Origin: Terriglobia bacterium
GTDB lineage: Bacteria > Acidobacteriota > Terriglobia > Bryobacterales > Bryobacteraceae
Direction of reading: 5' to 3'
DNA: 64,000 bases
NCBI GenBank assembly: GCA_020073445.1
Contig: JAIQFE010000019.1
Location: 1-64,000 of the forward strand
How positions within the stretch are numbered: position 1 is the first letter of the stretch; the number at the start of each line of letters is the position of its first letter. The translations under genes were made by a program, and so were the position numbers. Of the stretch, positions 1 through 64,000 are shown in pieces. The notes beneath the pieces are model-generated. The model was not told the origin of the DNA. It was given only the letters and a program-made list of their open reading frames with translations, and made no database searches.

Positions 1-178
1 CCTTCAACTTGTGGCGCATTCCAAAGCTCCGGGCCGCGGTGTGTTGAGCGGCGCTTCCGGGGCCCACTGAGAGGCCCGGTTGCCGACTGCGGGGGCGCCT
101 CGCGACGCCTCCTTCTGCCGGTAACAGTGCTCCCTACGAAGTGCCAGTGGTGTTCCCGGACGCTATTTCAGCAAGCTC
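1..178. other. Non-coding left edge
   Basis: GC-rich sequence downstream of the first minus-strand gene. I see no convincing reading frame or RNA gene. It may hold the 3' flank of that gene or the end of a gene lying to the left of the window. Confidence 0.4.
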
Positions 179-1060
179 CTAGCGCACGGACAGGCTTGCG
201 CCTTGCTTTGTCATCCGTCTTGCTTTTTGAGGGGGGCTAACTAAGATCTTGCCCCGCGCATTTCCAATGCCGTTCGCAGGGACATTCACGTCCTCAGAAC
301 CAGAATCGAGTTCAAAGTCATCCTTATCGAAAATCTTGAAGGTTGCTCGAACCCGGAACGGCATTGCGCACGAATTTACCACGTCCACCTTCCAGGCTAG
401 TTCGGTGTACACGTCGTTGGTTGAAAGCACACTCGAATCGAAGGTCTGGATTTTGAGGCAATCTGCGGTGCTCGCACTGGGCGTCGGAGCCGAGGAAGCC
501 GCAGGCAACGTGCGGTTTAATGTTGCCTTCCCGTCACTGCGGTCGTCCGGTGGAGCTGGGATCGCCAATCCATATTTTGCGGTAAGATACTGCTGCTCCA
601 GCATAGCGAGCGTGTTGCCGGCTGTTTCGAATGTTGTCTCAGAAAGTGCTAACGCCAATCCGCCAGCGTATCGATCAGCTTGGGCCCGTGCAGCGGTTAC
701 CTTTTCCCTTTGGGTTTCGATTTCCTTCGCTAATTCGGCGGCTCGCGACGGATCGGCTTTGATTACGTTTACCACGACCGTAGTTTTTGTGCCTCCCTCA
801 ATGGTGTGAATCCTCTGCTCGACTAGAGCAGCATTTGTCTTGAGTAGCTCAAGGCGAACGGCGATAAGCGATTTGATCAGGCCGCCAGTGTATCGTTGGT
901 CTTGTTTCTCCGCTTCGTCAATGTCTTTCCTGACGCGTTCAAGATCGCCCTTAAGATCAGCAACCACTTGCTTCTGTGCGGGCGTGAGTTCCTGAGTACA
1001 GGCCTGCGTTCCACAGGAAATCAGAACGAGAAAAAGTGGAATAGGTCGAAAATGACACAT
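179..1060 (-). CDS. Putative lipoprotein with coiled-coil region
   Basis: The 293-residue product starts with a hydrophobic signal segment ending in a lipobox-like LIS-C, which makes Cys16 the likely lipidated residue. Residues ~25-160 are rich in Glu, Lys, Gln and Arg and look like helices or coiled coil. Two halves, near residues 50-65 and 125-140, both carry an R-Y-(T/A)-G-G-L motif, which suggests an internal duplication. A Pro/Ser/Ala linker near 170-198 leads to a C-terminal beta-rich segment (~200-275) that resembles the FxLyD-type domains of secreted proteins. I do not recognise a characterised family. It is probably an exported, membrane-anchored structural or binding protein. It stands alone; the next minus-strand gene is about 750 bp upstream. 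Confidence 0.6.
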   Translation of the reverse strand: MCHFRPIPLFLVLISCGTQACTQELTPAQKQVVADLKGDLERVRKDIDEAEKQDQRYTGGLIKSLIAVRLELLKTNAALVEQRIHTIEGGTKTTVVVNVIKADPSRAAELAKEIETQREKVTAARAQADRYAGGLALALSETTFETAGNTLAMLEQQYLTAKYGLAIPAPPDDRSDGKATLNRTLPAASSAPTPSASTADCLKIQTFDSSVLSTNDVYTELAWKVDVVNSCAMPFRVRATFKIFDKDDFELDSGSEDVNVPANGIGNARGKILVSPPQKARRMTKQGASLSVR

Positions 1061-1234
1061 ATTGCGTCCCTCTCACGTATCTATAGCGCGCGGCGCCCTG
1101 GGCGCGGCGTCGGGTTATTGGGTACAAAAGGATTCAGGCTACTTTTGGGGAGTAACACGAAGCTGGCGAACAAGAAGCTGCGGCCGATCTGGAGACCGGC
1201 CCTACCAATTAGGCCCCTACGGTTCGGGAAGCTA

Positions 1235-1258
1235 AATGTCGTCTGACCCCTTTTGTGC
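1235..1258 (+). repeat. Inverted-repeat copy A (24 bp)
   Basis: This 24-bp sequence, reading aatgtcgtctga then ccccttttgtgc, recurs in opposite orientation at 2768-2791 with one mismatch (23/24). A partial direct repeat of its tail (cttttgtgcc) follows immediately. It lies in the gap before the DUF1801 gene. Its core resembles the palindromic element at 20628-20726, so both may belong to one REP-like family. Confidence 0.7.
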
Positions 1259-1304
1259 CTTCTTTTGTGCCTTGCGTTGATAAGATATCTGGGGCCCAGA
1301 TCGA

Positions 1305-1682
1305 ATGGCGGCGAATGTGGCGATTGACGCATTGCTTCGAACTTATCCGGAGGACGTGCAAACACTGCTACGCCAGGCAAGGAAAACGCTAGGAGAGTGG
1401 TTGCCGGGTGCGGTCGAAAGCGTGGACGAATCCGCCAGAATGCTCGCATACCGATACGGACCTGGTTACAAGGGGATGGTTTGCACGCTCCTCCTGAGCA
1501 AGTCCGGCATAAAACTGGGACTCGTGGGCGGTGCAGCGCTGGCTGATCCGCGTGGGCTGCTGGCCGGGTCCGGGAAAGTCCACCGGCATGTCCAACTGCG
1601 GACAGTCGAGGATCTCCAACGGGCCGGACTAAAGCAACTCGTGCTCGGCGCGCGCGCGGCTTGCCGAAAACGGTTGAAGTGA
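1305..1682 (+). CDS. DUF1801 domain protein (YdhG-like)
   Basis: The protein has 125 residues, close to the full length of a DUF1801/YdhG-like domain. Family features include an N-terminal helix ending in Y-P-x-x-V, a central Y-R-Y-G-P-G-Y-K-G strand, and a C-terminal region with H-R-H-V, ending in a basic Arg/Lys-rich tail. Members are small soluble proteins of uncertain role; some homologues have been described as iron chaperone-like. The ATG has no strong ribosome binding site. The gene is bracketed, together with the TPR gene, by inverted copies of a 24-bp repeat. Its exact function is unknown. Confidence 0.65.
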   Translation: MAANVAIDALLRTYPEDVQTLLRQARKTLGEWLPGAVESVDESARMLAYRYGPGYKGMVCTLLLSKSGIKLGLVGGAALADPRGLLAGSGKVHRHVQLRTVEDLQRAGLKQLVLGARAACRKRLK

Positions 1683-1706
1683 AGGCCTCCTGGCAGCGAC
1701 CCTACT

Positions 1707-1729
1707 GGCAGGCGACAAGATCGCCTGCC
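1707..1729. repeat. Perfect palindrome downstream of DUF1801 gene
   Basis: A 9-bp perfect stem (ggcaggcga / tcgcctgcc) with a 5-nt loop lies 25 bp after the DUF1801 stop codon, in the gap between convergent genes. There is no T-tract, so it may be either a REP-type palindrome or a rho-independent-like hairpin serving both strands. Confidence 0.6.
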
Positions 1730-1806
1730 CCACTCTGCAATTTCAAGTCTTTTGCGTCGCCTTCTGCGTTCGCAGGCGATGCACAATCGGCTACACCCGC
1801 GCGAGC

Positions 1807-2661
1807 CTAGTTGTTGCGCCCGGAATCTTTCTTCAGTCTGTCCAGCAATTCGGGCATGACCCATTTCCTGGAAGTTTGCGCCTTATGGACGACTTCCCAG
1901 GCCTGGTCGTATCGGCGGTTCTTATCGTAGAGTCCGAACAGAGGATTGTAGGGATCACACGACCAGTCGTCGGCGGTGGCGCCCAAGTCGATTGCTTTCT
2001 CGTAATCCGCGACGGCGGCATCATATTTCTTCTCTTTTTGGTCAGAGTCCCCGCGCAAGCAGTAGGCGTTGGCCACCCGACTCTTGCCCAACGAGTTCAG
2101 CGCCATCTCCTGCGAGTACTCGCTGATGGCCAGGTCTAATTCGCCGGTCGTCTCATGGGTCAGGCCGAGCATGTCCCACGCTTGTTCGTACCGGCTGTCC
2201 CTCTCGACCGCCTTCCTGAAATCGGCGACTGCCGGGTCGAACCAAGCCTTCCGGGCGGCGGCATCTGTGACCACTAATACGCCGTCCACCACGGTCTCCA
2301 GGGAGGCCCGGTCGTAATAGGCTTGCCCCCGGCTGAAATAAGCCTCCGCGCTGGCGGGGTCGAGTGCGATGGCCTGGTCATGGTCCTGGATGGCAAGGCC
2401 GAACAAGCGGCCGTATTCTTCGGAGGAGATTAGCTTGAAAGCCCGGCTATAGCGGGCTTTCTCCGAATAAGCTCTGCCTCGCTTGGAATATGCCGCGGCG
2501 CGCTGGGCGTCGTCGCGAGCGGTCTCGATGGCCTGTGTGGAACTGCTGATGTCGCGGTCATAACCGGCCAGGTACGACGATTGGGACATCGGCCCGCAGC
2601 CCCCGAGCAAAAGGAGGCCGCAGGCACAGAGCGCTTCGGCGATCTTCAGTGGTGCTCTCAT
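1807..2661 (-). CDS. TPR-repeat lipoprotein
   Basis: The ATG at 2661 gives a 284-residue product beginning with a signal peptide and lipobox (LLGG-C, Cys22). A GTG six codons upstream is possible but would put charged residues ahead of the signal. The mature part is alpha-helical with tetratricopeptide repeats. Typical TPR cores are visible, such as A-I-x-L-D-P-A-S-A-E-A-Y-F-S-R-G-x-A-Y, then E-Q-A-W-D-M-L-G-L, and A-V-A-D-Y-x-K-A-I-D-L-G. TPR lipoproteins act as protein-protein scaffolds at the membrane; the partner here is unknown. The gene points toward the DUF1801 gene and lies just downstream of the ArsR-SRPBCC gene on the same strand. Confidence 0.7.
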   Translation of the reverse strand: MRAPLKIAEALCACGLLLLGGCGPMSQSSYLAGYDRDISSSTQAIETARDDAQRAAAYSKRGRAYSEKARYSRAFKLISSEEYGRLFGLAIQDHDQAIALDPASAEAYFSRGQAYYDRASLETVVDGVLVVTDAAARKAWFDPAVADFRKAVERDSRYEQAWDMLGLTHETTGELDLAISEYSQEMALNSLGKSRVANAYCLRGDSDQKEKKYDAAVADYEKAIDLGATADDWSCDPYNPLFGLYDKNRRYDQAWEVVHKAQTSRKWVMPELLDRLKKDSGRNN

Positions 2662-2767
2662 CCGTTCGTCCGTCGACACGCCAAACTAAGGCGGCCAACG
2701 GCATTAGGATCGGCCGGCGAGCCCGACTTCATTAGGCTAACGGCTGTGCCAAGCCGTCCGTGCTAGC

Positions 2768-2791
2768 GCACAAAAGGGGCCAGACGACATT
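2768..2791 (-). repeat. Inverted-repeat copy B (24 bp)
   Basis: This is the second copy of the 24-bp repeat, inverted relative to 1235-1258 and differing at one base. It ends at the first base of the stop codon of the ArsR-SRPBCC gene. The two copies enclose about 1.5 kb carrying the DUF1801 and TPR lipoprotein genes. Confidence 0.7.
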
Positions 2792-3561
2792 CAAGCAAAC
2801 CGCTGTGAGCCGGGAGTTGTGAGCAGCTCGCCGGTCTCCAGCAGCGTCTTGAGACCGGAGAGGATCATGGGCCAGCCGCCGTAGAGCTGATTGTTGGCGT
2901 CCTCGCGCAGCTGATCGTGCGTGACGAGCAGGCGGCATGAGTCGCCGATCTGGGTGATCTCGTAGGTCACGCGCGAAGTGCCTTCGCTCTTCACATCCTC
3001 GCCCCACAGGGCCTTGAAGCTCTGGACGAGCCGGCGCGGCGGATCGACCTCCAGATTCTCGCCCTCGAAGATCGGCGTGCCCTTGCCGACGGCCTCATAG
3101 CGCGAGCCGACGGTCCAGTCGGAAGTGACGACGGCGCCGAAGGTGTATTTGCGCCGCATCTCGGTATCGGTGAGCGCCTTCCAGAGGCGCTCGGGCGTGG
3201 TCTTGATGTAAATCTCGAATACTTTTTCCATGGTCTTGTTCTCCAATCTGTTCTTGAGATCGCTCAGCGTGGCGACCCAAGGCTCGGTGTATTTGCTCAC
3301 CCAACGGTCGTGGAGGAGCCGGATGGGGACGGCGTTCAGGAAGTGCAGCTTCTCGCGCCCGCGCTTTTTGGTCACAACGAGACCGGCCGCTTCGAGCAAC
3401 TTGAGGTGCTTCATGACGCCGAAGCGCGTCACATGAGAGCCATGCGGCAACCGCTGCTCAAGCGAACTCAACGACTGTCCATCTTTCTTGAACAGCTCGT
3501 CGAGCAGGTGTCGACGTGTGGGGTCGGCGAGGGCTTTGAATACATCATCCACGCGTCCCAT
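2791..3561 (-). CDS. ArsR-type HTH fused to SRPBCC/AHSA1 domain
   Basis: The ATG at 3561 gives 256 residues starting MGRVDDVFKALADPTRRHLL, the standard N-terminus of ArsR-family winged-helix regulators; an upstream start would add ten residues without domain support. Residues ~1-95 form the HTH with the recognition segment R-F-G-V-M-K-H-L-K-L-L-E-A-A-G-L-V and a wing around K-K-R-G-R-E-K. Residues ~110-245 form an SRPBCC/AHSA1 (START-like) hydrophobic-ligand fold, seen in the I-x-T-T-P-E-R-L-W-x-A-L-T opening and the G-W-P-M-I-L-S-G-L-K-x-L-L-E-T-G end. In many bacteria the two domains are encoded as adjacent genes; here they are one polypeptide. Probably a ligand-sensing autorepressor. Confidence 0.82.
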   Translation of the reverse strand: MGRVDDVFKALADPTRRHLLDELFKKDGQSLSSLEQRLPHGSHVTRFGVMKHLKLLEAAGLVVTKKRGREKLHFLNAVPIRLLHDRWVSKYTEPWVATLSDLKNRLENKTMEKVFEIYIKTTPERLWKALTDTEMRRKYTFGAVVTSDWTVGSRYEAVGKGTPIFEGENLEVDPPRRLVQSFKALWGEDVKSEGTSRVTYEITQIGDSCRLLVTHDQLREDANNQLYGGWPMILSGLKTLLETGELLTTPGSQRFA

Positions 3562-3710
3562 GCTCACGATAAGACGTGACCAAAGAGTCACATGTCAATA
3601 ACTATCTTGTTCTTGACGGGCTTTGTTGACTCGGTTACGGGGGGATGGAGATTGTGGAATCGTCCGTGCAGGTTGAAAACCCGCCCCACAGATGATGTAA
3701 TTCTCCTGTT

Positions 3711-4928
3711 ATGAAAGTAGCCATTCTGTTGGCCTTGGTTGTGTCGCTAGGAGCGCAGGAGCTGGCCGCACCCAGGTTCAAGTTCGATCCGGAGTGGCCG
3801 AAGCCCCTGCCGAACAAATGGAAGCTGGGCGGCGTCACGGGGCTGGCCGTCGATAAGGACGACAACGTGTGGGTGCTGGATCGTCCGAACGACCTGACCG
3901 ACATCGAGCTGGAGGCGGAGCTGAATCCGCCGCTGGCCGATTGCTGCGTGCGTCCGCCGGCGATGATCCACATCGATAAGAACGGCAACGTGATCGGTTC
4001 GTTCGATGCGCCGCAAGGGCACGGCATGGCGGTGGACAGCAAAGGGTTCGTCTACATCGGGCAGAACACGGTCCGGAAGTACGATCCGAAGACCGGCAAG
4101 GTGGTGGGTGCGGTGCCTCGGGCGCCCGAGACGGAGACCGGCGGATCGGCGGGCGCGGCGGAACCGACACTTCCTCCGCGTACTCCAGGGCGGGGCAGCG
4201 CTGGACCGGTCGCGGGATTTATTACGCCGCCGGGTGGGCGGGCAGCTCCAAATGCCGCGGCTACCGGGGCTCGCGAGGCGGCGATCGCGGCATTTCGCGC
4301 GAAGTATCCTCCGACGACGCCGATGATCGTGGGAGGGATCGAAGAGATCCGGTTGGATGAAGCGGCTCGCGAGCTGTACGCCGCGGACAATTATCTGGGC
4401 GGCCGGGTGATGGTGTTCGATCTCGACACGCTGAAGTTCAAGCGGGGCTGGGGGGCGTATGGACACGCGCTATCGGAGATCAGCACGAGCGATGCGGATC
4501 GCGCGTATACTCCTGGCGGGCCGATGCCGAAGGAGTTCCGGGGCCATTTGACGCTGAACATATCGAACGATGGGTTGGTGTACGCGGCGGATCGGAATGC
4601 GAACCGGATCCACGTCACGACCAAGCAGGGGAAATTCCTGAAGGAGTTTATCCTGGCGCCGATGACGGGCGTGGGCGGGTCGGCTGGCGGCGTGATGTTC
4701 TCGCCGGACAAGCAACAACGGCTCCTGTACATTTCCGATCTCACGAACAATCACATCTGGTTTCTGAATCGCGAGGACGGCAAAGTGGTCGGCCAGATGG
4801 GGAGCATGGGCGAAAACGGGGGGCAGTTTTACGGGCTGCACATGATCGCCGTGGATTCCAAGGGCACGATCTACACTGGTGAGGTGTTCGGGGGCGAGAG
4901 GGTGCAGAGATTCGTCCCGGTCAAATAA
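3711..4928 (+). CDS. Secreted NHL-type beta-propeller protein
   Basis: The protein has 405 residues with an N-terminal signal peptide (~1-19). Repeated blade signatures such as G-L-A-V-D-K-D-D-N-V-W-V-L-D and M-A-V-D-S-K-G-F-V-Y-I mark an NHL/six-bladed beta-propeller of the kind annotated as peptidyl-alpha-hydroxyglycine alpha-amidating lyase-like. A Gly/Pro/Ala-rich insertion near residues 140-190 interrupts the blades. It probably binds a ligand or acts in the periplasm; enzymatic activity cannot be inferred. No clear Shine-Dalgarno precedes the ATG. The GlcG/HbpS-like gene follows 10 bp downstream, so the two are likely cotranscribed. Confidence 0.75.
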   Translation: MKVAILLALVVSLGAQELAAPRFKFDPEWPKPLPNKWKLGGVTGLAVDKDDNVWVLDRPNDLTDIELEAELNPPLADCCVRPPAMIHIDKNGNVIGSFDAPQGHGMAVDSKGFVYIGQNTVRKYDPKTGKVVGAVPRAPETETGGSAGAAEPTLPPRTPGRGSAGPVAGFITPPGGRAAPNAAATGAREAAIAAFRAKYPPTTPMIVGGIEEIRLDEAARELYAADNYLGGRVMVFDLDTLKFKRGWGAYGHALSEISTSDADRAYTPGGPMPKEFRGHLTLNISNDGLVYAADRNANRIHVTTKQGKFLKEFILAPMTGVGGSAGGVMFSPDKQQRLLYISDLTNNHIWFLNREDGKVVGQMGSMGENGGQFYGLHMIAVDSKGTIYTGEVFGGERVQRFVPVK

Positions 4929-4938
4929 GGAGCAAACC

Positions 4939-5496
4939 ATGAAATTGGGAATTATGGCGGTGTTTGCGATCGTCGCGGGCGTGGTGTCGGCGCAGAACAT
5001 CAATAAGTTCGTGATCTCGGACGAGGCCGCCAAGAAGACGCTGATCAAGAACGAGATCTCGGCGGACACGGCGGCGAAGATCACACAGGCCTGTATCGAT
5101 TGGGCCACCAAAAACAACATGGCGGTCAGCGTGTTCATCCTCAGCCCGACGGGGCAGATCGTGCACGCGCATCGCATGGACGGGCAGGTTCCGATCAACA
5201 CCGAGACGGCACTCCTGAAAGCCCAGAGCGTGCTGTACACGCGCGATTCGACGCATGCGCGGGCGAATCAGGTGGCGAACAACGTGGCGCTGCAGTTGCG
5301 ATGGTCCAAGCTGCCGGTGTTCCCGACCTCGGGCGGATTGCCGATTATCGTCGACGGGCAGATGATTGGGGCGATCGGCGTGGGCGGAGGGAGTCGGGAC
5401 GAGGACTGCGCGTATCAGGCGCTGACGACGGTGGTCGGGCCGCAACCGCCGTTGGCGCCGAATCTGCCTGCTGCTGCGCCGGGGCCGGCGAAGTGA
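4939..5496 (+). CDS. GlcG/HbpS-like heme-binding family protein
   Basis: The ATG at 4939, with aaggagc upstream, gives a 185-residue product with a signal peptide ending near VVSAQ. The mature part matches the GlcG/HbpS (DUF336) fold: A-A-K-I-T-Q-A-C-I-D-W-A near the start, then the typical H-x-H-R-M-D-G and the glycine-rich G-G-L-P-I-I-V-D-G-Q-M-I-G-A-I-G-V-G-G-G. Family members bind heme or degradation products in the periplasm, or have unknown roles. A Pro/Ala-rich tail ends the protein. It lies directly behind the propeller gene and ahead of a hairpin and repeat array. Confidence 0.8.
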   Translation: MKLGIMAVFAIVAGVVSAQNINKFVISDEAAKKTLIKNEISADTAAKITQACIDWATKNNMAVSVFILSPTGQIVHAHRMDGQVPINTETALLKAQSVLYTRDSTHARANQVANNVALQLRWSKLPVFPTSGGLPIIVDGQMIGAIGVGGGSRDEDCAYQALTTVVGPQPPLAPNLPAAAPGPAK

Positions 5497-5502
5497 GGTG
5501 TC

Positions 5503-5522
5503 GTCCGGCCTGGAGGCCGGAC
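5503..5522. terminator. Hairpin after GlcG-like gene
   Basis: A perfect 9-bp stem (gtccggcct / aggccggac) with a 2-nt centre lies six bases after the stop codon. No T-run follows; instead the right arm is repeated in tandem downstream. It could act as a transcript 3'-end structure or as the full palindromic unit that seeded the array. Confidence 0.45.
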
Positions 5523-5634
5523 CTACTGCGAGGCCGGACCTTACTGCGAGGCCGGACCTTACTGCGAGGCCGGACATACTGCGAGGCCGGACCTTACTGC
5601 GAGGCCGGACCTACTGCGAGGCAGGACCTACTCT
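5513..5634. repeat. Tandem 17-18 bp repeat array
   Basis: Six units of gaggccggacc(t)tactgc run head to tail (starts at 5513, 5530, 5548, 5566, 5583, 5601), followed by a degenerate seventh (gaggcaggacctact) at 5618. Units alternate between 17 and 18 bp through one optional T. There are no spacers, so this is not CRISPR. The unit equals the right arm of the hairpin at 5503-5522. Confidence 0.9.
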
Positions 5635-5648
5635 TCGCGCATGTGTTC

Positions 5649-5677
5649 TTGACTTCAAAAACGGCGACTGTCATACT
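5649..5677 (+). promoter_or_regulatory. Candidate sigma-70 promoter for TonB-dependent receptor
   Basis: TTGACT at 5649-5654 and CATACT at 5672-5677 are separated by 17 bp, a good match to a housekeeping promoter, and lie 38 bp before the receptor ATG. The assignment is by pattern only. Confidence 0.45.
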
Positions 5678-5714
5678 GTGGCCAATTTATTAGCGTGCTT
5701 TAGGAGGGGGTACT

Positions 5715-8700
5715 ATGATGTCTCGTTCCACCGCACTTATTCTGTTTTCGATGGTCTGCGGCGCCGGATTGTGGGCGCAATCGGCTGCAACTTCGCAGAT
5801 TTCGGGCACGGTGACGGATCCGACCGGAGCCACGGTCGCGGATGCGCAGGTGAAACTGACCCAGACCGACACCGGACTGGTCCGGACTGCGACCAGCGGT
5901 GCGGATGGCAGTTACTCGCTGCTGAGCCTGCCCACGGGTCCATACAAGCTGGAGGTCACAAAGCAAGGCTTCAGCACGTACGTGCAGGCTGGCATTGTGC
6001 TGCAGGTGAACTCTAACCCGAGAATCGAGGCGCAGCTCAAGGTTGGCGCGGTCTCGGATCAGGTGGTTGTTGAAGCGGCCACGACCATGGTGGAGGTGCA
6101 TACCACCAGCGTCGGCCAGGTGATCGATTCGCAGCGCGTTGTAGATCTTCCGCTCAACGGGCGCAATCCGACGGAACTCATCTTCCTGACGGGGGCATCG
6201 GCTCAGGCTCCTAACGCCGACCTAGTCTCGGCGAAGAACTATCCGAGTGAGACGCCGATCAGTATCGCGGGCGGCGCGGCAACCGGCGCGACGTACACAC
6301 TGGATGGCGGGACGCATAACGATCCGTTCAACAACCTGGCATTGCCACTGCCGTTCCCCGACGCTCTCCAGGAATTCAAGGTCGAAACCAGCGCTCTGCC
6401 GGCGCAGTATGGCCAGCATTCGGGAGGTGCGGTCAACGCGATCACCAAATCCGGCACAAACGAGATTCATGGCGATTTTTTCGAGTTCGTGCGGAACTAT
6501 AAGTTCAACGCACGAAATTTCTTCCAGCCCGTCCGCGATTCGCTGAAGCGCAATCAATTCGGCGGAACGGTGGGCGGACCGATCAAGAAGGACAAACTGT
6601 TCTTCTTCGCCGGGTATCAAGGAACCATCATCCGGTCGAATCCGGCCTCGGCCAACGGCACCGTGCCGACGCCGCAGATGGTTCAAAACGGCGATTTCAG
6701 CACGATCGCGTCGACGACGTGCCAGGCCAGGGGGATCCAATTGTACGATCCCGCCAGTTCATCCGTCGCCGCCAACAGACTGCCTTATGTCGGAAACCAA
6801 ATACCGGTTTCCCAATTCAGCACGCCCGCGATCAACATGCTCAAGTTCTATCCCAAGCCCGATAACTCGTGCGGGAAGGAAGGCTTTTCCACTAAGTCCG
6901 CCCAGGACGAGCACACGGGAGTCGCAAAAGGCGACTATCAGATCAACTCCAAGCAGTCGGCGTTCCTGCGCTACTACGTCACCCACTCCCTGCAGCCGAC
7001 TCCTTATGACGGAGTGAACCCGTTATCCATGACATCCTCGGGAGCGGACGACCTGGTGAACTCGGCCGTTTTCGGGCACACCTGGGTGGTCAGTCCCACG
7101 ATGATCAACGCTTTCCGGGCGACTTTCAACAGGTCGGCGGTCACAAAGACTCAAACACCGACCTTCGACGGGCCCAGTCTCGGAATCAAGATGCACACTC
7201 TGGTGCCGGGGCACATCGTGATTTCGATGACGGGCGGGCCGTCGAGCGCCGCGATCACCTCCTATCCGGCGTTCGATCCGACCACCGGGTTCCAACTCGC
7301 CAACGATTTCACTGTCATTAAGGGCAAACACCAGTTCGCGTTCGGCGGCAGCTGGATCCGGACGCTGCAATATGTCTACGGGCCGCTCAATGGAGACGGC
7401 GTGATCAACTTCAATGGACAGCAGACGGGCGGCCCGCTCAACGCAACAGGTTTGGGCATGGCGGATTTTCTGCTCGGCAGGACCAATACGTTTCAGCAGG
7501 GCGGAGTTCAGTACGCGTATGAGCGCTATCACAGCCTGGGTCTGTACGCGCAGGATAATTGGAAGCTCACCCCGCACCTTACGCTGAACTACGGGCTGCG
7601 GTGGGAACCGTACATCGGCGGTTCCATGCCGCTGGGCTACGTGATGCATTTCGATCGCGGGCTGTTCGATCAGAACGTGCACTCGAGTGTCTATCCCAAT
7701 GCTCCGGCGGGCGTGCTATTCCCAGGCGATAAGGGATTCGATACCAATGGGCGTCCTTCGCACACAAAGATGAACGATTTCGCGCCGCGCATCGGCGTCG
7801 TTTGGGATCCGAAAGGAAACGGGCGGATGACGGTGCGGCTATCGTGGGGAATCCTGTACGACATGCCGCATACGCTGTTCGCGTACGGCTTCTCGCAAGC
7901 TCCTCCGTGGGCGGCGGTGATCGGCCCCCTCAATAATGTTTCATTCGCGGATCCTTGGGCCAACTATCCCGGCGGCGACCCGTTCCCGCTCAATTTGGGC
8001 AAGAATGCGGCGTTCCCAACGTCTGGCACGTACACTTCGTACCCTCTGGATCTCAAGGTTCCTTATCTTCAGCAGTGGAATTTGAGCTTGCAGAAACAAA
8101 TCGGTGCGAACTGGCTGGTTTCCGCAAGCTATCTGGGGAACAGTACCATCCACCTGTGGGCCGAACAGGCCATCAATGCGGCAGTCAATATCCCGGGAGC
8201 CAGCACCGCCAATACGAATGCCCGACGGGTCTTGACGCTTGCGAATCCGGCTCAAGGGCAATTCTTTGGCGTGATCCATCAGCTCGACGACGGATCCACG
8301 GCCAGCTATAACGCCATGCTCCTGTCCGTTCAGCATCGCATCGCGAGTCACTTCAGCGTGCTCGCCAACTACACCCTATCGCACTGCATTTCCGGGCCGT
8401 TCAGCTCGGAACTGGACGGAGCCGGATACACGAATCCGGGCAATCGGAACTATGACCGGGGCAATTGCGTGGGGATCGATCACCGGCACAACGCCAACTT
8501 CTCGGCCCTGCAAGAAGCGCCGAGGTTCTCGGATAAGTGGATGCGGGCGCTGGCTTCGGATTGGAGATTTTCGGAAATCATTCGAGTTCAGTCCGGCAGC
8601 TTTATCACCGTGGCATCCGGCGTAGACAGCGCGCTCAACGGAATCGGCGGGCAACGCGCGAATTTTATTGGCGGGAATCCTTACGCCAACGCGACCTGCA

Positions 8701-9014
8701 CGGCTTCCGCGCAGTTCTGTGTGCCATGGCTCAGCCCGGCGTCATTCACCACGCCTGTCAACGGAACCTATGGAAACCTCGGGTCCGCCAACATCCAGGG
8801 TCCGGGATCCTTCCAGTTCGACATGAGCCTGGTGAGATCGTTCGCGGTACGCGAGCGGCAGAAGGTGGAAATTCGGGCGGAGGCGTTCAATCTGCTGAAT
8901 CACTATCGGCCCGGCGCGCCGGCTGCCAGCATAGGCTCGTTGGCGAGCTTCGGACAAATCACGGCCGGCGGCGATCCGCGCATCATGCAGTTCGCGTTTA
9001 AGTATATATTCTAA
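5715..9014 (+). CDS. Oar-like TonB-dependent outer membrane receptor
   Basis: The 1,099-residue product has a signal peptide (~1-21) and a carboxypeptidase-regulatory-like beta-sandwich at ~27-105 (I-S-G-T-V-T-D-P-T-G-A, then G-S-Y-S-L-L-S-L-P-T-G). The plug domain follows (V-D-L-P-L-N-G-R-N-P-T-E-L, then G-G-A-V-N-A-I-T-K-S-G-T-N). The rest is a long beta-barrel with many aromatic/amphipathic strands, ending in Phe as outer membrane proteins do. This architecture is heavily expanded in Acidobacteriota and is linked to uptake of large or complex organic substrates; the substrate here is unknown. An unusually strong ribosome binding site (aggaggggg) precedes tandem ATG codons at 5715 and 5718. 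A convergent gene follows beyond a large hairpin. Confidence 0.9.
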   Translation: MMSRSTALILFSMVCGAGLWAQSAATSQISGTVTDPTGATVADAQVKLTQTDTGLVRTATSGADGSYSLLSLPTGPYKLEVTKQGFSTYVQAGIVLQVNSNPRIEAQLKVGAVSDQVVVEAATTMVEVHTTSVGQVIDSQRVVDLPLNGRNPTELIFLTGASAQAPNADLVSAKNYPSETPISIAGGAATGATYTLDGGTHNDPFNNLALPLPFPDALQEFKVETSALPAQYGQHSGGAVNAITKSGTNEIHGDFFEFVRNYKFNARNFFQPVRDSLKRNQFGGTVGGPIKKDKLFFFAGYQGTIIRSNPASANGTVPTPQMVQNGDFSTIASTTCQARGIQLYDPASSSVAANRLPYVGNQIPVSQFSTPAINMLKFYPKPDNSCGKEGFSTKSAQDEHTGVAKGDYQINSKQSAFLRYYVTHSLQPTPYDGVNPLSMTSSGADDLVNSAVFGHTWVVSPTMINAFRATFNRSAVTKTQTPTFDGPSLGIKMHTLVPGHIVISMTGGPSSAAITSYPAFDPTTGFQLANDFTVIKGKHQFAFGGSWIRTLQYVYGPLNGDGVINFNGQQTGGPLNATGLGMADFLLGRTNTFQQGGVQYAYERYHSLGLYAQDNWKLTPHLTLNYGLRWEPYIGGSMPLGYVMHFDRGLFDQNVHSSVYPNAPAGVLFPGDKGFDTNGRPSHTKMNDFAPRIGVVWDPKGNGRMTVRLSWGILYDMPHTLFAYGFSQAPPWAAVIGPLNNVSFADPWANYPGGDPFPLNLGKNAAFPTSGTYTSYPLDLKVPYLQQWNLSLQKQIGANWLVSASYLGNSTIHLWAEQAINAAVNIPGASTANTNARRVLTLANPAQGQFFGVIHQLDDGSTASYNAMLLSVQHRIASHFSVLANYTLSHCISGPFSSELDGAGYTNPGNRNYDRGNCVGIDHRHNANFSALQEAPRFSDKWMRALASDWRFSEIIRVQSGSFITVASGVDSALNGIGGQRANFIGGNPYANATCTASAQFCVPWLSPASFTTPVNGTYGNLGSANIQGPGSFQFDMSLVRSFAVRERQKVEIRAEAFNLLNHYRPGAPAASIGSLASFGQITAGGDPRIMQFAFKYIF

Positions 9015-9023
9015 TTTCACTAC

Positions 9024-9090
9024 GCGCAAAACGGAACGCGGCGCGATTATGTCTGGTCGTGCTTGATGGTGCGCGCCGCGTCCTTTGCGC
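9024..9090. terminator. Long inverted repeat between convergent genes
   Basis: The arms at 9024-9045 and 9072-9090 pair almost completely: gcgcaaa, then an interruption, then ggacgcggcgcg-type sequence matched by cgcgccgcgtcc and tttgcgc. The element sits in the 100-bp gap between the receptor (plus) and the propeller gene (minus) and is placed to work as a bidirectional terminator. Confidence 0.55.
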
Positions 9091-9114
9091 TCCGGACTTA
9101 TAACCGCGGCATTG

Positions 9115-10143
9115 CTATTTGCGGATCGGAATGTGTTTTTCGAGCATCTGACGCCGTACCACGGCGCCGTAGACGTTGCCGTCCGCATCGACGCCGACGC
9201 CTTCCGCGCCGCTATGCTCGATGGTGGTCGATTCCATATCTTCGATGAAGGAGTTGATCTTGCCGGTCTTGGCGCTGCCGATGCGGATGCCCTTCTTCCA
9301 GCCGGGCTGATCGGGGCCGAAGGATTCGGAATCGGCCACGTACATGGTGTCGTCCTTCATGATGAGAATGCCGCTGGGGCGGCCCCATTGGGTCCACGTG
9401 TCCAGATACTTGCCGTCCTGATCGAAGATCTCGATGCGGTTATTACCGCGGTCGCCTACAAATAGGAGCCCCCGGGAATCGATGGCGATGGTGTGAGGGT
9501 TGAAGAATTCGCCCGGGCCGGAGCCGTGCTTGCCGAAGGATTTGAGAAATTTTCCGTTCTTGTCGAATACCGAGACGCGGTCGTTGCCGGTGGTCCCTCC
9601 GCTATGGCCCTCGGTGACGAAGATGTTGCCGTTGGGAGCGACCAGGACATCGGTGGGCTCATCGAACTCGCCGGGCGCCGCGGATACGACGCCTGCCTTG
9701 CCGAGCGTCAGCAGCACTTTTCCCTCGGGGCTGAACTTGAACACCTGGTGACCCTTGCCATCCTTGACCTGAGAATCGGTGACCCACAAGTTTCCCTGTG
9801 CATCGACGGCGGCGCCGTGGGGGAAGACGAACATGTTCTCGCCCCAGGCCTTGAGGAGTTTTCCCGATTTATCAAACTTGAGAATGGGCGGCTCGGGGCG
9901 GCCCGCGCAGGAGTTGTCCTTGCAGCGATGGATGACGTAAATGCTGCCGTCGGGAGAAACTTCCACGGCGGTCACGGCGGCCCAGGGAACGCCGCCAGGA
10001 GGCTTGCCCCAATCGCGCACGGTGCGGTAGGGGTTCGGAAGATCGTTGACGGGCTGCGATACGGGCTGGGCGTTACTCTGAGCGTACATGGCTCCTCCCG
10101 CGATCACTGCCAGAAGTATCACTCGGCTAGCATGTGGCGACAT
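9115..10143 (-). CDS. Secreted NHL-repeat beta-propeller protein
   Basis: The protein has 342 residues with a signal peptide (~1-21). Clear NHL blades are visible: G-E-F-D-E-P-T-D-V-L-V-A-P-N-G-N-I-F-V-T-E-G, then G-E-F-F-N-P-H-T-I-A-I-D-S-R-G-L-L-F-V-G-D-R-G-N-N-R-I, and later G-I-L-I-M-K-D-D-T-M-Y-V-A-D-S. It belongs to the six-bladed propeller group related to peptidylglycine alpha-amidating lyase-like proteins. Whether it is an enzyme or a binding scaffold cannot be told. It is convergent with the TonB-dependent receptor and is the second propeller in this 6-kb stretch; the first (3711-4928) differs by a large Gly/Pro-rich insertion. Confidence 0.8.
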   Translation of the reverse strand: MSPHASRVILLAVIAGGAMYAQSNAQPVSQPVNDLPNPYRTVRDWGKPPGGVPWAAVTAVEVSPDGSIYVIHRCKDNSCAGRPEPPILKFDKSGKLLKAWGENMFVFPHGAAVDAQGNLWVTDSQVKDGKGHQVFKFSPEGKVLLTLGKAGVVSAAPGEFDEPTDVLVAPNGNIFVTEGHSGGTTGNDRVSVFDKNGKFLKSFGKHGSGPGEFFNPHTIAIDSRGLLFVGDRGNNRIEIFDQDGKYLDTWTQWGRPSGILIMKDDTMYVADSESFGPDQPGWKKGIRIGSAKTGKINSFIEDMESTTIEHSGAEGVGVDADGNVYGAVVRRQMLEKHIPIRK

Positions 10144-10184
10144 AGGCGCCTCCCTGGTGGATTGTACTATTTTGGTTGCTGCAG

Positions 10185-10787
10185 ATGGCTACGGATATCC
10201 GGCTGGTTACCGACAAGGACGCGGCGGCTATTGTGGAAATCTACCGGCCCTTCGTCGAGTCGACTCCGATCTCATTCGAGATTGAGCCGCCTGACGAACT
10301 TGAAATCCAGAGGCGCATCGACGGGATTCTGCCGGCGTATCCGTGGCTGGTTTGCGAGCAAGGAGGCCGGGTGGCCGGCTATGCATATTCAAGCCTGCAC
10401 AGCGCGCGTGCCGCGTACCAATGGTCGGTCGATATGTCGGTCTATGTGCATCCCGACTTTCGGCGGCGGGGAATCGGCCGGGGCTTATATGTGTCCCTGG
10501 TGCAAATCCTGCGGGCGCAAGGCTTCTTCAATGCTTATGCAGGTATTAGCTTGCCCAATCCGGGCAGTGTGGGGCTGCATGAATCCATCGGATTTCAGGC
10601 GATCGGCGTGTATCGTAACGTGGGTTACAAGCAGGGGGCCTGGCATGACGTGGGCTGGTGGGAGCTGGCTCTACAGCCGCTGCCGGCGGAGCCTCGGCCG
10701 CCGCTGAGCGTCGGGAAGATTCAAGAAGATCCATCCTGGGCAGGCATGCTGGCGGCAGGGCTTGCCTGTGTTCGAGAAACAGCCTGA
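10185..10787 (+). CDS. GNAT acetyltransferase, phosphinothricin/MnaT-like
   Basis: The ATG at 10185 gives 200 residues. The start I-R-L-V-T-D-K-D-A-A-A-I-V-E-I-Y, the segment T-P-I-S-F-E-I, and the acetyl-CoA loop R-R-R-G-I-G-R-G-L-Y mark the PAT/MnaT subfamily of GNAT enzymes, as does the later N-P-G-S-V-G-L-H-E-S-I-G-F. These enzymes acetylate free amino groups of amino-acid-like compounds such as methionine sulfoximine or phosphinothricin. The C-terminal ~25 residues extend beyond the family core. The gene is divergent from the propeller gene, with 41 bp between starts, and is followed by the carboxylesterase gene 31 bp downstream on the same strand. Confidence 0.85.
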   Translation: MATDIRLVTDKDAAAIVEIYRPFVESTPISFEIEPPDELEIQRRIDGILPAYPWLVCEQGGRVAGYAYSSLHSARAAYQWSVDMSVYVHPDFRRRGIGRGLYVSLVQILRAQGFFNAYAGISLPNPGSVGLHESIGFQAIGVYRNVGYKQGAWHDVGWWELALQPLPAEPRPPLSVGKIQEDPSWAGMLAAGLACVRETA

Positions 10788-10818
10788 AGCGGTACAATCG
10801 ACGGTCGGAGGACTGCTG

Positions 10819-12387
10819 ATGCGCACTGTCCTGTTGGCCGTTCTGGCGATCTCGGCTTTCGCCGCGGACCTTCCCGTTATCGCTGTCACCGGCGGACAGA
10901 TTCGCGGAGGCACGCTTGAAAAGGGCGGGACACTTTCGGGAGCGGTATTTAAGGGTATCCCGTACGCTCAGCCGCCGACCGGCGATCTGCGCTGGCGCGA
11001 GCCGTCGGCCGTGAAGGCCTGGACCGGCGTGCGTGAGTCGACCTCCTTCGGAGCACCGTGCGCTCAAAATGCGGGCGGCCGAATGCAGGAATCGAGCAGC
11101 GAGGACTGCCTGTTCCTGAACGTGTGGACTCCCGAGTGGCCGGCCCGCACGCGCAAGCCGGTGATGGTCTGGTTTCACGGCGGGGGGAATTACGCGGGGA
11201 CCGCATCGGGAAACAACTTTGACGGCGAAAGCCTGGCTCGGCGCGGAGTGGTGCTGGTGACCGCGAACTATCGCCTCACGGTGTTCGGTTTCCTGGCGCA
11301 TCCCGAGCTGACGAAAGAGTCGCCGCATCACGCTTCCGGGAATTACGGGTTGATGGACCAGATCGCGGCGTTGAAATGGGTGCGCGACAACATTGCGAAG
11401 TTCGGGGGCGATCCGGCGAACGTCACCATCTTCGGGCAATCGGCCGGCGCCGTCGACGTGAATGTTCTGATGACTTCGCCGCAGGCCAAAGGCCTGTTTC
11501 ATAAAGTGATCGCCGAGAGCGGGACGGTTAGTAGAGCGCCGGACGATGCCACCATGCGCATGACGGGGCTGGGAGCGGTGATGTCGCCACGTGGGGGAAA
11601 TACCTATTCGGACGCGCTGACACTGGCCGAGGCGGAGAAGGCGGGCACACAGCTTTTCCCCGGATCGCTCAAGGAATTGCGAGCCATGCCGGCAGGCGAT
11701 CTTCTGAAACCCACGGCGGCGCCCCGCATGAGCATCGGACCGGCGAACGGGATCATCGTGGATGGCTGGATTCTTCCCAAGCCGCCCGCGGATGTATTCG
11801 CGAAGGGCGAGGAGCAGCGCGTGCCGCTGCTGATCGGTAACAATTCGCGCGAGCGGACGCCGCAGACCACCGACGAAGAACTGAGCAAGGCCGTGGACGC
11901 CATGTACGGACCGTTCGCCTCACGGGCATTCGGGCTCTATAAATCATCCACGGCGGATCCGTTATATGGAAACGCGGGTGCGCAGTGGGTGGTGGACACG
12001 ATGTATCGCTGTCCCGTGGTGGTGCAGTTGAATTGGCATGCGGCGGCCGGAAATGCCGGCTACGAATATCAGTTCGATCGGGCTGCTCCGGGCAGGGAAG
12101 CCGCGGGTGCGACACACGGCGCTGAAGTCGCGTACGTCTTCGGGAATCTGAATGCCAACTATGCCGCTCCCGATCGCGACATCTCCGCCGCGATGCAACA
12201 GTACTGGACCAACTTCGCGAAGACCGGCGATCCTAACGGCGCGGGTCTGCCTAAATGGCCCAAGTACGATGCGACAGCTGGAGGCTATATCGAATTCACC
12301 GATAGCGGGCCGGTGGCGCGAGAGGGCCTGCGGCGGCCGTTCTGCGATATCTACCTTGAAAACGCCAAGCGCTTGATGCCGCGCTAG
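10819..12387 (+). CDS. Secreted type-B carboxylesterase
   Basis: The ATG at 10819, preceded by ggagga, gives 522 residues with a signal peptide cleaved near SAFA. The carboxylesterase type-B fold is clear: G-I-P-Y-A-Q-P-P-T-G-D-L-R-W, S-E-D-C-L-F-L-N-V-W, the oxyanion-hole W-F-H-G-G-G-N-Y-A-G-T, and the nucleophile elbow G-Q-S-A-G with Ser208. The acidic residue and the His of the triad follow, the latter in G-A-T-H-G-A-E-V-A-Y-V-F. Most family members have Glu rather than Gln before the serine. It hydrolyses ester bonds of exported or environmental substrates. A longer reading frame upstream of the chosen start lacks a signal and overlaps the acetyltransferase gene. Confidence 0.9.
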   Translation: MRTVLLAVLAISAFAADLPVIAVTGGQIRGGTLEKGGTLSGAVFKGIPYAQPPTGDLRWREPSAVKAWTGVRESTSFGAPCAQNAGGRMQESSSEDCLFLNVWTPEWPARTRKPVMVWFHGGGNYAGTASGNNFDGESLARRGVVLVTANYRLTVFGFLAHPELTKESPHHASGNYGLMDQIAALKWVRDNIAKFGGDPANVTIFGQSAGAVDVNVLMTSPQAKGLFHKVIAESGTVSRAPDDATMRMTGLGAVMSPRGGNTYSDALTLAEAEKAGTQLFPGSLKELRAMPAGDLLKPTAAPRMSIGPANGIIVDGWILPKPPADVFAKGEEQRVPLLIGNNSRERTPQTTDEELSKAVDAMYGPFASRAFGLYKSSTADPLYGNAGAQWVVDTMYRCPVVVQLNWHAAAGNAGYEYQFDRAAPGREAAGATHGAEVAYVFGNLNANYAAPDRDISAAMQQYWTNFAKTGDPNGAGLPKWPKYDATAGGYIEFTDSGPVAREGLRRPFCDIYLENAKRLMPR

Positions 12388-12440
12388 CTGCCGTGATGTC
12401 GCGGGTGTATACTGGCTCACGCTCGAAAGGAGATCGCGTT

Positions 12441-12929
12441 ATGAAATACTCGCGCAGACAGTTGGGATGGTTGCTCCCCGCATTAGCGGCTGCCACGGCA
12501 TCGGCCCAGACCAAGGGGCAAGACAAAGGGAAGGCCGCGCCCGCCGCTGCGGCGCCGCCGGTGCGCGTGGAAGATCTTCCCGTCATGAAGACCCAGGCGT
12601 TCCTGTACAAGGACATTCCGGATACGATCAACGGAAAAAACAAGTCGAAGCGAATGTTCACCGCGAAGACGCATACGGGCTTCAAGATCGAATCGCACAT
12701 GAGCGACATCGCGCCGGGTGAAGTGAATCATCCTCCGCATCAACATTTGCGCGAAGAGATGATGTTCATTCGCACGGGGACCATGGAGCTGACGATTGCC
12801 GGAAAGCCGTACCGGCTGGGTCCCGGCGACGTGGGCGTGATCGGTTCCAACGAACTGCACAACGCGAAGAATGTGGGAACCACGCGCGCGGAGTATTTTA
12901 TCTGCAACATCGGGCGCGACGACATTTGA
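12441..12929 (+). CDS. Exported cupin-domain protein
   Basis: The ATG at 12441 follows a good ribosome binding site (aaaggaga) and gives 162 residues. The N-terminus carries adjacent arginines before a hydrophobic stretch (S-R-R-Q-L-G-W-L-L), which resembles a twin-arginine signal. A Lys/Gly/Ala/Pro-rich linker follows. Residues ~85-155 form a cupin barrel with H-P-P-H-Q-H-x-x-x-E-E as the first metal-binding motif and G-P-G-D-V-G-V-I-G-x-x-E-x-H as the second. It is probably a metal-binding periplasmic protein of unknown substrate. It lies 53 bp after the carboxylesterase gene and may be cotranscribed with it. Confidence 0.8.
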   Translation: MKYSRRQLGWLLPALAAATASAQTKGQDKGKAAPAAAAPPVRVEDLPVMKTQAFLYKDIPDTINGKNKSKRMFTAKTHTGFKIESHMSDIAPGEVNHPPHQHLREEMMFIRTGTMELTIAGKPYRLGPGDVGVIGSNELHNAKNVGTTRAEYFICNIGRDDI

Positions 12930-12934
12930 TGATC

Positions 12935-13016
12935 GGGGACAGCCAGCCCGTTTCCGCGATAGTCCAGTGACCACACTCAGGCGTTGCCGCTCGCGGAAAC
13001 ACGTAGGCAGTCCCCC
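12935..13016. repeat. Nested inverted repeat between convergent genes
   Basis: An outer pair (ggggac at 12935 and gtcccc ending near 13014) encloses a perfect 10-bp inner pair, gtttccgcga at 12950-12959 and tcgcggaaac at 12991-13000. It fills nearly the whole 92-bp gap between the cupin gene and the convergent outer-membrane-like gene. It may be a bidirectional terminator or another REP-type palindrome. Confidence 0.6.
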
Positions 13017-13021
13017 CTCGG

Positions 13022-14254
13022 TTAGCTGCGTTTGAGGCGCACGCGAAAGTATACGTTGACGCTCCAGGGATGCGCGCCGTAGGCCGGCTGGATGGCCGAG
13101 GGGATCATGTAACCGGTCACGTTTGCGCCGATGCCCGTTTCCAGATTCGACTTGGTCGCCAGATCGCGTGTGTAGCCTCCGGTGAAGGCTTTCACCCGGA
13201 AAGCGTCGTGCTGGTCTGGAAATAATTCGTCTTTGTCCGCGACTTCGAAACGCCCGGTCAGGAAGTCCTTGCCCGTCGCGGGAAACACCGTCTCGAGCAG
13301 CCATGCGTTGGTATCGTGCTGGCTCGCGGTGTTGTGATTCCGGCCCCAAATGGCACTGGTCGACCAGGCCTCGCCACTACTTCTGACCTTCGAGTACTGG
13401 ATTGAAGCCGTGGTGCGAACGACGTCGCCTTCTTCCAGTACTTCGGGTTTCGTGAGCCGGGCGGCGGATAACTGCGCCGTCCAGTTCTTCGAAGGAAGCA
13501 CGGACACGCGGCCCGAATAGGAATCCATCCTGCCCCAGTCGATATTCCACCGGTTCTCGTTGGGTTCGCCGCCGTGGAAGCCGGATGCTTCCAGGCGGAT
13601 CCATCGGTATTTGACGCCGACCGTCGCCACGTTGCTGGCGATGTGCGTAGAATCCTGCCAGTGGTGACCGATGGTCGCCTGCGGCAGTTCGGCAGCCGAC
13701 GCGCGATGCGAGAAAGCGACGGGTCCCAGGGCTGGATCGCCGATAGCCGCATAGTAGAAATGCAGGAGTGTGTGCTCTCCCACAGGCAGCACGTAGTGCG
13801 CGCCCAGTCCCATGACGAAATCGTGCGGATGCTGCGCGTCCTTCAAGGGCTGGCCGTAGGCCGTTTCGCCGGTTTGGAACAGCAGAGGGTAACTGCGATT
13901 CGTGACGGTGGCGGGTTCCAGGCTCAGCATCGCGTCGAACATAATGTTTCCGGGACCGAGCGAGTGCTGCGCCGAGGCCATGCCCCAATTGGTCGAGTAA
14001 AGCTTGTCGCCGCCACGCGGACCGCTCTGCTGGGTGTCCACCAGGAAAGCTTGTCCCATGAACATCAGGGTCCACGAGGCTTTGCGCTGCATGAGCATCG
14101 GCATGGGCCAGGCGAGCGGGTTGAGGCTGGTCCCGGAGGCCAGACTCATCAGGTACATGGATGGTGCAAGTTCCGGCTCGGGCTTGCTGTTGGGTTCCTG
14201 AGCGCACAACGCGGACGCAGATAGGACGACTGCAAAAACGAAACGACCTTTCAT
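13022..14254 (-). CDS. Outer-membrane-like protein, Met/His-rich, possible metal role
   Basis: The 410-residue product has a signal peptide ending near SALCAQ. After it comes a distinctive Met-rich stretch: S-M-Y-L-M-S-L-A-S-G-T, then W-P-M-P-M-L-M. The remainder alternates polar and hydrophobic residues with many Trp/Tyr/Phe, ending in a basic strand, which fits a beta-barrel. Several His-bearing segments (Q-H-P-H-D-F, H-T-L-L-H-F) are present. Met- and His-rich periplasmic faces are typical of copper-handling proteins, so I infer a metal-resistance role, unproven. It is read from the same strand as, and 47 bp downstream of, the small Cys/His-rich gene. Confidence 0.6.
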   Translation of the reverse strand: MKGRFVFAVVLSASALCAQEPNSKPEPELAPSMYLMSLASGTSLNPLAWPMPMLMQRKASWTLMFMGQAFLVDTQQSGPRGGDKLYSTNWGMASAQHSLGPGNIMFDAMLSLEPATVTNRSYPLLFQTGETAYGQPLKDAQHPHDFVMGLGAHYVLPVGEHTLLHFYYAAIGDPALGPVAFSHRASAAELPQATIGHHWQDSTHIASNVATVGVKYRWIRLEASGFHGGEPNENRWNIDWGRMDSYSGRVSVLPSKNWTAQLSAARLTKPEVLEEGDVVRTTASIQYSKVRSSGEAWSTSAIWGRNHNTASQHDTNAWLLETVFPATGKDFLTGRFEVADKDELFPDQHDAFRVKAFTGGYTRDLATKSNLETGIGANVTGYMIPSAIQPAYGAHPWSVNVYFRVRLKRS

Positions 14255-14301
14255 GACACCTCTCCCGTGGAAATCGAATCAAGCGGAGGAAACGGGAGAG
14301 A

Positions 14302-14571
14302 TCAGATACGAAGGATCGTTAGCAGTCGCACGGGCAGCTTCACGGAGGTTTCCGCAGGATCGCTGGCCAGTGTCACGTGAGTTACCAGAGCGACAGGCTG
14401 AGCAGCCACCGCCTGCATAAGGGCCACGAATTGGCCGTGCTTGCAAGACTCCGTCTTCTGCGAATTCTGGTGACAAGGCGGAACGTGAGGCTGCGGCAAG
14501 CAGTCCGCGACGCACTGCGTGCTGGCGCCGAAGACCGCCAGCAGCAACAGGATAACGGTGAGCGTCCTCAC
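14302..14571 (-). CDS. Small exported Cys/His-rich protein
   Basis: A GTG at 14571 gives 89 residues starting with an ideal signal peptide (V-R-T-L-T-V-I-L-L-L-L-A-V-F-G-A-S). The mature part begins with C-V-A-D-C, then P-H-V-P-P-C-H and E-S-C-K-H, giving four cysteines and three histidines within about 30 residues. That pattern suggests metal binding or disulfides; small proteins like this often head copper-resistance operons. A longer frame starting at 14622 would overlap the bioB start and bury the signal, so the GTG is preferred. Only 33 bp separate this start from the divergent bioB start. Confidence 0.55.
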   Translation of the reverse strand: MRTLTVILLLLAVFGASTQCVADCLPQPHVPPCHQNSQKTESCKHGQFVALMQAVAAQPVALVTHVTLASDPAETSVKLPVRLLTILRI

Positions 14572-14604
14572 GCTTTCAGTGTAGCCGGTTAAGATAAAGG
14601 ATTG

Positions 14605-15561
14605 ATGACTACGCTCCGGCACGACTGGACCATCCAGGAAATCGAAGGCATTTACACCGCGCCGCTCTCGGATCTAGTGTTCCGCGCGGCCGAGGTCCAT
14701 CGCGCGCATCATCGAGCCGACGAAGTCCAGGGCTGCATGCTCCTCAGTATCAAAACCGGGGGCTGTCCCGAAGATTGCGCGTACTGTCCGCAATCGGCGC
14801 GGTATGACACTGAGGTGGATCGCCAGGATCTGATGAACGTCGAGGAGACGCTGGCGGCCGCCGGTCGCGCTAGAGAGCAGGGCGCTACGCGGTTCTGCAT
14901 GGGCGCAGCGTGGCGCGACGTTCCTAATGACAAGAGGTTTGACCGTGTACTGGAAATGGTGCGCGGCGTTCGTGCGCTCGGCATGGAAGCTTGCTGCACG
15001 CTCGGGATGCTGACGCAGGATCAGGCCGATGCGCTGGCCGGTGCCGGGCTGAGCGCGTACAACCACAACCTCGATACGTCGCCCGAGTTTTACGGCAGCA
15101 TCATCACTACTCGGGCATATCAGGAGCGGTTGGACACCCTGGCGCGTGTGCGGCGGTCGGGGGTTACCGTCTGCAGCGGCGGCATCATCGGGATGGGCGA
15201 AGATCGTGCGGCGCGATATGGTTTGTTGCGCCAACTGGCGACGCTCGATCCGCATCCGGAAAGCGTGCCTATTAATATGTTGGTTCCAGTGGAGGGAACG
15301 CCTCTGGGCAGTCGGCCGGCCGAAGATCCGTTGGAACTGGTGCGGATGATCGCCACGGCGCGCATTCTGATGCCGAAATCGATGGTGCGCCTGAGCGCAG
15401 GACGGTTGGCGCTTTCGGACGAGGCGCAGGCGTTGTGCTTCCTCGCGGGGGCGAACTCGGTGTTCCTGGGCGAGAAGCTGCTGACGACGCCCAATCCGGA
15501 ATCGGATGCCGACCATCGCCTGTTCGAGAAGCTCGGAGTGAAACTTCGTGCGAGCGCTTGA
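14605..15561 (+). CDS. bioB: Biotin synthase
   Basis: BioB inserts sulfur into dethiobiotin to make biotin, the last step of the pathway, using radical S-adenosylmethionine chemistry. The ATG at 14605 gives 318 residues. The radical-SAM cluster cysteines are Cys54, Cys58 and Cys61 in [11 protein letters not shown]. Further family motifs follow, including [26 protein letters not shown] and S-A-G-R at the C-terminal part. It is the first gene of a four-gene biotin operon and overlaps bioF by 14 bp. I saw no BirA-like operator in the very short divergent region, so its regulation is unclear. Confidence 0.97.
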
Positions 15562-16621
15562 GCAGCGCCTGCGCGCGCATCTCATTGAGCTGGAGCGCGA
15601 CGGATTGCTCCGCAAGCGCCGGCCGCCGCAGGGCATCGATCTGTCGTCGAACAATTATCTGGGGCTCGCCGCGCATCCTCTTATAAAGGAGCGCATGGCC
15701 GCAGCGGTCTGCGCGGAGGGTGCTGGTAGTACTGGTTCCCGCCTCCTGCGGGGCGAGCGCGATTGCTTCACGGCGCTGGAACAGCGCTTCGCCGAATTCA
15801 AAGGAACCGAACGGTCGCTGTATTTCGGCAGTGGATACCTGGCGAATCTGGCGGTGCTGACGACGTTCCCGGAAGCCGGCGACACGATCTATTCGGACGA
15901 GTGGAACCACGCGAGCCTGATCGATGGCGCGCGATTATCTCGGGCAGAGCGCGTGGTGTTTCCTCATCTGCAACCGGATGCCGTTCCCGACAGCGCGTTC
16001 CTGGTTACCGAATCCGTGTTCAGCATGGATGGCGACCTCGCGCCGCTGCCGCAGTATGAGAAGTTCGGCGCGGCGCTGATCGTCGACGAAGCTCACGCAG
16101 TTGGTCTGTATGGAGATCGAGGGCAAGGCCTGGTCGGAGGCGATGGTGTGTTCGTTTCCGTAAATCCGGCGGGCAAAGCGCTGGGTGTCGCGGGGGCTTT
16201 CGTCGCCGGACCTGCGTGGGCCATCGAGTATCTTGAGCAGCGGGCGCGTCCATTCATTTTTTCAACGGCGGCGCCGCCTGCGATCGCTGCTGCGCTCGAC
16301 GCGAGCCTGGATGTGATCGCGGCGGAACCGGAGCGTCGCGAGCGTGTGCGGACTCTGGCTCGATATCTGCGCGAGCGGCTTGCGGAGGCTGGCATCGCGG
16401 TCCCAGCCGGGGATTCTCCAATTGTCCCGGTGATCATTGGCGAGAATGAACGGGCCGTCGCCGTTGCCGCGGCTCTGCAGCAGGCTGGATTCGACGTGCG
16501 GGCGATCCGGCCGCCAACGGTCCCGCAGGGCACGGCGCGGCTGCGAATATCGGTAAACGTTGGCCTCACGGAAGAAATTCTTGACCGCTTTGTGGGAGAA
16601 CTGTGCGCGGTCTTTTCGTAA
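15548..16621 (+). CDS. bioF: 8-amino-7-oxononanoate synthase
   Basis: BioF condenses pimeloyl-ACP (or pimeloyl-CoA) with alanine to form 8-amino-7-oxononanoate, the first committed step of ring assembly, with pyridoxal phosphate as cofactor. The GTG start at 15548 gives 357 residues, somewhat shorter than the usual ~385. Visible motifs are [26 protein letters not shown], and [12 protein letters not shown]. The PLP lysine lies in the [10 protein letters not shown] stretch. The gene starts inside the end of bioB and ends inside bioD, so translation is probably coupled. Confidence 0.95.
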
Positions 16622-17211
16622 CCGGTACCGACACCGGCGTCGGCAAGACCGTATTGTCGGCGGCGCTGATGCTGCGCTATCCGGAAGCGCGCTACTGGAA
16701 GCCGATCCAAACGGGTCCCGATGATGACACTGCGGAAGCGCGGCGCCTTTCGGGCGGCCAGGTGGTCGACGAAGGTATCCGCTTGCCCGATCCCGTGTCT
16801 CCGCATCTTGCCGCGCAACGTGTGGAGATGAGTATCGATCTGGAGGCGCTGGTGAGGCCGGTGCGCACGACTCCTGTCATTGTGGAAGGCGCTGGCGGGG
16901 TGCTGGTCCCGGTCAACGATTCGCAAACCATGGCCGACCTGATGGTGCTGCTGGGCCTTCCGGTAATCGTCGCGGCGCGAAGCACGCTGGGCACCATCAA
17001 CCATACGCTGCTCACGATAGAAGCGCTGCGTGCTCGCGCGCTGCAGGTGGCCGGTGTCGTTATGATCGGGTACGGTAATGCCGACAATCGAGCGGCGATC
17101 GAACATTATGGGAATGTTGCTGTGATCGCCGAAATGCCGCTATTCGATCCGCTGACTCCGGAATCCCTGCGAGCGTGGGCGCAGACACTTCCGAAAGATC
17201 TACTTGCATGA
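16603..17211 (+). CDS. bioD: Dethiobiotin synthetase
   Basis: BioD closes the ureido ring of dethiobiotin from 7,8-diaminononanoate, CO2 and ATP. The GTG at 16603 gives 202 residues and begins with [12 protein letters not shown], the family's modified P-loop. The P-x-x-x-E-G-A-G-G-V-L-V-P motif (here V-I-V-E-G-A-G-G) and the basic W-K-P-I-Q-T-G stretch are also present. The start lies 19 bp inside bioF and the TGA stop overlaps the bioA ATG. Confidence 0.95.
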   Translation: MRGLFVTGTDTGVGKTVLSAALMLRYPEARYWKPIQTGPDDDTAEARRLSGGQVVDEGIRLPDPVSPHLAAQRVEMSIDLEALVRPVRTTPVIVEGAGGVLVPVNDSQTMADLMVLLGLPVIVAARSTLGTINHTLLTIEALRARALQVAGVVMIGYGNADNRAAIEHYGNVAVIAEMPLFDPLTPESLRAWAQTLPKDLLA

Positions 17212-18452
17212 GTCTGGTGGACCGCGATCGTGCTGTGCTGTGGCATCCGTACACGCAAATGCTTACGGCTCCCGCGCCTTTGCCGATCGCGCGCGCGGAG
17301 GGCGTTTGGCTTTACACCGAAGATGGCCGCCGCATTCTCGATGGCATCTCCTCGTGGTGGGTGAACATTCACGGGCATTCGCACCCCAAGCTCAATGCGG
17401 CGCTGGCCGCGCAGGCGAATGAATTGGAGCATGTGGTCTTCGCGGGCTGCACGCATCGGCCTGCGGTGGAACTGGCCGAGCGGCTCATCGAAATACTTCC
17501 GGCGGGCCTGGCGCGGGTGTTTTATTCCGACAACGGATCGACGACGGTCGAAGTCGCACTGAAACTCGCCCTGCAGTACTGGCGCAATCTCGGGCAGCCG
17601 AACCGCGGCACGTTCATCACGCTTCACAACGCGTATCACGGCGATACCGTGGGAGCGATGTCGGCCAGCGAAGACTCCATCTTCACGCGAGCGTTTTCGC
17701 GGATGACGTTCCCGGTGCAGCGCGTGCGTGGCCTGGAGGACATGGAGAATCGGCTGCGCGACTTGCGCGGTTCGGTCGCCGCGGTGCTGATCGAGCCCAT
17801 GCTGCAAGGCGCGGGCGGCATGATCGTGTGGCCGAAGGATTTCGTGGCGGGAGTCCGCCAGCTGTGCGATGAGCACAAGACGCTGCTGATCGCAGATGAA
17901 GTGCTCACCGGGTTTGGACGCACGGGGAAAATGTTTGCCTGCGAGCACGCGAGGATCACGCCCGACATTATTTGCCTGTCGAAAGGTCTCACCGGTGGAT
18001 ATCTGCCGCTGGGCGTGACCGCGACCACCAGCGCGGTCTACGACGCTTTCCTGAGTGACGATCGCAGCAAGACGTTTTTTCATGGGCATTCCTATACGGC
18101 GAATCCGCTGGCCTGCGCCGTGGGGCTCGCGAGTCTGCGACTCTTTCAGGAGGAGCCGGTCCTCGCCAACGTTGCCAGTCTGGAGCGGCAGCTCCGAGAC
18201 GGATTCGAGCGATTGCGAGCGCTGGGGGACGTTCGCGTGATTGGAGGAGTGGCGGCTGTCGAACTGCTTTCAGATAAGCCCGGTTATCTCGACGGAATCG
18301 GCCCCCGGCTGGCCGCAGCATTCCTGGAACGCGGCCTGCTGCTGCGACCGCTGGGCAACGTGGTTTACTTCATGCCGCCGTATTGCATTACGGAATCCGA
18401 GACGGCGTGGGCGCTCGAACAGATCGCTGCGGTCCTCCATTCATCCCTGTAA
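17208..18452 (+). CDS. bioA: Adenosylmethionine-8-amino-7-oxononanoate aminotransferase
   Basis: BioA transfers the amino group of S-adenosylmethionine to 8-amino-7-oxononanoate, giving 7,8-diaminononanoate; it uses PLP. The ATG at 17208 overlaps the bioD stop (ATGA) and gives 414 residues starting with L-W-H-P-Y-T-Q, the conserved BioA opening. Other motifs are G-I-S-S-W-W-V-N-I-H-G-H, A-Y-H-G-D-T-V-G-A-M-S, L-I-A-D-E-V-L-T-G-F-G-R-T-G, and the PLP-lysine segment C-L-S-K-G-L-T-G-G-Y-L-P. It closes the bioBFDA operon. Genes for pimeloyl precursor synthesis (bioC/bioH) are not in the window. Confidence 0.96.
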   Translation: MSLVDRDRAVLWHPYTQMLTAPAPLPIARAEGVWLYTEDGRRILDGISSWWVNIHGHSHPKLNAALAAQANELEHVVFAGCTHRPAVELAERLIEILPAGLARVFYSDNGSTTVEVALKLALQYWRNLGQPNRGTFITLHNAYHGDTVGAMSASEDSIFTRAFSRMTFPVQRVRGLEDMENRLRDLRGSVAAVLIEPMLQGAGGMIVWPKDFVAGVRQLCDEHKTLLIADEVLTGFGRTGKMFACEHARITPDIICLSKGLTGGYLPLGVTATTSAVYDAFLSDDRSKTFFHGHSYTANPLACAVGLASLRLFQEEPVLANVASLERQLRDGFERLRALGDVRVIGGVAAVELLSDKPGYLDGIGPRLAAAFLERGLLLRPLGNVVYFMPPYCITESETAWALEQIAAVLHSSL

Positions 18453-18525
18453 CACTCTATTAACGTGGCCCGTCGGCTTATGGTAAGATCCACTGTTTGC
18501 GGGTTTTGCACAGGAGAGTGGTCCC

Positions 18526-20622
18526 GTGAAAGTATACGAAACAAATGACATACGAAATGTAGCCTTGATCGGCCACGGACACTCGGGGAAGACTTCCCTG
18601 GTGGCCGGAGCCTTGTTCGCCAGCGGCGCTACCAGCCGGCTGACGCGCGTCGATGAAGGCAACACGATTACCGACTTCGACGAAGAAGAAGTAGCCCGCA
18701 AGCTCACCATCTCGACCGCCATCGCGACTGCCGAGTGGAACAAGAAAAAGATCAACCTGATCGACACGCCGGGTTTCAATACCTTCTTGATCGATACCCA
18801 GGCCGCGCTGGTGGCAGCCGAAGCGGCGCTCGTCGTGGTGGACGGAGTCGCCGGTGTCGAGGTCCAGACCGAAAAGGTCTGGAGCTATGCAGACGAGTTT
18901 ATGCTTCCCCGTGCCATCGTGATCAACAAGCTGGATCGGGAACGCTCTAGCTTCGATCGCACGCTGGAAAATGTCCAGTCCGTCTTTGGCCGCACCGCCA
19001 TTCCGATCCATTTGCCGATCGGTTCCGAGCGCGAATTCAAGGGCATCGTAGATGTTATCCGAATGAAAGCCTACACCTACACGCCGGATGGCGACGGCAA
19101 GGGTAAAGAGAGCGAAATTCCCGCGAACCTGGTCGAGGCCGCCGAGAAAGCTCACGAAGCGTTGATCGAAATGGTGGCCGAAGGGAATGACAAACTGCTG
19201 GAGGAGTTCTTCGATAAGGGTACGCTGCCCACGGATGAGATCATCGAGGGGCTTCGCGACGCAGTGCGCCAGATGCGCATGTACCCGGTCTTATGCGCCT
19301 CGGGGTTGCACAACATCGGGACCGATTTGCTTCTGGATTTCATCCTGGAGGATTTTCCCGCGCCATCCCATCAGCGTCCGTGGAAAGGCACCTTGAACGG
19401 AAAAGAAGTGGAGCGGCCCTTTAAGGACTCCGAACCGGTGTCGGCATTCGTATTCAAAACCGTCGCCGATCCGTTTGCCGGCCGTGTTTCGTATTTCAAG
19501 GTGATCTCCGGCATCGTCAAGAATGACGCGAACCTGGTGCATGTCCGCACCGGCGGCGCCGAGCGGCTGTCGCATATCGGCGTGCTGGCAGGCAAGACCA
19601 TTCAGCCCGTGCCGGAGCTTCACGCGGGCGATATCGGCGCGGTGGCGAAACTCAAGGAAACGCTTACCGGCGATACGCTGGCGGACAAGTCTTCGCAAAT
19701 CGCATACCCGGCGGTGCGGCTGCCCGAGCCGTCCATCGCTTACGCGATCTCGGCTAAGACGCGCAACGACGAAGATCGCATGGGCCACGCGGTGCACAAG
19801 ATTCTGGAAGAGGATCTGGCTCTGCGCTTCTATCGCGATCCGCAGACCAAGGAATTCCTGCTGGCCGGCACCGGTCAGCAGCACGTGGAAGTGATCGTCA
19901 GCCGCCTGAAGAAACGCTACGGCGTGGACGTCGAGCTTCACGCGCCCAAGATTCCGTATCGCGAGACGATTCGCGGGAAGGCCGATGTGCAGGGCCGCCA
20001 CAAGAAGCAGACCGGCGGGCACGGGCAGTTCGGCGATTGCTGGATTCGCGTGGAGCCGCTTCCGCGCGGCGCGAAGTTCTCATTCGAGAATGAGGTGTTC
20101 GGCGGAGCCATCCCCAAGAACTTCATCCCGGCCATTGAGAAAGGCATCGTGGAGGCTGCGGAGAAGGGTTATCTCGCCGGTTTTCCGATGGTCGATTTTC
20201 GCGTGGTGGTGTACGACGGTTCCTATCACGACGTGGATTCTTCGGAAATGTCTTTCAAGCTGGCAGCCCGGAAAGCGTTCCGGGCGGCGATGGAGCAGGC
20301 CAAACCCACGCTGCTTGAGCCGATCATGAACGTTGAAGTGCAGGCGCCGGTCGAGTACGCGGGCGACCTGATGGGCGACATGAACGGCCGCCGCGGGCGC
20401 ATCGCGGGCATGGATACTAAGGGCGGCACGCAAATCATCAAAGCCCAGGTTCCCATGGCTGAAATGCTCAGCTACCAGAACGATCTCACGTCCATGACGC
20501 AGGGACGGGCGTCGTTTTCCATGGAATTCGATCACTATGATTACGTCCCTCAATTGCAGGCCGAAAAAGTGATCGCGGCAGCCAAGGCAGCCAAGGTCGG
20601 CGAAGTGGAAGAAGAAGAGTAG
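18526..20622 (+). CDS. fusA: Elongation factor G-like GTPase (EF-G paralogue)
   Basis: The 698-residue product has the full EF-G architecture: G domain, domain II, and domains III-V with the C-terminal G-R-R-G-R-I-x-G-M segment. Its P-loop reads G-H-G-H-S-G-K-T-S instead of the canonical A-H-x-D-A-G-K-T-T, and the N-terminus starts directly at the beta-strand. Both point to the divergent EF-G-like (EF-G2) subgroup, whose role in translocation is less certain than that of the canonical factor. The I-D-T-P-G and N-K-L-D G-motifs are intact. A GTG start follows aggagag. The gene is not with ribosomal protein genes, supporting the paralogue reading. A palindromic element follows its stop. Confidence 0.88.
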   Translation: MKVYETNDIRNVALIGHGHSGKTSLVAGALFASGATSRLTRVDEGNTITDFDEEEVARKLTISTAIATAEWNKKKINLIDTPGFNTFLIDTQAALVAAEAALVVVDGVAGVEVQTEKVWSYADEFMLPRAIVINKLDRERSSFDRTLENVQSVFGRTAIPIHLPIGSEREFKGIVDVIRMKAYTYTPDGDGKGKESEIPANLVEAAEKAHEALIEMVAEGNDKLLEEFFDKGTLPTDEIIEGLRDAVRQMRMYPVLCASGLHNIGTDLLLDFILEDFPAPSHQRPWKGTLNGKEVERPFKDSEPVSAFVFKTVADPFAGRVSYFKVISGIVKNDANLVHVRTGGAERLSHIGVLAGKTIQPVPELHAGDIGAVAKLKETLTGDTLADKSSQIAYPAVRLPEPSIAYAISAKTRNDEDRMGHAVHKILEEDLALRFYRDPQTKEFLLAGTGQQHVEVIVSRLKKRYGVDVELHAPKIPYRETIRGKADVQGRHKKQTGGHGQFGDCWIRVEPLPRGAKFSFENEVFGGAIPKNFIPAIEKGIVEAAEKGYLAGFPMVDFRVVVYDGSYHDVDSSEMSFKLAARKAFRAAMEQAKPTLLEPIMNVEVQAPVEYAGDLMGDMNGRRGRIAGMDTKGGTQIIKAQVPMAEMLSYQNDLTSMTQGRASFSMEFDHYDYVPQLQAEKVIAAAKAAKVGEVEEEE

Positions 20623-20627
20623 GCAGC

Positions 20628-20726
20628 GCAGAAAAAGGAGGACAGACTACTCTGTCCCCTCCCGTAAACTTCTGACTTTGCGAGCAAGTATGGGAGTGGA
20701 CAGAGCGGTCTGTCCCCTTTTTCTGC
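20628..20726. repeat. REPIN/MITE-like 99-bp palindromic element
   Basis: The outer ends gcagaaaaagg and cctttttctgc are inverted copies. Each half contains its own perfect 7-bp hairpin: ggacaga/tctgtcc at 20640-20657 and again at 20698-20715. The two halves are themselves near-inverted copies of each other. It fills the gap between the EF-G-like and nitroreductase genes. Such two-hairpin units are typical of REP elements mobilised by RAYT transposases; none is present in the window. Confidence 0.8.
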
Positions 20727-20737
20727 CACCATAGAGT

Positions 20738-21331
20738 GTGTTCCAGAAACCTGCTTCCGCCGACCATCCTATCTTTGACCTGCTTGCCCGCCGCTGGAGT
20801 ACGCGGGCGTTCGCCGAGCGTTCCGTGGATCGTGAAAGCCTCGCCAGCCTGTTCGAAGCCGCGCGCTGGGCTCCTTCGAGCGGCAACGGACAGCCGTGGA
20901 GCTATCTTGTCGCGACGAAGGACAACGCCGCCGAACACCAGCGCATGGCGAGTATTCTGACGCCCGGCAACGTGTGGGCGCATAAGGCTCCGGTTCTGGC
21001 GATTTCCGTAGCGACGCTCCATCGCGCCGATAAACCCAACCGCACCGCGCTCCATGATCTCGGCCTGGCGAACGAGAACCTGGTAATTCAGGCTATTTCG
21101 ATGGGACTCGCCGTTCACATGATGGCGGGATTCCACGTGGATATGGCGCGCGAGCTCTTCGATATTCCCGCGAATCACGATCCACATGCGATGATGGCAA
21201 TCGGCTATCCGGGCGATCCGGAATCGCTTCCGGAGGATCTACGCGCGAAGGACCTTGCTCCGCGCCAGCGAAAGCCGATCCGCGAATTCGTGTTCAGCGG
21301 AAAGTTCGGCCAAGCGGCCGGGCTAGAATAA
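20738..21331 (+). CDS. Nitroreductase-family flavoprotein
   Basis: The GTG at 20738 gives 197 residues with the nitroreductase fold. Family signatures are R-R-W-S-T-R-A-F (FMN phosphate binding), E-A-A-R-W-A-P-S-S-G-N-G-Q-P-W, and the later D-L-G-L-A-N-E-N-L-V-I-Q-A-I-S-M-G-L with I-G-Y-P-G near the end. These enzymes reduce nitro-aromatics, quinones or related compounds with NAD(P)H; the natural substrate is unknown. A TTG-started aldo/keto reductase follows 14 bp downstream, so the two redox genes are probably cotranscribed. Confidence 0.88.
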   Translation: MFQKPASADHPIFDLLARRWSTRAFAERSVDRESLASLFEAARWAPSSGNGQPWSYLVATKDNAAEHQRMASILTPGNVWAHKAPVLAISVATLHRADKPNRTALHDLGLANENLVIQAISMGLAVHMMAGFHVDMARELFDIPANHDPHAMMAIGYPGDPESLPEDLRAKDLAPRQRKPIREFVFSGKFGQAAGLE

Positions 21332-21345
21332 TCTCGGAGGACCTT

Positions 21346-22278
21346 TTGGAAAAACGCAAGATTGGCTCGCTGGAGGTTTCCCTCGCCGGCCTTGGATGCA
21401 ACAACTTCGGCTGGCGTATCGACGCCGATGGCACGGCGGCCGTGGTGACTGCCGCGATCGAAGCCGGGATCAACTTTTTTGACACCGCCGATATCTACGG
21501 CGGCGGGCAAAGCGAAGAATACCTGGGACGCGCCCTGAAGGGCCGCCGCGACAAGGTTCTGATCGCCACCAAGTTCGGCATGAAGATGGCCGACGGTAAG
21601 GAAGGCGCCAAGCCGGCGTATATTCGCCAGGCCGCCGAAGACAGCCTGCGCCGCCTGGGGACGGATCATATCGATCTGTATCAGATCCACAAGCCGGACG
21701 CTTCCACGCCTATCGCGGATACGCTGGGTGCGCTGGATGAGTTGGTCAAAGCGGGCAAGGTGCGCGAGATCGGGTGTTCGAATTTCTCGGCCGAACAGCT
21801 GCGCGAGGCGGCCGGCGTTTCCGCGAAGAGCGGTGGCGCGCGTTTTGTCAGCGTGCAAAACAACTACAGCCTGCTGCACCGCGAGCCGGAACCCGAGGTG
21901 CTGCCTGAGTGCGAGCGTCAGGGTATCGCGTTCCTGCCGTATTTCCCGCTCGCCAATGGACTGCTGACGGGAAAGTATCGCCAGGGCCAGCCGTTCCCGA
22001 AATCGAGCCGCGCCGAGGATGGATTCGGCCCGAAGGTTTTCACCGACGAGAATCTTGCGTTGGTCGAACAGCTTCGCGGTTTTGCGGAATTGCGCGGGCA
22101 CACGCTGCTGGAGCTTTCGATGGCGTGGCTGGCGGCGAAAAGCGCGATCGCTTCGATCATCGCGGGAGCCAAGACGCCGGAGCAGGCGAAGGCCAACGCG
22201 TCGTCGGTCGCGTGGCGTCTGACTGAGGCCGATGTGACGGCGATCGATGGGATCTTAACGGCGAAGGCACACGGATAG
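21346..22278 (+). CDS. Aldo/keto reductase
   Basis: The TTG start at 21346 is supported by a close ctcggagg ribosome binding site and gives 310 residues. The (beta/alpha)8 aldo/keto reductase tetrad is recognisable as Asp46 and Tyr51 (F-F-D-T-A-D-x-Y-G), Lys76 (A-T-K-F-G) and His115 (Q-I-H-K-P-D). Later motifs are G-C-S-N-F-S and I-A-G-A-K-T-P-E-Q. It reduces aldehydes or ketones with NADPH; the substrate is not predictable. It follows the nitroreductase gene and precedes cyaY by 18 bp. Confidence 0.92.
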   Translation: MEKRKIGSLEVSLAGLGCNNFGWRIDADGTAAVVTAAIEAGINFFDTADIYGGGQSEEYLGRALKGRRDKVLIATKFGMKMADGKEGAKPAYIRQAAEDSLRRLGTDHIDLYQIHKPDASTPIADTLGALDELVKAGKVREIGCSNFSAEQLREAAGVSAKSGGARFVSVQNNYSLLHREPEPEVLPECERQGIAFLPYFPLANGLLTGKYRQGQPFPKSSRAEDGFGPKVFTDENLALVEQLRGFAELRGHTLLELSMAWLAAKSAIASIIAGAKTPEQAKANASSVAWRLTEADVTAIDGILTAKAHG

Positions 22279-22296
22279 TTTGCACGAATAGTCTAC

Positions 22297-22623
22297 ATGG
22301 ACGAACAGGAATTTAAGATGCGCGCCGAACAGGCGCTGGACGATCTCAACCGCAGGCTGTCCGCAGCCGCCGAGGAACACGAGTTCGAGGTCGATTTCAA
22401 TGCCGGCGCATTGGCTATCGAGTTTGAGAAGCCTCCGGCGAAGTTCGTGGTGAGTCCGAACTCGCCGGTGAGCCAAATCTGGGTTTCGGCGCATTCGAAG
22501 AGTTTCAAGCTGGATTGGGATGCGGCCCGCGGCGCCTTCGTGCTCGCCGGCACTGGGCAGTCGCTCGCTCAGCTAATCGGCGACGCGGTGGGCCAGCAGT
22601 TGGGAGAGAAGGTCACTCTCTAG
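22297..22623 (+). CDS. cyaY: Frataxin-like iron donor protein CyaY
   Basis: This 108-residue protein has the size and fold of bacterial frataxin. The N-terminal acidic helix (E-x-x-F-K-M-R-A-E-Q-A-L-D-D-L) is followed by beta-strands containing F-V-V-S-P-N-S-P-V-S-Q-I-W-V-S-A, the hallmark of the family, and F-K-L-D-W-D. Frataxin binds iron on its acidic ridge and modulates iron-sulfur cluster assembly. It sits four bases ahead of hemW, itself a 4Fe-4S protein, which fits a shared iron/heme context. Confidence 0.88.
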   Translation: MDEQEFKMRAEQALDDLNRRLSAAAEEHEFEVDFNAGALAIEFEKPPAKFVVSPNSPVSQIWVSAHSKSFKLDWDAARGAFVLAGTGQSLAQLIGDAVGQQLGEKVTL

Positions 22624-22627
22624 AGCC

Positions 22628-23689
22628 ATGGCCGGCGTCTACATTTCCTATCCGTTTTGTGCGCAGAAGTGCACGTATTGCAACTTCGCGTCGGGCGTTT
22701 TCCCGGCGGAGCTCGAACCACGGTATCTCGATTCCGTGCGGACCGAACTCAGGAACACCGAGTGGCAGTGGACGCCGGAGACCGTGTATTTAGGCGGGGG
22801 AACGCCGAGTCTGATCGATCCCGAGGCGCTCTCTTCTTTGCTTGGCGAAATTCCAGGCGAGTGGCCCGAGTCGACGATGGAAGCCGCGCCCGGAGGCATC
22901 ACGCCGGAGAAGGCTTTGGCGTGGCGAAGGGCTGGGATCAATCGCGTCAGCCTGGGTGTGCAATCGTTCAACACTCGCGAACTGGCGCGCACCGGCCGCA
23001 AGCACACGGAGGAGATCGTCGAACGCGAGGTCGCGGTGCTTCGCGCCGCGGGGATCGGCAACTTCAATATCGACCTGATCGCTGGACTTCCGGGCCAGAC
23101 GCTCGAAAGCTGGAATCACTCGCTTGATCGGGTGGTGAGTCTGAATGCCCCGCACGTGTCCGTTTACATGCTGGAGGTCGATGAAGATAGCCGGCTCGGG
23201 TCGGAAGTCATGGCTTTGGGCAAGCGCTACGGCGCGCCGGACATTCCTGCCGACGATCTGATTGCCGACTTCTACGAGATCGCGGTGGAGCGGCTGGCGC
23301 GCGCGGGTATCGATCGCTACGAGATTTCGAACTTCGCTCGTCCGGGATTCGAGTCGCGCCATAACCTGAAATACTGGCGGCGCGAGCCGTATTTGGGCTT
23401 CGGGGCCGATGCTCATTCGTTCGACGGCACTTGGCGCTGGCAGAATCCGGAGTCAATCGAGGAGTACCTGCGTGGCTCAAAGCCGGAGCGAACCGTGGCC
23501 GATCCCACCGGTGAACAGTTCTTTCTCGGCCTTCGCCTCTCCAAGGGCATAGAAGGCGACTGGTCTGCTTTCCGACCCGCGATCGAACGTCTGATTCGCG
23601 ATGGCCTGCTGGAATCCGATGAGACAGCGCTGCGGCTGACCGCCCGCGGTGTTCTGCTTTCAAATGAGGTATTCGCCGAATTCGTATGA
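22628..23689 (+). CDS. hemW: Radical-SAM heme chaperone HemW
   Basis: The 353-residue protein begins with Y-I-S-Y-P-F-C-x-x-K-C-x-Y-C-N-F; Cys11, Cys15 and Cys18 bind the radical-SAM 4Fe-4S cluster, and the C-N-F extension separates HemW from Hem[18 protein letters not shown] and [10 protein letters not shown] follow in order. A C-terminal HemN-type helical domain ends the protein. HemW is a heme chaperone/insertase rather than a coproporphyrinogen dehydrogenase. Its stop overlaps the start of the threonine aldolase gene (ATGA). Confidence 0.93.
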
Positions 23690-24696
23690 TTGACCTGCGC
23701 AGCGATACTGTCACGAAACCGACCGCCGCGATGCGTCGTGCCATGGCCGAGGCTGAGGTCGGGGACGACGTTTACGGCGAAGATCCTACCGTCCGCAAGC
23801 TTGAGGAGCGCGTGGCCGAGATGCTCGGGAAGCAAGCCTCGCTGTTTCTTCCCTCGGGAACCATGGGCAACACCATCGGCATCAAGCTGCACACGCGGCA
23901 CGGCGAGGAAGTTGTCTGCGATCATCGCGCGCACATCCTGGATTGGGAAATGTCGATGATGGCCTGGTTCTCCGGCTGTCTCGCGCGTCCCGTTCCCACG
24001 GTAGACGGAGTGCTGCGCTGGGCCGATATCGAACCGGTGGTCCGGCCACGCGGGACGGGGTTCCCCGCGCCCACGGCGGCGGCCAATATCGAACATCCGC
24101 ACAACATGGGCGGCGGGACGCTGTTCCCGATTGAAGGGATCGAGGAGATCTGCGATCGTGCGCATGAGCGCGGGTTGAAGGTTCACATGGACGGCGCGCG
24201 CCTGTTCAACGCCGTGGCTGCATCGGGCGTGTCGGCTGCCCGTATCGTGGCGAAAACGGACACCGCCATGTTCTGCCTGTCGAAGGGCCTGGGTGCGCCG
24301 GTCGGGTCGATGCTCGCGGGCGATGCGGCCACGATGGCCGAGGCGCGGCTCTATCGCAAGCGCCTGGGCGGCGGGATGCGGCAGGCCGGGATACTGGCTG
24401 CCGCGGGGCTGGTCGCGCTGGAAGCCTCTCCGAGGCATTTGCCTGAAGACCACAGTAATGCCAGGCTTATGGCGGAACGCATCGGACTGGATCCCGCGAA
24501 GATCCCGACCAATATCGTGATCTTCGATATCGCGAAGACCGGTCTAACGCCGGCGGACTTTCTGGCGCGGCTCAAAGCCGACGGAATTCTGGCAAGCTCG
24601 GTGGGCGGGACCCGCATCCGCTTAGTCACGCACTACGACGTCTCGCGCGCGGACTGCGTGAAGGCCGCGGACGTGATCGCCACGCTACTCGCGTAG
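23686..24696 (+). CDS. ltaE: Low-specificity L-threonine aldolase
   Basis: The enzyme cleaves threonine/allo-threonine to glycine and acetaldehyde with PLP. The 336-residue product starts with [12 protein letters not shown] and contains [11 protein letters not shown], the substrate-side H-x-x-H segment, [14 protein letters not shown], and the PLP lysine Lys200 in [14 protein letters not shown]-x-G-G-G-M-R-Q (here K-R-L-G-G-G-M-R-Q) follows. It overlaps hemW by four bases. Its final 72 bp recur, diverged, at 26299-26370 across a foreign-looking islet. Confidence 0.94.
24620..24691 (+). repeat. Direct repeat, copy 1 (3' end of ltaE)
   Basis: The last 72 bp of the threonine aldolase reading frame before its final codons match 26299-26370, with five mismatches, most at silent third positions. 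Similarity stops abruptly on both sides. The pair encloses about 1.6 kb with two genes. Confidence 0.85.
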
Positions 24697-24900
24697 CGCA
24701 TCGCGCAATCCGTCACGAAATCCATAGAATGAGCGTGTTTTGGGGATAGTGCCCACGTAAGGCAGAAAAGGGCTGTAGAACTTCCTCATATTGTGATAAG
24801 CTATCGCCTTAAACGGCTGGTAAAGATTCGGACGAACAGCCCGTTAAGGGAGCTTGCCAGTCAACGTGAGACGTCCTGCAGGTATGGGGAGGATTGACTT

Positions 24901-25494
24901 ATGGATCCTGCTGAACCTTCTAAGAATGACAAGACGCCTGCGAAGCTATTCGAGAACATCAAGCTCGACTTCAATACGATAAAGATAGTCCTGCTTACGG
25001 CGGCCGTGCTTCTGGTTCTGCTTGCCGCTCCCATGGTGTTTATCCTAAAACACTTCGTCACTTTCGACCAGCTTGACGATTACTTGGGCGTGACCAAGAG
25101 TGTGGGACCCAAGATCCTTCACACAATATTGGAAGACTTTGATTCTGGGTATTCCAAGAACTTTCTATTCGATTCCGATAAGGCCATATCTTCCGCGGAC
25201 ACCGCGCTGCTGTTTCATGCTCTGGCTCATGAGAAGGTAACGATGTCCGTAACTGCGCATGCGATCGGCGCTTTTCCAAAGATTGTTCTGAAGCTTAACA
25301 ATTGCGTTATCGATACACGTGCTGAAGAATTTCATATATTCGAAAGGGAGGTGACCGCGGATCTTGAACGCTGTTCTCCGGATGAGCCCAATCTGCACTC
25401 TTTCAAGATTGACTTTCCGAATGGCGTAGGTAAGAGTACCGTGGAAATTCGCTGCGTCGTCCTAGTGAACAACCGGATTCGTCCACACATATAA
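24901..25494 (+). CDS. Single-pass membrane protein, unknown function
   Basis: The 197-residue product has a charged cytoplasmic N-terminus (~1-26), one strong transmembrane helix (~28-50, I-V-L-L-T-A-A-V-L-L-V-L-L), and a soluble extracytoplasmic part of about 145 residues. That part is beta/alpha mixed, with three cysteines. No family was recognised. The ATG follows a good ribosome binding site (ggggagga). Base composition is visibly lower in G+C than neighbouring genes (28 of 60 bases in 25081-25140). It forms a pair with the next gene inside the islet flanked by ltaE 3'-end repeats. Confidence 0.65.
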   Translation: MDPAEPSKNDKTPAKLFENIKLDFNTIKIVLLTAAVLLVLLAAPMVFILKHFVTFDQLDDYLGVTKSVGPKILHTILEDFDSGYSKNFLFDSDKAISSADTALLFHALAHEKVTMSVTAHAIGAFPKIVLKLNNCVIDTRAEEFHIFEREVTADLERCSPDEPNLHSFKIDFPNGVGKSTVEIRCVVLVNNRIRPHI

Positions 25495-25509
25495 GGGGCC
25501 AGGTAGACC

Positions 25510-26283
25510 ATGATAAAGGCGCTGTGCATTCTGTCGTTGATGGCGGGTTTGACGAATGCGGAAATCAACCGATGGTCTACTCTCGGAGCCGGTCTGGAGT
25601 CTCTGCAGGGAACTTTCGACGATGGCGGTCAGCCAGTGAAGTTCCTGTTGATTAGAAGCGATCCGTTAAAGATCCACGTTCGAATTATCGACACGTTTCA
25701 CGAGCTGGGCAAGGGCAATTCGCTGGGAGGATTTAGCGTCAGAGAAGTTGCTAAGAAGACGGGCGCACTGATAACCGTCAACGCGGGATCAACCGCTTCT
25801 TACACAACCCCGATTGCCGTGGGGCTGTTGCTGATCCATGGCCGCATTATTCACGAAGTGAATTCCAAGGCGACGAACGCCGGAATTCTGTGCATAACCG
25901 CCGATGGCGTGCTCATTGCCAATGTCCAGACCTTCGCGTCCCATAAGTGCGTTGACGCCGTGCAGCGTGGACCCTTACTAGCTCGACCATCCGCGGCCGC
26001 CGGTCAAGAAAAGGGTGACCGGTATCGAAGAACCGTGGTCGCAGTGGACAAAAGTGGCAAATTGCTGATTCTAATCACAAGCGATAAAACTACATTGGCG
26101 GCGGTGGCCGCATTCTTATATACGGCGCATCCGGAATTCGGCGTTCAACTGGGTCTGAATATGGACGGTGACGCCAGTAGCGGCCTGCTTACAGCTGGTT
26201 TGGGCGCAGTGCCCCTTGAAATCGGGAGTGTGGATGCTTTAGTAGCCTCGGCCATCGGGATATACGCCAAAGGCACACGCTAG
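25510..26283 (+). CDS. Secreted NAGPA-like phosphodiester glycosidase domain protein
   Basis: The 257-residue protein has a short signal peptide (~1-17). The body matches the phosphodiester glycosidase/NAGPA (DUF2233) domain: T-V-N-A-G near residues ~93-97, A-V-D-K-S-G-K-L-L-I-L-I mid-protein, and G-L-N-M-D-G-D-A-S-S-G-L, the counterpart of the family's L-D-G-G-G-S-S. The characteristic D-G replaces the usual glycine triple with G-D-A. Related domains cleave or bind sugar phosphodiesters in the envelope. The gene follows the membrane protein by 15 bp, and both show the lower-GC composition of the islet. Confidence 0.68.
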   Translation: MIKALCILSLMAGLTNAEINRWSTLGAGLESLQGTFDDGGQPVKFLLIRSDPLKIHVRIIDTFHELGKGNSLGGFSVREVAKKTGALITVNAGSTASYTTPIAVGLLLIHGRIIHEVNSKATNAGILCITADGVLIANVQTFASHKCVDAVQRGPLLARPSAAAGQEKGDRYRRTVVAVDKSGKLLILITSDKTTLAAVAAFLYTAHPEFGVQLGLNMDGDASSGLLTAGLGAVPLEIGSVDALVASAIGIYAKGTR

Positions 26284-26298
26284 GCTTGACACCCGGGT

Positions 26299-26370
26299 GC
26301 TTAGTCACGCACTACGATGTCTCGCGCGAGGATTGCGTCAAGGCCGCGGACGCGATCGCCACGCTACTCG
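26299..26370 (+). pseudogene. Diverged ltaE 3'-end fragment (direct repeat, copy 2)
   Basis: This 72-bp segment encodes [23 protein letters not shown], nearly the last residues of the threonine aldolase at 23686-24696. It lacks the rest of the gene and its own stop. Most differences from copy 1 are synonymous, so this copy probably comes from a diverged aldolase gene kept under coding selection until recently. It lies 9 bp from the stop of the convergent ThuA gene. Confidence 0.8.
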
Positions 26371-26378
26371 TGCAAAAC

Positions 26379-27257
26379 CTACTTAGCCATCTCCGGCGGA
26401 ACCGGTATCGTGACCTTCCCTGTAGTGGCCCATTCGACGCCGCGCGCGAAGATCGCCTTGAATTCGGGATTCTCGGTGTCCTCGGGGCCATGGCCCAGGG
26501 CGATGTTGAACACGCGGCCTTTGCCGAATTCGGTGGTCCACAGAATCGGCTCGTCGGTGCCCGCGCCGACTTTGGTCTGCTTATCTTGCGCGCCATAGCG
26601 CGAGTGGTCGTCGTAAGCGGTTGCCAGCACGTGATAGCTGCCCTCGGGCTGCCACCGCAGGTTGGCGAATAGCTCGTCGTTCTTGATCATGAGAGGAGTC
26701 TTAAATCCGTTCATGATCGGATGATTGGGATCCTTGATGTCGAGCGCGTAATCGTGCTGCGGGGAATGGTGCCCTTGGTTCGGCCGCCAGTTCCCGCCGG
26801 ACATCTTCTCGTAGTCGGTCCAGCCGTCGAAGGCGCCGAGCGACAGATGATACAGGACCAGTCCCTTGCCGGAGCGGACGAAATCGGAGAGTGCAGTCTC
26901 CGCGCGCTCGCCCCAGCGATTCTTAGGGTTTGTCCCGTCGTAATAGTTCACGATCACCACGTCGTAGGGCGCCAGGATTTCGGGGCCGCTGCCGCGGAAC
27001 TCTTCGACCACGCGGGTTTCAAACTTCTCCGTATCGTCCAGCGTCTTCCTCATTGAGGGCGTGGTGGCGCGCCAGTCGTGGGGGTTCTGTCCGGTGATGA
27101 TCAGGACCTGGATCCGCTCAGGATGGTTCGCTCCCGGGGGGCCTTTACCCTTGGCCTTGCCTTTACCGGCGCCGGGCGGCCCTTGTGCGGTCAGAGTCAG
27201 GGTGGCTAGCAATGCTGCGCTGCACAACGTGAGGAAGAGAGCTCGAGTAAGACGCAT
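26379..27257 (-). CDS. Exported ThuA-domain protein
   Basis: The ATG at 27257, about 10 bp behind aagggg, gives 292 residues; a GTG four codons upstream would leave no room for that ribosome binding site. A signal peptide (~1-24) is followed by a Gly/Lys/Pro-rich tether (residues 26-45) and then a ThuA (trehalose-utilisation) Rossmann-like domain. Recognisable parts are V-L-I-I-T-G-Q-N-P-H-D-W, Y-D-V-V-I-V-N-Y-Y-D-G, G-K-G-L-V-L-Y-H-L-S, and G-K-G-R-V-F-N-I-A-L-G-H-G. ThuA domains occur in sugar-derivative catabolism, often secreted; the substrate is unknown. The MFS gene lies 35 bp upstream on the same strand. Confidence 0.88.
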   Translation of the reverse strand: MRLTRALFLTLCSAALLATLTLTAQGPPGAGKGKAKGKGPPGANHPERIQVLIITGQNPHDWRATTPSMRKTLDDTEKFETRVVEEFRGSGPEILAPYDVVIVNYYDGTNPKNRWGERAETALSDFVRSGKGLVLYHLSLGAFDGWTDYEKMSGGNWRPNQGHHSPQHDYALDIKDPNHPIMNGFKTPLMIKNDELFANLRWQPEGSYHVLATAYDDHSRYGAQDKQTKVGAGTDEPILWTTEFGKGRVFNIALGHGPEDTENPEFKAIFARGVEWATTGKVTIPVPPEMAK

Positions 27258-27292
27258 GAGACTGAACACCCCTTGTAGGATCTAAGATGTCG

Positions 27293-28537
27293 CTAACCGA
27301 GAGTGCTTGTCAAGCGATGACTGCTTCCCGCCGGATCTGCCGTTCGGCTCTCGCGGGCGAGGAACAGGTAAGCCGCCACCCCGATGATCAGGAACACCCA
27401 AATGGTCTGCATGGGAGCCGCATAGCTGCCGGTAATTTGCTTCAGCCATCCGGTGATGATGGGTGCGACGATACCGGCCAGGTTCAGCGCCGTGTTCTGA
27501 ATTCCGGCCACTCGCCCGGGGGCGACACCCGGCAGCAGCGTCTGCGTGATCGCCCAATAGTTGGCGGTGGCCAGACCCAGGCCGGTCATGGAAAAGATGG
27601 CGAAGAAAACGGCCACATCGGTCGATTTCGACATCGCACCGAAGACCTCCGTTGAAGCTGCCAGCAGGCCAGCGATGGTGAACCAGCGCCGCGTGTTCAA
27701 CGCACTCGCGCCGCGGCGGATCATCCAGTCGGCGGCCGCTCCCGCCAGGATCGCCACGGTCCCCGTACCGGCGAAGCTGAACATCGTATATATGCTCATC
27801 GAACTGAGCGTGAGGTTACGGCTCTCCACCAGATAGGCTGGCATCCAGGTCAGCGAGAAAAACAGGAAGTAGTTATAGCAGAACGTCCCGATCACCGTGG
27901 CCCACATGGCGCGAGTCTTGAATAGCGCGCCGAACGACGGGGCACCTTGATTCACTACCTGAAGCCGTCTATTCTCGGGCAGATCTGGCCCGGCGAGCGC
28001 AATCCACGGGATCACCCATACCAGCCCGCCGAGGCCCAGCAGAAAGAACATGGTCCGCCAACCGTAACCTAATATCAGCCAGGTAGCTAAAGGCGACGCC
28101 ATGGCCGGTCCCCACTTGCTTCCCGACACGAAGATGCCGGCGGCGAGCCCGCGCTGCCGTTCGTCCACGTGTTTGGCGAGCCAGGCCAAGCCCGCCGGGA
28201 ACAGCGCCGCCTCCGCCACGCCCAGCAACAACCGCAGCCCGACCAGTTCCCAGAATGCGCCTGCCGCGGCCGTTGCCGCAGCCACCAGGCACCACGCCAC
28301 GAAGCTGAACGTCATCAGACGCTTGACGCCGAAGCGATCCACCAGGAGGCCGGCGGGGATCTGCATGACGGTGTAGCTCCAGAAGAAGACCGAATTGAGC
28401 ACGCCTCGGCCGGTATCGCTCAGCGCGAAGAATTGCTTGAACTCGGCGGAAGCCAGGGCGATCGCCAGGTTGGTGCGATCGATATAGGCGATGATCACGC
28501 CCAACCCCAGCAGCGTGACTAAGGTCCACTTGCGCAC
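27293..28537 (-). CDS. MFS transporter, ACS (anion:cation symporter) type
   Basis: The 414-residue membrane protein has about twelve hydrophobic segments and family motifs of sugar-acid MFS carriers: I-A-Y-I-D-R-T-N-L-A-I-A in the first helix, and D-R-F-G-V-K-R after helix 2. G-V-A-E-A-A-L-F-P in helix 4 completes the set. ACS carriers import organic anions such as hexuronates, galactonate or related acids with protons. The GTG start is by family alignment. The downstream ThuA gene and the upstream AraC-type regulator on the same strand suggest a small sugar-derivative utilisation operon. Confidence 0.88.
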   Translation of the reverse strand: MRKWTLVTLLGLGVIIAYIDRTNLAIALASAEFKQFFALSDTGRGVLNSVFFWSYTVMQIPAGLLVDRFGVKRLMTFSFVAWCLVAAATAAAGAFWELVGLRLLLGVAEAALFPAGLAWLAKHVDERQRGLAAGIFVSGSKWGPAMASPLATWLILGYGWRTMFFLLGLGGLVWVIPWIALAGPDLPENRRLQVVNQGAPSFGALFKTRAMWATVIGTFCYNYFLFFSLTWMPAYLVESRNLTLSSMSIYTMFSFAGTGTVAILAGAAADWMIRRGASALNTRRWFTIAGLLAASTEVFGAMSKSTDVAVFFAIFSMTGLGLATANYWAITQTLLPGVAPGRVAGIQNTALNLAGIVAPIITGWLKQITGSYAAPMQTIWVFLIIGVAAYLFLARESRTADPAGSSHRLTSTLG

Positions 28538-28557
28538 TTATTCTTTTATCGGGTCGA

Positions 28558-29544
28558 TTATACCCTCTTTGGTTTTCGATCCAGCGCGCCGTCTTGTTTG
28601 CGGCGGAATTGCGCCGGCGGACAATCGAACTCTCGTTTGAACGCGCGGTTGAACGCCGCCGCCGATCCGTATCCTACGGTCGCGGCTACTTCGGTAACGC
28701 TCTGCTCGGTGGAGCGAAGGAGTTCCGCTCCCAGCTTTAGCCGCCATCGGGCCAGGTAGGCCATCGGCGGCTCTCCCAGAAAATGACGGAACCGCTCCGC
28801 CAGCACCGTGCGCGACAGGCCGACGCGCTTCGCCACATTCGAGATAGTCCATGCATGCGCGGGTTCTTTGTGCAGAAGGACGAGAGCCTGCCCGATCACC
28901 GGATCGCGCGCGCCTGCCAGCCAGCCAATCTGATCGGGAGGCAACGCGTTAATGTAGCGGCGCAGAGTTTCGACGAACAGCACCTCCGACAGCTTGGCGA
29001 GCACCAGCCCGCTGCCCGCATTCGATCCGCTCACTTCGCCGACCGAGAACCGGATCGAATTCGCGAGCCATTGCCCGGAGGGCCCGTCGACGACGTTCAC
29101 TTTCATGATGGGCGGCAGACCAGCCAGGAAAACTTCGCTCAGCCGGGGCTCGCAGGCCAGGAATCCGCACACAAACCGGGTGACCTCGCCGCCGCCGCCA
29201 AACTGGACGACCTTGAGTCCCTCAGCGAGGTTCTTTGCGAACGCCTTCATGGAGTCCACGGGATGTTCGGGTGAGCCGTTGCCCAAAACGTGCGAGTCGC
29301 CGTGAGGCAACATCACGATGTCGCCGGCGGTCAACTCTTCGCGCCGCCCGTCCGGCAGCCGCGCATAGGCACGCCCCTCGGTTAGAAAGTGGTAAATGAT
29401 CAGGTGCTTCGCTCCGGGCGAAAGATAGGGCGCTACGGCGGCTGATCGAGGCGAGGCGAGACACCAGGGCTCGGAAAACTCCCCGTTGAAGAACAGGGCT
29501 CCCTCGAGCCTCACTGCCTTCAAAACCTCGGAGAGGACATCCAT
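28558..29544 (-). CDS. AraC-family regulator with N-terminal cupin
   Basis: The 328-residue protein opens with M-D-V-L-S-E-V-L-K-A-V-R-L-E-G-A-L-F, the typical start of cupin_6-type AraC regulators. The cupin part (~1-180) includes L-T-A-G-D-I-V-M-L-P-H-G-D-S-H. The last ~100 residues are a double helix-turn-helix: W-T-I-S-N-V-A-K-R-V-G-L-S-R-T-V-L-A-E-R-F, then V-T-E-V-A-A-T-V-G-Y-G-S-A-A-A-F-N-R-A-F-K-R. It probably controls the downstream MFS/ThuA genes or the divergent methyltransferase, 83 bp away. The effector is unknown. Confidence 0.92.
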   Translation of the reverse strand: MDVLSEVLKAVRLEGALFFNGEFSEPWCLASPRSAAVAPYLSPGAKHLIIYHFLTEGRAYARLPDGRREELTAGDIVMLPHGDSHVLGNGSPEHPVDSMKAFAKNLAEGLKVVQFGGGGEVTRFVCGFLACEPRLSEVFLAGLPPIMKVNVVDGPSGQWLANSIRFSVGEVSGSNAGSGLVLAKLSEVLFVETLRRYINALPPDQIGWLAGARDPVIGQALVLLHKEPAHAWTISNVAKRVGLSRTVLAERFRHFLGEPPMAYLARWRLKLGAELLRSTEQSVTEVAATVGYGSAAAFNRAFKREFDCPPAQFRRKQDGALDRKPKRV

Positions 29545-29627
29545 ATATATAGCCTCGCTGAATTGGGCGTTTCTGACAAGAATACCGGACGACGGATCAA
29601 GTTCGGAAGGCCCTCCAGCTACATCCT

Positions 29628-30479
29628 ATGAGCATGAACGCAACAGCCAACGAAACACAGACCAACACCCAGCAGAACACGGAATTCGACGCACTCAAAA
29701 GCCGGTTGAAGACGACCTGGATGACCGGCGACTACGACCGTTTCTCTCGCTTTATGGAAAAAGATGCGGAACAGTTTTTCCTGCGGCTGGGAGTCGCGCC
29801 GGGCACTCGTCTGCTCGACGTCGGTTGCGGCGCCGGGCAACTCGCACTGATTGCGCACAGAGCCGGAGCCAAGGTCACGGGTTGCGACATCGCCACCAAC
29901 TGGCTGGAGCAAGCCCGGGTCCGCGCGGCTGCCGAGGGCCTGAGTATCATCTTCGAAGAAGGCGACGCCGAAGCACTGCCGTATAAGGACGCTCAGTTCG
30001 ACGCGGTGGTGAGTCTGATCGGAGCGATGTTCGCGCCTCGTCCGGAATTGGTCGCGGCGGAGCTGACTCGCGTGTGCCGGCAGGGTGGCATGATCGCCAT
30101 GGCCAATTGGACCCCTGGCGGATTCATCGGGCTAATGTTCAAGACGATTGCCAGGCACATCGCTCCGTCCGGCATGCCCTCGCCCGTATTGTGGGGCGAT
30201 GAAGCCACTGTTCGCGCACGCCTCAGCGAAGGCATCGCCGATCTGAAGCTGTCGCGTCACGACTATCACTTCGACTATCCGTTTCCGCCGGATGCAGTGG
30301 TCGAATTCTTCCGCATTAACTACGGCCCAATGTCGCGCGCGTTCGCGTCGCTCAACGGAGAAGGGCAGGAAGCGCTGCGGAGCGAGCTCGTCAGCCTGTG
30401 GTCCGCGCATAACAAGGCTGTGGACGGAACCACCAAGGTCGACGCGGAATATCTTCAAGTGATCGCGATTCGCGGCTAA
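29628..30479 (+). CDS. Class I SAM-dependent methyltransferase
   Basis: The 283-residue protein has the Rossmann-type methyltransferase motifs: L-L-D-V-G-C-G-A-G-Q-L-A (motif I), V-T-G-C-D-I-A (II), E-E-G-D-A-E-A-L-P-Y-K-D (III) and F-D-A-V-V-S (IV). The N-terminal ~50 residues are polar with a W-M-T-G-D-Y-D-R-F segment typical of UbiE-like relatives. The substrate is unknown. The gene is divergent from the AraC regulator and followed 17 bp later by the AhpD-like gene, so these three may be regulated together. Confidence 0.85.
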   Translation: MSMNATANETQTNTQQNTEFDALKSRLKTTWMTGDYDRFSRFMEKDAEQFFLRLGVAPGTRLLDVGCGAGQLALIAHRAGAKVTGCDIATNWLEQARVRAAAEGLSIIFEEGDAEALPYKDAQFDAVVSLIGAMFAPRPELVAAELTRVCRQGGMIAMANWTPGGFIGLMFKTIARHIAPSGMPSPVLWGDEATVRARLSEGIADLKLSRHDYHFDYPFPPDAVVEFFRINYGPMSRAFASLNGEGQEALRSELVSLWSAHNKAVDGTTKVDAEYLQVIAIRG

Positions 30480-30496
30480 CGAAAGGAACCGACACT

Positions 30497-30802
30497 ATGC
30501 ACAAGATGGACAATCTTAGGAAGTTGCCCAAGTTCGGTGAACTCGCCCCAGAGGCCACGACCGCGTTCTGGGCTTTCGACAAGGCCGCGCTCGCCGGCGG
30601 AGCGATCCCCAAGAAGTATAAGGAACTCATGGCTCTCTCGGTGGCGCTCACCACACAGTGTGCCTACTGTCTCGAACTGCATCGGCAGGCGGCACTCAAG
30701 GCGGGCGTGACCGAGCAGGAACTAGCCGAAGCTATTCACGTCGTCGGTGCACTTCGCGCCGGCGCCACGGTCACCCACGGCACGCATCTATTCGAAGGCT
30801 GA
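30497..30802 (+). CDS. AhpD-like/carboxymuconolactone decarboxylase family protein
   Basis: The 101-residue protein is one small all-helical AhpD/CMD domain. Cys55 and Cys58 form the C-A-Y-C pair within L-T-T-Q-C-A-Y-C-L-E-L-H, where His follows at the proton-relay position. This redox-active signature suggests alkylhydroperoxidase-type thiol-disulfide activity rather than a decarboxylase role. A ribosome binding site (gaaagga) precedes the ATG. It is read with the methyltransferase gene. Confidence 0.88.
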   Translation: MHKMDNLRKLPKFGELAPEATTAFWAFDKAALAGGAIPKKYKELMALSVALTTQCAYCLELHRQAALKAGVTEQELAEAIHVVGALRAGATVTHGTHLFEG

Positions 30803-30832
30803 GAGATCGAGGCGGACAACACAGATGGCGCG

Positions 30833-31267
30833 TCAGACGCGGTCGTGATCGGCGCGCCAGTTTGTCACGGCCTTCTTGATTGCGTCCTGCGACATACCGC
30901 CTTCGGCCGCCTTCCGAGCCAGCTCGACGAACTCGGCGTCGGATGCGAATCTCAGGCCCACGATCTGCTTGATCGTGAGCCGCGGATCGAGCCGTTTGCC
31001 CGTCAGCGCGAAGTGGCGCAGATTCTCTTCCGCGCGGATGGCCCGGTCCTGCACGCCCATGGCGAAACTTCGGGTGGACACGAACAGCAAGAACAGCGCG
31101 ACGGACATGGCTGCGATCAGCGATGCGTTATAGAGGAGCTCATGATCGCCGAGCGATTGCCACAGGTTGACGAAGGATCCGATCAAGGTAACTAAGAGGA
31201 TGGGGCCCAGCACAAAGTGGAACATGGGCACGAACTTCGCATGCTTGGCATAGCTTTGCTCTTGCAT
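30833..31267 (-). CDS. DUF6526 family membrane protein
   Basis: The 144-residue protein has two transmembrane helices (~18-36 and ~45-65), with an acidic/basic stretch after them and a helical soluble tail. The start Q-E-Q-S-Y-A-K-H-A-K-F-V-P-M-F-H-F and the later A-I-R-A-E-E-N-L-R-H-F fit the DUF6526 family, known from Acidobacteriota and Bacteroidota. Function is unknown. It ends 24 bp before the efflux operon, on the same strand but upstream of no obvious partner. Confidence 0.7.
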   Translation of the reverse strand: MQEQSYAKHAKFVPMFHFVLGPILLVTLIGSFVNLWQSLGDHELLYNASLIAAMSVALFLLFVSTRSFAMGVQDRAIRAEENLRHFALTGKRLDPRLTIKQIVGLRFASDAEFVELARKAAEGGMSQDAIKKAVTNWRADHDRV

Positions 31268-31291
31268 GTGCCGATTATAGCTGGGGAGAGG

Positions 31292-34200
31292 CTAGTCCCC
31301 GGTGGCGACCGGTTCGGGCTCGTGCGTCAGCGTGCGAGGTTTCTTGCCCTTGCCCAACTTGGCCTGTATCGCCGCCATGTAGGTATAAAACACCGGCGTG
31401 AGGTACAGGGTCACCAGTTGCGAGAACATCAGGCCGCCGACCACCGCCAGACCCAGCGGCTGCCGGGCTTCGCCGCCCGCGCCATAGCCTAAAGCAATGG
31501 GTACCGCGCCGAACAGTGCCGCCATCGTGGTCATCATGATCGGGCGGAACCGGATCAGGCAGCCTTGGTAGATAGCCTTAATCGGAGGCAGGCCCTGGTT
31601 GCGTTCGGCGTCCAGCGCGAAATCGATCTGCATGATGGCGTTCTTCTCGACGATGCCGATCAGCATGATCAGACCCACGAACGCGTAAATGTTGAGATCC
31701 ATGTGGAACAAGTACAGAGTCGCCAACGCGCCGAATCCGGCCGATGGCAGGCCCGAGAGGATGGTGATGGGATGAATGTAGCTTTCGTACAGAATGCCCA
31801 GCACGATGTACACGACGAAGATCGCCACCAGCAGCAGGACCCATGTATCGCCGAGCTGGCCTGAGAACGCTTTGGCCGCGCCCTGCCAGGTGGTGCCCAC
31901 CTCGGGCGGGACGTTCTCCGCAGCGATCGCCTCAATTTTCTCGAACACGTCGCCGAGCGATGCGCCCGGAGAAAGGTTGAACGAAATGGTGGCCGCCGAA
32001 AGCTGTCCGTAGTGGTTCACCGACTGCGGGCCGACCTCCTGCTTCACGCCCGCCAGCGTGTCCAGAGGAATCAGGTTGCCCGTATCGGCCTTGAAATACA
32101 GCATCGACAAGGCGCGCGGGTCCGCCTGGAACTCCGGTTTCAGCTCCAACAAAACTTTGTATTGGTTCGACGCGCCGTAAATCGTGGATACCCACCGCGG
32201 GCCGTAGGCGTCGTAGAACGCGTTCTCGATCTGGTTGGCGTTCACTTGCATCGCGGCGGCTTTGTCGCGATCGATATTCACGCTGATCTGCGGGCTGGTG
32301 ATGGCCACGTTGCTGGTGACATCTTCCACGCCGGGCACGGCAGTGATCAGCCGCTCGAGTTTGTCGGCAGTGGCGTACAGCAGATTCTTGTCGGCGGACT
32401 GCAGCGAATACTGATACAGACTCTTGGTGACCTGGCCGCCGATTCGCACGGTCGGCGGGTTCTGCAGGTACACCCGCATGCCCGGAAGGTTGTCGAGCTT
32501 CGGGCGCAGATCGGCGATGATGTTCTCGACCAGTTCTTTCCGCTGGGCGCGCGGCTTGAGGCGGACCACCAACTGTCCGAAATTAGGCCCGCCCAGGGTG
32601 TTCGAGGAGGCGCCGCCCACCGACGACGTGAAGGCCTCCACGTTGGGGTTGGCGCGCACGATTTCGGCGACCTTGCTCTGATACTGCACCATCTGGTAGT
32701 AGGAAGTGCCCTGCGCGGCTTCCGTGATTACCGACAACTGGTCGGTGTCCTGGTCGGGAATGAAGCCTTTCGGGATCTTGATGAACAGGTACACGGTGCC
32801 GATCAGCACAACTACGAACACCGCCATAGTGGCGGGCCGGAAGCGCAGAACCATGTCCAGGCTGCGCTCGTACACTTTCAACATGCCGTCAAAGAACGCT
32901 TCCGTGATCCGGTAGAACCAGGAATGATCGCCGTGTTTGACCCGCAGGAACCGGCTGCACAGCATTGGTGTCAGCGTGACCGACACCAGGCCCGAGATCA
33001 GGATGGCCACGCAGATGGTGACCGAAAACTCGCGGAACAGGCGTCCCATGATGCCGCCCATGAACAGGACCGGGATAAACACCGCTGTCAGGGACAGGGT
33101 CATGGAGACGATGGTGAAGCCGATTTCGCTCGAACCCATCAGTGCCGCGGCCAGAGGCTTCCTGCCCATTTCCATGTGGCGGAAAATGTTCTCGAGCATG
33201 ACGATGGCGTCGTCCACCACGAAACCGACCGACAAAATCAGCGCCATCATAGACAAGTTGTCCAGGCTGTAGCTGAGCATGTACATGACGGCGAACGTTC
33301 CCACGATTGAGAACGGCAGCGCGAGGCTCGGGATCACCGTGGCCGAGACGTTGCGCAGGAACAGGAAGATGACGCCGATCACCAGGGCCAGCGTCATCAG
33401 CATGGTGACTTCGACATCCTGGTAGGAGTCGCGAATGGTCTGCGATCGGTCGTACAGGATGTCCATGTGCACCGACGGAGGAAGCTCCTGCTGGAAGATC
33501 GGAAGCAGGTTCTTGACGTTGTCGGTTACCGCGATGGTGTTGGTGCCCGGCTGGCGCTGGATGGCGAGCACGATAGCGCGCTGTTCGTCGTGCGGCGTGT
33601 AGAACCACGACGCGGTCTTATCGTCCTCGACACTATCCTTCAGCTCTCCCAGTTCCTGCAGCCGGACCGGTATGTTATTGCGATACGCCACCACCAGCGA
33701 CCGGTACTGGTCGGCCGTGGTGAGCTGTCCGGAGGTCTGAAGAGTAAACGAACGCTGCGGTCCGGTGATCTGCCCGGTGGGCAGGTTCACGTTCCAGACC
33801 TTCAGCGCCGATTCGACTTCGTTGATGCCGACCTTGTGCGCGGCCAGCAGATGAGGATCCATCTGCACATGCACGGCGTACTTTTGCGCGCCCAGCACCT
33901 GCACCTGCGCCACGCCCGTCACCTGCGAGATGCGCTGGGCGATGCGGGTTTCGGCGAACTCATCCAGCGTCCACAGCGGGACTTCCTTGGACGTCAACGT
34001 CAGATACAGGATGGGCTGGTCGGCTGGATTCACGCGGGCAAACGTGGGCGGCGTGGGCATTCCCAATGGAAGCTGCCGCGAGGCCTGCGTGATGGCGGAC
34101 TGCACGTCGATGGCGGCTCCGTCCATGCTACGGTTCAGAGCGAATTCCAGCGTGACTTGGGTTGCACCGAGCGAGTTGATGGAGGTCATCGACTCGATGC

Positions 34201-34426
34201 CGGCGATGTTGGAGAACTGGTTCTCCATGGGCGTCGCGACGGAGGCGGCCATGGTGTCGGGGCTCGCGCCGGGCAAAGCGGCCGTCACCTGCAGGGTTGG
34301 GAAATCGACGTTGGGAAGATCGCTGACCGCCAGCTTCTGGTAGGCTACGGTGCCGAACAGCGCAATGGCGCCCATCAGCAGGCTGGTGGCGATCGGCCGT
34401 TCAATAAATGGTTGCGAGAAGTTCAT
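31292..34426 (-). CDS. RND efflux pump, inner-membrane subunit (MdtC-like)
   Basis: The 1,044-residue protein has the hydrophobic RND topology: an N-terminal helix, a large periplasmic loop (~30-330), six helices, a second loop (~560-860) and five final helices. The proton-relay aspartates appear in G-F-V-V-D-D-A-I-V-M-L-E-N in helix 4. Opening sequence F-I-E-R-P-I-A-T-S-L-L-M and the G-F-I-P-D-Q-D-T-D-Q loop are of the MdtB/MdtC subgroup, which pumps drugs and bile-salt-like compounds and forms a B2C heterotrimer. It is the last gene of a three-gene efflux operon, 30 bp after the first RND gene. No outer membrane channel gene is nearby. Confidence 0.92.
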   Translation of the reverse strand: MNFSQPFIERPIATSLLMGAIALFGTVAYQKLAVSDLPNVDFPTLQVTAALPGASPDTMAASVATPMENQFSNIAGIESMTSINSLGATQVTLEFALNRSMDGAAIDVQSAITQASRQLPLGMPTPPTFARVNPADQPILYLTLTSKEVPLWTLDEFAETRIAQRISQVTGVAQVQVLGAQKYAVHVQMDPHLLAAHKVGINEVESALKVWNVNLPTGQITGPQRSFTLQTSGQLTTADQYRSLVVAYRNNIPVRLQELGELKDSVEDDKTASWFYTPHDEQRAIVLAIQRQPGTNTIAVTDNVKNLLPIFQQELPPSVHMDILYDRSQTIRDSYQDVEVTMLMTLALVIGVIFLFLRNVSATVIPSLALPFSIVGTFAVMYMLSYSLDNLSMMALILSVGFVVDDAIVMLENIFRHMEMGRKPLAAALMGSSEIGFTIVSMTLSLTAVFIPVLFMGGIMGRLFREFSVTICVAILISGLVSVTLTPMLCSRFLRVKHGDHSWFYRITEAFFDGMLKVYERSLDMVLRFRPATMAVFVVVLIGTVYLFIKIPKGFIPDQDTDQLSVITEAAQGTSYYQMVQYQSKVAEIVRANPNVEAFTSSVGGASSNTLGGPNFGQLVVRLKPRAQRKELVENIIADLRPKLDNLPGMRVYLQNPPTVRIGGQVTKSLYQYSLQSADKNLLYATADKLERLITAVPGVEDVTSNVAITSPQISVNIDRDKAAAMQVNANQIENAFYDAYGPRWVSTIYGASNQYKVLLELKPEFQADPRALSMLYFKADTGNLIPLDTLAGVKQEVGPQSVNHYGQLSAATISFNLSPGASLGDVFEKIEAIAAENVPPEVGTTWQGAAKAFSGQLGDTWVLLLVAIFVVYIVLGILYESYIHPITILSGLPSAGFGALATLYLFHMDLNIYAFVGLIMLIGIVEKNAIMQIDFALDAERNQGLPPIKAIYQGCLIRFRPIMMTTMAALFGAVPIALGYGAGGEARQPLGLAVVGGLMFSQLVTLYLTPVFYTYMAAIQAKLGKGKKPRTLTHEPEPVATGD

Positions 34427-34456
34427 GCTTACGGAAAAATCGGTTCTGCGGCCGTC

Positions 34457-37400
34457 TCAATCCGAGAATCCAGGCGCGACTTCCGGCTGGCGGATGACGA
34501 CCTCCTGACGCTGTTTCTTGCGCTTCGTGAATCGCGCCATGTAGGTGTACACCACGGGGGTGAGATACAAGGTCATGATCTGCGATACGGCCAGGCCGCC
34601 GATCACGGTCAGTCCCAGGGGGCGGCGAGCTTCGCCTCCCGCGCCCCAGCCGAGAGCTACGGGGATGGACCCCAGCATGGCCGCAGCGGTGGTCATCATG
34701 ATCGGCCGGAAGCGGATGATGCAGCCCTGATAGATGGCGTCTTCCGAAGATGTGGCTCCGCTGCGTTCGGCTTGCAGCGCGAAGTCGATCTGCATGATCG
34801 CGTTCTTCTTCACAATGCCGACCAGAATAATCAAGCCGACGAAGGAGTATATGTTCAGCTCACCCTTGAACAAGTAGAGCGTCAACAAGGCTCCCAAGCA
34901 CGCGGAGGGCAGCCCCGACAGAATCGTCAGAGGATGGATGTAGCTTTCATACAGCACGCCCAGGACGATGTAGACCACCAGGATCGCCACCAGGAACAGA
35001 GTGCTCAGGTTCGCAAGAGAATCCTGGAACGCCGCGGCATTTCCCGAGAAGCGCGCCGAAATGTTGCCCGGCAGCGTCGCCTTGGCCAGCGCCTGGAGCT
35101 TGTCGGTCACGCTCCCCAGGGAGATGCCCGGCTTCAGGTTGAACGAAACGGTGACGGCGGGAAGCTGGCCCGCGTGCGAGATGCTCTGCGGTCCCACGTC
35201 TTCCTTGATCTTCGCCAGCGAGTCCAGTGGAACCAGGACGCCGGTGTTGGTCTTGAAATAAATCTTGGACAGATAGTCGGAAAAGGCCTGATACTTCTTG
35301 TCCACTTCCATCACGACGCGGTATTGCGATATGGGCGAATAAATGATGGAGGCGTAGCTCGGTCCGTACGCTCCATACAAGGCGTTCTGTATATCGCTGG
35401 GATTCAGCCCGTATAAGGCCGCCCGTTCGCGGTCGATCTCGACGTTGACACGGGGGCTGCGATATTCCAGATCCGTGTTGACATCCTGCACCTCGGGCAC
35501 CTTGCGGATTTCCTTCTCCAGCACCGCCGCCTTCTCGTACAGATCGTCGGTATCGGGGCCCTGCAGCGTGAAATCGTAGTTGCTCCGGGAGTTGTATCCG
35601 CCCCCGCCGATGCGGATGGGAGGCGGTACGTTGGGAAACACATTGAATCCCGGGAGGCTCACGATTTTGGGCCGCAGGCGCTCGGCCACCTGCTGGGCGC
35701 TGGCTTTTCGCTCGGGATGCGCGCGGAGCATGACGAAAAAGCGGGCGCTGTTGCCGTTCCCGGCGTTGGTCATGAAGGCGTCCACATCGGGATCCTTGCG
35801 GACGATGTCGGCGATCTTCTTCTGATACTCCACCATCTTGTAGAAGGAGGTTCCTTGCGCCGCTTGAATATTCAGCTGCATCTGGTCGTTGTCGGCGTCC
35901 GGGATGAAGCCCTTCGGAACCTTCTGGTAGAGGTACCCGGTGGCGCCGAGCACCGCGAAAAACATTACTGCCATGACCGGGCGATGGCGCAGAACGCCGC
36001 GCAAGGTCCAGTCGTAGAAGTTCAGGCACCCTTGGAAGATACGTTCGGTGCCGCGGTATACGATCCCGTGCTTCTGATGCCCTTCGCGCAGCAGCCGGCT
36101 GCACAGCATGGGAGACAGCGTAATGGACACGACGCCGGAAACCAGGATGGCCGTGCAGATGGTCACCGCGAATTCCCGGAACATGCGGCCCAGCATGCCG
36201 CTCATGAACAGAATCGGAATGAATACGGCCGCTAGCGACAGCGTCATGGAGAGGATGGTGAATCCGATCTCCTGCGATCCTTTGTACGCCGCTGCCATCG
36301 GGCTCAGGCCGCTCTCGATGTGGCGGACGACATTCTCCAGCATCACGATGGCGTCATCCACCACGAAGCACACCGAAAGAATCAGCGCCATCATGGACAG
36401 CGTGTTCAGGCTGAAGCCCAGCAGCGCCATGACCACCAGCGTTCCCAGGATCGAAAAAGGCAGCGCCAGGGCCGGAATCAGCGTGGCCCGCCCGCTGCGC
36501 AGAAACGCGAAGATAACGATCACCACCAGGAGCAGCGTGAACCCCATGGTGGTCTGGAAGTCGGTGAACGCATCGCGGATCAGCTTGGCGCGATCGCCGC
36601 GCGTGGTGAAATGCACCGAGGGAGGCAGCTGAGCCTGGAACTGGGGAAACAACGCCTTGACGGCGTCCGACACCTCGATGGTGTTCGAGCCGGGCTGCTT
36701 CATCACCTGCATCTGGATGGCGCGTTCCATCTTGCCGCCGGTGTACATCCAGGCGGCGTTCATGTCGTTCTCGACGCTGTCCTTGACGTTGGCCACTTCC
36801 GAGAGGCGTATGGGAGTTCCGTTGCGCCATGCGATGACAATCTGGGCGAAACCGGCCGCGTCATGCAGTTCGCCGTTGGTCTTTAGCGTGAACGCCTGGC
36901 GGGGCCCATACAACGTGCCGGTGGGAGAATTCGGGTTCCAGTTGGAGATGGCGTTGCTGACTTCGTTGATGCCGATTTTCTTGCTGACCAGCTTGTCCGG
37001 ATCGAGTTGCACCCGCACGGCATACTTGGTGGCGCCGCCCACTTGCACCTGCGATACGCCGTTGACCATCGATATGCGCGGAGCAATGATCTGTTCCGCA
37101 TAGTCGTCGAGTTGCGATAAGGAAATGGCGTCTGAGGTGAGCGTCAGATAAAAAATAGGCTGGTCCGAAGGGTTCTGCTTCTTGAAGGACGGCGGCGCGG
37201 GCAACCCGGCCGGAAGCAGCGGCATGGCCTCGGCAATGGCGGTCTGCACGTCCACCGAGGCCCCGTCGATGTCCCGGCTCATGTCGAACTGGAGCGTGAT
37301 CTGAGTTTGGCCCGTGGAGCTTTGCGAGCGCATCGAGTCGATGCCGGAGATAGAAGTAAACTGCCGCTCGAGCACCGTCGCCACCGAGGAAGCCATGGTG

Positions 37401-37570
37401 GCCGGATCGGCGCCGGGCAAGTTCACCTGCACTTGCAGCGTCGGCATCTCCACATTGGGCATGTCGCTTACCGGCAGGGTGCGGTAGGCAACCACTCCGA
37501 ACAGGGCGATGGCTGCCATCAGCAGGCTGGTGGCGATGGGCCGCTTAATGAATACTTCCGAGAAGTTCAC
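34457..37570 (-). CDS. RND efflux pump, inner-membrane subunit (MdtB-like)
   Basis: The 1,037-residue protein is a second RND permease with the same topology and the helix-4 motif C-F-V-V-D-D-A-I-V-M-L-E-N. It shares the F-I-K-R-P-I-A-T-S-L-L-M opening and G-F-I-P-D-A-D-N-D-Q loop with its neighbour, yet differs throughout, so the pair arose by an old duplication and probably assembles as a mixed trimer. It follows the membrane-fusion gene by 46 bp and precedes the MdtC-like gene by 30 bp. The likely task is proton-driven export of toxic compounds across both membranes. Confidence 0.92.
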   Translation of the reverse strand: MNFSEVFIKRPIATSLLMAAIALFGVVAYRTLPVSDMPNVEMPTLQVQVNLPGADPATMASSVATVLERQFTSISGIDSMRSQSSTGQTQITLQFDMSRDIDGASVDVQTAIAEAMPLLPAGLPAPPSFKKQNPSDQPIFYLTLTSDAISLSQLDDYAEQIIAPRISMVNGVSQVQVGGATKYAVRVQLDPDKLVSKKIGINEVSNAISNWNPNSPTGTLYGPRQAFTLKTNGELHDAAGFAQIVIAWRNGTPIRLSEVANVKDSVENDMNAAWMYTGGKMERAIQMQVMKQPGSNTIEVSDAVKALFPQFQAQLPPSVHFTTRGDRAKLIRDAFTDFQTTMGFTLLLVVIVIFAFLRSGRATLIPALALPFSILGTLVVMALLGFSLNTLSMMALILSVCFVVDDAIVMLENVVRHIESGLSPMAAAYKGSQEIGFTILSMTLSLAAVFIPILFMSGMLGRMFREFAVTICTAILVSGVVSITLSPMLCSRLLREGHQKHGIVYRGTERIFQGCLNFYDWTLRGVLRHRPVMAVMFFAVLGATGYLYQKVPKGFIPDADNDQMQLNIQAAQGTSFYKMVEYQKKIADIVRKDPDVDAFMTNAGNGNSARFFVMLRAHPERKASAQQVAERLRPKIVSLPGFNVFPNVPPPIRIGGGGYNSRSNYDFTLQGPDTDDLYEKAAVLEKEIRKVPEVQDVNTDLEYRSPRVNVEIDRERAALYGLNPSDIQNALYGAYGPSYASIIYSPISQYRVVMEVDKKYQAFSDYLSKIYFKTNTGVLVPLDSLAKIKEDVGPQSISHAGQLPAVTVSFNLKPGISLGSVTDKLQALAKATLPGNISARFSGNAAAFQDSLANLSTLFLVAILVVYIVLGVLYESYIHPLTILSGLPSACLGALLTLYLFKGELNIYSFVGLIILVGIVKKNAIMQIDFALQAERSGATSSEDAIYQGCIIRFRPIMMTTAAAMLGSIPVALGWGAGGEARRPLGLTVIGGLAVSQIMTLYLTPVVYTYMARFTKRKKQRQEVVIRQPEVAPGFSD

Positions 37571-37616
37571 GCGATCTCCCTGGGTGTCACAGAGCAGCTC
37601 ATAGGGCGAGGATCGG

Positions 37617-38885
37617 TTAAGGCGACGACCGCGGCCGTCCGTCTCCGGTTTGCTGATCGCCGCGGACCTGTACTTTGGATCCCGGCTGCAAACGAAGCTG
37701 GCCTTCGGTCACTACGGTTTCCCCGCCTTTCAGGCCGTCTTCGATCACCATATCCTGATCGATGCGTGGTCCCGTCTTGACCGCGACTACCGATACCGCG
37801 CGATCGTCTCCGACGACATACACGTAAGTTCCATCCTGGCCCGTCTGAACGGCCTGATTCGGAACCACCACGGCATTGTTGCGCATGGTCAGCCGCAACC
37901 CGACGTTCACGAACTGCCCGGGCCACAGCTTGTGGGACTTGTTCTGGAACGTGCCCTTCAGCCTGATGGTGCCCGTGGAGGTGTCCACGGAATTGTCGAT
38001 GAAGCTCAGCTCGCCTTGTTCTATGTCGCCGGTGCCATCCTGGGCGCGAGCCGTGACCGGGAGCTTGTTCTTTTCCGAATACCGTTTGATATCGGACAAC
38101 CTGGCTTCCGGGACGGAGAATGTGACGTAGATGGGTTCCACCTGGTTGATGATCGCCAGATCCGTCGTGCTGGCCGTAATGATGTTGCCGGCCTTCTGCG
38201 ATATGTTGCCGGTGCGCCCGTCTATGGGTGCGTAGACGTTGGTATAGCCGAGCTGAATATTTAGATTGTTGATGGCCGACTGGTCGGATTCCATCTGCGC
38301 CTTGGCGCTGTTAATCGCCGCTTCATCGGCTACCAGGAGCTGGGCCAGCGCATCCGCGTTGCTTCTCAGCTGTTCGCCTTGCTCCTTGGCGAAAATACCC
38401 TGTTCCACCAGTTTGAGGTAGCGCTCCGACTGTTCCCGGGCATACTTCGCATTGGCTCTGTCGCGATTCAGATTGGCTTCGGCCTGGAGTTCCAGAGCCG
38501 TGCTCTTTTGCAGATTCGCCGTCGCCGACTTCATCTGCCCTTCCAGAGGCTTCCGGTCAATTAAGAACAGCACATCGTTCTTCTTGACGTAGTCACCCTC
38601 TTGAAAATTGACCTTGGTGAGCATGCCGCCCGTCTGGGCCCGAACCGTTACCACCGAGTAGGCTTCCACGTTGCCGACCACGGAAATGTCCACCGGAACA
38701 TTCTTCAACATGACCTTCGCGACTTCCACCGGCACGGTTCCGCCGCCGGCATTCTTGCCCTTCCCCTTTCCCTTGCCTTTGCCGCCGTCCCCAACGTCGG
38801 TCGGGGTAGAAGCGCAGGCGGATAGCAGGAGAGCGGCGACAAGGACGCCTAGTAGTTTAGAGGGCTGCAAGCTGGTAGATTTCAC
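37617..38885 (-). CDS. RND efflux membrane-fusion lipoprotein (MdtA-like)
   Basis: The 422-residue protein begins with a signal peptide and lipobox (L-L-S-A-C, Cys24). A short low-complexity (Gly-Lys)n tether follows at residues 32-49. The periplasmic-adaptor parts are the first barrel/lipoyl half (V-Y-A-P-I-D-G-R-T-G-N), a coiled-coil hairpin (~110-230), and the barrel half (Q-T-G-Q-D-G-T-Y-V-Y-V-V) with G-E-T-V-V-T-E-G-Q-L-R-L near the end. It bridges the two RND permeases and an outer membrane channel. It is the first gene of the operon. Confidence 0.92.
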   Translation of the reverse strand: MKSTSLQPSKLLGVLVAALLLSACASTPTDVGDGGKGKGKGKGKNAGGGTVPVEVAKVMLKNVPVDISVVGNVEAYSVVTVRAQTGGMLTKVNFQEGDYVKKNDVLFLIDRKPLEGQMKSATANLQKSTALELQAEANLNRDRANAKYAREQSERYLKLVEQGIFAKEQGEQLRSNADALAQLLVADEAAINSAKAQMESDQSAINNLNIQLGYTNVYAPIDGRTGNISQKAGNIITASTTDLAIINQVEPIYVTFSVPEARLSDIKRYSEKNKLPVTARAQDGTGDIEQGELSFIDNSVDTSTGTIRLKGTFQNKSHKLWPGQFVNVGLRLTMRNNAVVVPNQAVQTGQDGTYVYVVGDDRAVSVVAVKTGPRIDQDMVIEDGLKGGETVVTEGQLRLQPGSKVQVRGDQQTGDGRPRSSP

Positions 38886-39113
38886 GACAGTCTTCAGTAT
38901 ACTGCCCGCACTGTAGCCATGTATTGGTAATATGGCAGGGGCACCGATATAGAACGGGCGTTGCCCGGAGCGTCCAGGTTACCGGAATGTAGATAAAGAA
39001 GATAACTCCCATTCAGGCCTGTGCCATTCGGGAACACCACATTGTTGTGGTGCTCTAGTCCTCGAGCTGCGAAGTGGCCGACTGTGAAATACTGAATCGA
39101 AACGTACCACCTC

Positions 39114-39779
39114 GTGTCCAAAAGCTTAATTATCGCGATCGACGGCCCGGGCGGGTCCGGCAAGAGCACCGTGGCCCGCTCCGTGGCCCGGCGCCTGGGA
39201 TTCACCTACATTGACTCCGGGGCCATGTACCGGGCGGTCGCCCTGTGGGCCCTCCGCCTGGGTATGGATCTGGACGATCTCCATCGCCTGGAACAACTTG
39301 CCAAGGAAGCCCGCATCGAACTCCCGGGCGACCGGGTGCTGCTCAACGGGGAAGACGTGACCACCGATATCCGGGACCCGAAGGTGAGCGATGCAGCCTC
39401 CCGCGTAGCCGCGCAGCCCGGCGTCCGGCGCGCCATGCGCGAAGAGCAAAGGCGGATCGGTTCGACCGGCCCCTCGGTGATGGAAGGCCGGGACATCGGA
39501 ACCGTGGTGTTTCCGGAGGCCAGGGTGAAGATTTTCCTCGACGCACAACCCGAGGCCCGGGCCCAGCGGCGGGCTTCGGAACTGGGCGCGCCGCTGGAAG
39601 AAGTCGCCCGCGAACTGGACGCCCGCGATCAGAGGGATCGCAGCCGCGCGGAAGCTCCGCTCACCCAGGCGCCCGATGCCGAATATCTGGACACCACTCA
39701 TCTGACTCCCATCCAGGTGGAAGAAGCGGTGCTCAAGCTGGTGCGCGAGCGTACCTCGAACGGAAAGGGTCACAAGTAA
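39114..39779 (+). CDS. cmk: Cytidylate kinase
   Basis: The GTG at 39114 gives 221 residues starting with I-A-I-D-G-P-G-G-S-G-K-S-T, the P-loop of (d)CMP kinase. The CMP-binding Y-I-D-S-G-A-M-Y-R-A-V-A segment, the G-R-D-I-G-T-V-V-F-P motif and the R-D-Q-R-D-R-S-R lid-like stretch are present. The enzyme phosphorylates CMP and dCMP for nucleic acid synthesis. It starts 6 bp ahead of the aspartokinase gene, and the two probably form one transcription unit. Confidence 0.95.
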   Translation: MSKSLIIAIDGPGGSGKSTVARSVARRLGFTYIDSGAMYRAVALWALRLGMDLDDLHRLEQLAKEARIELPGDRVLLNGEDVTTDIRDPKVSDAASRVAAQPGVRRAMREEQRRIGSTGPSVMEGRDIGTVVFPEARVKIFLDAQPEARAQRRASELGAPLEEVARELDARDQRDRSRAEAPLTQAPDAEYLDTTHLTPIQVEEAVLKLVRERTSNGKGHK

Positions 39780-39785
39780 CAACCC

Positions 39786-41192
39786 GTGAGCAATCTGTTG
39801 GTCATGAAGTTCGGCGGCACGAGCATGGGCTCGGCCGAGCGCATCCGCGTCGCGGCGCGTCTGACCGCCGAGCAGAGCGCCAAGCGACCGGTCGTGGTAG
39901 TTGTCTCGGCGATGTCCAAGGTGACCGATCTATTGCTCGATTCCCTGCGCAAAGCCGAGGCGGGCGATCAAGCCGACCTCGACGCGAATCTCGAAAAGCT
40001 GTCCGAGCGGCATCGCGAATGTTGCCGCGGCCTCCTGCCGGAAAAGAAGCAGCACGAGGCCATCGCCGGCGTGGAACGCCTGATCGCCGAATTCGCGCGC
40101 ATCGCCAAAGGTGTGATGATGCTGGGCGAGCGTCCGCCTCGTTCGGTGGACGAAGCTGTGGCTGTGGGTGAGCGCCTGTCGGCTTATCTGATGGCGCTCC
40201 ACATGGAAGCCGAGGGCATGCCGGCTGTGGCGGTGAACGCCGCCGACGTGATCGCGACCGATGCCGTGTTCGGCAACGCCACGCCTTTAATGGATCCCAC
40301 TCGCGCGCGCGCCGCCGCGGTGTTGCAGCCCCTGTTGGAGGGAAAGCCCGATCAGCGCAGGGTGCCCATCGTGACCGGATTCAACGGGTCGACGTTGGAT
40401 CATCGTCCCACGACGCTCGGGCGCGGCGGCTCGGATTTTTCGGCGTCGATCCTGGCTGCGGCCCTGGATGCCGCAGAGCTGTGGATTTGGACCGATGTCG
40501 ATGGAATCATGAGCGGCGATCCACGCCTGGTCACCGACGCGAGGGTCCTTCCCGAGATCACCTATGCGGAGGCCGCCGAGCTGGCCTATAACGGGGCCAA
40601 GGTTCTGCATCCCCGCACGCTCGCGCCGCTGGTCGAGCGGGGCATCCCGGTGTGGAGCAAAAATAGCTTCGCGCCCGAAAAACCGGGCACGCGCATTCTG
40701 CCGAGCGTCGACTCAGGGCACGGCCCGCACGCGGTAACTTCGATGACCGACGTCGCGCTGGTTTCGATGGAGCCCGCCAGTGCGGCCATCAGCGGAACCA
40801 AACTGATGGCGCGGGCGCTGGACGCGCTGGCTCAGGCGAACGTGGAAATCCTGGCCTTCACCAGCTCGAGTTACCGGCAGAGCTTCTGTTTTCTAGTCCG
40901 CCAATCGGAACTGGAGCGCGCCCGCGAGTTTCTGGAAGAAGATCTCGCGCTCGAACTGGTTCACGGCTATTTGAAGCCCATCGAAGTCGACACCGATGTC
41001 GGCCTCATCGCGGTGGTGGGCGAGGGCATGCGCGGTACACCGGGCTTGGCCGGCCGTCTCTTCACGGCGATTTCCAAGCACGACATCAACATCATCGCGA
41101 TCGCCCAGGGATCGAGCGAGCTGACCATCGCCATCGTCGTGCGTCGTAGCGGCCTGGAGCAAGCGGTTCGGGCGATCCACGGAGAGTTCTGA
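39786..41192 (+). CDS. lysC: Aspartate kinase
   Basis: Aspartokinase makes aspartyl phosphate, the entry to lysine, threonine and methionine synthesis. The GTG start gives 468 residues. The N-terminal kinase domain opens with M-K-F-G-G-T-S-M-G-S and contains G-R-G-G-S-D-F-S-A, and W-T-D-V-D-G-I-M-S-G-D-P. The C-terminal ~150 residues hold two ACT regulatory domains (V-A-L-V-S-M-E; I-A-V-V-G-E-G-M-R-G-T-P-G-L-A-G), which allow feedback control by amino acids. It lies directly behind cmk, separated by 6 bp. Confidence 0.95.
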   Translation: MSNLLVMKFGGTSMGSAERIRVAARLTAEQSAKRPVVVVVSAMSKVTDLLLDSLRKAEAGDQADLDANLEKLSERHRECCRGLLPEKKQHEAIAGVERLIAEFARIAKGVMMLGERPPRSVDEAVAVGERLSAYLMALHMEAEGMPAVAVNAADVIATDAVFGNATPLMDPTRARAAAVLQPLLEGKPDQRRVPIVTGFNGSTLDHRPTTLGRGGSDFSASILAAALDAAELWIWTDVDGIMSGDPRLVTDARVLPEITYAEAAELAYNGAKVLHPRTLAPLVERGIPVWSKNSFAPEKPGTRILPSVDSGHGPHAVTSMTDVALVSMEPASAAISGTKLMARALDALAQANVEILAFTSSSYRQSFCFLVRQSELERAREFLEEDLALELVHGYLKPIEVDTDVGLIAVVGEGMRGTPGLAGRLFTAISKHDINIIAIAQGSSELTIAIVVRRSGLEQAVRAIHGEF

Positions 41193-41243
41193 GAAGGCCG
41201 GTACCGCGTCCCTTACTATGCAGCCCCGGAGGGGTAGGTAACG

Positions 41244-43889
41244 ATGGAGCCAATAGGACACAATCCACAATCGGTTGAAGAGCTCTCGCACGCCGTACGG
41301 AGTCGTGAAGAACTGCTTGCGACATTTCTGCGCTACGTCCCGGCCCCGGTGGCGATGTTTGATCGCGAAATGCGTTATCTCCAGGCAAGTGATCGCTGGT
41401 GTGCGGATTACGGGTTGGACAGCGCGTACATATTGGGCCGATCGCATTACGAGATCTTCCCTGATATCCCGCAACGATGGAAGGAGATTCATCGCCGCTG
41501 CCTTGCCGGTGAGGCTGTGCGAGCTGAAGACGATGTCTTTGAACGTGCCGACGGCGGCCACATTCATCTGCGGTGGGAAGTCCGACCCTGGGGAAATCGA
41601 GACGGGCTTCCGGAGGGTATTCTGATTTTTTCGGAAGATATCACTCAGCGCAAGAAACTGGAGTACGCGTTACAGGACGAGCGGGATCGGCTCGAAAAGA
41701 TTCTTGCTACGACGCCGGGCGCCATTTGCGCCTTTCGATTACGTCCGGACGGCTCGACTTCACTCCCTTACGCGAGCCGAGCCTTCCAGAGAATGCTCCC
41801 GGAACTTCCGGATTTACGTCAAGACGCCTCGCCGCTGTTCGCCATGATGCATCCCGAGGACGCGATACGCGTACGCGCCAGCATTGCGGAATCCGCCCGG
41901 ACGATGACGCCTTGGCGTGACAATTTCAGGATGCTCACTCCGTCCAGGGGAACGATGTGGTTCGAGGGGCACTCCTTGCCGGAGCGTGAGCCGGATGGCA
42001 GCGTTTACTGGTACGGCCTGCTCACGGACATCTCCGAGCGCACGCGGATGGAGGACGCGCTGCGGGAAAGAGATGCGATCATCACAAGTGTCTTCGATTC
42101 GGCTTCCCAAGGCATCGTGGGGGTATATGCCGATGGAACGATCCAACTCTTGAATCGGATGGCCGAGAAAATCTTCGGCTACGAAAAGGAAGAACTGCTC
42201 GGGCGGCCACTCGAGATTCTAGTGCAGGAAGGCGCACGGGGGCGGCACGCCGAGTACTGTCGGGCTTACTTTGCTAAGCCCCAAGACAGACCGATGGGCG
42301 TCGGATTTGATCTCGAGGGACTCCGTAAGGACGGCTCGACCTTCCCCATCGAAATCGGCTTGAGTTCCATCGAAGCGGCTCAGGGCAGGCTGGGGGTCGC
42401 TTTCGTGACCGACATCACGGCCCGCAAGCGGGGGGAGGAGGCGTTACGCAACAGCGAGGAGCGGCTGCGGCTGGCCATCGAAAGCACCGGGTTGGGCACG
42501 TTCGACTACGATCCGCGTACCGGTGCGATGGCTTGGTCCGATATCACCAAACGCCACTTCGGGTTGCCGCCGGATGCGGAACTCGACGTGGAAACGTTCT
42601 ATGAAGCCCTTCATCGGGACGACCGCGAGAGACTGCGGCAACTGTTGCAAAGCGTTCTTCAGCCCGAGAGCGGCGGGCACTACGCTACGGAGTATCGCAC
42701 GATCGGAATCCAGGACCGGAAGGAGCGATGGATCTCTGCATGGGGCCAAGTCTTCTTCGATGGGGAGGGGCACCCGAAGCGCTTCATCGGCGTGACCCAG
42801 GACGTCACCCAGCGCAAGCGAACCGAGGAAGCGCTCCGCCAGCGCGAACAGGAAGTCAGCACGCTGCTCGACGATACTCCGGACGTGATCCTGCGCTTGG
42901 ATCGCCAGTTCCGCTTCACCTACGTCAATGCGAAGACGGCAAGCATCGCGGGAATCCCTCGGGAGGCATTCATCGGGAAGACGTCCCTGGAACTCGGGTT
43001 ACCGCAAGACCTGATTGATATCTGGATGGTCGCGACCCGCCGCGCGTTCGAGACGGGACAGCCTGCCACTCTCGAATTTTCCTATCCGTCTCCCGGTGGC
43101 GCGACCGAGTGGGAGGAGCGGTTTATTCCGGAATGCGCGGCGGATGGCTCGGTGGAATCGGTCTTGGTGATCGGACGCGACGTGACGGAGCGAAAGCGCC
43201 TGGAACGGATCGCCGAAACGAACCGCCAGGAAATTCGTGCTCTGTCCGCCAGTCTCCTTACGGCGCAGGAGGAGGAACGCCGAAGAGTGTCGCGCGAGCT
43301 GCACGATCAGATCTGCCAGCAACTCGCTTCCCTGGCTTTCGACATCGGCGGGCTGGTAGCCGATCCCCCGGCTCCGGCAGAAGCGCGAAACCGGCTGAAG
43401 GCCCTGCAAGCCCGCGTCGCCAAAGCGTCCGACGAGACTCGCCATATCGCGTACAAGTTGCACCCGTCCATTCTGGATGATCTGGGAGTAGTAGCTTCGC
43501 TGAGGAGCCTGTGCAAGGAGTTTTCGGAGCGGGCTCCGGATGTCGAGTTAGCATTCAACAGCGACGCCTTGCCTGGCACTTCTGTGTCCCGCGAGGTGAC
43601 GTCGTGTGTTTATCGCGTCGCCCAGGAGAGTCTGCAGAATATAGCGAAACATGCCAATGCCAAGCACGTCTCGATGACCTTCAGGCTGCAGGGAAGAGCT
43701 ATAGAACTCACCATCGCTGACGACGGCATCGGTTTCGATCCTGAGGCTATTCGGGGCCGAGGAGGCTTGGGATTGATCGGAATGGAGGAGCGGGCGCGGC
43801 TCGTCAATGGGAAGCTATCGATCGCCTCGAAACCAGGTCACGGTACCCGGCTTGCACTGGAAGTTCCCTTGGACGATGCGAGCCTATGA
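41244..43889 (+). CDS. Multi-PAS histidine kinase, NarL-type (HisKA_3)
   Basis: The 881-residue protein has about five PAS/PAC sensor domains in tandem (~20-650), each seen through G-R-x-x-x-E and D-I-T-x-R-K-type ends (for example I-T-Q-R-K-K and I-T-A-R-K-R). The phosphoacceptor His687 is in R-R-V-S-R-E-L-H-D-Q-I-C-Q-Q, marking HisKA_3, and the HATPase domain follows with D-D-G-I-G-F-D-P and G-L-G-L-I-G-M-E-E-R. No transmembrane helix is evident, so it is probably cytoplasmic and senses an internal or diffusible signal. The regulator starts four bases before its stop. Confidence 0.92.
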   Translation: MEPIGHNPQSVEELSHAVRSREELLATFLRYVPAPVAMFDREMRYLQASDRWCADYGLDSAYILGRSHYEIFPDIPQRWKEIHRRCLAGEAVRAEDDVFERADGGHIHLRWEVRPWGNRDGLPEGILIFSEDITQRKKLEYALQDERDRLEKILATTPGAICAFRLRPDGSTSLPYASRAFQRMLPELPDLRQDASPLFAMMHPEDAIRVRASIAESARTMTPWRDNFRMLTPSRGTMWFEGHSLPEREPDGSVYWYGLLTDISERTRMEDALRERDAIITSVFDSASQGIVGVYADGTIQLLNRMAEKIFGYEKEELLGRPLEILVQEGARGRHAEYCRAYFAKPQDRPMGVGFDLEGLRKDGSTFPIEIGLSSIEAAQGRLGVAFVTDITARKRGEEALRNSEERLRLAIESTGLGTFDYDPRTGAMAWSDITKRHFGLPPDAELDVETFYEALHRDDRERLRQLLQSVLQPESGGHYATEYRTIGIQDRKERWISAWGQVFFDGEGHPKRFIGVTQDVTQRKRTEEALRQREQEVSTLLDDTPDVILRLDRQFRFTYVNAKTASIAGIPREAFIGKTSLELGLPQDLIDIWMVATRRAFETGQPATLEFSYPSPGGATEWEERFIPECAADGSVESVLVIGRDVTERKRLERIAETNRQEIRALSASLLTAQEEERRRVSRELHDQICQQLASLAFDIGGLVADPPAPAEARNRLKALQARVAKASDETRHIAYKLHPSILDDLGVVASLRSLCKEFSERAPDVELAFNSDALPGTSVSREVTSCVYRVAQESLQNIAKHANAKHVSMTFRLQGRAIELTIADDGIGFDPEAIRGRGGLGLIGMEERARLVNGKLSIASKPGHGTRLALEVPLDDASL

Positions 43890-44515
43890 AACACACTCGA
43901 GTCTTGTTGGCCGACGACCATCCGCTTACGCTCGAAGGCCTTCGCGCGTTTCTTGAACCGCATCTGGAAATCGTCGGGACGGCGATGGACGGGCGGGCTC
44001 TGGTGGACGCGGCTCTTCGCTTGAAACCGGATCTGATTATCCTGGACATCACGATGCCGCTGCTGAACGGCGTCGACGCCGCCCTCCAGATCAAGAAGAG
44101 TCTGCCCGACGTGAAGTTGCTGTTCGTTACGATGCACGTGAACCCTGCCTACCTGGAAGCCGCGCTCAACGCGGGCGCGACAGGATACGTTCTGAAATCA
44201 GCCGCACGCGAAGAGCTTCTAGACGCCATCAAAACCGTCATGGATGGCCGGATCTATGTAACTCCGGCTCTTGCGACCAAACCGTTGGAGCGCTCCACCG
44301 ATCCCGCGCGTGCCGCGGCGAGTCTTCACCTCAGCACGCGGGAGCGCGAAACTTTACAATTGATCGCCGAGGGCCGCGCGGCGAAAGAGATTGCCCACGT
44401 TCTCAATATCTCCGTCAAGACAGTTGCGTTTCACCGAGACAACATCAAGAAAAAGCTGGGCTTACGCACCACCGCCGAATTGACCAAGCACGCCATCGAA
44501 CAAGGCTTAGTTTAG
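43886..44515 (+). CDS. NarL/LuxR-type response regulator
   Basis: The 209-residue protein has a receiver domain starting T-R-V-L-L-A-D-D-H-P-L-T-L-E-G, with phosphorylation site Asp54 in L-I-I-L-D-I-T-M-P, Lys in Y-V-L-K-S-A, and a C-terminal LuxR helix-turn-helix (L-S-T-R-E-R-E-T-L-Q-L-I-A-E-G, then V-K-T-V-A-F-H-R-D-N-I-K-K-K-L). It overlaps the histidine kinase gene by four bases and forms the cognate pair. Downstream repeats (44550-44569) are possible binding sites. Confidence 0.95.
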   Translation: MKHTRVLLADDHPLTLEGLRAFLEPHLEIVGTAMDGRALVDAALRLKPDLIILDITMPLLNGVDAALQIKKSLPDVKLLFVTMHVNPAYLEAALNAGATGYVLKSAAREELLDAIKTVMDGRIYVTPALATKPLERSTDPARAAASLHLSTRERETLQLIAEGRAAKEIAHVLNISVKTVAFHRDNIKKKLGLRTTAELTKHAIEQGLV

Positions 44516-44549
44516 CTCCAGAAACCCTGGTTCTTGGCAAAGATTAAAA

Positions 44550-44569
44550 TTACCTAGTATTTTACCTAG
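44550..44569. promoter_or_regulatory. TTACCTAG direct repeats
   Basis: Two 8-bp copies of ttacctag lie 12 bp apart (44550-44557 and 44562-44569) in an AT-rich spot 35 bp after the regulator stop and 108 bp before a mini-gene. Tandem sites about one helical turn apart suit a dimeric response regulator, perhaps the one just encoded. This is inference. Confidence 0.35.
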
Positions 44570-44676
44570 CTTTCCCAGACGGCCGATCCCTGATAGTTTT
44601 GGCTTATCGGAGGACGCAGCGGGGCTGGAGAGATAGCGCTCCAAAGAGGGCGATCTATCCAGCCCGGGGAGAGTGG

Positions 44677-44886
44677 ATGCCGAAGCTGGATCTTGAAAAA
44701 ACACAACCACCGTTCCTGGAGCAAGCGGAAGCAGCATCGGACGTCTATTGCGAGCATTGTCCGATGTGGGGGCAGTGTTCAGTGTGCGGGTCGGACCACC
44801 CACGCTATCTACTCCTGAAGAGCGAGTTGTCCGTAACGCAGCGGCTCCCTTTCAAATCATTGGGAAAGGAGCGATCTCTGAGATGA
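44677..44886 (+). CDS. Small Cys4 (zinc-ribbon-like) protein, unknown
   Basis: The ATG at 44677, with ggggagag upstream, gives 69 residues. Cys25, Cys28, Cys34 and Cys37 form C-x2-C-x5-C-x2-C, a pattern for a structural zinc site. The N-terminal part is Glu/Lys-rich and the C-terminal part basic. I recognise no family. The stop codon overlaps the start of the next mini-gene as ATGA, a sign of translational coupling. It lies between the kinase/regulator pair and a PEP-CTERM protein gene. Confidence 0.5.
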   Translation: MPKLDLEKTQPPFLEQAEAASDVYCEHCPMWGQCSVCGSDHPRYLLLKSELSVTQRLPFKSLGKERSLR

Positions 44887-45089
44887 ATCGGACCGATCCG
44901 TGGTGTGTGTATCTGACCGCTCAAATGCACGACAAGTACGGATTTTCTAAGGATGTGGCGCACCAGATGGTTTGCAGGTGGCTGAAAACGATCGAGAGTG
45001 TACGCACTCCCCGTAGCCGTGAGACCGAGAACCCAAAAGCATCGCGCCAGGTGCGAGCTCAAAACAAAATGGCCTCGGCCAGGGTGTGA
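44883..45089 (+). CDS. Small basic protein coupled to Cys4 protein, unknown
   Basis: The ATG overlaps the TGA of the preceding mini-gene and has ggaaaggagcg upstream. The 68-residue product contains a segment likely to be helical (Y-L-T-A-Q-M-H-D-K-Y-G-F-S-K-D-V-A-H-Q-M), then W-L-K-T-I-E and a long basic tail rich in Arg, Lys and Ser that could bind nucleic acid. Two cysteines are present. No family was recognised. Confidence 0.5.
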   Translation: MNRTDPWCVYLTAQMHDKYGFSKDVAHQMVCRWLKTIESVRTPRSRETENPKASRQVRAQNKMASARV

Positions 45090-45115
45090 CCCGAATCCCT
45101 CCGGCGAATCGCGAA

Positions 45116-45129
45116 ACACGATATCGTGT
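45116..45129. promoter_or_regulatory. 14-bp perfect palindrome
   Basis: acacgatatcgtgt is a perfect palindrome located 141 bp before the PEP-CTERM gene, in the gap after the mini-genes. It could be an operator for a dimeric regulator; the binder is unknown. Confidence 0.3.
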
Positions 45130-45214
45130 CAGTCGCCCGATGGATTTGACGTCGGTACCGCCAGGACTTCTCAGCGAACCGTTCCGGGTGTAGAGTACTG
45201 ATAAGCGGGATAAC

Positions 45215-45231
45215 GCGGGGTGAGAACCCGC
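45215..45231 (+). other. Leader hairpin before PEP-CTERM gene
   Basis: A 5-bp stem (gcggg / cccgc) with a 7-nt loop (gtgagaa) lies ~40 bp upstream of the PEP-CTERM start, in the presumed leader. I could not match it to a known riboswitch class; it may be a simple attenuating structure. Confidence 0.25.
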
Positions 45232-45269
45232 CCAAAACGAAGTCGGTCGTCCAACGGAGGAATACTTAA

Positions 45270-46148
45270 ATGCGCTGGGAATTGCAGGGCGCGACCTTGC
45301 TTGCTCTTGGGATGATGCTTGTACCATCCGCCAGGGCCTCGGTGATTTATAACAATCTGACCCCCACTAATCTGATGGCGATGGCCTCGCGGCCCGACAG
45401 CGGCGGGGGCGTGTTTGAAATAGAATCAGCCGACGATTTCGTACTTGGCTCGCCGGCCAGTATCTTTTCGGCTTCCTTTACGGGCTTGATCGTCCCGGCG
45501 CCGCAAGGCAGCCCCACAAGCGTGTCACAGGTGGTTGTAGAGATTTACCGTGTGTTCCCTTTGGACTCAGATACTGTCCGGACTCCTAACGTCCCCACCC
45601 GCGCCAATTCCCCGTCCGATGTGGCTTTCGATTCCCGCGACAGCGCGGCGAGCGGGTTGTCCTTCTCAACCTCGACGCTGAACGTGAACTTTACGGCGCT
45701 CAACAGCGTCCAGCCTGGGGGGATTCACCCGGCGCCAAATCAAGCCACCCTGGGCAACGGGCCGGTCACCGGACAAGAGGTGCGGTTCGATGTGTCTTTC
45801 GCCACGCCGTTCGACCTGCAGGATGGCCACTATTTCTTCATCCCTCAGGTGCTGCTGTCGAATGGCGGGCAGTTCTACTGGCTCTCGGCATCCAGGCCGA
45901 TCAGCGGAGCCGGAACCACTCCGTTCTCCCCCGATCTGCAGGCATGGACCCGGGATGCCGATCTCGACCCCGACTGGCTGCGAGTAGGCACGGACATTGT
46001 CGGTCCTGCGGCCAACGGTAATCCGGCTCCCACCTTCAATGCCGCTTTTTCCTTGGAAGGGACGGTTGTTCCCGAGCCCTCGAGCATCGTGTTGATGATC
46101 GGCGGCCTGGCCCTGATCGGCGCTCGAAAATATCGGGAATCGCGTTAA
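45270..46148 (+). CDS. PEP-CTERM sorting-domain protein
   Basis: The 292-residue protein has a signal peptide ending near SARAS and ends with V-P-E-P-S-S-I-V-L-M-I-G-G-L-A-L-I-G-A-R-K, the PEP-CTERM signal: the V-P-E-P motif, a transmembrane stretch and a basic tail. Such proteins are processed by exosortase and anchored in or exported to the surface or exopolysaccharide. The middle is beta-rich with F-D-V-S-F and V-E-I-Y-R segments. The ribosome binding site acggagga lies 9 bp before the ATG. No exosortase gene is in the window. Confidence 0.9.
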   Translation: MRWELQGATLLALGMMLVPSARASVIYNNLTPTNLMAMASRPDSGGGVFEIESADDFVLGSPASIFSASFTGLIVPAPQGSPTSVSQVVVEIYRVFPLDSDTVRTPNVPTRANSPSDVAFDSRDSAASGLSFSTSTLNVNFTALNSVQPGGIHPAPNQATLGNGPVTGQEVRFDVSFATPFDLQDGHYFFIPQVLLSNGGQFYWLSASRPISGAGTTPFSPDLQAWTRDADLDPDWLRVGTDIVGPAANGNPAPTFNAAFSLEGTVVPEPSSIVLMIGGLALIGARKYRESR

Positions 46149-46547
46149 TACAACTGTCCGGCAGGCTATGCATTTCACCCCAGGCGTACGAGCGACGCGC
46201 CGGGCTTTATCAGCACGGGATCTTTGCGACCGCTGGCCGAATCCCAATTTCCGGGCGATCTTCTTCGCTCTCTTCGCAAACACTTGCGTCCCCGTCGCAC
46301 TACTGTCCAGCCATCTCGCTGGTAGAACTTGATTTGAAACCCGCTTCGGTGCGGGAACGGAGCGCTGGGAACGAGCACTTTGAACCCCAGCGGCTTGGGT
46401 TCGTTTTGTCGTACGCATCTTCCCGCCGGAACCGCCCCGGAGGGGTTAGACTTCGCCATATGCTGCGATATACTGGAGCTAGCTCACCCTTGAAAATCAA
46501 GAGGTTTCATGCGCGCACGCCGCGCGCCAGCAGCTGGAGATATCACC
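46149..46547. other. Intergenic stretch, no gene seen
   Basis: About 400 bp between the PEP-CTERM and PpiD-like genes. It contains two small hairpins: cccgc/gcggg with a ttcggt loop at 46340-46355, and gaaccc/gggttc at 46382-46402. A promoter candidate for the PpiD-like gene follows at 46447-46474. A minus-strand frame of about 94 codons is composed of Arg/Pro/Gly-rich low-quality sequence and is not credible. Confidence 0.5.
46447..46474 (+). promoter_or_regulatory. Candidate sigma-70 promoter for PpiD-like gene
   Basis: TAGACT at 46447-46452 and TATACT at 46469-46474, spaced by 16 bp, match the housekeeping consensus in 4 and 5 of 6 positions. They lie 73 bp before the ATG of the foldase gene. 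Pattern only. Confidence 0.35.
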
Positions 46548-48473
46548 ATGTTTGATCTGTTCCGGAGCTCGGATAAGGTTAAGAAATACGTCCTCGGAGG
46601 ATTGTTGACCCTGGTCGCGCTGTCCATGGTCACCTACCTGATCCCCAACTACAGCACGGGGACCACTACCAGCGACAATCCGGTGCTCGCTGAAGTCGGC
46701 GGCCGCAAGATCACCGCGCTGGAGGCGCAGCAGCTCTTCCAGAAGTACAGCCAGGGGCGCATCCCGCCAAATCTGCTGGAGATCTATCTGCCGCAATTCG
46801 TGGAGCAGATGGTCTCGGAACGCGCGGCTCTCTATGAAGCCAACCGGCTGGGCTTCACGGCCACCGACGACGAAGCTCTGGCGAGCATTGTGGCCAACTA
46901 TCCGCAGTACTTCCCGAACGGCACGCTGGCCTCCAAGGACCAGTTCGAGGCCGCGCTGGCCCAGCAGGGAATCACGCTTCAGGACGTCGTGGACGAAGCC
47001 CGGAATCAGGTGATTCTGCGCAAAATGCAGAGCGCGGTCCTGGGCAGCGTCGTGGTCACGCCCAAGGATATTGAGAACGAATACCGCAAGAAGTACGAAA
47101 AGCTGCGGATTCAGTACATCGCGTTTCCTCCGGCCAAGTTTCTCGATAAGGCGAAGCCCACGGACGAGGAAGTCCGCAAGGTCTACGACTCGTCGAAAGC
47201 CAACTTCACCCAGCCCGCCAGAACGGCTTACCAGGTGGTGGTGCTCGATCAGGAAAAAGTCGCCGCAACCATCAACGTAACCGACGAGCAGCTTCGTACG
47301 GCTTATTCCAGCTCGCTCGACAACTTCCGCATGCCGGAAACGGTGCATGCGCGTCACATCCTTCTCAAGACGGAAGGGAAATCGGACGCCGAGAAGAAAG
47401 CGTTGAAGGCTAAGGCTGAGGATTTGCTCAAGCAGCTCAAGAACGGGGCCGATTTCGCCGAGCTGGCCAAAAAGAATTCCGACGATGGCAGCAAGGATCA
47501 AGGCGGCGATCTGGGCTCGTTTACTCACGGTCAGATGGTTGCCGAGTTTGATAGCGCGGCCTTCGCTCTGAAGCCGAAAGAACTCAGCGGCGTGGTGACT
47601 TCGCAGTACGGCTATCACATCATTCAAGTCCTGGATAAGGAACCGGCCAAGCTTAAGCCCTTTGAAGAAGTGAAGGATGCGCTGGCCAAGGAAGTGCGCG
47701 CCCAAGCGGTCACCGACAAGATGCAGATGCTCGGCGACCAGATGCATGCCGATCTGGTCAAGTCGCCCAAATCCGCCGCCGAGATAGCCAAGAAGTACGG
47801 CGCGGATCTGATCGCCATGCCTTCGGCCGTGCCCGGCGAAGCCATCCCGGGCCTGGGTGTGAATCCGGAAATCGACAGTTCGCTGGCTTCGATGAAGCCC
47901 GATGAGGTCTCCTCGCAAGTGATTTTGCCCAACAACAGAATCGCGGTGGTGATTCTGAATAGCCGCACTCCCGGCCGGCCGGCGGAGTTTAGCGAAGTGC
48001 AGGCGCAGATCCGCGAAAAGATGGTGAACGACAAGGCGGCTCAGCTGGCGGCGGATAGCGCCAAGGACGCCGCGGAACGGTTGAAGAAAGGCGAGGACAT
48101 CGCCAAGGTCGCCAAGTCGTTCCAGCTCGATATCACGACTTCCAGCAGTTTCGGACGCGCCGATTCCATTGACGGCCTGGGTCCGGCAGCTGCCTTGGCA
48201 GACGCCTTCGACGCGCAGGTAGGCGCGGTTTTGGGTCCCCTGCCGATCCAGGGGCGGAACATCGTGGCCAAGGTCACCGAAAAGACGGATGCCGATATGG
48301 CCGCGTTGCCGGTGGAACACGATACCTTGCTCGCGCAGCTGAAGCAGAAAAAGATATCGGAGCGCAATTCGCTTCTCATGGACGGTATCCTCGCGAAGCT
48401 GACCGCCGAGGGCAAGGTGACGGTGAACCAAAAAGAGATCCAGAGTATGGTCGCATCGCTGCGCCAGAAGTAG
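46548..48473 (+). CDS. PpiD/SurA-like peptidyl-prolyl isomerase foldase
   Basis: The ATG at 46548, following ggaga, gives 641 residues. A cytoplasmic tail and one transmembrane helix (~16-36, V-L-G-G-L-L-T-L-V-A-L-S-M-V) anchor the protein. A SurA-N-like chaperone domain follows (~45-190), then a parvulin PPIase domain (~266-364, V-H-A-R-H-I-L-L-K-T through G-Y-H-I-I-Q-V-L-D-K) with G-G-D-L-G-S-F-T-H-G-Q-M. A C-terminal helical domain ends it. It is the PpiD arrangement: an inner-membrane periplasmic foldase helping outer membrane protein maturation. The DedA gene starts 13 bp after the stop. Confidence 0.9.
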   Translation: MFDLFRSSDKVKKYVLGGLLTLVALSMVTYLIPNYSTGTTTSDNPVLAEVGGRKITALEAQQLFQKYSQGRIPPNLLEIYLPQFVEQMVSERAALYEANRLGFTATDDEALASIVANYPQYFPNGTLASKDQFEAALAQQGITLQDVVDEARNQVILRKMQSAVLGSVVVTPKDIENEYRKKYEKLRIQYIAFPPAKFLDKAKPTDEEVRKVYDSSKANFTQPARTAYQVVVLDQEKVAATINVTDEQLRTAYSSSLDNFRMPETVHARHILLKTEGKSDAEKKALKAKAEDLLKQLKNGADFAELAKKNSDDGSKDQGGDLGSFTHGQMVAEFDSAAFALKPKELSGVVTSQYGYHIIQVLDKEPAKLKPFEEVKDALAKEVRAQAVTDKMQMLGDQMHADLVKSPKSAAEIAKKYGADLIAMPSAVPGEAIPGLGVNPEIDSSLASMKPDEVSSQVILPNNRIAVVILNSRTPGRPAEFSEVQAQIREKMVNDKAAQLAADSAKDAAERLKKGEDIAKVAKSFQLDITTSSSFGRADSIDGLGPAAALADAFDAQVGAVLGPLPIQGRNIVAKVTEKTDADMAALPVEHDTLLAQLKQKKISERNSLLMDGILAKLTAEGKVTVNQKEIQSMVASLRQK

Positions 48474-48486
48474 GCGCACCGTTCTG

Positions 48487-49146
48487 ATGGCCCATTCCTT
48501 GGCCCAATCTTTGATAGACGTCTGGCGGAGCCTTACCGATCCAGACCGCCTGATTCAACTGCTGACCCAGGTGATTACGGGCTGGTGGGGATACGCGCTG
48601 CTGGCCGGCATCGTATTTGCAGAATCCGGATTGTTGGTCGGGCTCTTCCTGCCGGGTGATTCCCTGTTGTTCACCGTGGGTGTGGTCGCGGGCGCGGGCC
48701 AAATCGACATCGTTCAGATTTGCGCGCTGTTCGTAGTCTTCTCCATCCTGGGCGACCAGAGCGGCTATCTGCTGGGCCGCCGCGCCGGGCCGCGCATCTT
48801 CACGCGCCCCGATTCGATGCTGTTCAAGCAGGAATACATCAAGCAAACTCACGAGTTCTACGAGAAGCACGGCGGCAAGACCCTGATCTACGCCAAGTTC
48901 GTTCCCATCGTTCGCACCTTCGCGCCTTTCATGGCGGGCGTGGGCCGCATGCAATATCCGCGGTTCGTATCCTTCAACGTGATCGGAGGGCTGGGTTGGG
49001 TGCTTTCCATGACCTTGGCCGGTTATTTCCTGGGAGCGATTCCGGTTATCCGTGCGAACTTCGAAAAGGTTGTCTTGGGGATTGTGTTCGTGAGCGTCGC
49101 CCCGATGGTCGTGCACTACTTCAGGGCGCGCCGCGCAACTTCTTGA
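48487..49146 (+). CDS. DedA-family membrane protein
   Basis: The 219-residue protein has the DedA/SNARE-associated topology with about four to five helices. It shows E-S-G-L-L-V-G-L-F-L-P-G-D-S-L-L-F near the N-terminus, the F-x-R-F-V-P-I-V-R-T-F-A-P-F-x-A-G family motif (here F-V-P-I-V-R-T-F-A-P-F-M-A-G-V-G), and N-V-I-G-G-L-G-W. DedA proteins act as membrane lipid flippases linked to undecaprenyl phosphate and phosphatidylethanolamine handling. It follows the PpiD-like gene and overlaps the convergent S41 protease gene by 26 bp. Confidence 0.92.
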   Translation: MAHSLAQSLIDVWRSLTDPDRLIQLLTQVITGWWGYALLAGIVFAESGLLVGLFLPGDSLLFTVGVVAGAGQIDIVQICALFVVFSILGDQSGYLLGRRAGPRIFTRPDSMLFKQEYIKQTHEFYEKHGGKTLIYAKFVPIVRTFAPFMAGVGRMQYPRFVSFNVIGGLGWVLSMTLAGYFLGAIPVIRANFEKVVLGIVFVSVAPMVVHYFRARRATS

Positions 49147-50593
49147 GCGCGGCCTGAATCACGGGATCGCGCTGCAGCTCGATCTCATCGCCGCGGGCCA
49201 CCCCGAACTTCAGATTCAGGATCTCCTGCCGCAAGCGGTTGGCGATCCAGTCGCGGTTGCTCAGCCAGTCCGCGACACCAGGTTGAATCGACCGCTCGGA
49301 GAGAAAGACCTTGAGCGCGTCGAGCATCTCCGATGTCGCCTGCCCATCTTCACCGACAGTGTGAGTCAGCAGGTATTCCCCGGCGAAGCTGGTGAGCGAT
49401 CCGGTGGCGTCCAGTACGATCTGAAGGCGGTTCTGTTGCGCGGGATAGACAATTTGGTCGGGCTGGATGCCGCCTCCGCCGGGCAGCGGCCGGCCCGAAT
49501 CGGAGTGGAACGGCCCGCGAGCCATCACCGAGGCCGCACCCAGCTGACCACCGCCGAGGGGTTTTTGAATCGACCGGCCGCTGGGCGTGTAGTAAAACGC
49601 CGTCGTCAGCGCCAGGCCGCTTAAGGCCGACAGCGGGAAAACTTGCTGGACCAAGCCTTTTCCGTAGCTCGGCTCGCCCAGCACGACGGCGCGATCGTGA
49701 TCCTGCAATGCGCCGGTGACAATCTCGGAAGCGCTGGCGCTCTTGCCGTTGATCAGAATCGCGACGGGAAACGTGTAGGGCGTTACGCCCTTGGGAACGG
49801 CGGCCTGCTCGGGCTTCGTATTGCGGCCGCCGATGGTGAAGATCAGCTGATCGGGCGAAAGAAACAAGGCGGCGGTCTCGGCGGCCGATTGCACAGCCCC
49901 GCCGGGGTTGTCGCGCAGATCGATGATCAGGCCCTGGAGAGACTTGCCCCCCAGTTTCTCGATGGTCTGCTGCACCAGTTGACCGGTGGGCTGTTCGAAG
50001 CCGGTGATCCGCAGGTGGCCGATTCCGGGAGCGATCATGTAGGCTCGGTCCACGGTGGGCGCGTCAAGCAGTGCCGGCGACATCTTGATCTGCACGGTGC
50101 GCTCGTTGCCGGGCTTGCGGACATCGAGTACGGCTTCCTTCTGGCGGGCCTCGGTTAATACCTGCGTGAGCTGCTCGATATCCAGATAGCGAACCGGGAT
50201 GGTGTTGATGCCGAGAATCTCATCGCCGGCAGACAGGCCGGCCTTCGCGGAGGGCGAGCCCTCGATCGTCTGAAGCACGATCACGCGGCCCGGCAGCAGG
50301 CTTACGACGGTGCCGAATCCTTTGCGCTCGCTCGACTGCATCTGCTTGAGCTGTTCGAACTGATCGGGATCGAAGAACACCGAATGCGGATCGAGGGTGC
50401 GCAGCATCCCGGGAATCGCACCCTGGTAGATCGCAGCCGTAGCCGGCACCGGATCGGCGGATTCGCTTTCAATAGTGGCGTATACGCTGGCGATCTTCTT
50501 GAGTTCCTCTTCGATTTGCGATGCGGGATCGTCCGTGGCAGGCAAAGGCCGCAAACAGACGCACAGGAACGCGAATAGCCTTAGGAACTTCAT
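49121..50593 (-). CDS. S41-family C-terminal processing protease
   Basis: The 490-residue protein has a signal peptide (~1-19), an N-terminal helical part, a PDZ domain (~95-175, with G-F-G-T-V-V near 93 and K-A-G-L-S-A-G-D-E-I-L-G-I-N) and the S41 protease fold. The catalytic serine (Ser287, in K-S-A-S-A-S-E) and the general-base Lys312 (S-Y-G-K-G-L-V-Q-Q) are in place. It degrades or trims periplasmic proteins. It is the last gene of a minus-strand run, starts within the ddl stop (ATGA-type overlap), and its 3' end overlaps the convergent dedA gene. Confidence 0.92.
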   Translation of the reverse strand: MKFLRLFAFLCVCLRPLPATDDPASQIEEELKKIASVYATIESESADPVPATAAIYQGAIPGMLRTLDPHSVFFDPDQFEQLKQMQSSERKGFGTVVSLLPGRVIVLQTIEGSPSAKAGLSAGDEILGINTIPVRYLDIEQLTQVLTEARQKEAVLDVRKPGNERTVQIKMSPALLDAPTVDRAYMIAPGIGHLRITGFEQPTGQLVQQTIEKLGGKSLQGLIIDLRDNPGGAVQSAAETAALFLSPDQLIFTIGGRNTKPEQAAVPKGVTPYTFPVAILINGKSASASEIVTGALQDHDRAVVLGEPSYGKGLVQQVFPLSALSGLALTTAFYYTPSGRSIQKPLGGGQLGAASVMARGPFHSDSGRPLPGGGGIQPDQIVYPAQQNRLQIVLDATGSLTSFAGEYLLTHTVGEDGQATSEMLDALKVFLSERSIQPGVADWLSNRDWIANRLRQEILNLKFGVARGDEIELQRDPVIQAALKKLRGAP

Positions 50594-51555
50594 CTCTTAA
50601 AGCGAGTGGCCTGGCGAGCCCGGTGGCGATCGAGCGCCAGTCCGATCAAGCGGTCCAACAGCTCGGCGAACGGCACGCCGGCTGCCTCCCACATTTTCGG
50701 ATACATGGAAATGGAAGTGAATCCGGGGATGGTATTGATCTCGTTAATGTAGAGTTTCCCCGACGCCGTCTCCATCAGGAAGTCGACCCGCGCCATGCCT
50801 TCGCACTCGACGGCCTGATACGCGGCGACGGCGAGCCTCTGCATCTCCGCGGTCTGTTCGGGCGTGAGCGGCGCCGGCACGATGAGCTTGGCTGCGTCGA
50901 GGAGATACTTGTCTTCGTAATCGTAGAAATCGCGCGAAGGGATGACCTCACACGGAACCGCGGCCAGCGGCTGTTCACTGCCCAGCACCGAACACTCGAA
51001 CTCGCGCCCGGCGATGCCGCGTTCGACCAGGATCTTGCGGTCATATTGGCCTGCGAGTTCCAGAGCGGCGGGAAGCTCGGCGCAACTCTTGACCTTTGAG
51101 ATACCGACCGACGAGCCGAGATTGGCGGGCTTGACGAACAGCGGAAACGGAAGGTTGACGTCGCTATGGTGGCCGCGGATTACGGTGACATATTCGGTCA
51201 CGGGCAGTCCCCGCTCCGCCAAGAGTCGCTTGGTGACTTCCTTGTCCATCGCCACCGCGGATGCCAACACGCCGGCTCCGACGTAGGGCAGTCCGGCCAG
51301 TTCCAGAAGGCCCTGCACGGTGCCATCTTCTCCGAACGTGCCATGCAAGACCGGGAACACGACATCGATGCCTGGATTGGCTCCGGGCTCAGGCGAGATC
51401 GCGCGCGGCTCCCAGTGGCCTTCGGGCGTGATGAAGATGCGCTGGACTTCGTACTTCGCGCGATCCAGGCCCGCGATGATCGATTCCGCGGAGCGCAGCG
51501 AGATCTCGTGCTCGCCGCTCCGTCCTCCGTATAATACGGCTACCCGCAACGCCAT
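50590..51555 (-). CDS. ddl: D-alanine--D-alanine ligase
   Basis: Ddl joins two D-alanines with ATP for peptidoglycan precursors. The 321-residue product starts with R-V-A-V-L-Y-G-G-R-S-G-E-H-E-I-S, the first Ddl signature. The ATP-grasp part shows L-F-V-K-P-A-N-L-G-S-S-V-G-I and the C-terminal M-A-R-V-D-F and Y-I-N-E-I-N-T-I-P-G-F-T. It overlaps the protease gene by four bases and lies one base after the arginase stop. Confidence 0.95.
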   Translation of the reverse strand: MALRVAVLYGGRSGEHEISLRSAESIIAGLDRAKYEVQRIFITPEGHWEPRAISPEPGANPGIDVVFPVLHGTFGEDGTVQGLLELAGLPYVGAGVLASAVAMDKEVTKRLLAERGLPVTEYVTVIRGHHSDVNLPFPLFVKPANLGSSVGISKVKSCAELPAALELAGQYDRKILVERGIAGREFECSVLGSEQPLAAVPCEVIPSRDFYDYEDKYLLDAAKLIVPAPLTPEQTAEMQRLAVAAYQAVECEGMARVDFLMETASGKLYINEINTIPGFTSISMYPKMWEAAGVPFAELLDRLIGLALDRHRARQATRFKR

Positions 51556-51556
51556 C

Positions 51557-52471
51557 CTAGAGAATCCTCTTTCCTAAGGCCGACATCAACAGTTCGACGC
51601 CGAGAATGGCGGTGCGGTTCGCGATATCGAGAACCGGATTCAGCTCCACCATTTCGAGTGAGGTCATCAAGCCGCTATCGCACACAATTTCCATGGCCAG
51701 GTGCGCCTCGCGATAGGTGATGCCCCCGTGGACAGGGGTTCCGACACCAGGCGCCTCCGCTGGATCGACCGCGTCGAGGTCGAAGGAGAGATGGAAGCCC
51801 ATGGTGCCCGACGAGACCGCGTGGATCGCCTCCTGCATCACGGTGCGCATGCCCCGTTCGTCGATATCGCGCATGGTGAACGGGTGCACGCCGGCGCCGC
51901 GCACATTCAAGCGCTCGATGTCGTCCACGCTGCGGAGTCCCACGATGGCGACGTTCCTCGGATCCACCATCGGCACATGCGAGGCGATGCCTGTCAGCTC
52001 GGACGGTCCCTGACCGATGATGCAGGCCAGCGGCATACCGTGGATGTTCCCGGACGGGCTGGATTCGGGAGTGTTCATATCGGCGTGCGCGTCGATCCAC
52101 AGCACCCCGAGCTTGTGGCCCTGCTTGTGGAGATGACGCGACATGCCGGCGACAGTTCCGATGGCCGCGGAGTGATCGCCACCCAGCACGAGCGGGACGT
52201 GTCCTTTATCGGCGGCCCGCTCGACCATATCCGCTAGGCGCGCGCAGGTGTGGGCGATCTGCGGAAGATACCGCGCGTGCGTGGGACCGGTAGGCAAGCT
52301 TTCCGGCTGGTCCACAACCACGTTGCCCAGATCTTCGATTTGGTAGCCGATCTCGGCGAGTTTCTGGTTCAGCCCGGCGACGCGCAGGGCCGAGGGGCCC
52401 ATATCGACACCGCGGCGTCCCGCGCCCAGATCCATGGGCGCGCCTATAACGGCGATGTGAGACTGACGCAT
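51557..52471 (-). CDS. rocF: Arginase
   Basis: Arginase hydrolyses arginine to ornithine and urea at a binuclear manganese site. The 304-residue protein has the metal motifs of the ureohydrolase family: L-G-G-D-H-S-A-A-I-G, W-I-D-A-H-A-D-M-N-T-P, and S-F-D-L-D-A-V-D-P with the following G-V-G-T-P. The early A-P-M-D-L-G-A-G-R-R-G-V-D-M-G-P-S-A-L-R distinguishes arginase from agmatinase relatives. It sits between ddl and a cupin gene in the minus-strand run; no other arginine catabolic gene is near. Confidence 0.93.
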   Translation of the reverse strand: MRQSHIAVIGAPMDLGAGRRGVDMGPSALRVAGLNQKLAEIGYQIEDLGNVVVDQPESLPTGPTHARYLPQIAHTCARLADMVERAADKGHVPLVLGGDHSAAIGTVAGMSRHLHKQGHKLGVLWIDAHADMNTPESSPSGNIHGMPLACIIGQGPSELTGIASHVPMVDPRNVAIVGLRSVDDIERLNVRGAGVHPFTMRDIDERGMRTVMQEAIHAVSSGTMGFHLSFDLDAVDPAEAPGVGTPVHGGITYREAHLAMEIVCDSGLMTSLEMVELNPVLDIANRTAILGVELLMSALGKRIL

Positions 52472-52497
52472 GGGAACTATTAATGATTATCGCGTCT

Positions 52498-52839
52498 TTA
52501 GTCTTTGAGCTCGAAGCTGATCAGGTGAATCTCGACGTCGCCGACGTTTTCGACGCTGTGCGGCGGCAGGCAGTCGAGCCACGCGGCCGGGGGCAGGGGA
52601 TTCGTAAGTTTCCGGCTGTCGAACAGGATCTTTCCCTCACCGTCGCGGCGGATGAAATGGCTGAAGCGGACGGTGTTGTAGACGGCAGGCCAGCGGTGCG
52701 TGTGGACGGGCACAGTATCGCCTACCGGAATGCGGGTGTCGAGGACGCGCACCTGTTCATTTTCGAAGATGAGGGTGTGGTGCCTGGGCGCGGCGATGAC
52801 GGCGTCGAGCTCGGGTGGCCAGGGCCAAGGTTCTGTCAT
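52498..52839 (-). CDS. Small cupin-like protein
   Basis: The 113-residue protein has a predicted single beta-barrel of the RmlC-cupin type. Family-like parts are F-E-N-E-Q-V-R-V-L-D-T-R-I-P-V-G-D-T-V-P-V-H-T-H (metal-binding His pair) and L-P-P-H-S-V-E-N-V-G-D near the end. No catalytic role is known. It lies 26 bp upstream of arginase on the same strand and 3 bp after hicA, within the same run of genes. Confidence 0.7.
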   Translation of the reverse strand: MTEPWPWPPELDAVIAAPRHHTLIFENEQVRVLDTRIPVGDTVPVHTHRWPAVYNTVRFSHFIRRDGEGKILFDSRKLTNPLPPAAWLDCLPPHSVENVGDVEIHLISFELKD

Positions 52840-52842
52840 GAT

Positions 52843-53064
52843 CTAGAGAAGTCGTGCGAACTCGTCCACGGAAAGTCCCGCTTCGCGGATCAGTGCTCTA
52901 AGGGTGCCTTTGGCAACTTCCTTATGGTTGGGAATCGACAAGCGCCTGTGTGGCGGATCCGAGTGCCTCACGATAATGTGGCTTCCGTGTTGCTCGTCGA
53001 ATTCGTATCCCACGCTTCTAAATGCGCGAACAGCGTCGCTGCCGGATACCACCGGCAGTTTCAC
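52843..53064 (-). CDS. hicA: HicA-type toxin (mRNA interferase)
   Basis: The 73-residue protein is a double-stranded-RNA-binding-like HicA/YcfA domain: V-S-G-S-D-A-V-R-A-F-R-S-V-G-Y near the start, the catalytic histidine in Q-H-G-S-H-I-I-V, and the final helix T-L-R-A-L-I-R-E-A-G-L-S. It cleaves mRNA when free of its antitoxin. Its start overlaps the hicB stop by four bases, so the antitoxin is translated first. Confidence 0.88.
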   Translation of the reverse strand: MKLPVVSGSDAVRAFRSVGYEFDEQHGSHIIVRHSDPPHRRLSIPNHKEVAKGTLRALIREAGLSVDEFARLL

Positions 53065-53276
53065 CGATTGGTGACCTCGATGACTTCTTCCTCAATACCT
53101 GGGGGCACAGGATCGCCGTGCTTGACGAGGCTTTTCAGGTATCCTTCAATCGCTTCCCGGATATTCGCGGTCGCCTCTGCTCGAGTGTGGCCCTGGGACA
53201 CACAGCCGGGCAAGGTTGGGCAGGTGGCGACATAAATTCCGTCTTCGTCCTGCTCCAGGTAGACCCGGTATTTCAT
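53061..53276 (-). CDS. hicB: HicB-type antitoxin, short form
   Basis: The ATG at 53276 gives 71 residues, beginning K-Y-R-V-Y-L-E-Q-D-E-D-G-I-Y-V-A-T-C-P-x-L-P-G-C-V-S-Q-G, the HicB/UPF0150 core that covers the HicA active site. A longer start at 53315 exists but adds only 13 residues without the fold. The usual C-terminal DNA-binding domain is missing, so autoregulation must differ from that of longer HicBs. The gene precedes hicA, the reverse of the toxin-first order in Escherichia coli. Confidence 0.85.
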   Translation of the reverse strand: MKYRVYLEQDEDGIYVATCPTLPGCVSQGHTRAEATANIREAIEGYLKSLVKHGDPVPPGIEEEVIEVTNR

Positions 53277-53301
53277 CGACTTGTATTCTAGCAGGCCCTG
53301 C

Positions 53302-53460
53302 TCAAAGGTGGCCATACTCCGGGCCAGTTGGCTTCTGAAACTTCTCCCCGCACAAGGAACATTCGTATTGTCCGGTTTCTTCGCCGGTATTGATCAATAC
53401 TGGCACCTGGAGCTCGTGGGGGCACGGGTGTTTGGCGGTCACATCGGTTGATTTTTCCAT
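53302..53460 (-). CDS. 52-residue zinc-ribbon-like mini-protein
   Basis: The ATG at 53460 and stop at 53302 enclose 52 residues. Cys13 and His15 (P-C-P-H) pair with Cys34 and Cys37 (E-C-S-L-C-G-E-K-F), a layout for a zinc knuckle. The reading frame is shorter than most automatic cut-offs. No Shine-Dalgarno is obvious. It lies 25 bp upstream of hicB on the same strand; another, longer frame on this strand lacks any such motif and is not preferred. Confidence 0.45.
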   Translation of the reverse strand: MEKSTDVTAKHPCPHELQVPVLINTGEETGQYECSLCGEKFQKPTGPEYGHL

Positions 53461-53508
53461 GGGCGATCATAACCCCGGTCGCAAATCTAGTCAAACCTGT
53501 TTCAATAC

Positions 53509-53712
53509 TTAGTTCTCCCAGGCCGACTTCACGAACTTGACGGCGGCGTACACAATGGCAGGGACAGCCAGAATGCCGAAGAGCACGCCTAAAACGATTA
53601 CCAGGAATCTTACTGCGCCTCGGACTACGTCGTTCCAGATGGGAGACCAGCGCGCCAGGAATAAAACAGCCGCAATAATGATAAGCAGCGTGATGATGGC
53701 GGAATCGCTCAC
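53509..53712 (-). CDS. Small two-helix membrane protein
   Basis: The 67-residue protein has two hydrophobic helices, I-I-T-L-L-I-I-I-A-A-V-L-F-L-A near residues 6-20 and F-L-V-I-V-L-G-V-L-F-G-I-L-A near 36-50, separated by a W-S-P-I-W-N-D-V-V-R loop. It has a plausible ATG at 53712 and no close relative I can name. It follows asnS on the same strand, 135 bp away. Confidence 0.5.
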   Translation of the reverse strand: MSDSAIITLLIIIAAVLFLARWSPIWNDVVRGAVRFLVIVLGVLFGILAVPAIVYAAVKFVKSAWEN

Positions 53713-53847
53713 GCTGAATAGTGGCGGCCGACTAACCTCTAAGGTTTCGCCTTCGCCTGATTCTACCCCAGTTGCTGCCCAGTCCCCACACCGGATCCGT
53801 GAGCCTGCAGGGCCGATTTGGGCGGCGTAGCCACTTCCGGCTGGAGC

Positions 53848-55149
53848 CTAAGGTTTCGTGCGATATATCATCCGCGGGAACGCAGTGGTTTCGCGGACGT
53901 GCTCCAGGCCGCACATCCAGGCCACGAAACGCTCGACGCCCATACCAAAGCCGGCGTGCGGGACGCTGCCGTACTTGCGCAGATCCAGGTACCACTCGAA
54001 CGCCTCGCGCGGCAGTTTGTGTTCCTCCAGGCGCTTGAGCAGCAGATCCAGCTCGTGAATGCGCTGGCCGCCGCCGATGATTTCCCCATAGCCTTCGGGC
54101 GCGATGAAGTCGACGCCTAGAGCAACGTCCGGACGATCCGGCGCCGGCGCGAAATAGAATGCCTTGACCGCAGCCGGATAGCGATCGATCATCACCGGGC
54201 GGTCGAGATCTTCGGTGACCAGCGTCTCGTCGGTGTTGCCCAGATCGCTGCCCCACTGGATCTCGCTGCCCTTGGATTTGAGTTTTTCGACCGCCTGATC
54301 GTAGGTCATCCGATGGAAGGGGGCCTTCACCGCTTCGAGCTTCGAGACGTCGCGCTCCAGAATCTTCAAGTCCTCGCGCCGATTCTCCAGAACGCGACCG
54401 ATGACGTGCAAAATCAGTTCCTCGCCGACATGCTTGACGTCTTCGAGATCGGCATAGGCCATCTCCGGTTCCACCATCCAGAACTCGGTCAGATGGCGGC
54501 GGGTCTTGGATTTTTCGGCGCGAAACACCGGACCGAAGCAATACGTTTTGCCGAAGGCCGCGGCAGTCGCCTCGCCATAGAGCTGGCCGGATTGCGCCAG
54601 ATAGACCTTTTCGTCTTCGAAGTAATCCACCTCGAATAACGTGGTGGTGCCTTCGCAGGCCGCGGGCGTAAAGATCGGCGTGTCGACCAGGATGAAGCCG
54701 TGAGAATCGAAGTAATCGCGAATCGCCTTGATCACCTCATGGCGGACGAGCAGCGCCGAGTGCTGGCGGCGGCTGCGCAGCCACAGATGGCGATGGTCCA
54801 TCAGGAAGTCGATGCCGTGCTCTTTCGGCGTGATGGGATAGGGATCGGATTCAGGCACGCGCTGGACGATTTCCGCGCTTTCCAGATCCATCTCGTACCC
54901 GCCGGCTGCGCGAGCTTCCGCGCGAATCTTGCCGCGGACGATCAGGGACGATTCCTGGGTCAGGTGCTTGAGCGACTCGAACAATTCTTCGGGCAGCGCC
55001 GATTTGACGGCGACGCATTGTATGATTCCCGAGCCGTCGCGCACTTGCGGGAAACAGATCTTGCCGCCGCTGCGAAGGTTGTAGAGCCAGCCGGCGATTT
55101 CGACCGCCTCACCCACATGTTTGCCAGCTTCAGCGATCGTGATTCTCAT
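53848..55149 (-). CDS. asnS: Asparaginyl-tRNA synthetase
   Basis: AsnRS attaches asparagine to its tRNA. The 433-residue class IIb enzyme has an N-terminal OB-fold anticodon-binding domain (~1-110, [11 protein letters not shown] near residue 20) and the catalytic core with motif 2 ([16 protein letters not shown]) and motif 3 ([12 protein letters not shown]). Asn-type specificity is by overall similarity and by E-F-W-M-V-E-P-E in the core. The start lies 20 bp inside the 3' end of the isomerase gene, hinting at cotranslation. Confidence 0.95.
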
Positions 55150-55978
55150 CGACAGATTTCAGTCCTTCCAAATAATCGAACGTTGCTCGCGCAGAGTCGA
55201 TCGGATGCTGCATTTCATCCACTTCGCGCAATTCCAACAGCAAGGGATACTGGCCATCCGCCGAGCGCAATAAATCCATGGCGCGGGCCCAATCTACGGT
55301 CCCTTTACCGGGAAACAGGTGCGAATCGTCGGTGCCGTTGTTGTCGTGCACGTGCGTCGAGCGGATGCGCGGTCTCAGGAGGCGATATTCGTTCTCGATG
55401 CTGCCAAGCATGTGGGCGTGCCCCACGTCGAAGCATACATTCAGATTCAGATGGGTCACCTTGAGGAACATCGTCAGGCGCTCGGCGCTGGATAGCTCGT
55501 TGGGCGTGTTTTCGAGCAGCACTTCCACGCCGCGCTGGCGTGCGAACAGATTGATTTCCTCGAGCGCGGAAAACGCGGAGTCGATTTTGCGCTCGTCGAA
55601 TTCTTCCCACGCGACGCCCAGGTGCTGGATCAGGTAGCGGAAGGGCACGGTCTCCGCGATCTCGAGGGCACGCTTGATCTCGTCAACCGCGTCCAGGCGT
55701 TTCGATTTCACCGGTTCGGTGATGGTGATGATGGAATTCGGTCCGGTGCGGCCCCACACGTTGTCGCTGTACATGGGCGAGTGCAGAGAGTGAACCTTGA
55801 GTTCGGCATCGCGGAACCAGTGACCAAGATCGGAGATCTGGGCCTTGTCGCGATAATCCAGGTGCTGGCGGGCGCAGAAGATCTCGACCAGCGGAATGCC
55901 GGTGTTCCAGATCCGCTCCAGCCACACGGTGGTCAGGCGGTGATTCGCGAAGAGGTGCGTAGAAAGGGCGCGCTGCAT
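55130..55978 (-). CDS. Sugar phosphate isomerase/epimerase (TIM barrel)
   Basis: The 282-residue protein is a xylose-isomerase-like TIM barrel (AP-endonuclease 2 superfamily). Visible family elements are V-H-S-L-H-S-P-M (first metal-side strand), [18 protein letters not shown], and [12 protein letters not shown], with P-L-L-L-E-L near the end. The catalysed reaction is unknown. It is located between gamma-glutamyltransferase and asnS on the same strand; its 3' end overlaps asnS. Confidence 0.8.
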
Positions 55979-55997
55979 CTTATCCTAAGTATCGGCG

Positions 55998-57671
55998 TCA
56001 GTAACCGGCAACCTTTCCCGACGCGCGCCCATCCGAGCCGCCCTGGAGCCCACCCCCGCTGTTGACGATCGCCTCCACGCGGGCCAGCACTAAACCGGGC
56101 GAATGGTCGACGTCATAGCCGCGCGATTGGAGCAGCGCGACGGTGTCGGGAGAAATCCCCGGCTCCAGATACAGCTTGTCCGGCTGCCATTGGTGATGGA
56201 TGCGCGGCGCGTCCACCGCGTCCTGGGCGTTCATGCCGAAGTCGACCACGTTCAGGATGGTTTGCAGCACCGCGGAGATGATCCGCGAACCGCCGGGAGC
56301 CCCCACAGCCATGAAGAACTTGCCATCGCGGGTCAGGATGGTCGGCGTCATCGATGAGAGCGGGCGCTTGCCGGGCTGGATAGCGTTCGCTTCGCCCTGG
56401 ATCAGGCCGAACGCGTTGGGCGAGCCCGGCTTGGCCGCGAAATCGTCCATTTCGTCGTTCAGCAGGAAACCGAGGCCCGGCACAGTGATGCCGTTGCCAT
56501 AGCCTTCGTTGAGCGTGAAGGTAACGGCCACGGCGTTGCCCTGCGCGTCGACGACGTTGTAGTGCGTGGTCTCGCCGCCATCGCGTCCGGTGGGCAGGCC
56601 GGGAAGTATCCGCGAACTCGGGGTCGCATGATTCGGATCGATTGTATCGCGGCGGCGCTTGATGTAAGCCGGGTCGAGCAGGCTCGTTAAACGCAACTTG
56701 CCGAAATCGGGATCGCCCAGGTATTGGCTACGGTCGGCGTAGTAGCGCCGCATGACTTCGGCGACATACTCGATTTCAGCAGCGGAGCCGAATCCGGATT
56801 TCTGATACCCGGAGTTCTCCAGCATCCCGAGCATTTGCAGAATCCCGACGCCGCCGGAACTGGGTGGCGGCGCGGCGATGATCCCGTACCCTTTATACGA
56901 GCCAGTCAGCGGGGTGCGCTCGACGGCGGAGTAGTTCTTCAGATCGGACAGCGTGATGAGGCCGCCCTTGCGGGACATCACGTCGGAGAGTTTCTGGGCT
57001 GTCTCGCCTTCGTAGAATTCTTTCACGCCGTTTTGCGCGATGCGATGGAGCGTGCTCGCAAGCTCCGGCTGAGTAAGCGTGTCACCCGGTGCGAAGTAGG
57101 CTCCGTTGTTCTGAAAGATGCGCCTGGATTCCGGGTCTTGCGACAAGTTGCGGGCGGCTTTCAGAGACTCCGCGAGCGGATAGCTGACCTGGAAACCGTG
57201 CTCCGCTAAGGCGATAGCCGGCTCTAGGAGCCCCGACCATTTTCGGCTGCCGTACTTGCGATGAGCCAGTTCGAATCCGCGCACGGTGCCGGGGACGCCG
57301 GCGGACCTCCAACCTTCCAGGCTTTCGCGGGTAGGTTTTCCGGAAGTATCCAAATACATGTCGCGCGAGGCTTTTTCGGGGGCGCGCTCGCGGAAATCGA
57401 CGAAGGTGGATCGGCCGTCAGCGAAACGGATCAGCATGAATCCGCCGCCGCCCAGGTTCCCGGCATAAGGATGCGTCACGGCCAGGGCGAAGCCGACGGC
57501 GATCGCGGCGTCCACGGCATTGCCGCCGTCGCGGAGGACCTGAACACCGACATCGGTCGCCAGAGGCTCCTGCGCCCCCACCATGGCGTGGCGGGCACGA
57601 ACCGGTTCGCGCGCGTCCGCGGAGGGACACAAGCCTACGATCAGGGCAAAGGTGACGAACAGCCACCGCAT
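55998..57671 (-). CDS. ggt: Gamma-glutamyltransferase
   Basis: The enzyme cleaves the gamma-glutamyl bond of glutathione and related compounds in the periplasm and can transfer the glutamyl group. The 557-residue precursor has a signal peptide (~1-20) and the family motif G-G-N-A-V-D-A-A-I-A near residues 50-60. The autocatalytic nucleophile is Thr368 in E-T-T-H-Y-N-V-V-D. The small-subunit part follows with G-F-L-L-N-D-E-M-D-D-F and S-M-T-P-T-I. Immediately upstream of its ATG lies a palindrome with tandem 15-bp repeats. Confidence 0.94.
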   Translation of the reverse strand: MRWLFVTFALIVGLCPSADAREPVRARHAMVGAQEPLATDVGVQVLRDGGNAVDAAIAVGFALAVTHPYAGNLGGGGFMLIRFADGRSTFVDFRERAPEKASRDMYLDTSGKPTRESLEGWRSAGVPGTVRGFELAHRKYGSRKWSGLLEPAIALAEHGFQVSYPLAESLKAARNLSQDPESRRIFQNNGAYFAPGDTLTQPELASTLHRIAQNGVKEFYEGETAQKLSDVMSRKGGLITLSDLKNYSAVERTPLTGSYKGYGIIAAPPPSSGGVGILQMLGMLENSGYQKSGFGSAAEIEYVAEVMRRYYADRSQYLGDPDFGKLRLTSLLDPAYIKRRRDTIDPNHATPSSRILPGLPTGRDGGETTHYNVVDAQGNAVAVTFTLNEGYGNGITVPGLGFLLNDEMDDFAAKPGSPNAFGLIQGEANAIQPGKRPLSSMTPTILTRDGKFFMAVGAPGGSRIISAVLQTILNVVDFGMNAQDAVDAPRIHHQWQPDKLYLEPGISPDTVALLQSRGYDVDHSPGLVLARVEAIVNSGGGLQGGSDGRASGKVAGY

Positions 57672-57675
57672 GCAT

Positions 57676-57714
57676 CCGATTCTAGCGAATCGGCGAAAGG
57701 CGAATCGGTGAACG
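57676..57714. repeat. Palindrome and tandem repeat at ggt start
   Basis: A perfect 7-bp inverted repeat (ccgattc at 57676-57682, gaatcgg at 57687-57693, 4-nt loop) lies 5 bp before the ggt ATG. A 15-bp unit then repeats in tandem (57685-57699, gcgaatcggcgaaag, and 57700-57714, gcgaatcggtgaacg). It may be an operator or translational control site, or REP debris. Confidence 0.5.
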
Positions 57715-57750
57715 AGACGTTAATTCGTAGTTACGACTAGAATTGGACAT

Positions 57751-58077
57751 ATGCCACGCAAGGACATGCGCCGTCACGAACGTATCCCTTGCACGCTGTC
57801 GGTTCTCCTCGGTTGGGCCGCCGAAGACGGCTCCGATCGATACGCTCGCGGCAAATGCCGGGACGTTTCGGAGGTGGGACTCCGGGTGGAGACAGTCGAT
57901 ACCATCCCGCGGCATACCTACGTGAACCTGCGAATCGAGAAATGGGACATGACCACTTCCGCGCGGGTACGCTATTCGCGGCGTGCGGGAGCGACCAATG
58001 TCGTCGGGCTGGAATTGACGCAAAAGGTCCGCAAGCAGATCCTGGATTCGCTGCGCGAACCGCCGCCAGGCTCATAG
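57751..58077 (+). CDS. PilZ-domain protein
   Basis: The 108-residue protein is a single PilZ domain: the R-R-H-E-R-I-P box near the N-terminus that grips cyclic di-GMP, then D-V-S-E-V-G-L-R-V-E and the G-L-E-L end. Stand-alone PilZ proteins respond to cyclic di-GMP and regulate surface polysaccharide or motility. It is divergent from ggt (79 bp between the two start codons) and precedes the ammonium transporter gene by 106 bp on the same strand. Confidence 0.85.
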   Translation: MPRKDMRRHERIPCTLSVLLGWAAEDGSDRYARGKCRDVSEVGLRVETVDTIPRHTYVNLRIEKWDMTTSARVRYSRRAGATNVVGLELTQKVRKQILDSLREPPPGS

Positions 58078-58183
58078 AAAATTCCAATCCATCCCATCAA
58101 AAGAATCGAACGCAACGTCGGTCTGGAAGTTACTATACTGTTTAGACTTACGCCACGGAGCGTAAAGACACAAAGGAGCCCCT

Positions 58184-59635
58184 ATGAGGAACTCGTCTTT
58201 CTCCAGGCTTCGCGCTTTTGGGAGCGCGCCGGCAAAGTCTGCCAAATCACCTGCAAACATGATTCGCAGCATACAGTTTCTGATGCTCATGGCCCTGACG
58301 GCGGGAGTTTCACTCGCGCAGTCGATTCCGCCGGATATCGCCAAGAAGCTGGACGATCTGGACAAAGCCACGAAGAACGCCCAGATGGCTGGCGATAACG
58401 CCTGGATGCTCACCAGCTCGGCCTTGGTGTTGATGATGACCGGTCCGGGCCTGGCGCTGTTCTACGGCGGCCTGGTGCGCAAGAAGAATGTGCTGGGCAC
58501 CATGATGCACAGCTTCATCCTGATGGCCACGGTTTCCATTCTGTGGGCGGTGGTCGGCTACAGCCTGGCGTTCGCCGAAGGCTCACCGTTCATCGGGGAT
58601 TTTCGATACGTGTTTCTGCACGGAGTGGGCGCGGATCCAAACGCCGATTATGCCGCCACCATCCCGCATCAGACGTACATGATCTACCAGCTCATGTTCG
58701 CGATTATCACCCCGGCGCTCATCTCCGGAGCGTTCGCCGAACGGATGAAGTTTTCGGCCATGCTGCTATTCATGACGCTGTGGTCGTTCGTGGTGTACTT
58801 CCCGATGGCGCACATGGTGTGGGGCAAGGGCGGATTCCTGAATGGCGTTCTGGGCGGCACATTTCCGGCCTGGGATTTCGCCGGCGGCACGGTGGTGCAC
58901 ATCACCTCGGGAGTTTCGGCTCTGGTCTGTGCGCTGTATCTGGGCAAGCGCGACAACTATCCGGACGAATCCATGCGGCCGCACAGCGTGGTGCTGAGCG
59001 TGATCGGCGCGTGCCTGCTGTGGGTGGGCTGGTTCGGATTCAACGCGGGCAGCGCAGTGGCGGCGGGATCCCTGGCTACCAGCGCGTTTGTCGCGACGCA
59101 CTTCGCTACTGCGGCGGCTGTATTGAGCTGGATGACGGTCGAATGGATGATGGCGGGCAAGCCGAGCGTGCTGGGAGCTATCTCGGGCGCCGTCGCGGGT
59201 CTGGTGGCGATCACCCCGGCCTCGGGCTTCGTGAAGCCGATGCCCGCCATCGTGATCGGTCTGGCGGCGGGAGTGGTCTGCTACCTGATGGTCACCAAAG
59301 TCAAAAAGATGTTCGGCTACGACGATGCATTGGATGCATTCGGCGTGCACGGAATCGGCGGTACGCTGGGTGCGTTGCTGACTGGCGTGTTCGCGACCAA
59401 GGAAGTCAACGATCTTCGGATGGGCAAGCCGATGGGTCTGGTGGACGGCGATGCCGGCCAGATCATCAACCAGCTGATCGCGGTAGCGATCTCGATTGGG
59501 CTTGCCGTGGTGGGGACGCTGATTATCTTGAAAATTTGCGACGTTGTTTGTGGCGTTCGCGTGACCAAGGATCAGGAAACGGAAGGCCTGGATCTGAGTA
59601 TGCACGGAGAAGAGGGCTACAATCTCGAGTCTTAA
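58184..59635 (+). CDS. amtB: Ammonium transporter
   Basis: AmtB imports ammonium. The 483-residue protein has a strong ribosome binding site (aaaggagc) before the ATG at 58184. An N-terminal 50 residues are presequence-like (a possible internal start at 58259 would omit 25), followed by 11 transmembrane helices. Signature segments are G-P-G-L-A-L-F-Y-G-G-L-V-R-K-K-N, F-A-E-G-S-P-F, G-A-F-A-E-R-M-K-F, H-I-T-S-G-V-S-A-L, and D-A-F-G-V-H-G-I-G-G-T-L-G-A at the second conserved His. It is the first gene of an amtB-glnK-glnD unit. Confidence 0.95.
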   Translation: MRNSSFSRLRAFGSAPAKSAKSPANMIRSIQFLMLMALTAGVSLAQSIPPDIAKKLDDLDKATKNAQMAGDNAWMLTSSALVLMMTGPGLALFYGGLVRKKNVLGTMMHSFILMATVSILWAVVGYSLAFAEGSPFIGDFRYVFLHGVGADPNADYAATIPHQTYMIYQLMFAIITPALISGAFAERMKFSAMLLFMTLWSFVVYFPMAHMVWGKGGFLNGVLGGTFPAWDFAGGTVVHITSGVSALVCALYLGKRDNYPDESMRPHSVVLSVIGACLLWVGWFGFNAGSAVAAGSLATSAFVATHFATAAAVLSWMTVEWMMAGKPSVLGAISGAVAGLVAITPASGFVKPMPAIVIGLAAGVVCYLMVTKVKKMFGYDDALDAFGVHGIGGTLGALLTGVFATKEVNDLRMGKPMGLVDGDAGQIINQLIAVAISIGLAVVGTLIILKICDVVCGVRVTKDQETEGLDLSMHGEEGYNLES

Positions 59636-59683
59636 GCGAGGTGGCCGCGTGCGGAGGAGTATACTTCCGCAAGGAGACCTGAC

Positions 59684-60022
59684 ATGAAAAAAATCGAAGC
59701 AATCATCCAGCCGCACAAGCTGGAAGACGCAAAAGAAGCCCTCAAGAACATAGGCGTCGATGGGATGACGATCACCGAGGTTCGCGGGCACGGTCGCCAG
59801 AAGGGCCACACGGAGGTCTACCGCGGGATGGAATATAAGGTAGACCTGCTGCCGAAGGTGAAGCTGGAGCTGGTGGTGACGGATCAGCGCGCCGATGAAG
59901 TGATCCGGACGCTGGCTACGGCCGCGCGAACGGGCAAGATCGGCGACGGCAAGATTTTCGTGTATGCGGTAGCCGACGCGGTCCGGATCCGCAACGACGA
60001 CCGGGGAGAAGCAGCATTGTGA
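59684..60022 (+). CDS. glnK: Nitrogen regulatory protein PII
   Basis: The 112-residue PII protein senses 2-oxoglutarate and ATP/ADP and controls AmtB and glutamine synthetase regulation. The T-loop contains Tyr51 (in Y-R-G-M-E-Y), the site modified by uridylyltransferase GlnD. The K-V-K-L-E-L-V-V and G-K-I-G-D-G-K-I-F-V segments are conserved. A hairpin lies before its ribosome binding site (aaggaga), and its stop overlaps glnD. Position between amtB and glnD suits the GlnK type. Confidence 0.96.
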   Translation: MKKIEAIIQPHKLEDAKEALKNIGVDGMTITEVRGHGRQKGHTEVYRGMEYKVDLLPKVKLELVVTDQRADEVIRTLATAARTGKIGDGKIFVYAVADAVRIRNDDRGEAAL

Positions 60023-62376
60023 AGGAAGTGGCGGTACTTCCGCCGCCCAGTCTGGAGGAAGTCAGGCAGTCGCTGGCTGGACGAACGGCGGAAGTCGAAG
60101 AACGCGTGCGGCAGGCGTACGCGCGAACGTTAGAGCCGTCGTTCCGCACGGGTCTGGCAGTAGTGGCGGTGGGAGGATTTGGGCGGAGCGAACTGTTCCC
60201 CCATTCCGATGTCGACCTGTTATTGCTGGCGGAATCGGACAAGAACCTGCCGCCGCGCGAGAATATATCCGCCTTCCTGCAGGGCTTGTGGGATTCGGGT
60301 CTGCGACCTAGCCATTCCGTGCATTCGGTGGCGGACTGCGTCGTCGAGCACGAGGACAACGCCGAGTTCACCATCAGCCTGCTGGACCGGCGCCTCTTGG
60401 CTGGGGACGCAGCGCTGTACCAGACTCTGGAAGATAAGTTCCGGCAGTTCCAGGCCAAGCGCGGCCATTCTCTGGCCCGTCAGATCGCGGGCCTGGCGGA
60501 AGGTCGGCGAGCCAAGTATCAGAACACCATTTATCACCTGGAGCCGAACGTCAAGGAGACTCCCGGCGCGCTCCGCGATCTGCAGACTACGCGCTGGCTG
60601 TTGATCCTGGAGCCGCGGGAGGGGACGCCCGACTTATCGGCCGCGCTCAGTTTCCTCTCTGGCATCCGTCTCCGGCTGCATGAACTGGCCGGACGGGATC
60701 AGAACGCGCTGAGCTTCGACGCCCAGGAATCGCTGAGCGAACATCCGGCTTCACTGATGCGCGACTATTATCGCCACGCCCGGGTCGTCGACCAGGCGGT
60801 GAGACAAGCCATCGAAGCGTCGACCGAGAAGGCTGGCACGCTTTTGGGCCGGTTTCACGAATGGCGGTCGCGACTCTCGACCAGCGAGTTCACCGTATCG
60901 CGGGACCGCGTGCTGCTGCGGTCGCACAAGCCGCCACAGGACCTGAGCCTGTTCGAGTTCGTGGCGCGGCATGGGTTGCGGATCGCGCCGGATACCATCG
61001 ATCGGCTGCAAGGCTTCACCCCGGAAGCGAAATGGGACGACTGGAAGCGCATGCTGTCCTTGCCCAAGGCATCGGTGGGCCTGCGGGCCATGCAGGAATC
61101 GGGCGTCCTGGCGAGCGCGCTCCCGGAGTGGCGCAACATCGAATGCCTGGTGGTGCGGGATTTCTACCATCGCTACACCGTGGATGAGCACACGTTGGTG
61201 GCCATCGGATCGCTCGAATCGGTGACCGACGGGCGGTTCACGGATCTGATGAGCGAAATCGAAGAACCGTGGCTGCTGCGGTTTGCGTTGCTGATGCACG
61301 ACATCGGCAAAGGCTCGGGCCGCGATCACTCGATCGCCTCGCTGGAGATCGCCCGCGCCGTGATGGAACGGCTGGGCGCGCCGGAAACGGATCGAGAAAC
61401 GGTCGAGTTTCTGGTGTTGCGCCACCTGGATTTATCGAGCGTCATGAGTTCCCGCGATCTGTACGACGGTTCCACGGCGCGCGCGCTGGCCGATCGCGTC
61501 GGCACGCTGGAGCGCCTGAAGCAGTTGACCATGCTGACGTACGCCGATATCAGCGCGGTGAATCCGCAAGCCATGACGCCCTGGCGCATGGAGCAGCTTT
61601 GGCGCGTGTACCTGATGGCCTACGAAGAGCTGACCCGCGAGCTGGTCACCGAACGTATCCACGATGCCGCCGGGATGCCGGCCGAACGGGCCCGGTTTCT
61701 GGAAGGGCTGCCGACGCGCTACTTGCGTACGCACACACCCGAAGAGATCGATTCGCATTTCGCCCTCGCGCAGCAGCTCGCTTCGCGTCCGGTGGCGGTC
61801 GAGATCCATCATGAGCGCGGCTTCTACAAACTCACGCTGCTGACCAAAGACCGTCCGGCTTTGTTCGCATCGGTGGCGGGCGCAATTTCCAGCTTCGGCC
61901 TCAATATTCTTAAGGCTGAGGCATTCTCCAACGCCTCCGGCATGGTGGTGGACACCTTCACGTTCGCCGATCCGCACCGGACGTTGGATTTGAATCCTCC
62001 GGAAGTCGACCGCTTGCGCGGCGTGGTCCGCAAGGTGGTGGAAGGCAAGCAGGAAGCCGACAAGCTGCTGAAAGGCCGGCCGAAGCCCTTCTTGTCGTCG
62101 CGCATGAAGATCCGGCCGCGCGTCTCTTTCAAGGACGACGCTTCCGACGGCGCCACGCTCATCGAGATCGTGTCCGAGGACCGGCCCGGCCTTCTGTACG
62201 ATCTGGCGAACGCCATTTCGCTGGCCGGCTGCAATATCGAGGTGGTGATGATCGACACCGAAGCGCATAAGGCGCTGGACGTGTTCTATGTCACGCACCA
62301 AGGCGGCAAGCTGGCGGACGAGCTGCAATCGGAACTTAAGTCTGAGTTGCTGGCCGCTTGCATCGGCTCGCGATAG
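60019..62376 (+). CDS. glnD: PII uridylyltransferase/uridylyl-removing enzyme
   Basis: GlnD uridylylates PII when nitrogen is scarce and removes UMP when it is plentiful. The GTG start overlaps glnK and gives 785 residues, shorter than the ~890 of enterobacteria. The nucleotidyltransferase motif G-G-x-G-R-S-E-L (residues 52-59) with S-D-V-D (63-66) is present, as is the HD domain (L-M-H-D-I-G-K-G, His427-Asp428). Two C-terminal ACT domains sense glutamine (D-R-P-A-L-F-A near ~610, E-D-R-P-G-L-L-Y near ~720). It ends the nitrogen operon. Confidence 0.95.
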   Translation: MKEVAVLPPPSLEEVRQSLAGRTAEVEERVRQAYARTLEPSFRTGLAVVAVGGFGRSELFPHSDVDLLLLAESDKNLPPRENISAFLQGLWDSGLRPSHSVHSVADCVVEHEDNAEFTISLLDRRLLAGDAALYQTLEDKFRQFQAKRGHSLARQIAGLAEGRRAKYQNTIYHLEPNVKETPGALRDLQTTRWLLILEPREGTPDLSAALSFLSGIRLRLHELAGRDQNALSFDAQESLSEHPASLMRDYYRHARVVDQAVRQAIEASTEKAGTLLGRFHEWRSRLSTSEFTVSRDRVLLRSHKPPQDLSLFEFVARHGLRIAPDTIDRLQGFTPEAKWDDWKRMLSLPKASVGLRAMQESGVLASALPEWRNIECLVVRDFYHRYTVDEHTLVAIGSLESVTDGRFTDLMSEIEEPWLLRFALLMHDIGKGSGRDHSIASLEIARAVMERLGAPETDRETVEFLVLRHLDLSSVMSSRDLYDGSTARALADRVGTLERLKQLTMLTYADISAVNPQAMTPWRMEQLWRVYLMAYEELTRELVTERIHDAAGMPAERARFLEGLPTRYLRTHTPEEIDSHFALAQQLASRPVAVEIHHERGFYKLTLLTKDRPALFASVAGAISSFGLNILKAEAFSNASGMVVDTFTFADPHRTLDLNPPEVDRLRGVVRKVVEGKQEADKLLKGRPKPFLSSRMKIRPRVSFKDDASDGATLIEIVSEDRPGLLYDLANAISLAGCNIEVVMIDTEAHKALDVFYVTHQGGKLADELQSELKSELLAACIGSR

Positions 62377-62391
62377 TTTGGGAGGCTTCCC

Positions 62392-63021
62392 ATGAACTGG
62401 ACGCTGTGGTGGCTGTTCGTGCCCGTGGAAACGGTTCTTTGCCTTACGCCGGGACCGGCAGTTCTGTTGGTTCTGGCTACCGCACTACGCCGAGGTCCGC
62501 GCGCGAGCGCCTACTCGATCCTAGGCATTCTTTCCGCCAATTCAATCTACTTCGCACTTTCCGCAACCGGGCTGGGAGCGGTGCTCCTGGCCTCGTATCG
62601 CATCTTCTTTCTGGTGAAGTGGGTGGGAGCCGCGTATCTGATTTATCTTGGCTTGAGAGCCCTGCTTTCGAAATCAAGCTCACTGGGGAGTCCTCAGATT
62701 GACCGGGAAGGCAGCCGGCCCGCCCGGCGGCTGGTTGGGGACGGCTTACTGCTGCAACTCTCCAACCCGAAAGCGATCGTATTTTTCGCCGCGCTTCTGC
62801 CCCAGTTCATCGACCCCAACGGTGACCTGGTCGTGCAATTACTCGTGCTGGGATGCACTGGTATCGTCATCGAGAGTATCGTCCTGCTGAGTTACGGCCT
62901 GGCTGCGGGAAAAGCTCTGGGGGTGGCGCGGCAACCCCGCTATGCAAGATGGACCAACCGTGTTTCAGGAATGTTACTGATTGGCGCGGGCGGCGGTTTG
63001 GCCGCTCTGCGGCGGTCATGA
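62392..63021 (+). CDS. LysE/RhtB-family amino acid exporter
   Basis: The 209-residue protein has about six helices typical of LysE-type translocators. Signatures are [10 protein letters not shown] near residues 19-28, [13 protein letters not shown], and [18 protein letters not shown]. These carriers export amino acids or small metabolites by proton exchange; the substrate is unknown. It starts 15 bp after glnD, with ggaggc ahead of its ATG, so it may be read with the nitrogen operon. Confidence 0.92.
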
Positions 63022-63033
63022 TACACCTGAGTA

Positions 63034-64000
63034 TTGCGCTCAAATATTCTCCGGTTCGCTCTCGCGCTGTTGGTGATGGGTTCGGCTGCGGCGCAGGATT
63101 CCACAGTTGACCAGCCTTCCGAACGCTGGAATCTTTACTTTCAGGCCACTTCTATTGGCGATTATCACGGCGACTTCCCCGCGCGTTACAGCGGTGCGCA
63201 TAGTCTCCAGAACACCTGGGAGCGCGACGTCTCTCTAACCAGCACGCTGTATCTGGGGCTTCGCCTGCCCGGCGACACCCAGATCTATATCGATCCCGAA
63301 TTAGCAGGCGGGCGCGGATTCAGCGGCGTTAACGGAGTCGCGAACGCTCCCAACGGCGAGTTGCCGCGCGTCGCCACAGCAACTCCCAAACCGTATCTCG
63401 CCCGAGCCTACATCACCCACGACTTCGGCTTCGGCAGCAAGCGCGAAGAGGTCGAGAGTGACGCGAACCAGCTCTCGGGATCGCGGCCGATGACGCGTTA
63501 CTCCATCACGGCCGGCCGCTTCACGGTCACCGACTTCTTCGATAACAATCGCTATACCCACGATCCTCGGACGCAGTTCCTGGGTTGGGGCATCATGTAC
63601 AACGGTGCGTGGGATTATCCTGCTGACGTTCGCGGCTACACCTGGGGCTGGATGCACGAGTTCCACACTCGCCGCTGGACCGTGCGCTACGCCAACGCGG
63701 CGGAACCCCGCGTCGCGAACGGCTTGCGGTTCGACCGGCGCCTTTTCGTCAATCGCGGCGATATGTTCGAGGGCGAAATTCATTACAGCGAAGGTGAGCA
63801 TCCCGGGACGCTGCGGCTGCTCGGTTTCGCCCTGCACACGAATTCGGGCGACTATGCCGAAGCGTTGCGCCTCGGTCAACAGACGGGATCGGTCCCGGAT
63901 ATCACGGCGGTGCGCCGCAATGGCACGCTAAAGTACGGATTTGGGATCAACCTCGAGCAGCAGATTACGAAGAGCGTGGGCGTGTTCGCTCGCCTTGGTT
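63034..64000 (+). CDS. OprB-like carbohydrate porin, 3' truncated
   Basis: A TTG at 63034 is the first in-frame start after a stop and gives a signal peptide (L-R-F-A-L-A-L-L-V-M-G-S-A-A-A-Q) followed by about 300 residues without a stop to the window end. W-N-L-Y-F-Q-A-T, G-R-F-T-V-T-D-F-F-D-N-N-R-Y, G-W-G-I-M-Y-N-G-A-W-D-Y-P and Y-T-W-G-W-M-H-E match carbohydrate-selective OprB porins. It takes up sugars through the outer membrane. The C-terminal part lies outside the window. No ribosome binding site is obvious before the TTG. Confidence 0.8.
   Translation, partial: MRSNILRFALALLVMGSAAAQDSTVDQPSERWNLYFQATSIGDYHGDFPARYSGAHSLQNTWERDVSLTSTLYLGLRLPGDTQIYIDPELAGGRGFSGVNGVANAPNGELPRVATATPKPYLARAYITHDFGFGSKREEVESDANQLSGSRPMTRYSITAGRFTVTDFFDNNRYTHDPRTQFLGWGIMYNGAWDYPADVRGYTWGWMHEFHTRRWTVRYANAAEPRVANGLRFDRRLFVNRGDMFEGEIHYSEGEHPGTLRLLGFALHTNSGDYAEALRLGQQTGSVPDITAVRRNGTLKYGFGINLEQQITKSVGVFARLG

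Follow-up and report, generated by a model that had tools for sequence, protein, structure and literature searches.

Two overlapping small genes on the forward strand, ORF1 (44677–44886, 69 aa) and ORF2 (44883–45089, 68 aa), in the 64,000-nucleotide stretch of Terriglobia bacterium DNA analysed here (the window), probably constitute a translationally coupled stress-effector operon, which would be the output of the adjacent histidine kinase and NarL-type response regulator. According to the proposed mechanism, the kinase would be activated by some signal and the phosphorylated regulator would bind a TTACCTAG direct repeat located between its own gene and ORF1, upon which an mRNA with a structured leader would be transcribed and ORF1 and ORF2 co-produced via their ATGA overlap. 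ORF2 would then act as a shortened CsbD/YjbJ-type stress protein, consisting of the C-terminal helical hairpin and a disordered tail, with ORF1 as its Cys4, probably metal-binding, partner, with which it may interact directly. This reading is the most economical one, because CsbD is linked to stress and because Hsp20 and BON genes, both members of stress-associated families, occupy the matching slot in the related genome G021.

The two mini-genes with an ATGA junction are present as described in a first-pass annotation, with the ATG of ORF2 (44883–44885) placed over the TGA of ORF1 (44884–44886), an arrangement which would couple their translation. The ribosome binding sites it had assigned are likewise recognizable as Shine–Dalgarno-like stretches 5′ of both frames, GGGGAGAG (44666–44673, +) for ORF1 and AAAGGAG (44865–44871, +), which lies inside ORF1 and is kept in genome G014, for ORF2. 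As this AAAGGAG encodes KER, the conservation of these residues near the end of ORF1 is not to be read as protein conservation alone. The overlapping pair was found again in G014 (L020:5001-5204 and L020:5201-5410) with the same ATGA and, as here, downstream of the same histidine kinase and NarL-type regulator genes. Among 101 genomes including the own genome (G000, 102 contigs), ORF1 has a clear homologue in one other genome, G014 (E 5.1e-15), while homologues of ORF2 were found in G014 (E 5.1e-18) and G005 (E 1.2e-5); weak matches with E 0.01–1, in 44 further genomes for ORF1 and 51 further for ORF2, were not counted as homologues. Three loci with weak matches in this ORF2 search, G000:C82, G019:C316 and G043:C134, had lower E values in the four-row profile search discussed below. 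The genomes are mostly draft assemblies, and because the search scores no more than a restricted set of candidates in each of them, weak relatives can be missed.

Both frames are under purifying selection. With respect to G014, ORF1 has a dN/dS of 0.29 and ORF2 one of 0.32 (0.08 for the regulator), values apart from the dN/dS near 1 expected of frames that are not conserved. When the same substitutions were placed at random in 10000 trials, 9999 (ORF1) and 9967 (ORF2) gave more amino acid changes than the 27 and 31 seen, the means being 36.8 and 38.7 and placements as low as observed occurring in 1/10000 and 33/10000 trials, respectively. The conservation rests on few sequences, as the pair is present in only two genomes and the leader in only three. 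It is barely conceivable that the open reading frames are chance or decaying frames and that only the DNA or RNA leader is functional. The narrow spread, with a two-row ORF1 profile at E 0.01 recovering 2 of 237 family genomes (own and G014), and the fast divergence of the ORF2 tail (dN/dS 0.46) would fit such frames, but the random-placement test, the identical Cys4 block, the conserved overlap and a pN/pS of 0.35 for ORF2 residues 1–40 in frame versus 1.2 in the other two frames speak against it. The first-pass view of the frames as real, with their overlap kept in G014, is thus sustained.

ORF1 contains a C-x2-C-x5-C-x2-C arrangement, correctly noted in the first-pass annotation, which forms a putative metal site (C25-x2-C28-x5-C34-x2-C37; 44749–44787, +) and of which all four cysteines are kept in the one homologue found, that of G014. 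In the window, 895 stop-to-stop frames are 40 aa or longer, and 1 of them shows this exact spacing. The two homologues share 56% identity and an identical block YCEHCPMWGQCSVCGSDHP, and the constraint on ORF1 resides mainly in the Cys block, as pN is 0.09 versus a pS of 0.75 within its 25 codons, compared with 0.39 versus 0.49 outside. Considering the spacing of the cysteines, ORF1 probably binds metal. Pfam returned no match for P0001 (ORF1) or P0003 and NCBIfam none for P0001; no match to P0001 at E 0.1 was present in plasmid or phage records, and no relative beyond G014 was recovered from the genomes, viral contigs and plasmid/phage records searched. As judged by these comparisons, ORF1 is a lineage-specific Cys4 protein without known family. 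Its structure model (mean pLDDT 53.7) is too poor for fold comparison. A derivation of ORF1 from a DUF2934-Hsp20 protein was rejected, as ORF1 and the G021 Hsp20 protein show no significant likeness at their N-termini (164 and 133 of 2000 shuffles were as good).

The statement that no known family fits thus holds for ORF1 but not for ORF2, which resembles the C-terminal half of CsbD/YjbJ and most likely derives from CsbD but is no full member, as it lacks the N-terminal half and does not reach the Pfam score. On its own, ORF2 (51% identical to the G014 and 26% to the G005 homologue) looks like an orphan; it stayed below the Pfam cut-offs (Nudc_N came nearest, with E 0.048), matched no NCBIfam model and only weakly unnamed PHROGs families (E 0.009 to 0.067). 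It was placed via paralogues in its own genome. A three-row profile of the ORF2 family gave six matches in 4 of 396 genomes of the phylum, namely ORF2 itself, two more places in the own genome (E 6.8e-4 and 0.0068) and, outside it, another three, including one in G509, where no CsbD-like protein was seen. One of the own-genome matches is a full CsbD (Pfam E 7.8e-21, 74.2 bits) and the other a short protein, C82, with QERYG at the same place. Such short paralogues, which carry the CsbD-type QERYG and MTWDQ, form a bridge to the full-length proteins.

The relationship was assessed by several comparisons. When the ORF2, G014 and G005 proteins were each aligned with own-genome CsbD, the score was reached by 0 of 2000 shuffles, with an ungapped match of 26 residues in the case of ORF2. 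By hhalign, the ORF2-family profile matched the profile of nine full CsbD proteins of related genomes with a probability of 95% over 36 columns (E 3.4e-8, which refers to that single profile–profile comparison). With a CsbD profile as query and 5000 shuffles as background, the E values of the four short proteins were 8e-7 (C82), 9e-6 (G005), 0.008 (G014) and, for ORF2 itself, only 0.018, the best shuffle scoring 0.67, and the three-row profile recovered all nine CsbD proteins (E 5e-6 to 0.01) from among 5000 shuffles, the best of which scored 0.065. Searching 177635 PDB sequences with the four-row profile gave 1YWW (E 0.0026) and 1RYK (E 0.015) as the top two, albeit with weak E values; the three-row profile, without C82, returned the same top two in the same order with E values of 0.055 and 0.14, which are not significant alone. 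A CsbD query against the PDB finds these same two entries, and two in total, below E 0.1.

At E ≤0.1 the four-row profile matched in 103 of 237 family genomes, a number that includes weak and chance matches. Among 30 loci taken from these matches, 23 possess a full CsbD by a relaxed motif (an earlier, stricter motif flagged fewer), as does L115 by eye; the other six are ORF2 and its homologues in G014 and G005, a short relative in G019, the locus L100 and the locus L096, at which only the C-terminal part of CsbD is in frame. The G019 relative, MTWDQMSKEWRKNLVTKLQERYG, resembles CsbD with its middle removed. Further short CsbD-like proteins that lack the N-terminal half are encoded at L091:1480-1671 (−) and L059:2558-2809 (−), of which one locus belongs to G019 and the other to the own genome; Pfam reports CsbD for neither. 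Behind the short CsbD-like gene of G005 lies a gene for a 163-aa protein (L018:1069-1560, −), which matched SIMPL/DUF541 weakly, at an E of 0.0012 that falls short of the cut-off.

In common with representatives of CsbD (PF05532), Escherichia coli YjbJ (1RYK), Pseudomonas aeruginosa PA4738 (1YWW) and Bacillus subtilis CsbD, ORF2 is of small size, and sequence comparisons identify in it the C-terminal CsbD hairpin LVGKxQERYG-x2-KEEA-x6-W, with the shared pattern L-x4-[QH]-[ED]-[RK]-[YH]-G-x2-K-x2-A-x6-W. Unlike CsbD, ORF2 lacks the N-terminal half with WKQ-xKG-x-WGKLTDDD, which is absent from its short relatives as well, has an added tail predicted to be disordered, and overlaps the gene of a Cys4 partner. 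The PF05532 model, with a gathering score of 40 bits, reported neither ORF2 at E up to 10 nor the short relatives at E up to 1. The short proteins G000:C82:8560-8748, G019:C46:24259-24405 and G005:C55:1616-1870 share the architecture of ORF2 and the pattern W-x3-L-x2-[QK]-[LM]-[QH]-x2-[YH]-G, but, in contrast to ORF2, no ORF1-type partner match was found in G005, in G019 or elsewhere in G000.

AlphaFold2 predicts two helices for ORF2, residues 6–19 and 23–41 (mean pLDDT 92–93 for residues 11–30), followed by an unstructured tail with averages of 48–49 for the blocks from residue 41 on. The predicted hairpin (residues 6–41; 44898–45005, +) was matched by Foldseek to the C-terminal helices of CsbD, two CsbD structures being listed, 1YWW at rank 2 with an rmsd of 0.9 Å and 1RYK at rank 8 with one of 0.8 Å; there were 90 matches at E ≤10, none of them at E ≤0.001 and none significant. 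As an IHF-sized relaxosome chain (rank 1), IHF (rank 3) and HU (rank 9) appear beside them, and HU weakly in the four-row PDB search (E 0.36 and 0.85), ORF2 could alternatively be a truncated HU/IHF-type protein that binds DNA by its hairpin and basic tail. We regard this as very unlikely, since CsbD outranks HU by sequence, HU is missing among the four PDB matches of the three-row profile, the short paralogues show the CsbD-type motifs, and the ORF2 model ends in the low-confidence tail where an HU/IHF protein would continue from the hairpin into a beta-sheet DNA-binding arm. The basic tail pointed out in the first-pass annotation does exist, with a net charge of +5, but is not conserved, the charge being +4 in G005 and −1 in the nearest relative G014, which leaves the argument for nucleic acid binding weak; DNA binding read from the basic tail was consequently rejected.

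The suggestion of a toxin–antitoxin-like pair, in which one small protein would be toxic and the other would neutralize it, found no support. Size, overlap and order of the genes are compatible with it, but no toxin, antitoxin or defence family was detected in Pfam, NCBIfam, PHROGs and PADLOC, ORF1 is missing from the plasmid and phage records, ORF2 resembles a stress protein, and in either genome that possesses the pair it occupies the same position downstream of one regulator. In viral contigs, no relative was confirmed for A6, A8 or P0004. A toxin–antitoxin or defence function was thus rejected as a candidate and has, in our estimation, only a slight chance of being correct. As ORF2 is CsbD-like and ORF1 a new four-cysteine protein, the pair rather looks like a small stress-response unit.

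Upstream of the pair, a PAS histidine kinase (HisKA_3 and HATPase_c domains; 41244–43889, +) overlaps by ATGA with a NarL/LuxR-type response regulator (Response_reg and GerE domains; 43886–44515, +), both assigned by domain search, of which the latter, 92% identical to its G014 counterpart, is the proposed controller of the pair. In a search of 61 genomes, the approximately 120 nt between regulator and ORF1 were conserved in G014 (E 2.7e-16) and G021 (E 6.2e-14). They contain the element TTAAAATTACCTAGTATTTTACCTAG (44544–44569, +), with the direct repeat TTACCTAG-N4-TTACCTAG of 12-base period as a putative response regulator site; the first copy is kept in G014 and G021, where the second is degenerate. 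To judge from this arrangement, the regulator may bind the TTACCTAG repeat. When ≤3 mismatches were allowed, a 26-base pattern derived from the three loci was recovered from 3 of 101 related genomes (the reversed pattern as control from 1 of 101) and only at these loci, so that a wide, genome-wide regulon was rejected as unsupported at the 26-base length.

Two hairpins follow the putative site. The first is small (CTGATA...TATCGG; 44590–44610, +) and shorter in G021, while the main hairpin (44622–44665, +) ends directly at the Shine–Dalgarno-like sequence of ORF1. Folding of the main hairpin in its context gave z = −2.34, with 4 of 200 shuffles as good. In a hand alignment of the three genomes, 19 of 21 cells of the outer stem are paired and two pairs covary, a combination reached by 0 of 20000 arm shuffles. 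A covariance model, R1, run on 200 family genomes matched the window, G014 and one site in G230 (E 0.92), which was set aside as a chance match because it lies inside a 512-aa reading frame; G021, which may not have been part of the sample, is not among these matches. Rfam gave nothing at gathering score in the window and, even with E up to 10 allowed, nothing that falls on the leader, the three weak matches being located outside it, so that assignment of the leader to a known RNA family was rejected.

In G021, the same leader type lies behind a regulator end, FVLSISFKTVAFHRENIKKKLGLGTTAELTKHAIEQGLI, that agrees by eye with the one in the window at 33 of 39 residues; where the window has the mini-gene pair, a DUF2934-Hsp20 gene and a BON gene follow it. 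Regulator end, repeat and hairpins of this locus (L042) are of the same kind as in the window, but the proteins differ, which suggests a local and exchangeable output of the two-component system. The region L042:2514-5100 (−) comprises the Hsp20 gene, a gene for a protein with three BON stretches and a 404-aa frame that appears sugar-nucleotide transferase-like by eye. Of two further genomes with regulator relatives, G055 shows no pair within 1.5 kb behind the gene, and the G020 locus ends too near the gene to show one.

The main competitor of the stress-effector operon is a scenario in which ORF1, ORF2 or both serve as accessory regulators, with feedback to the kinase or the response regulator. 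In each of the two genomes that possess it, the pair lies next to the genes of the two-component system, and Cys4 sites are common in protein–protein adaptors; a G021 leader located before Hsp20 and BON genes, however, fits a change of output genes better, and we consider feedback regulation unlikely. Rather doubtful is also a more far-reaching extension, an exchangeable two-component output slot in which the site and the two-hairpin leader carry either Hsp20/BON genes or a new module, a half-length CsbD hairpin together with a Cys4 mini-protein as its redox or zinc switch. If this extension holds true, ORF1 would be a dedicated partner of a CsbD-type protein, and the leader a new cis-regulatory RNA.

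With respect to the stress-effector operon, a stress function of ORF2 would be in line with what is described for its full-length relatives. CsbD is introduced as a general stress protein, the exact role of which is not yet known (PMC10294668), and a table in PMC5437024 includes yjbJ among the genes tightly controlled by sigma-S in Salmonella. As described in PMC11109978, the yjbJ-motif RNA of Streptococcus is, as here, a two-hairpin leader before a CsbD-related gene, but it comes from another host and possesses a U-stretch consistent with a terminator, while in the window no terminator-like site was found on the forward strand between 44500 and 45300; the two are likened by description, not by sequence.

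While CsbD itself is known, the novelty of this locus would lie in a CsbD-like protein of half length and its coupling to a new Cys4 partner. CsbD is a common protein, and a natural half-length version, if indeed coupled to the Cys4 protein and placed behind one signalling system, would offer a minimal construct, along with a candidate partner, with which to study the role of CsbD.

Just 3′ of ORF2, a perfect 14-bp palindrome, ACACGATATCGTGT (45116–45129), without a T-run, represents a possible protein-binding site. Directly downstream, the window continues with the gene of a PEP-CTERM protein (45270–46148; Pfam E 2.2e-4), while in G014 a different, convergent gene lies behind the pair.
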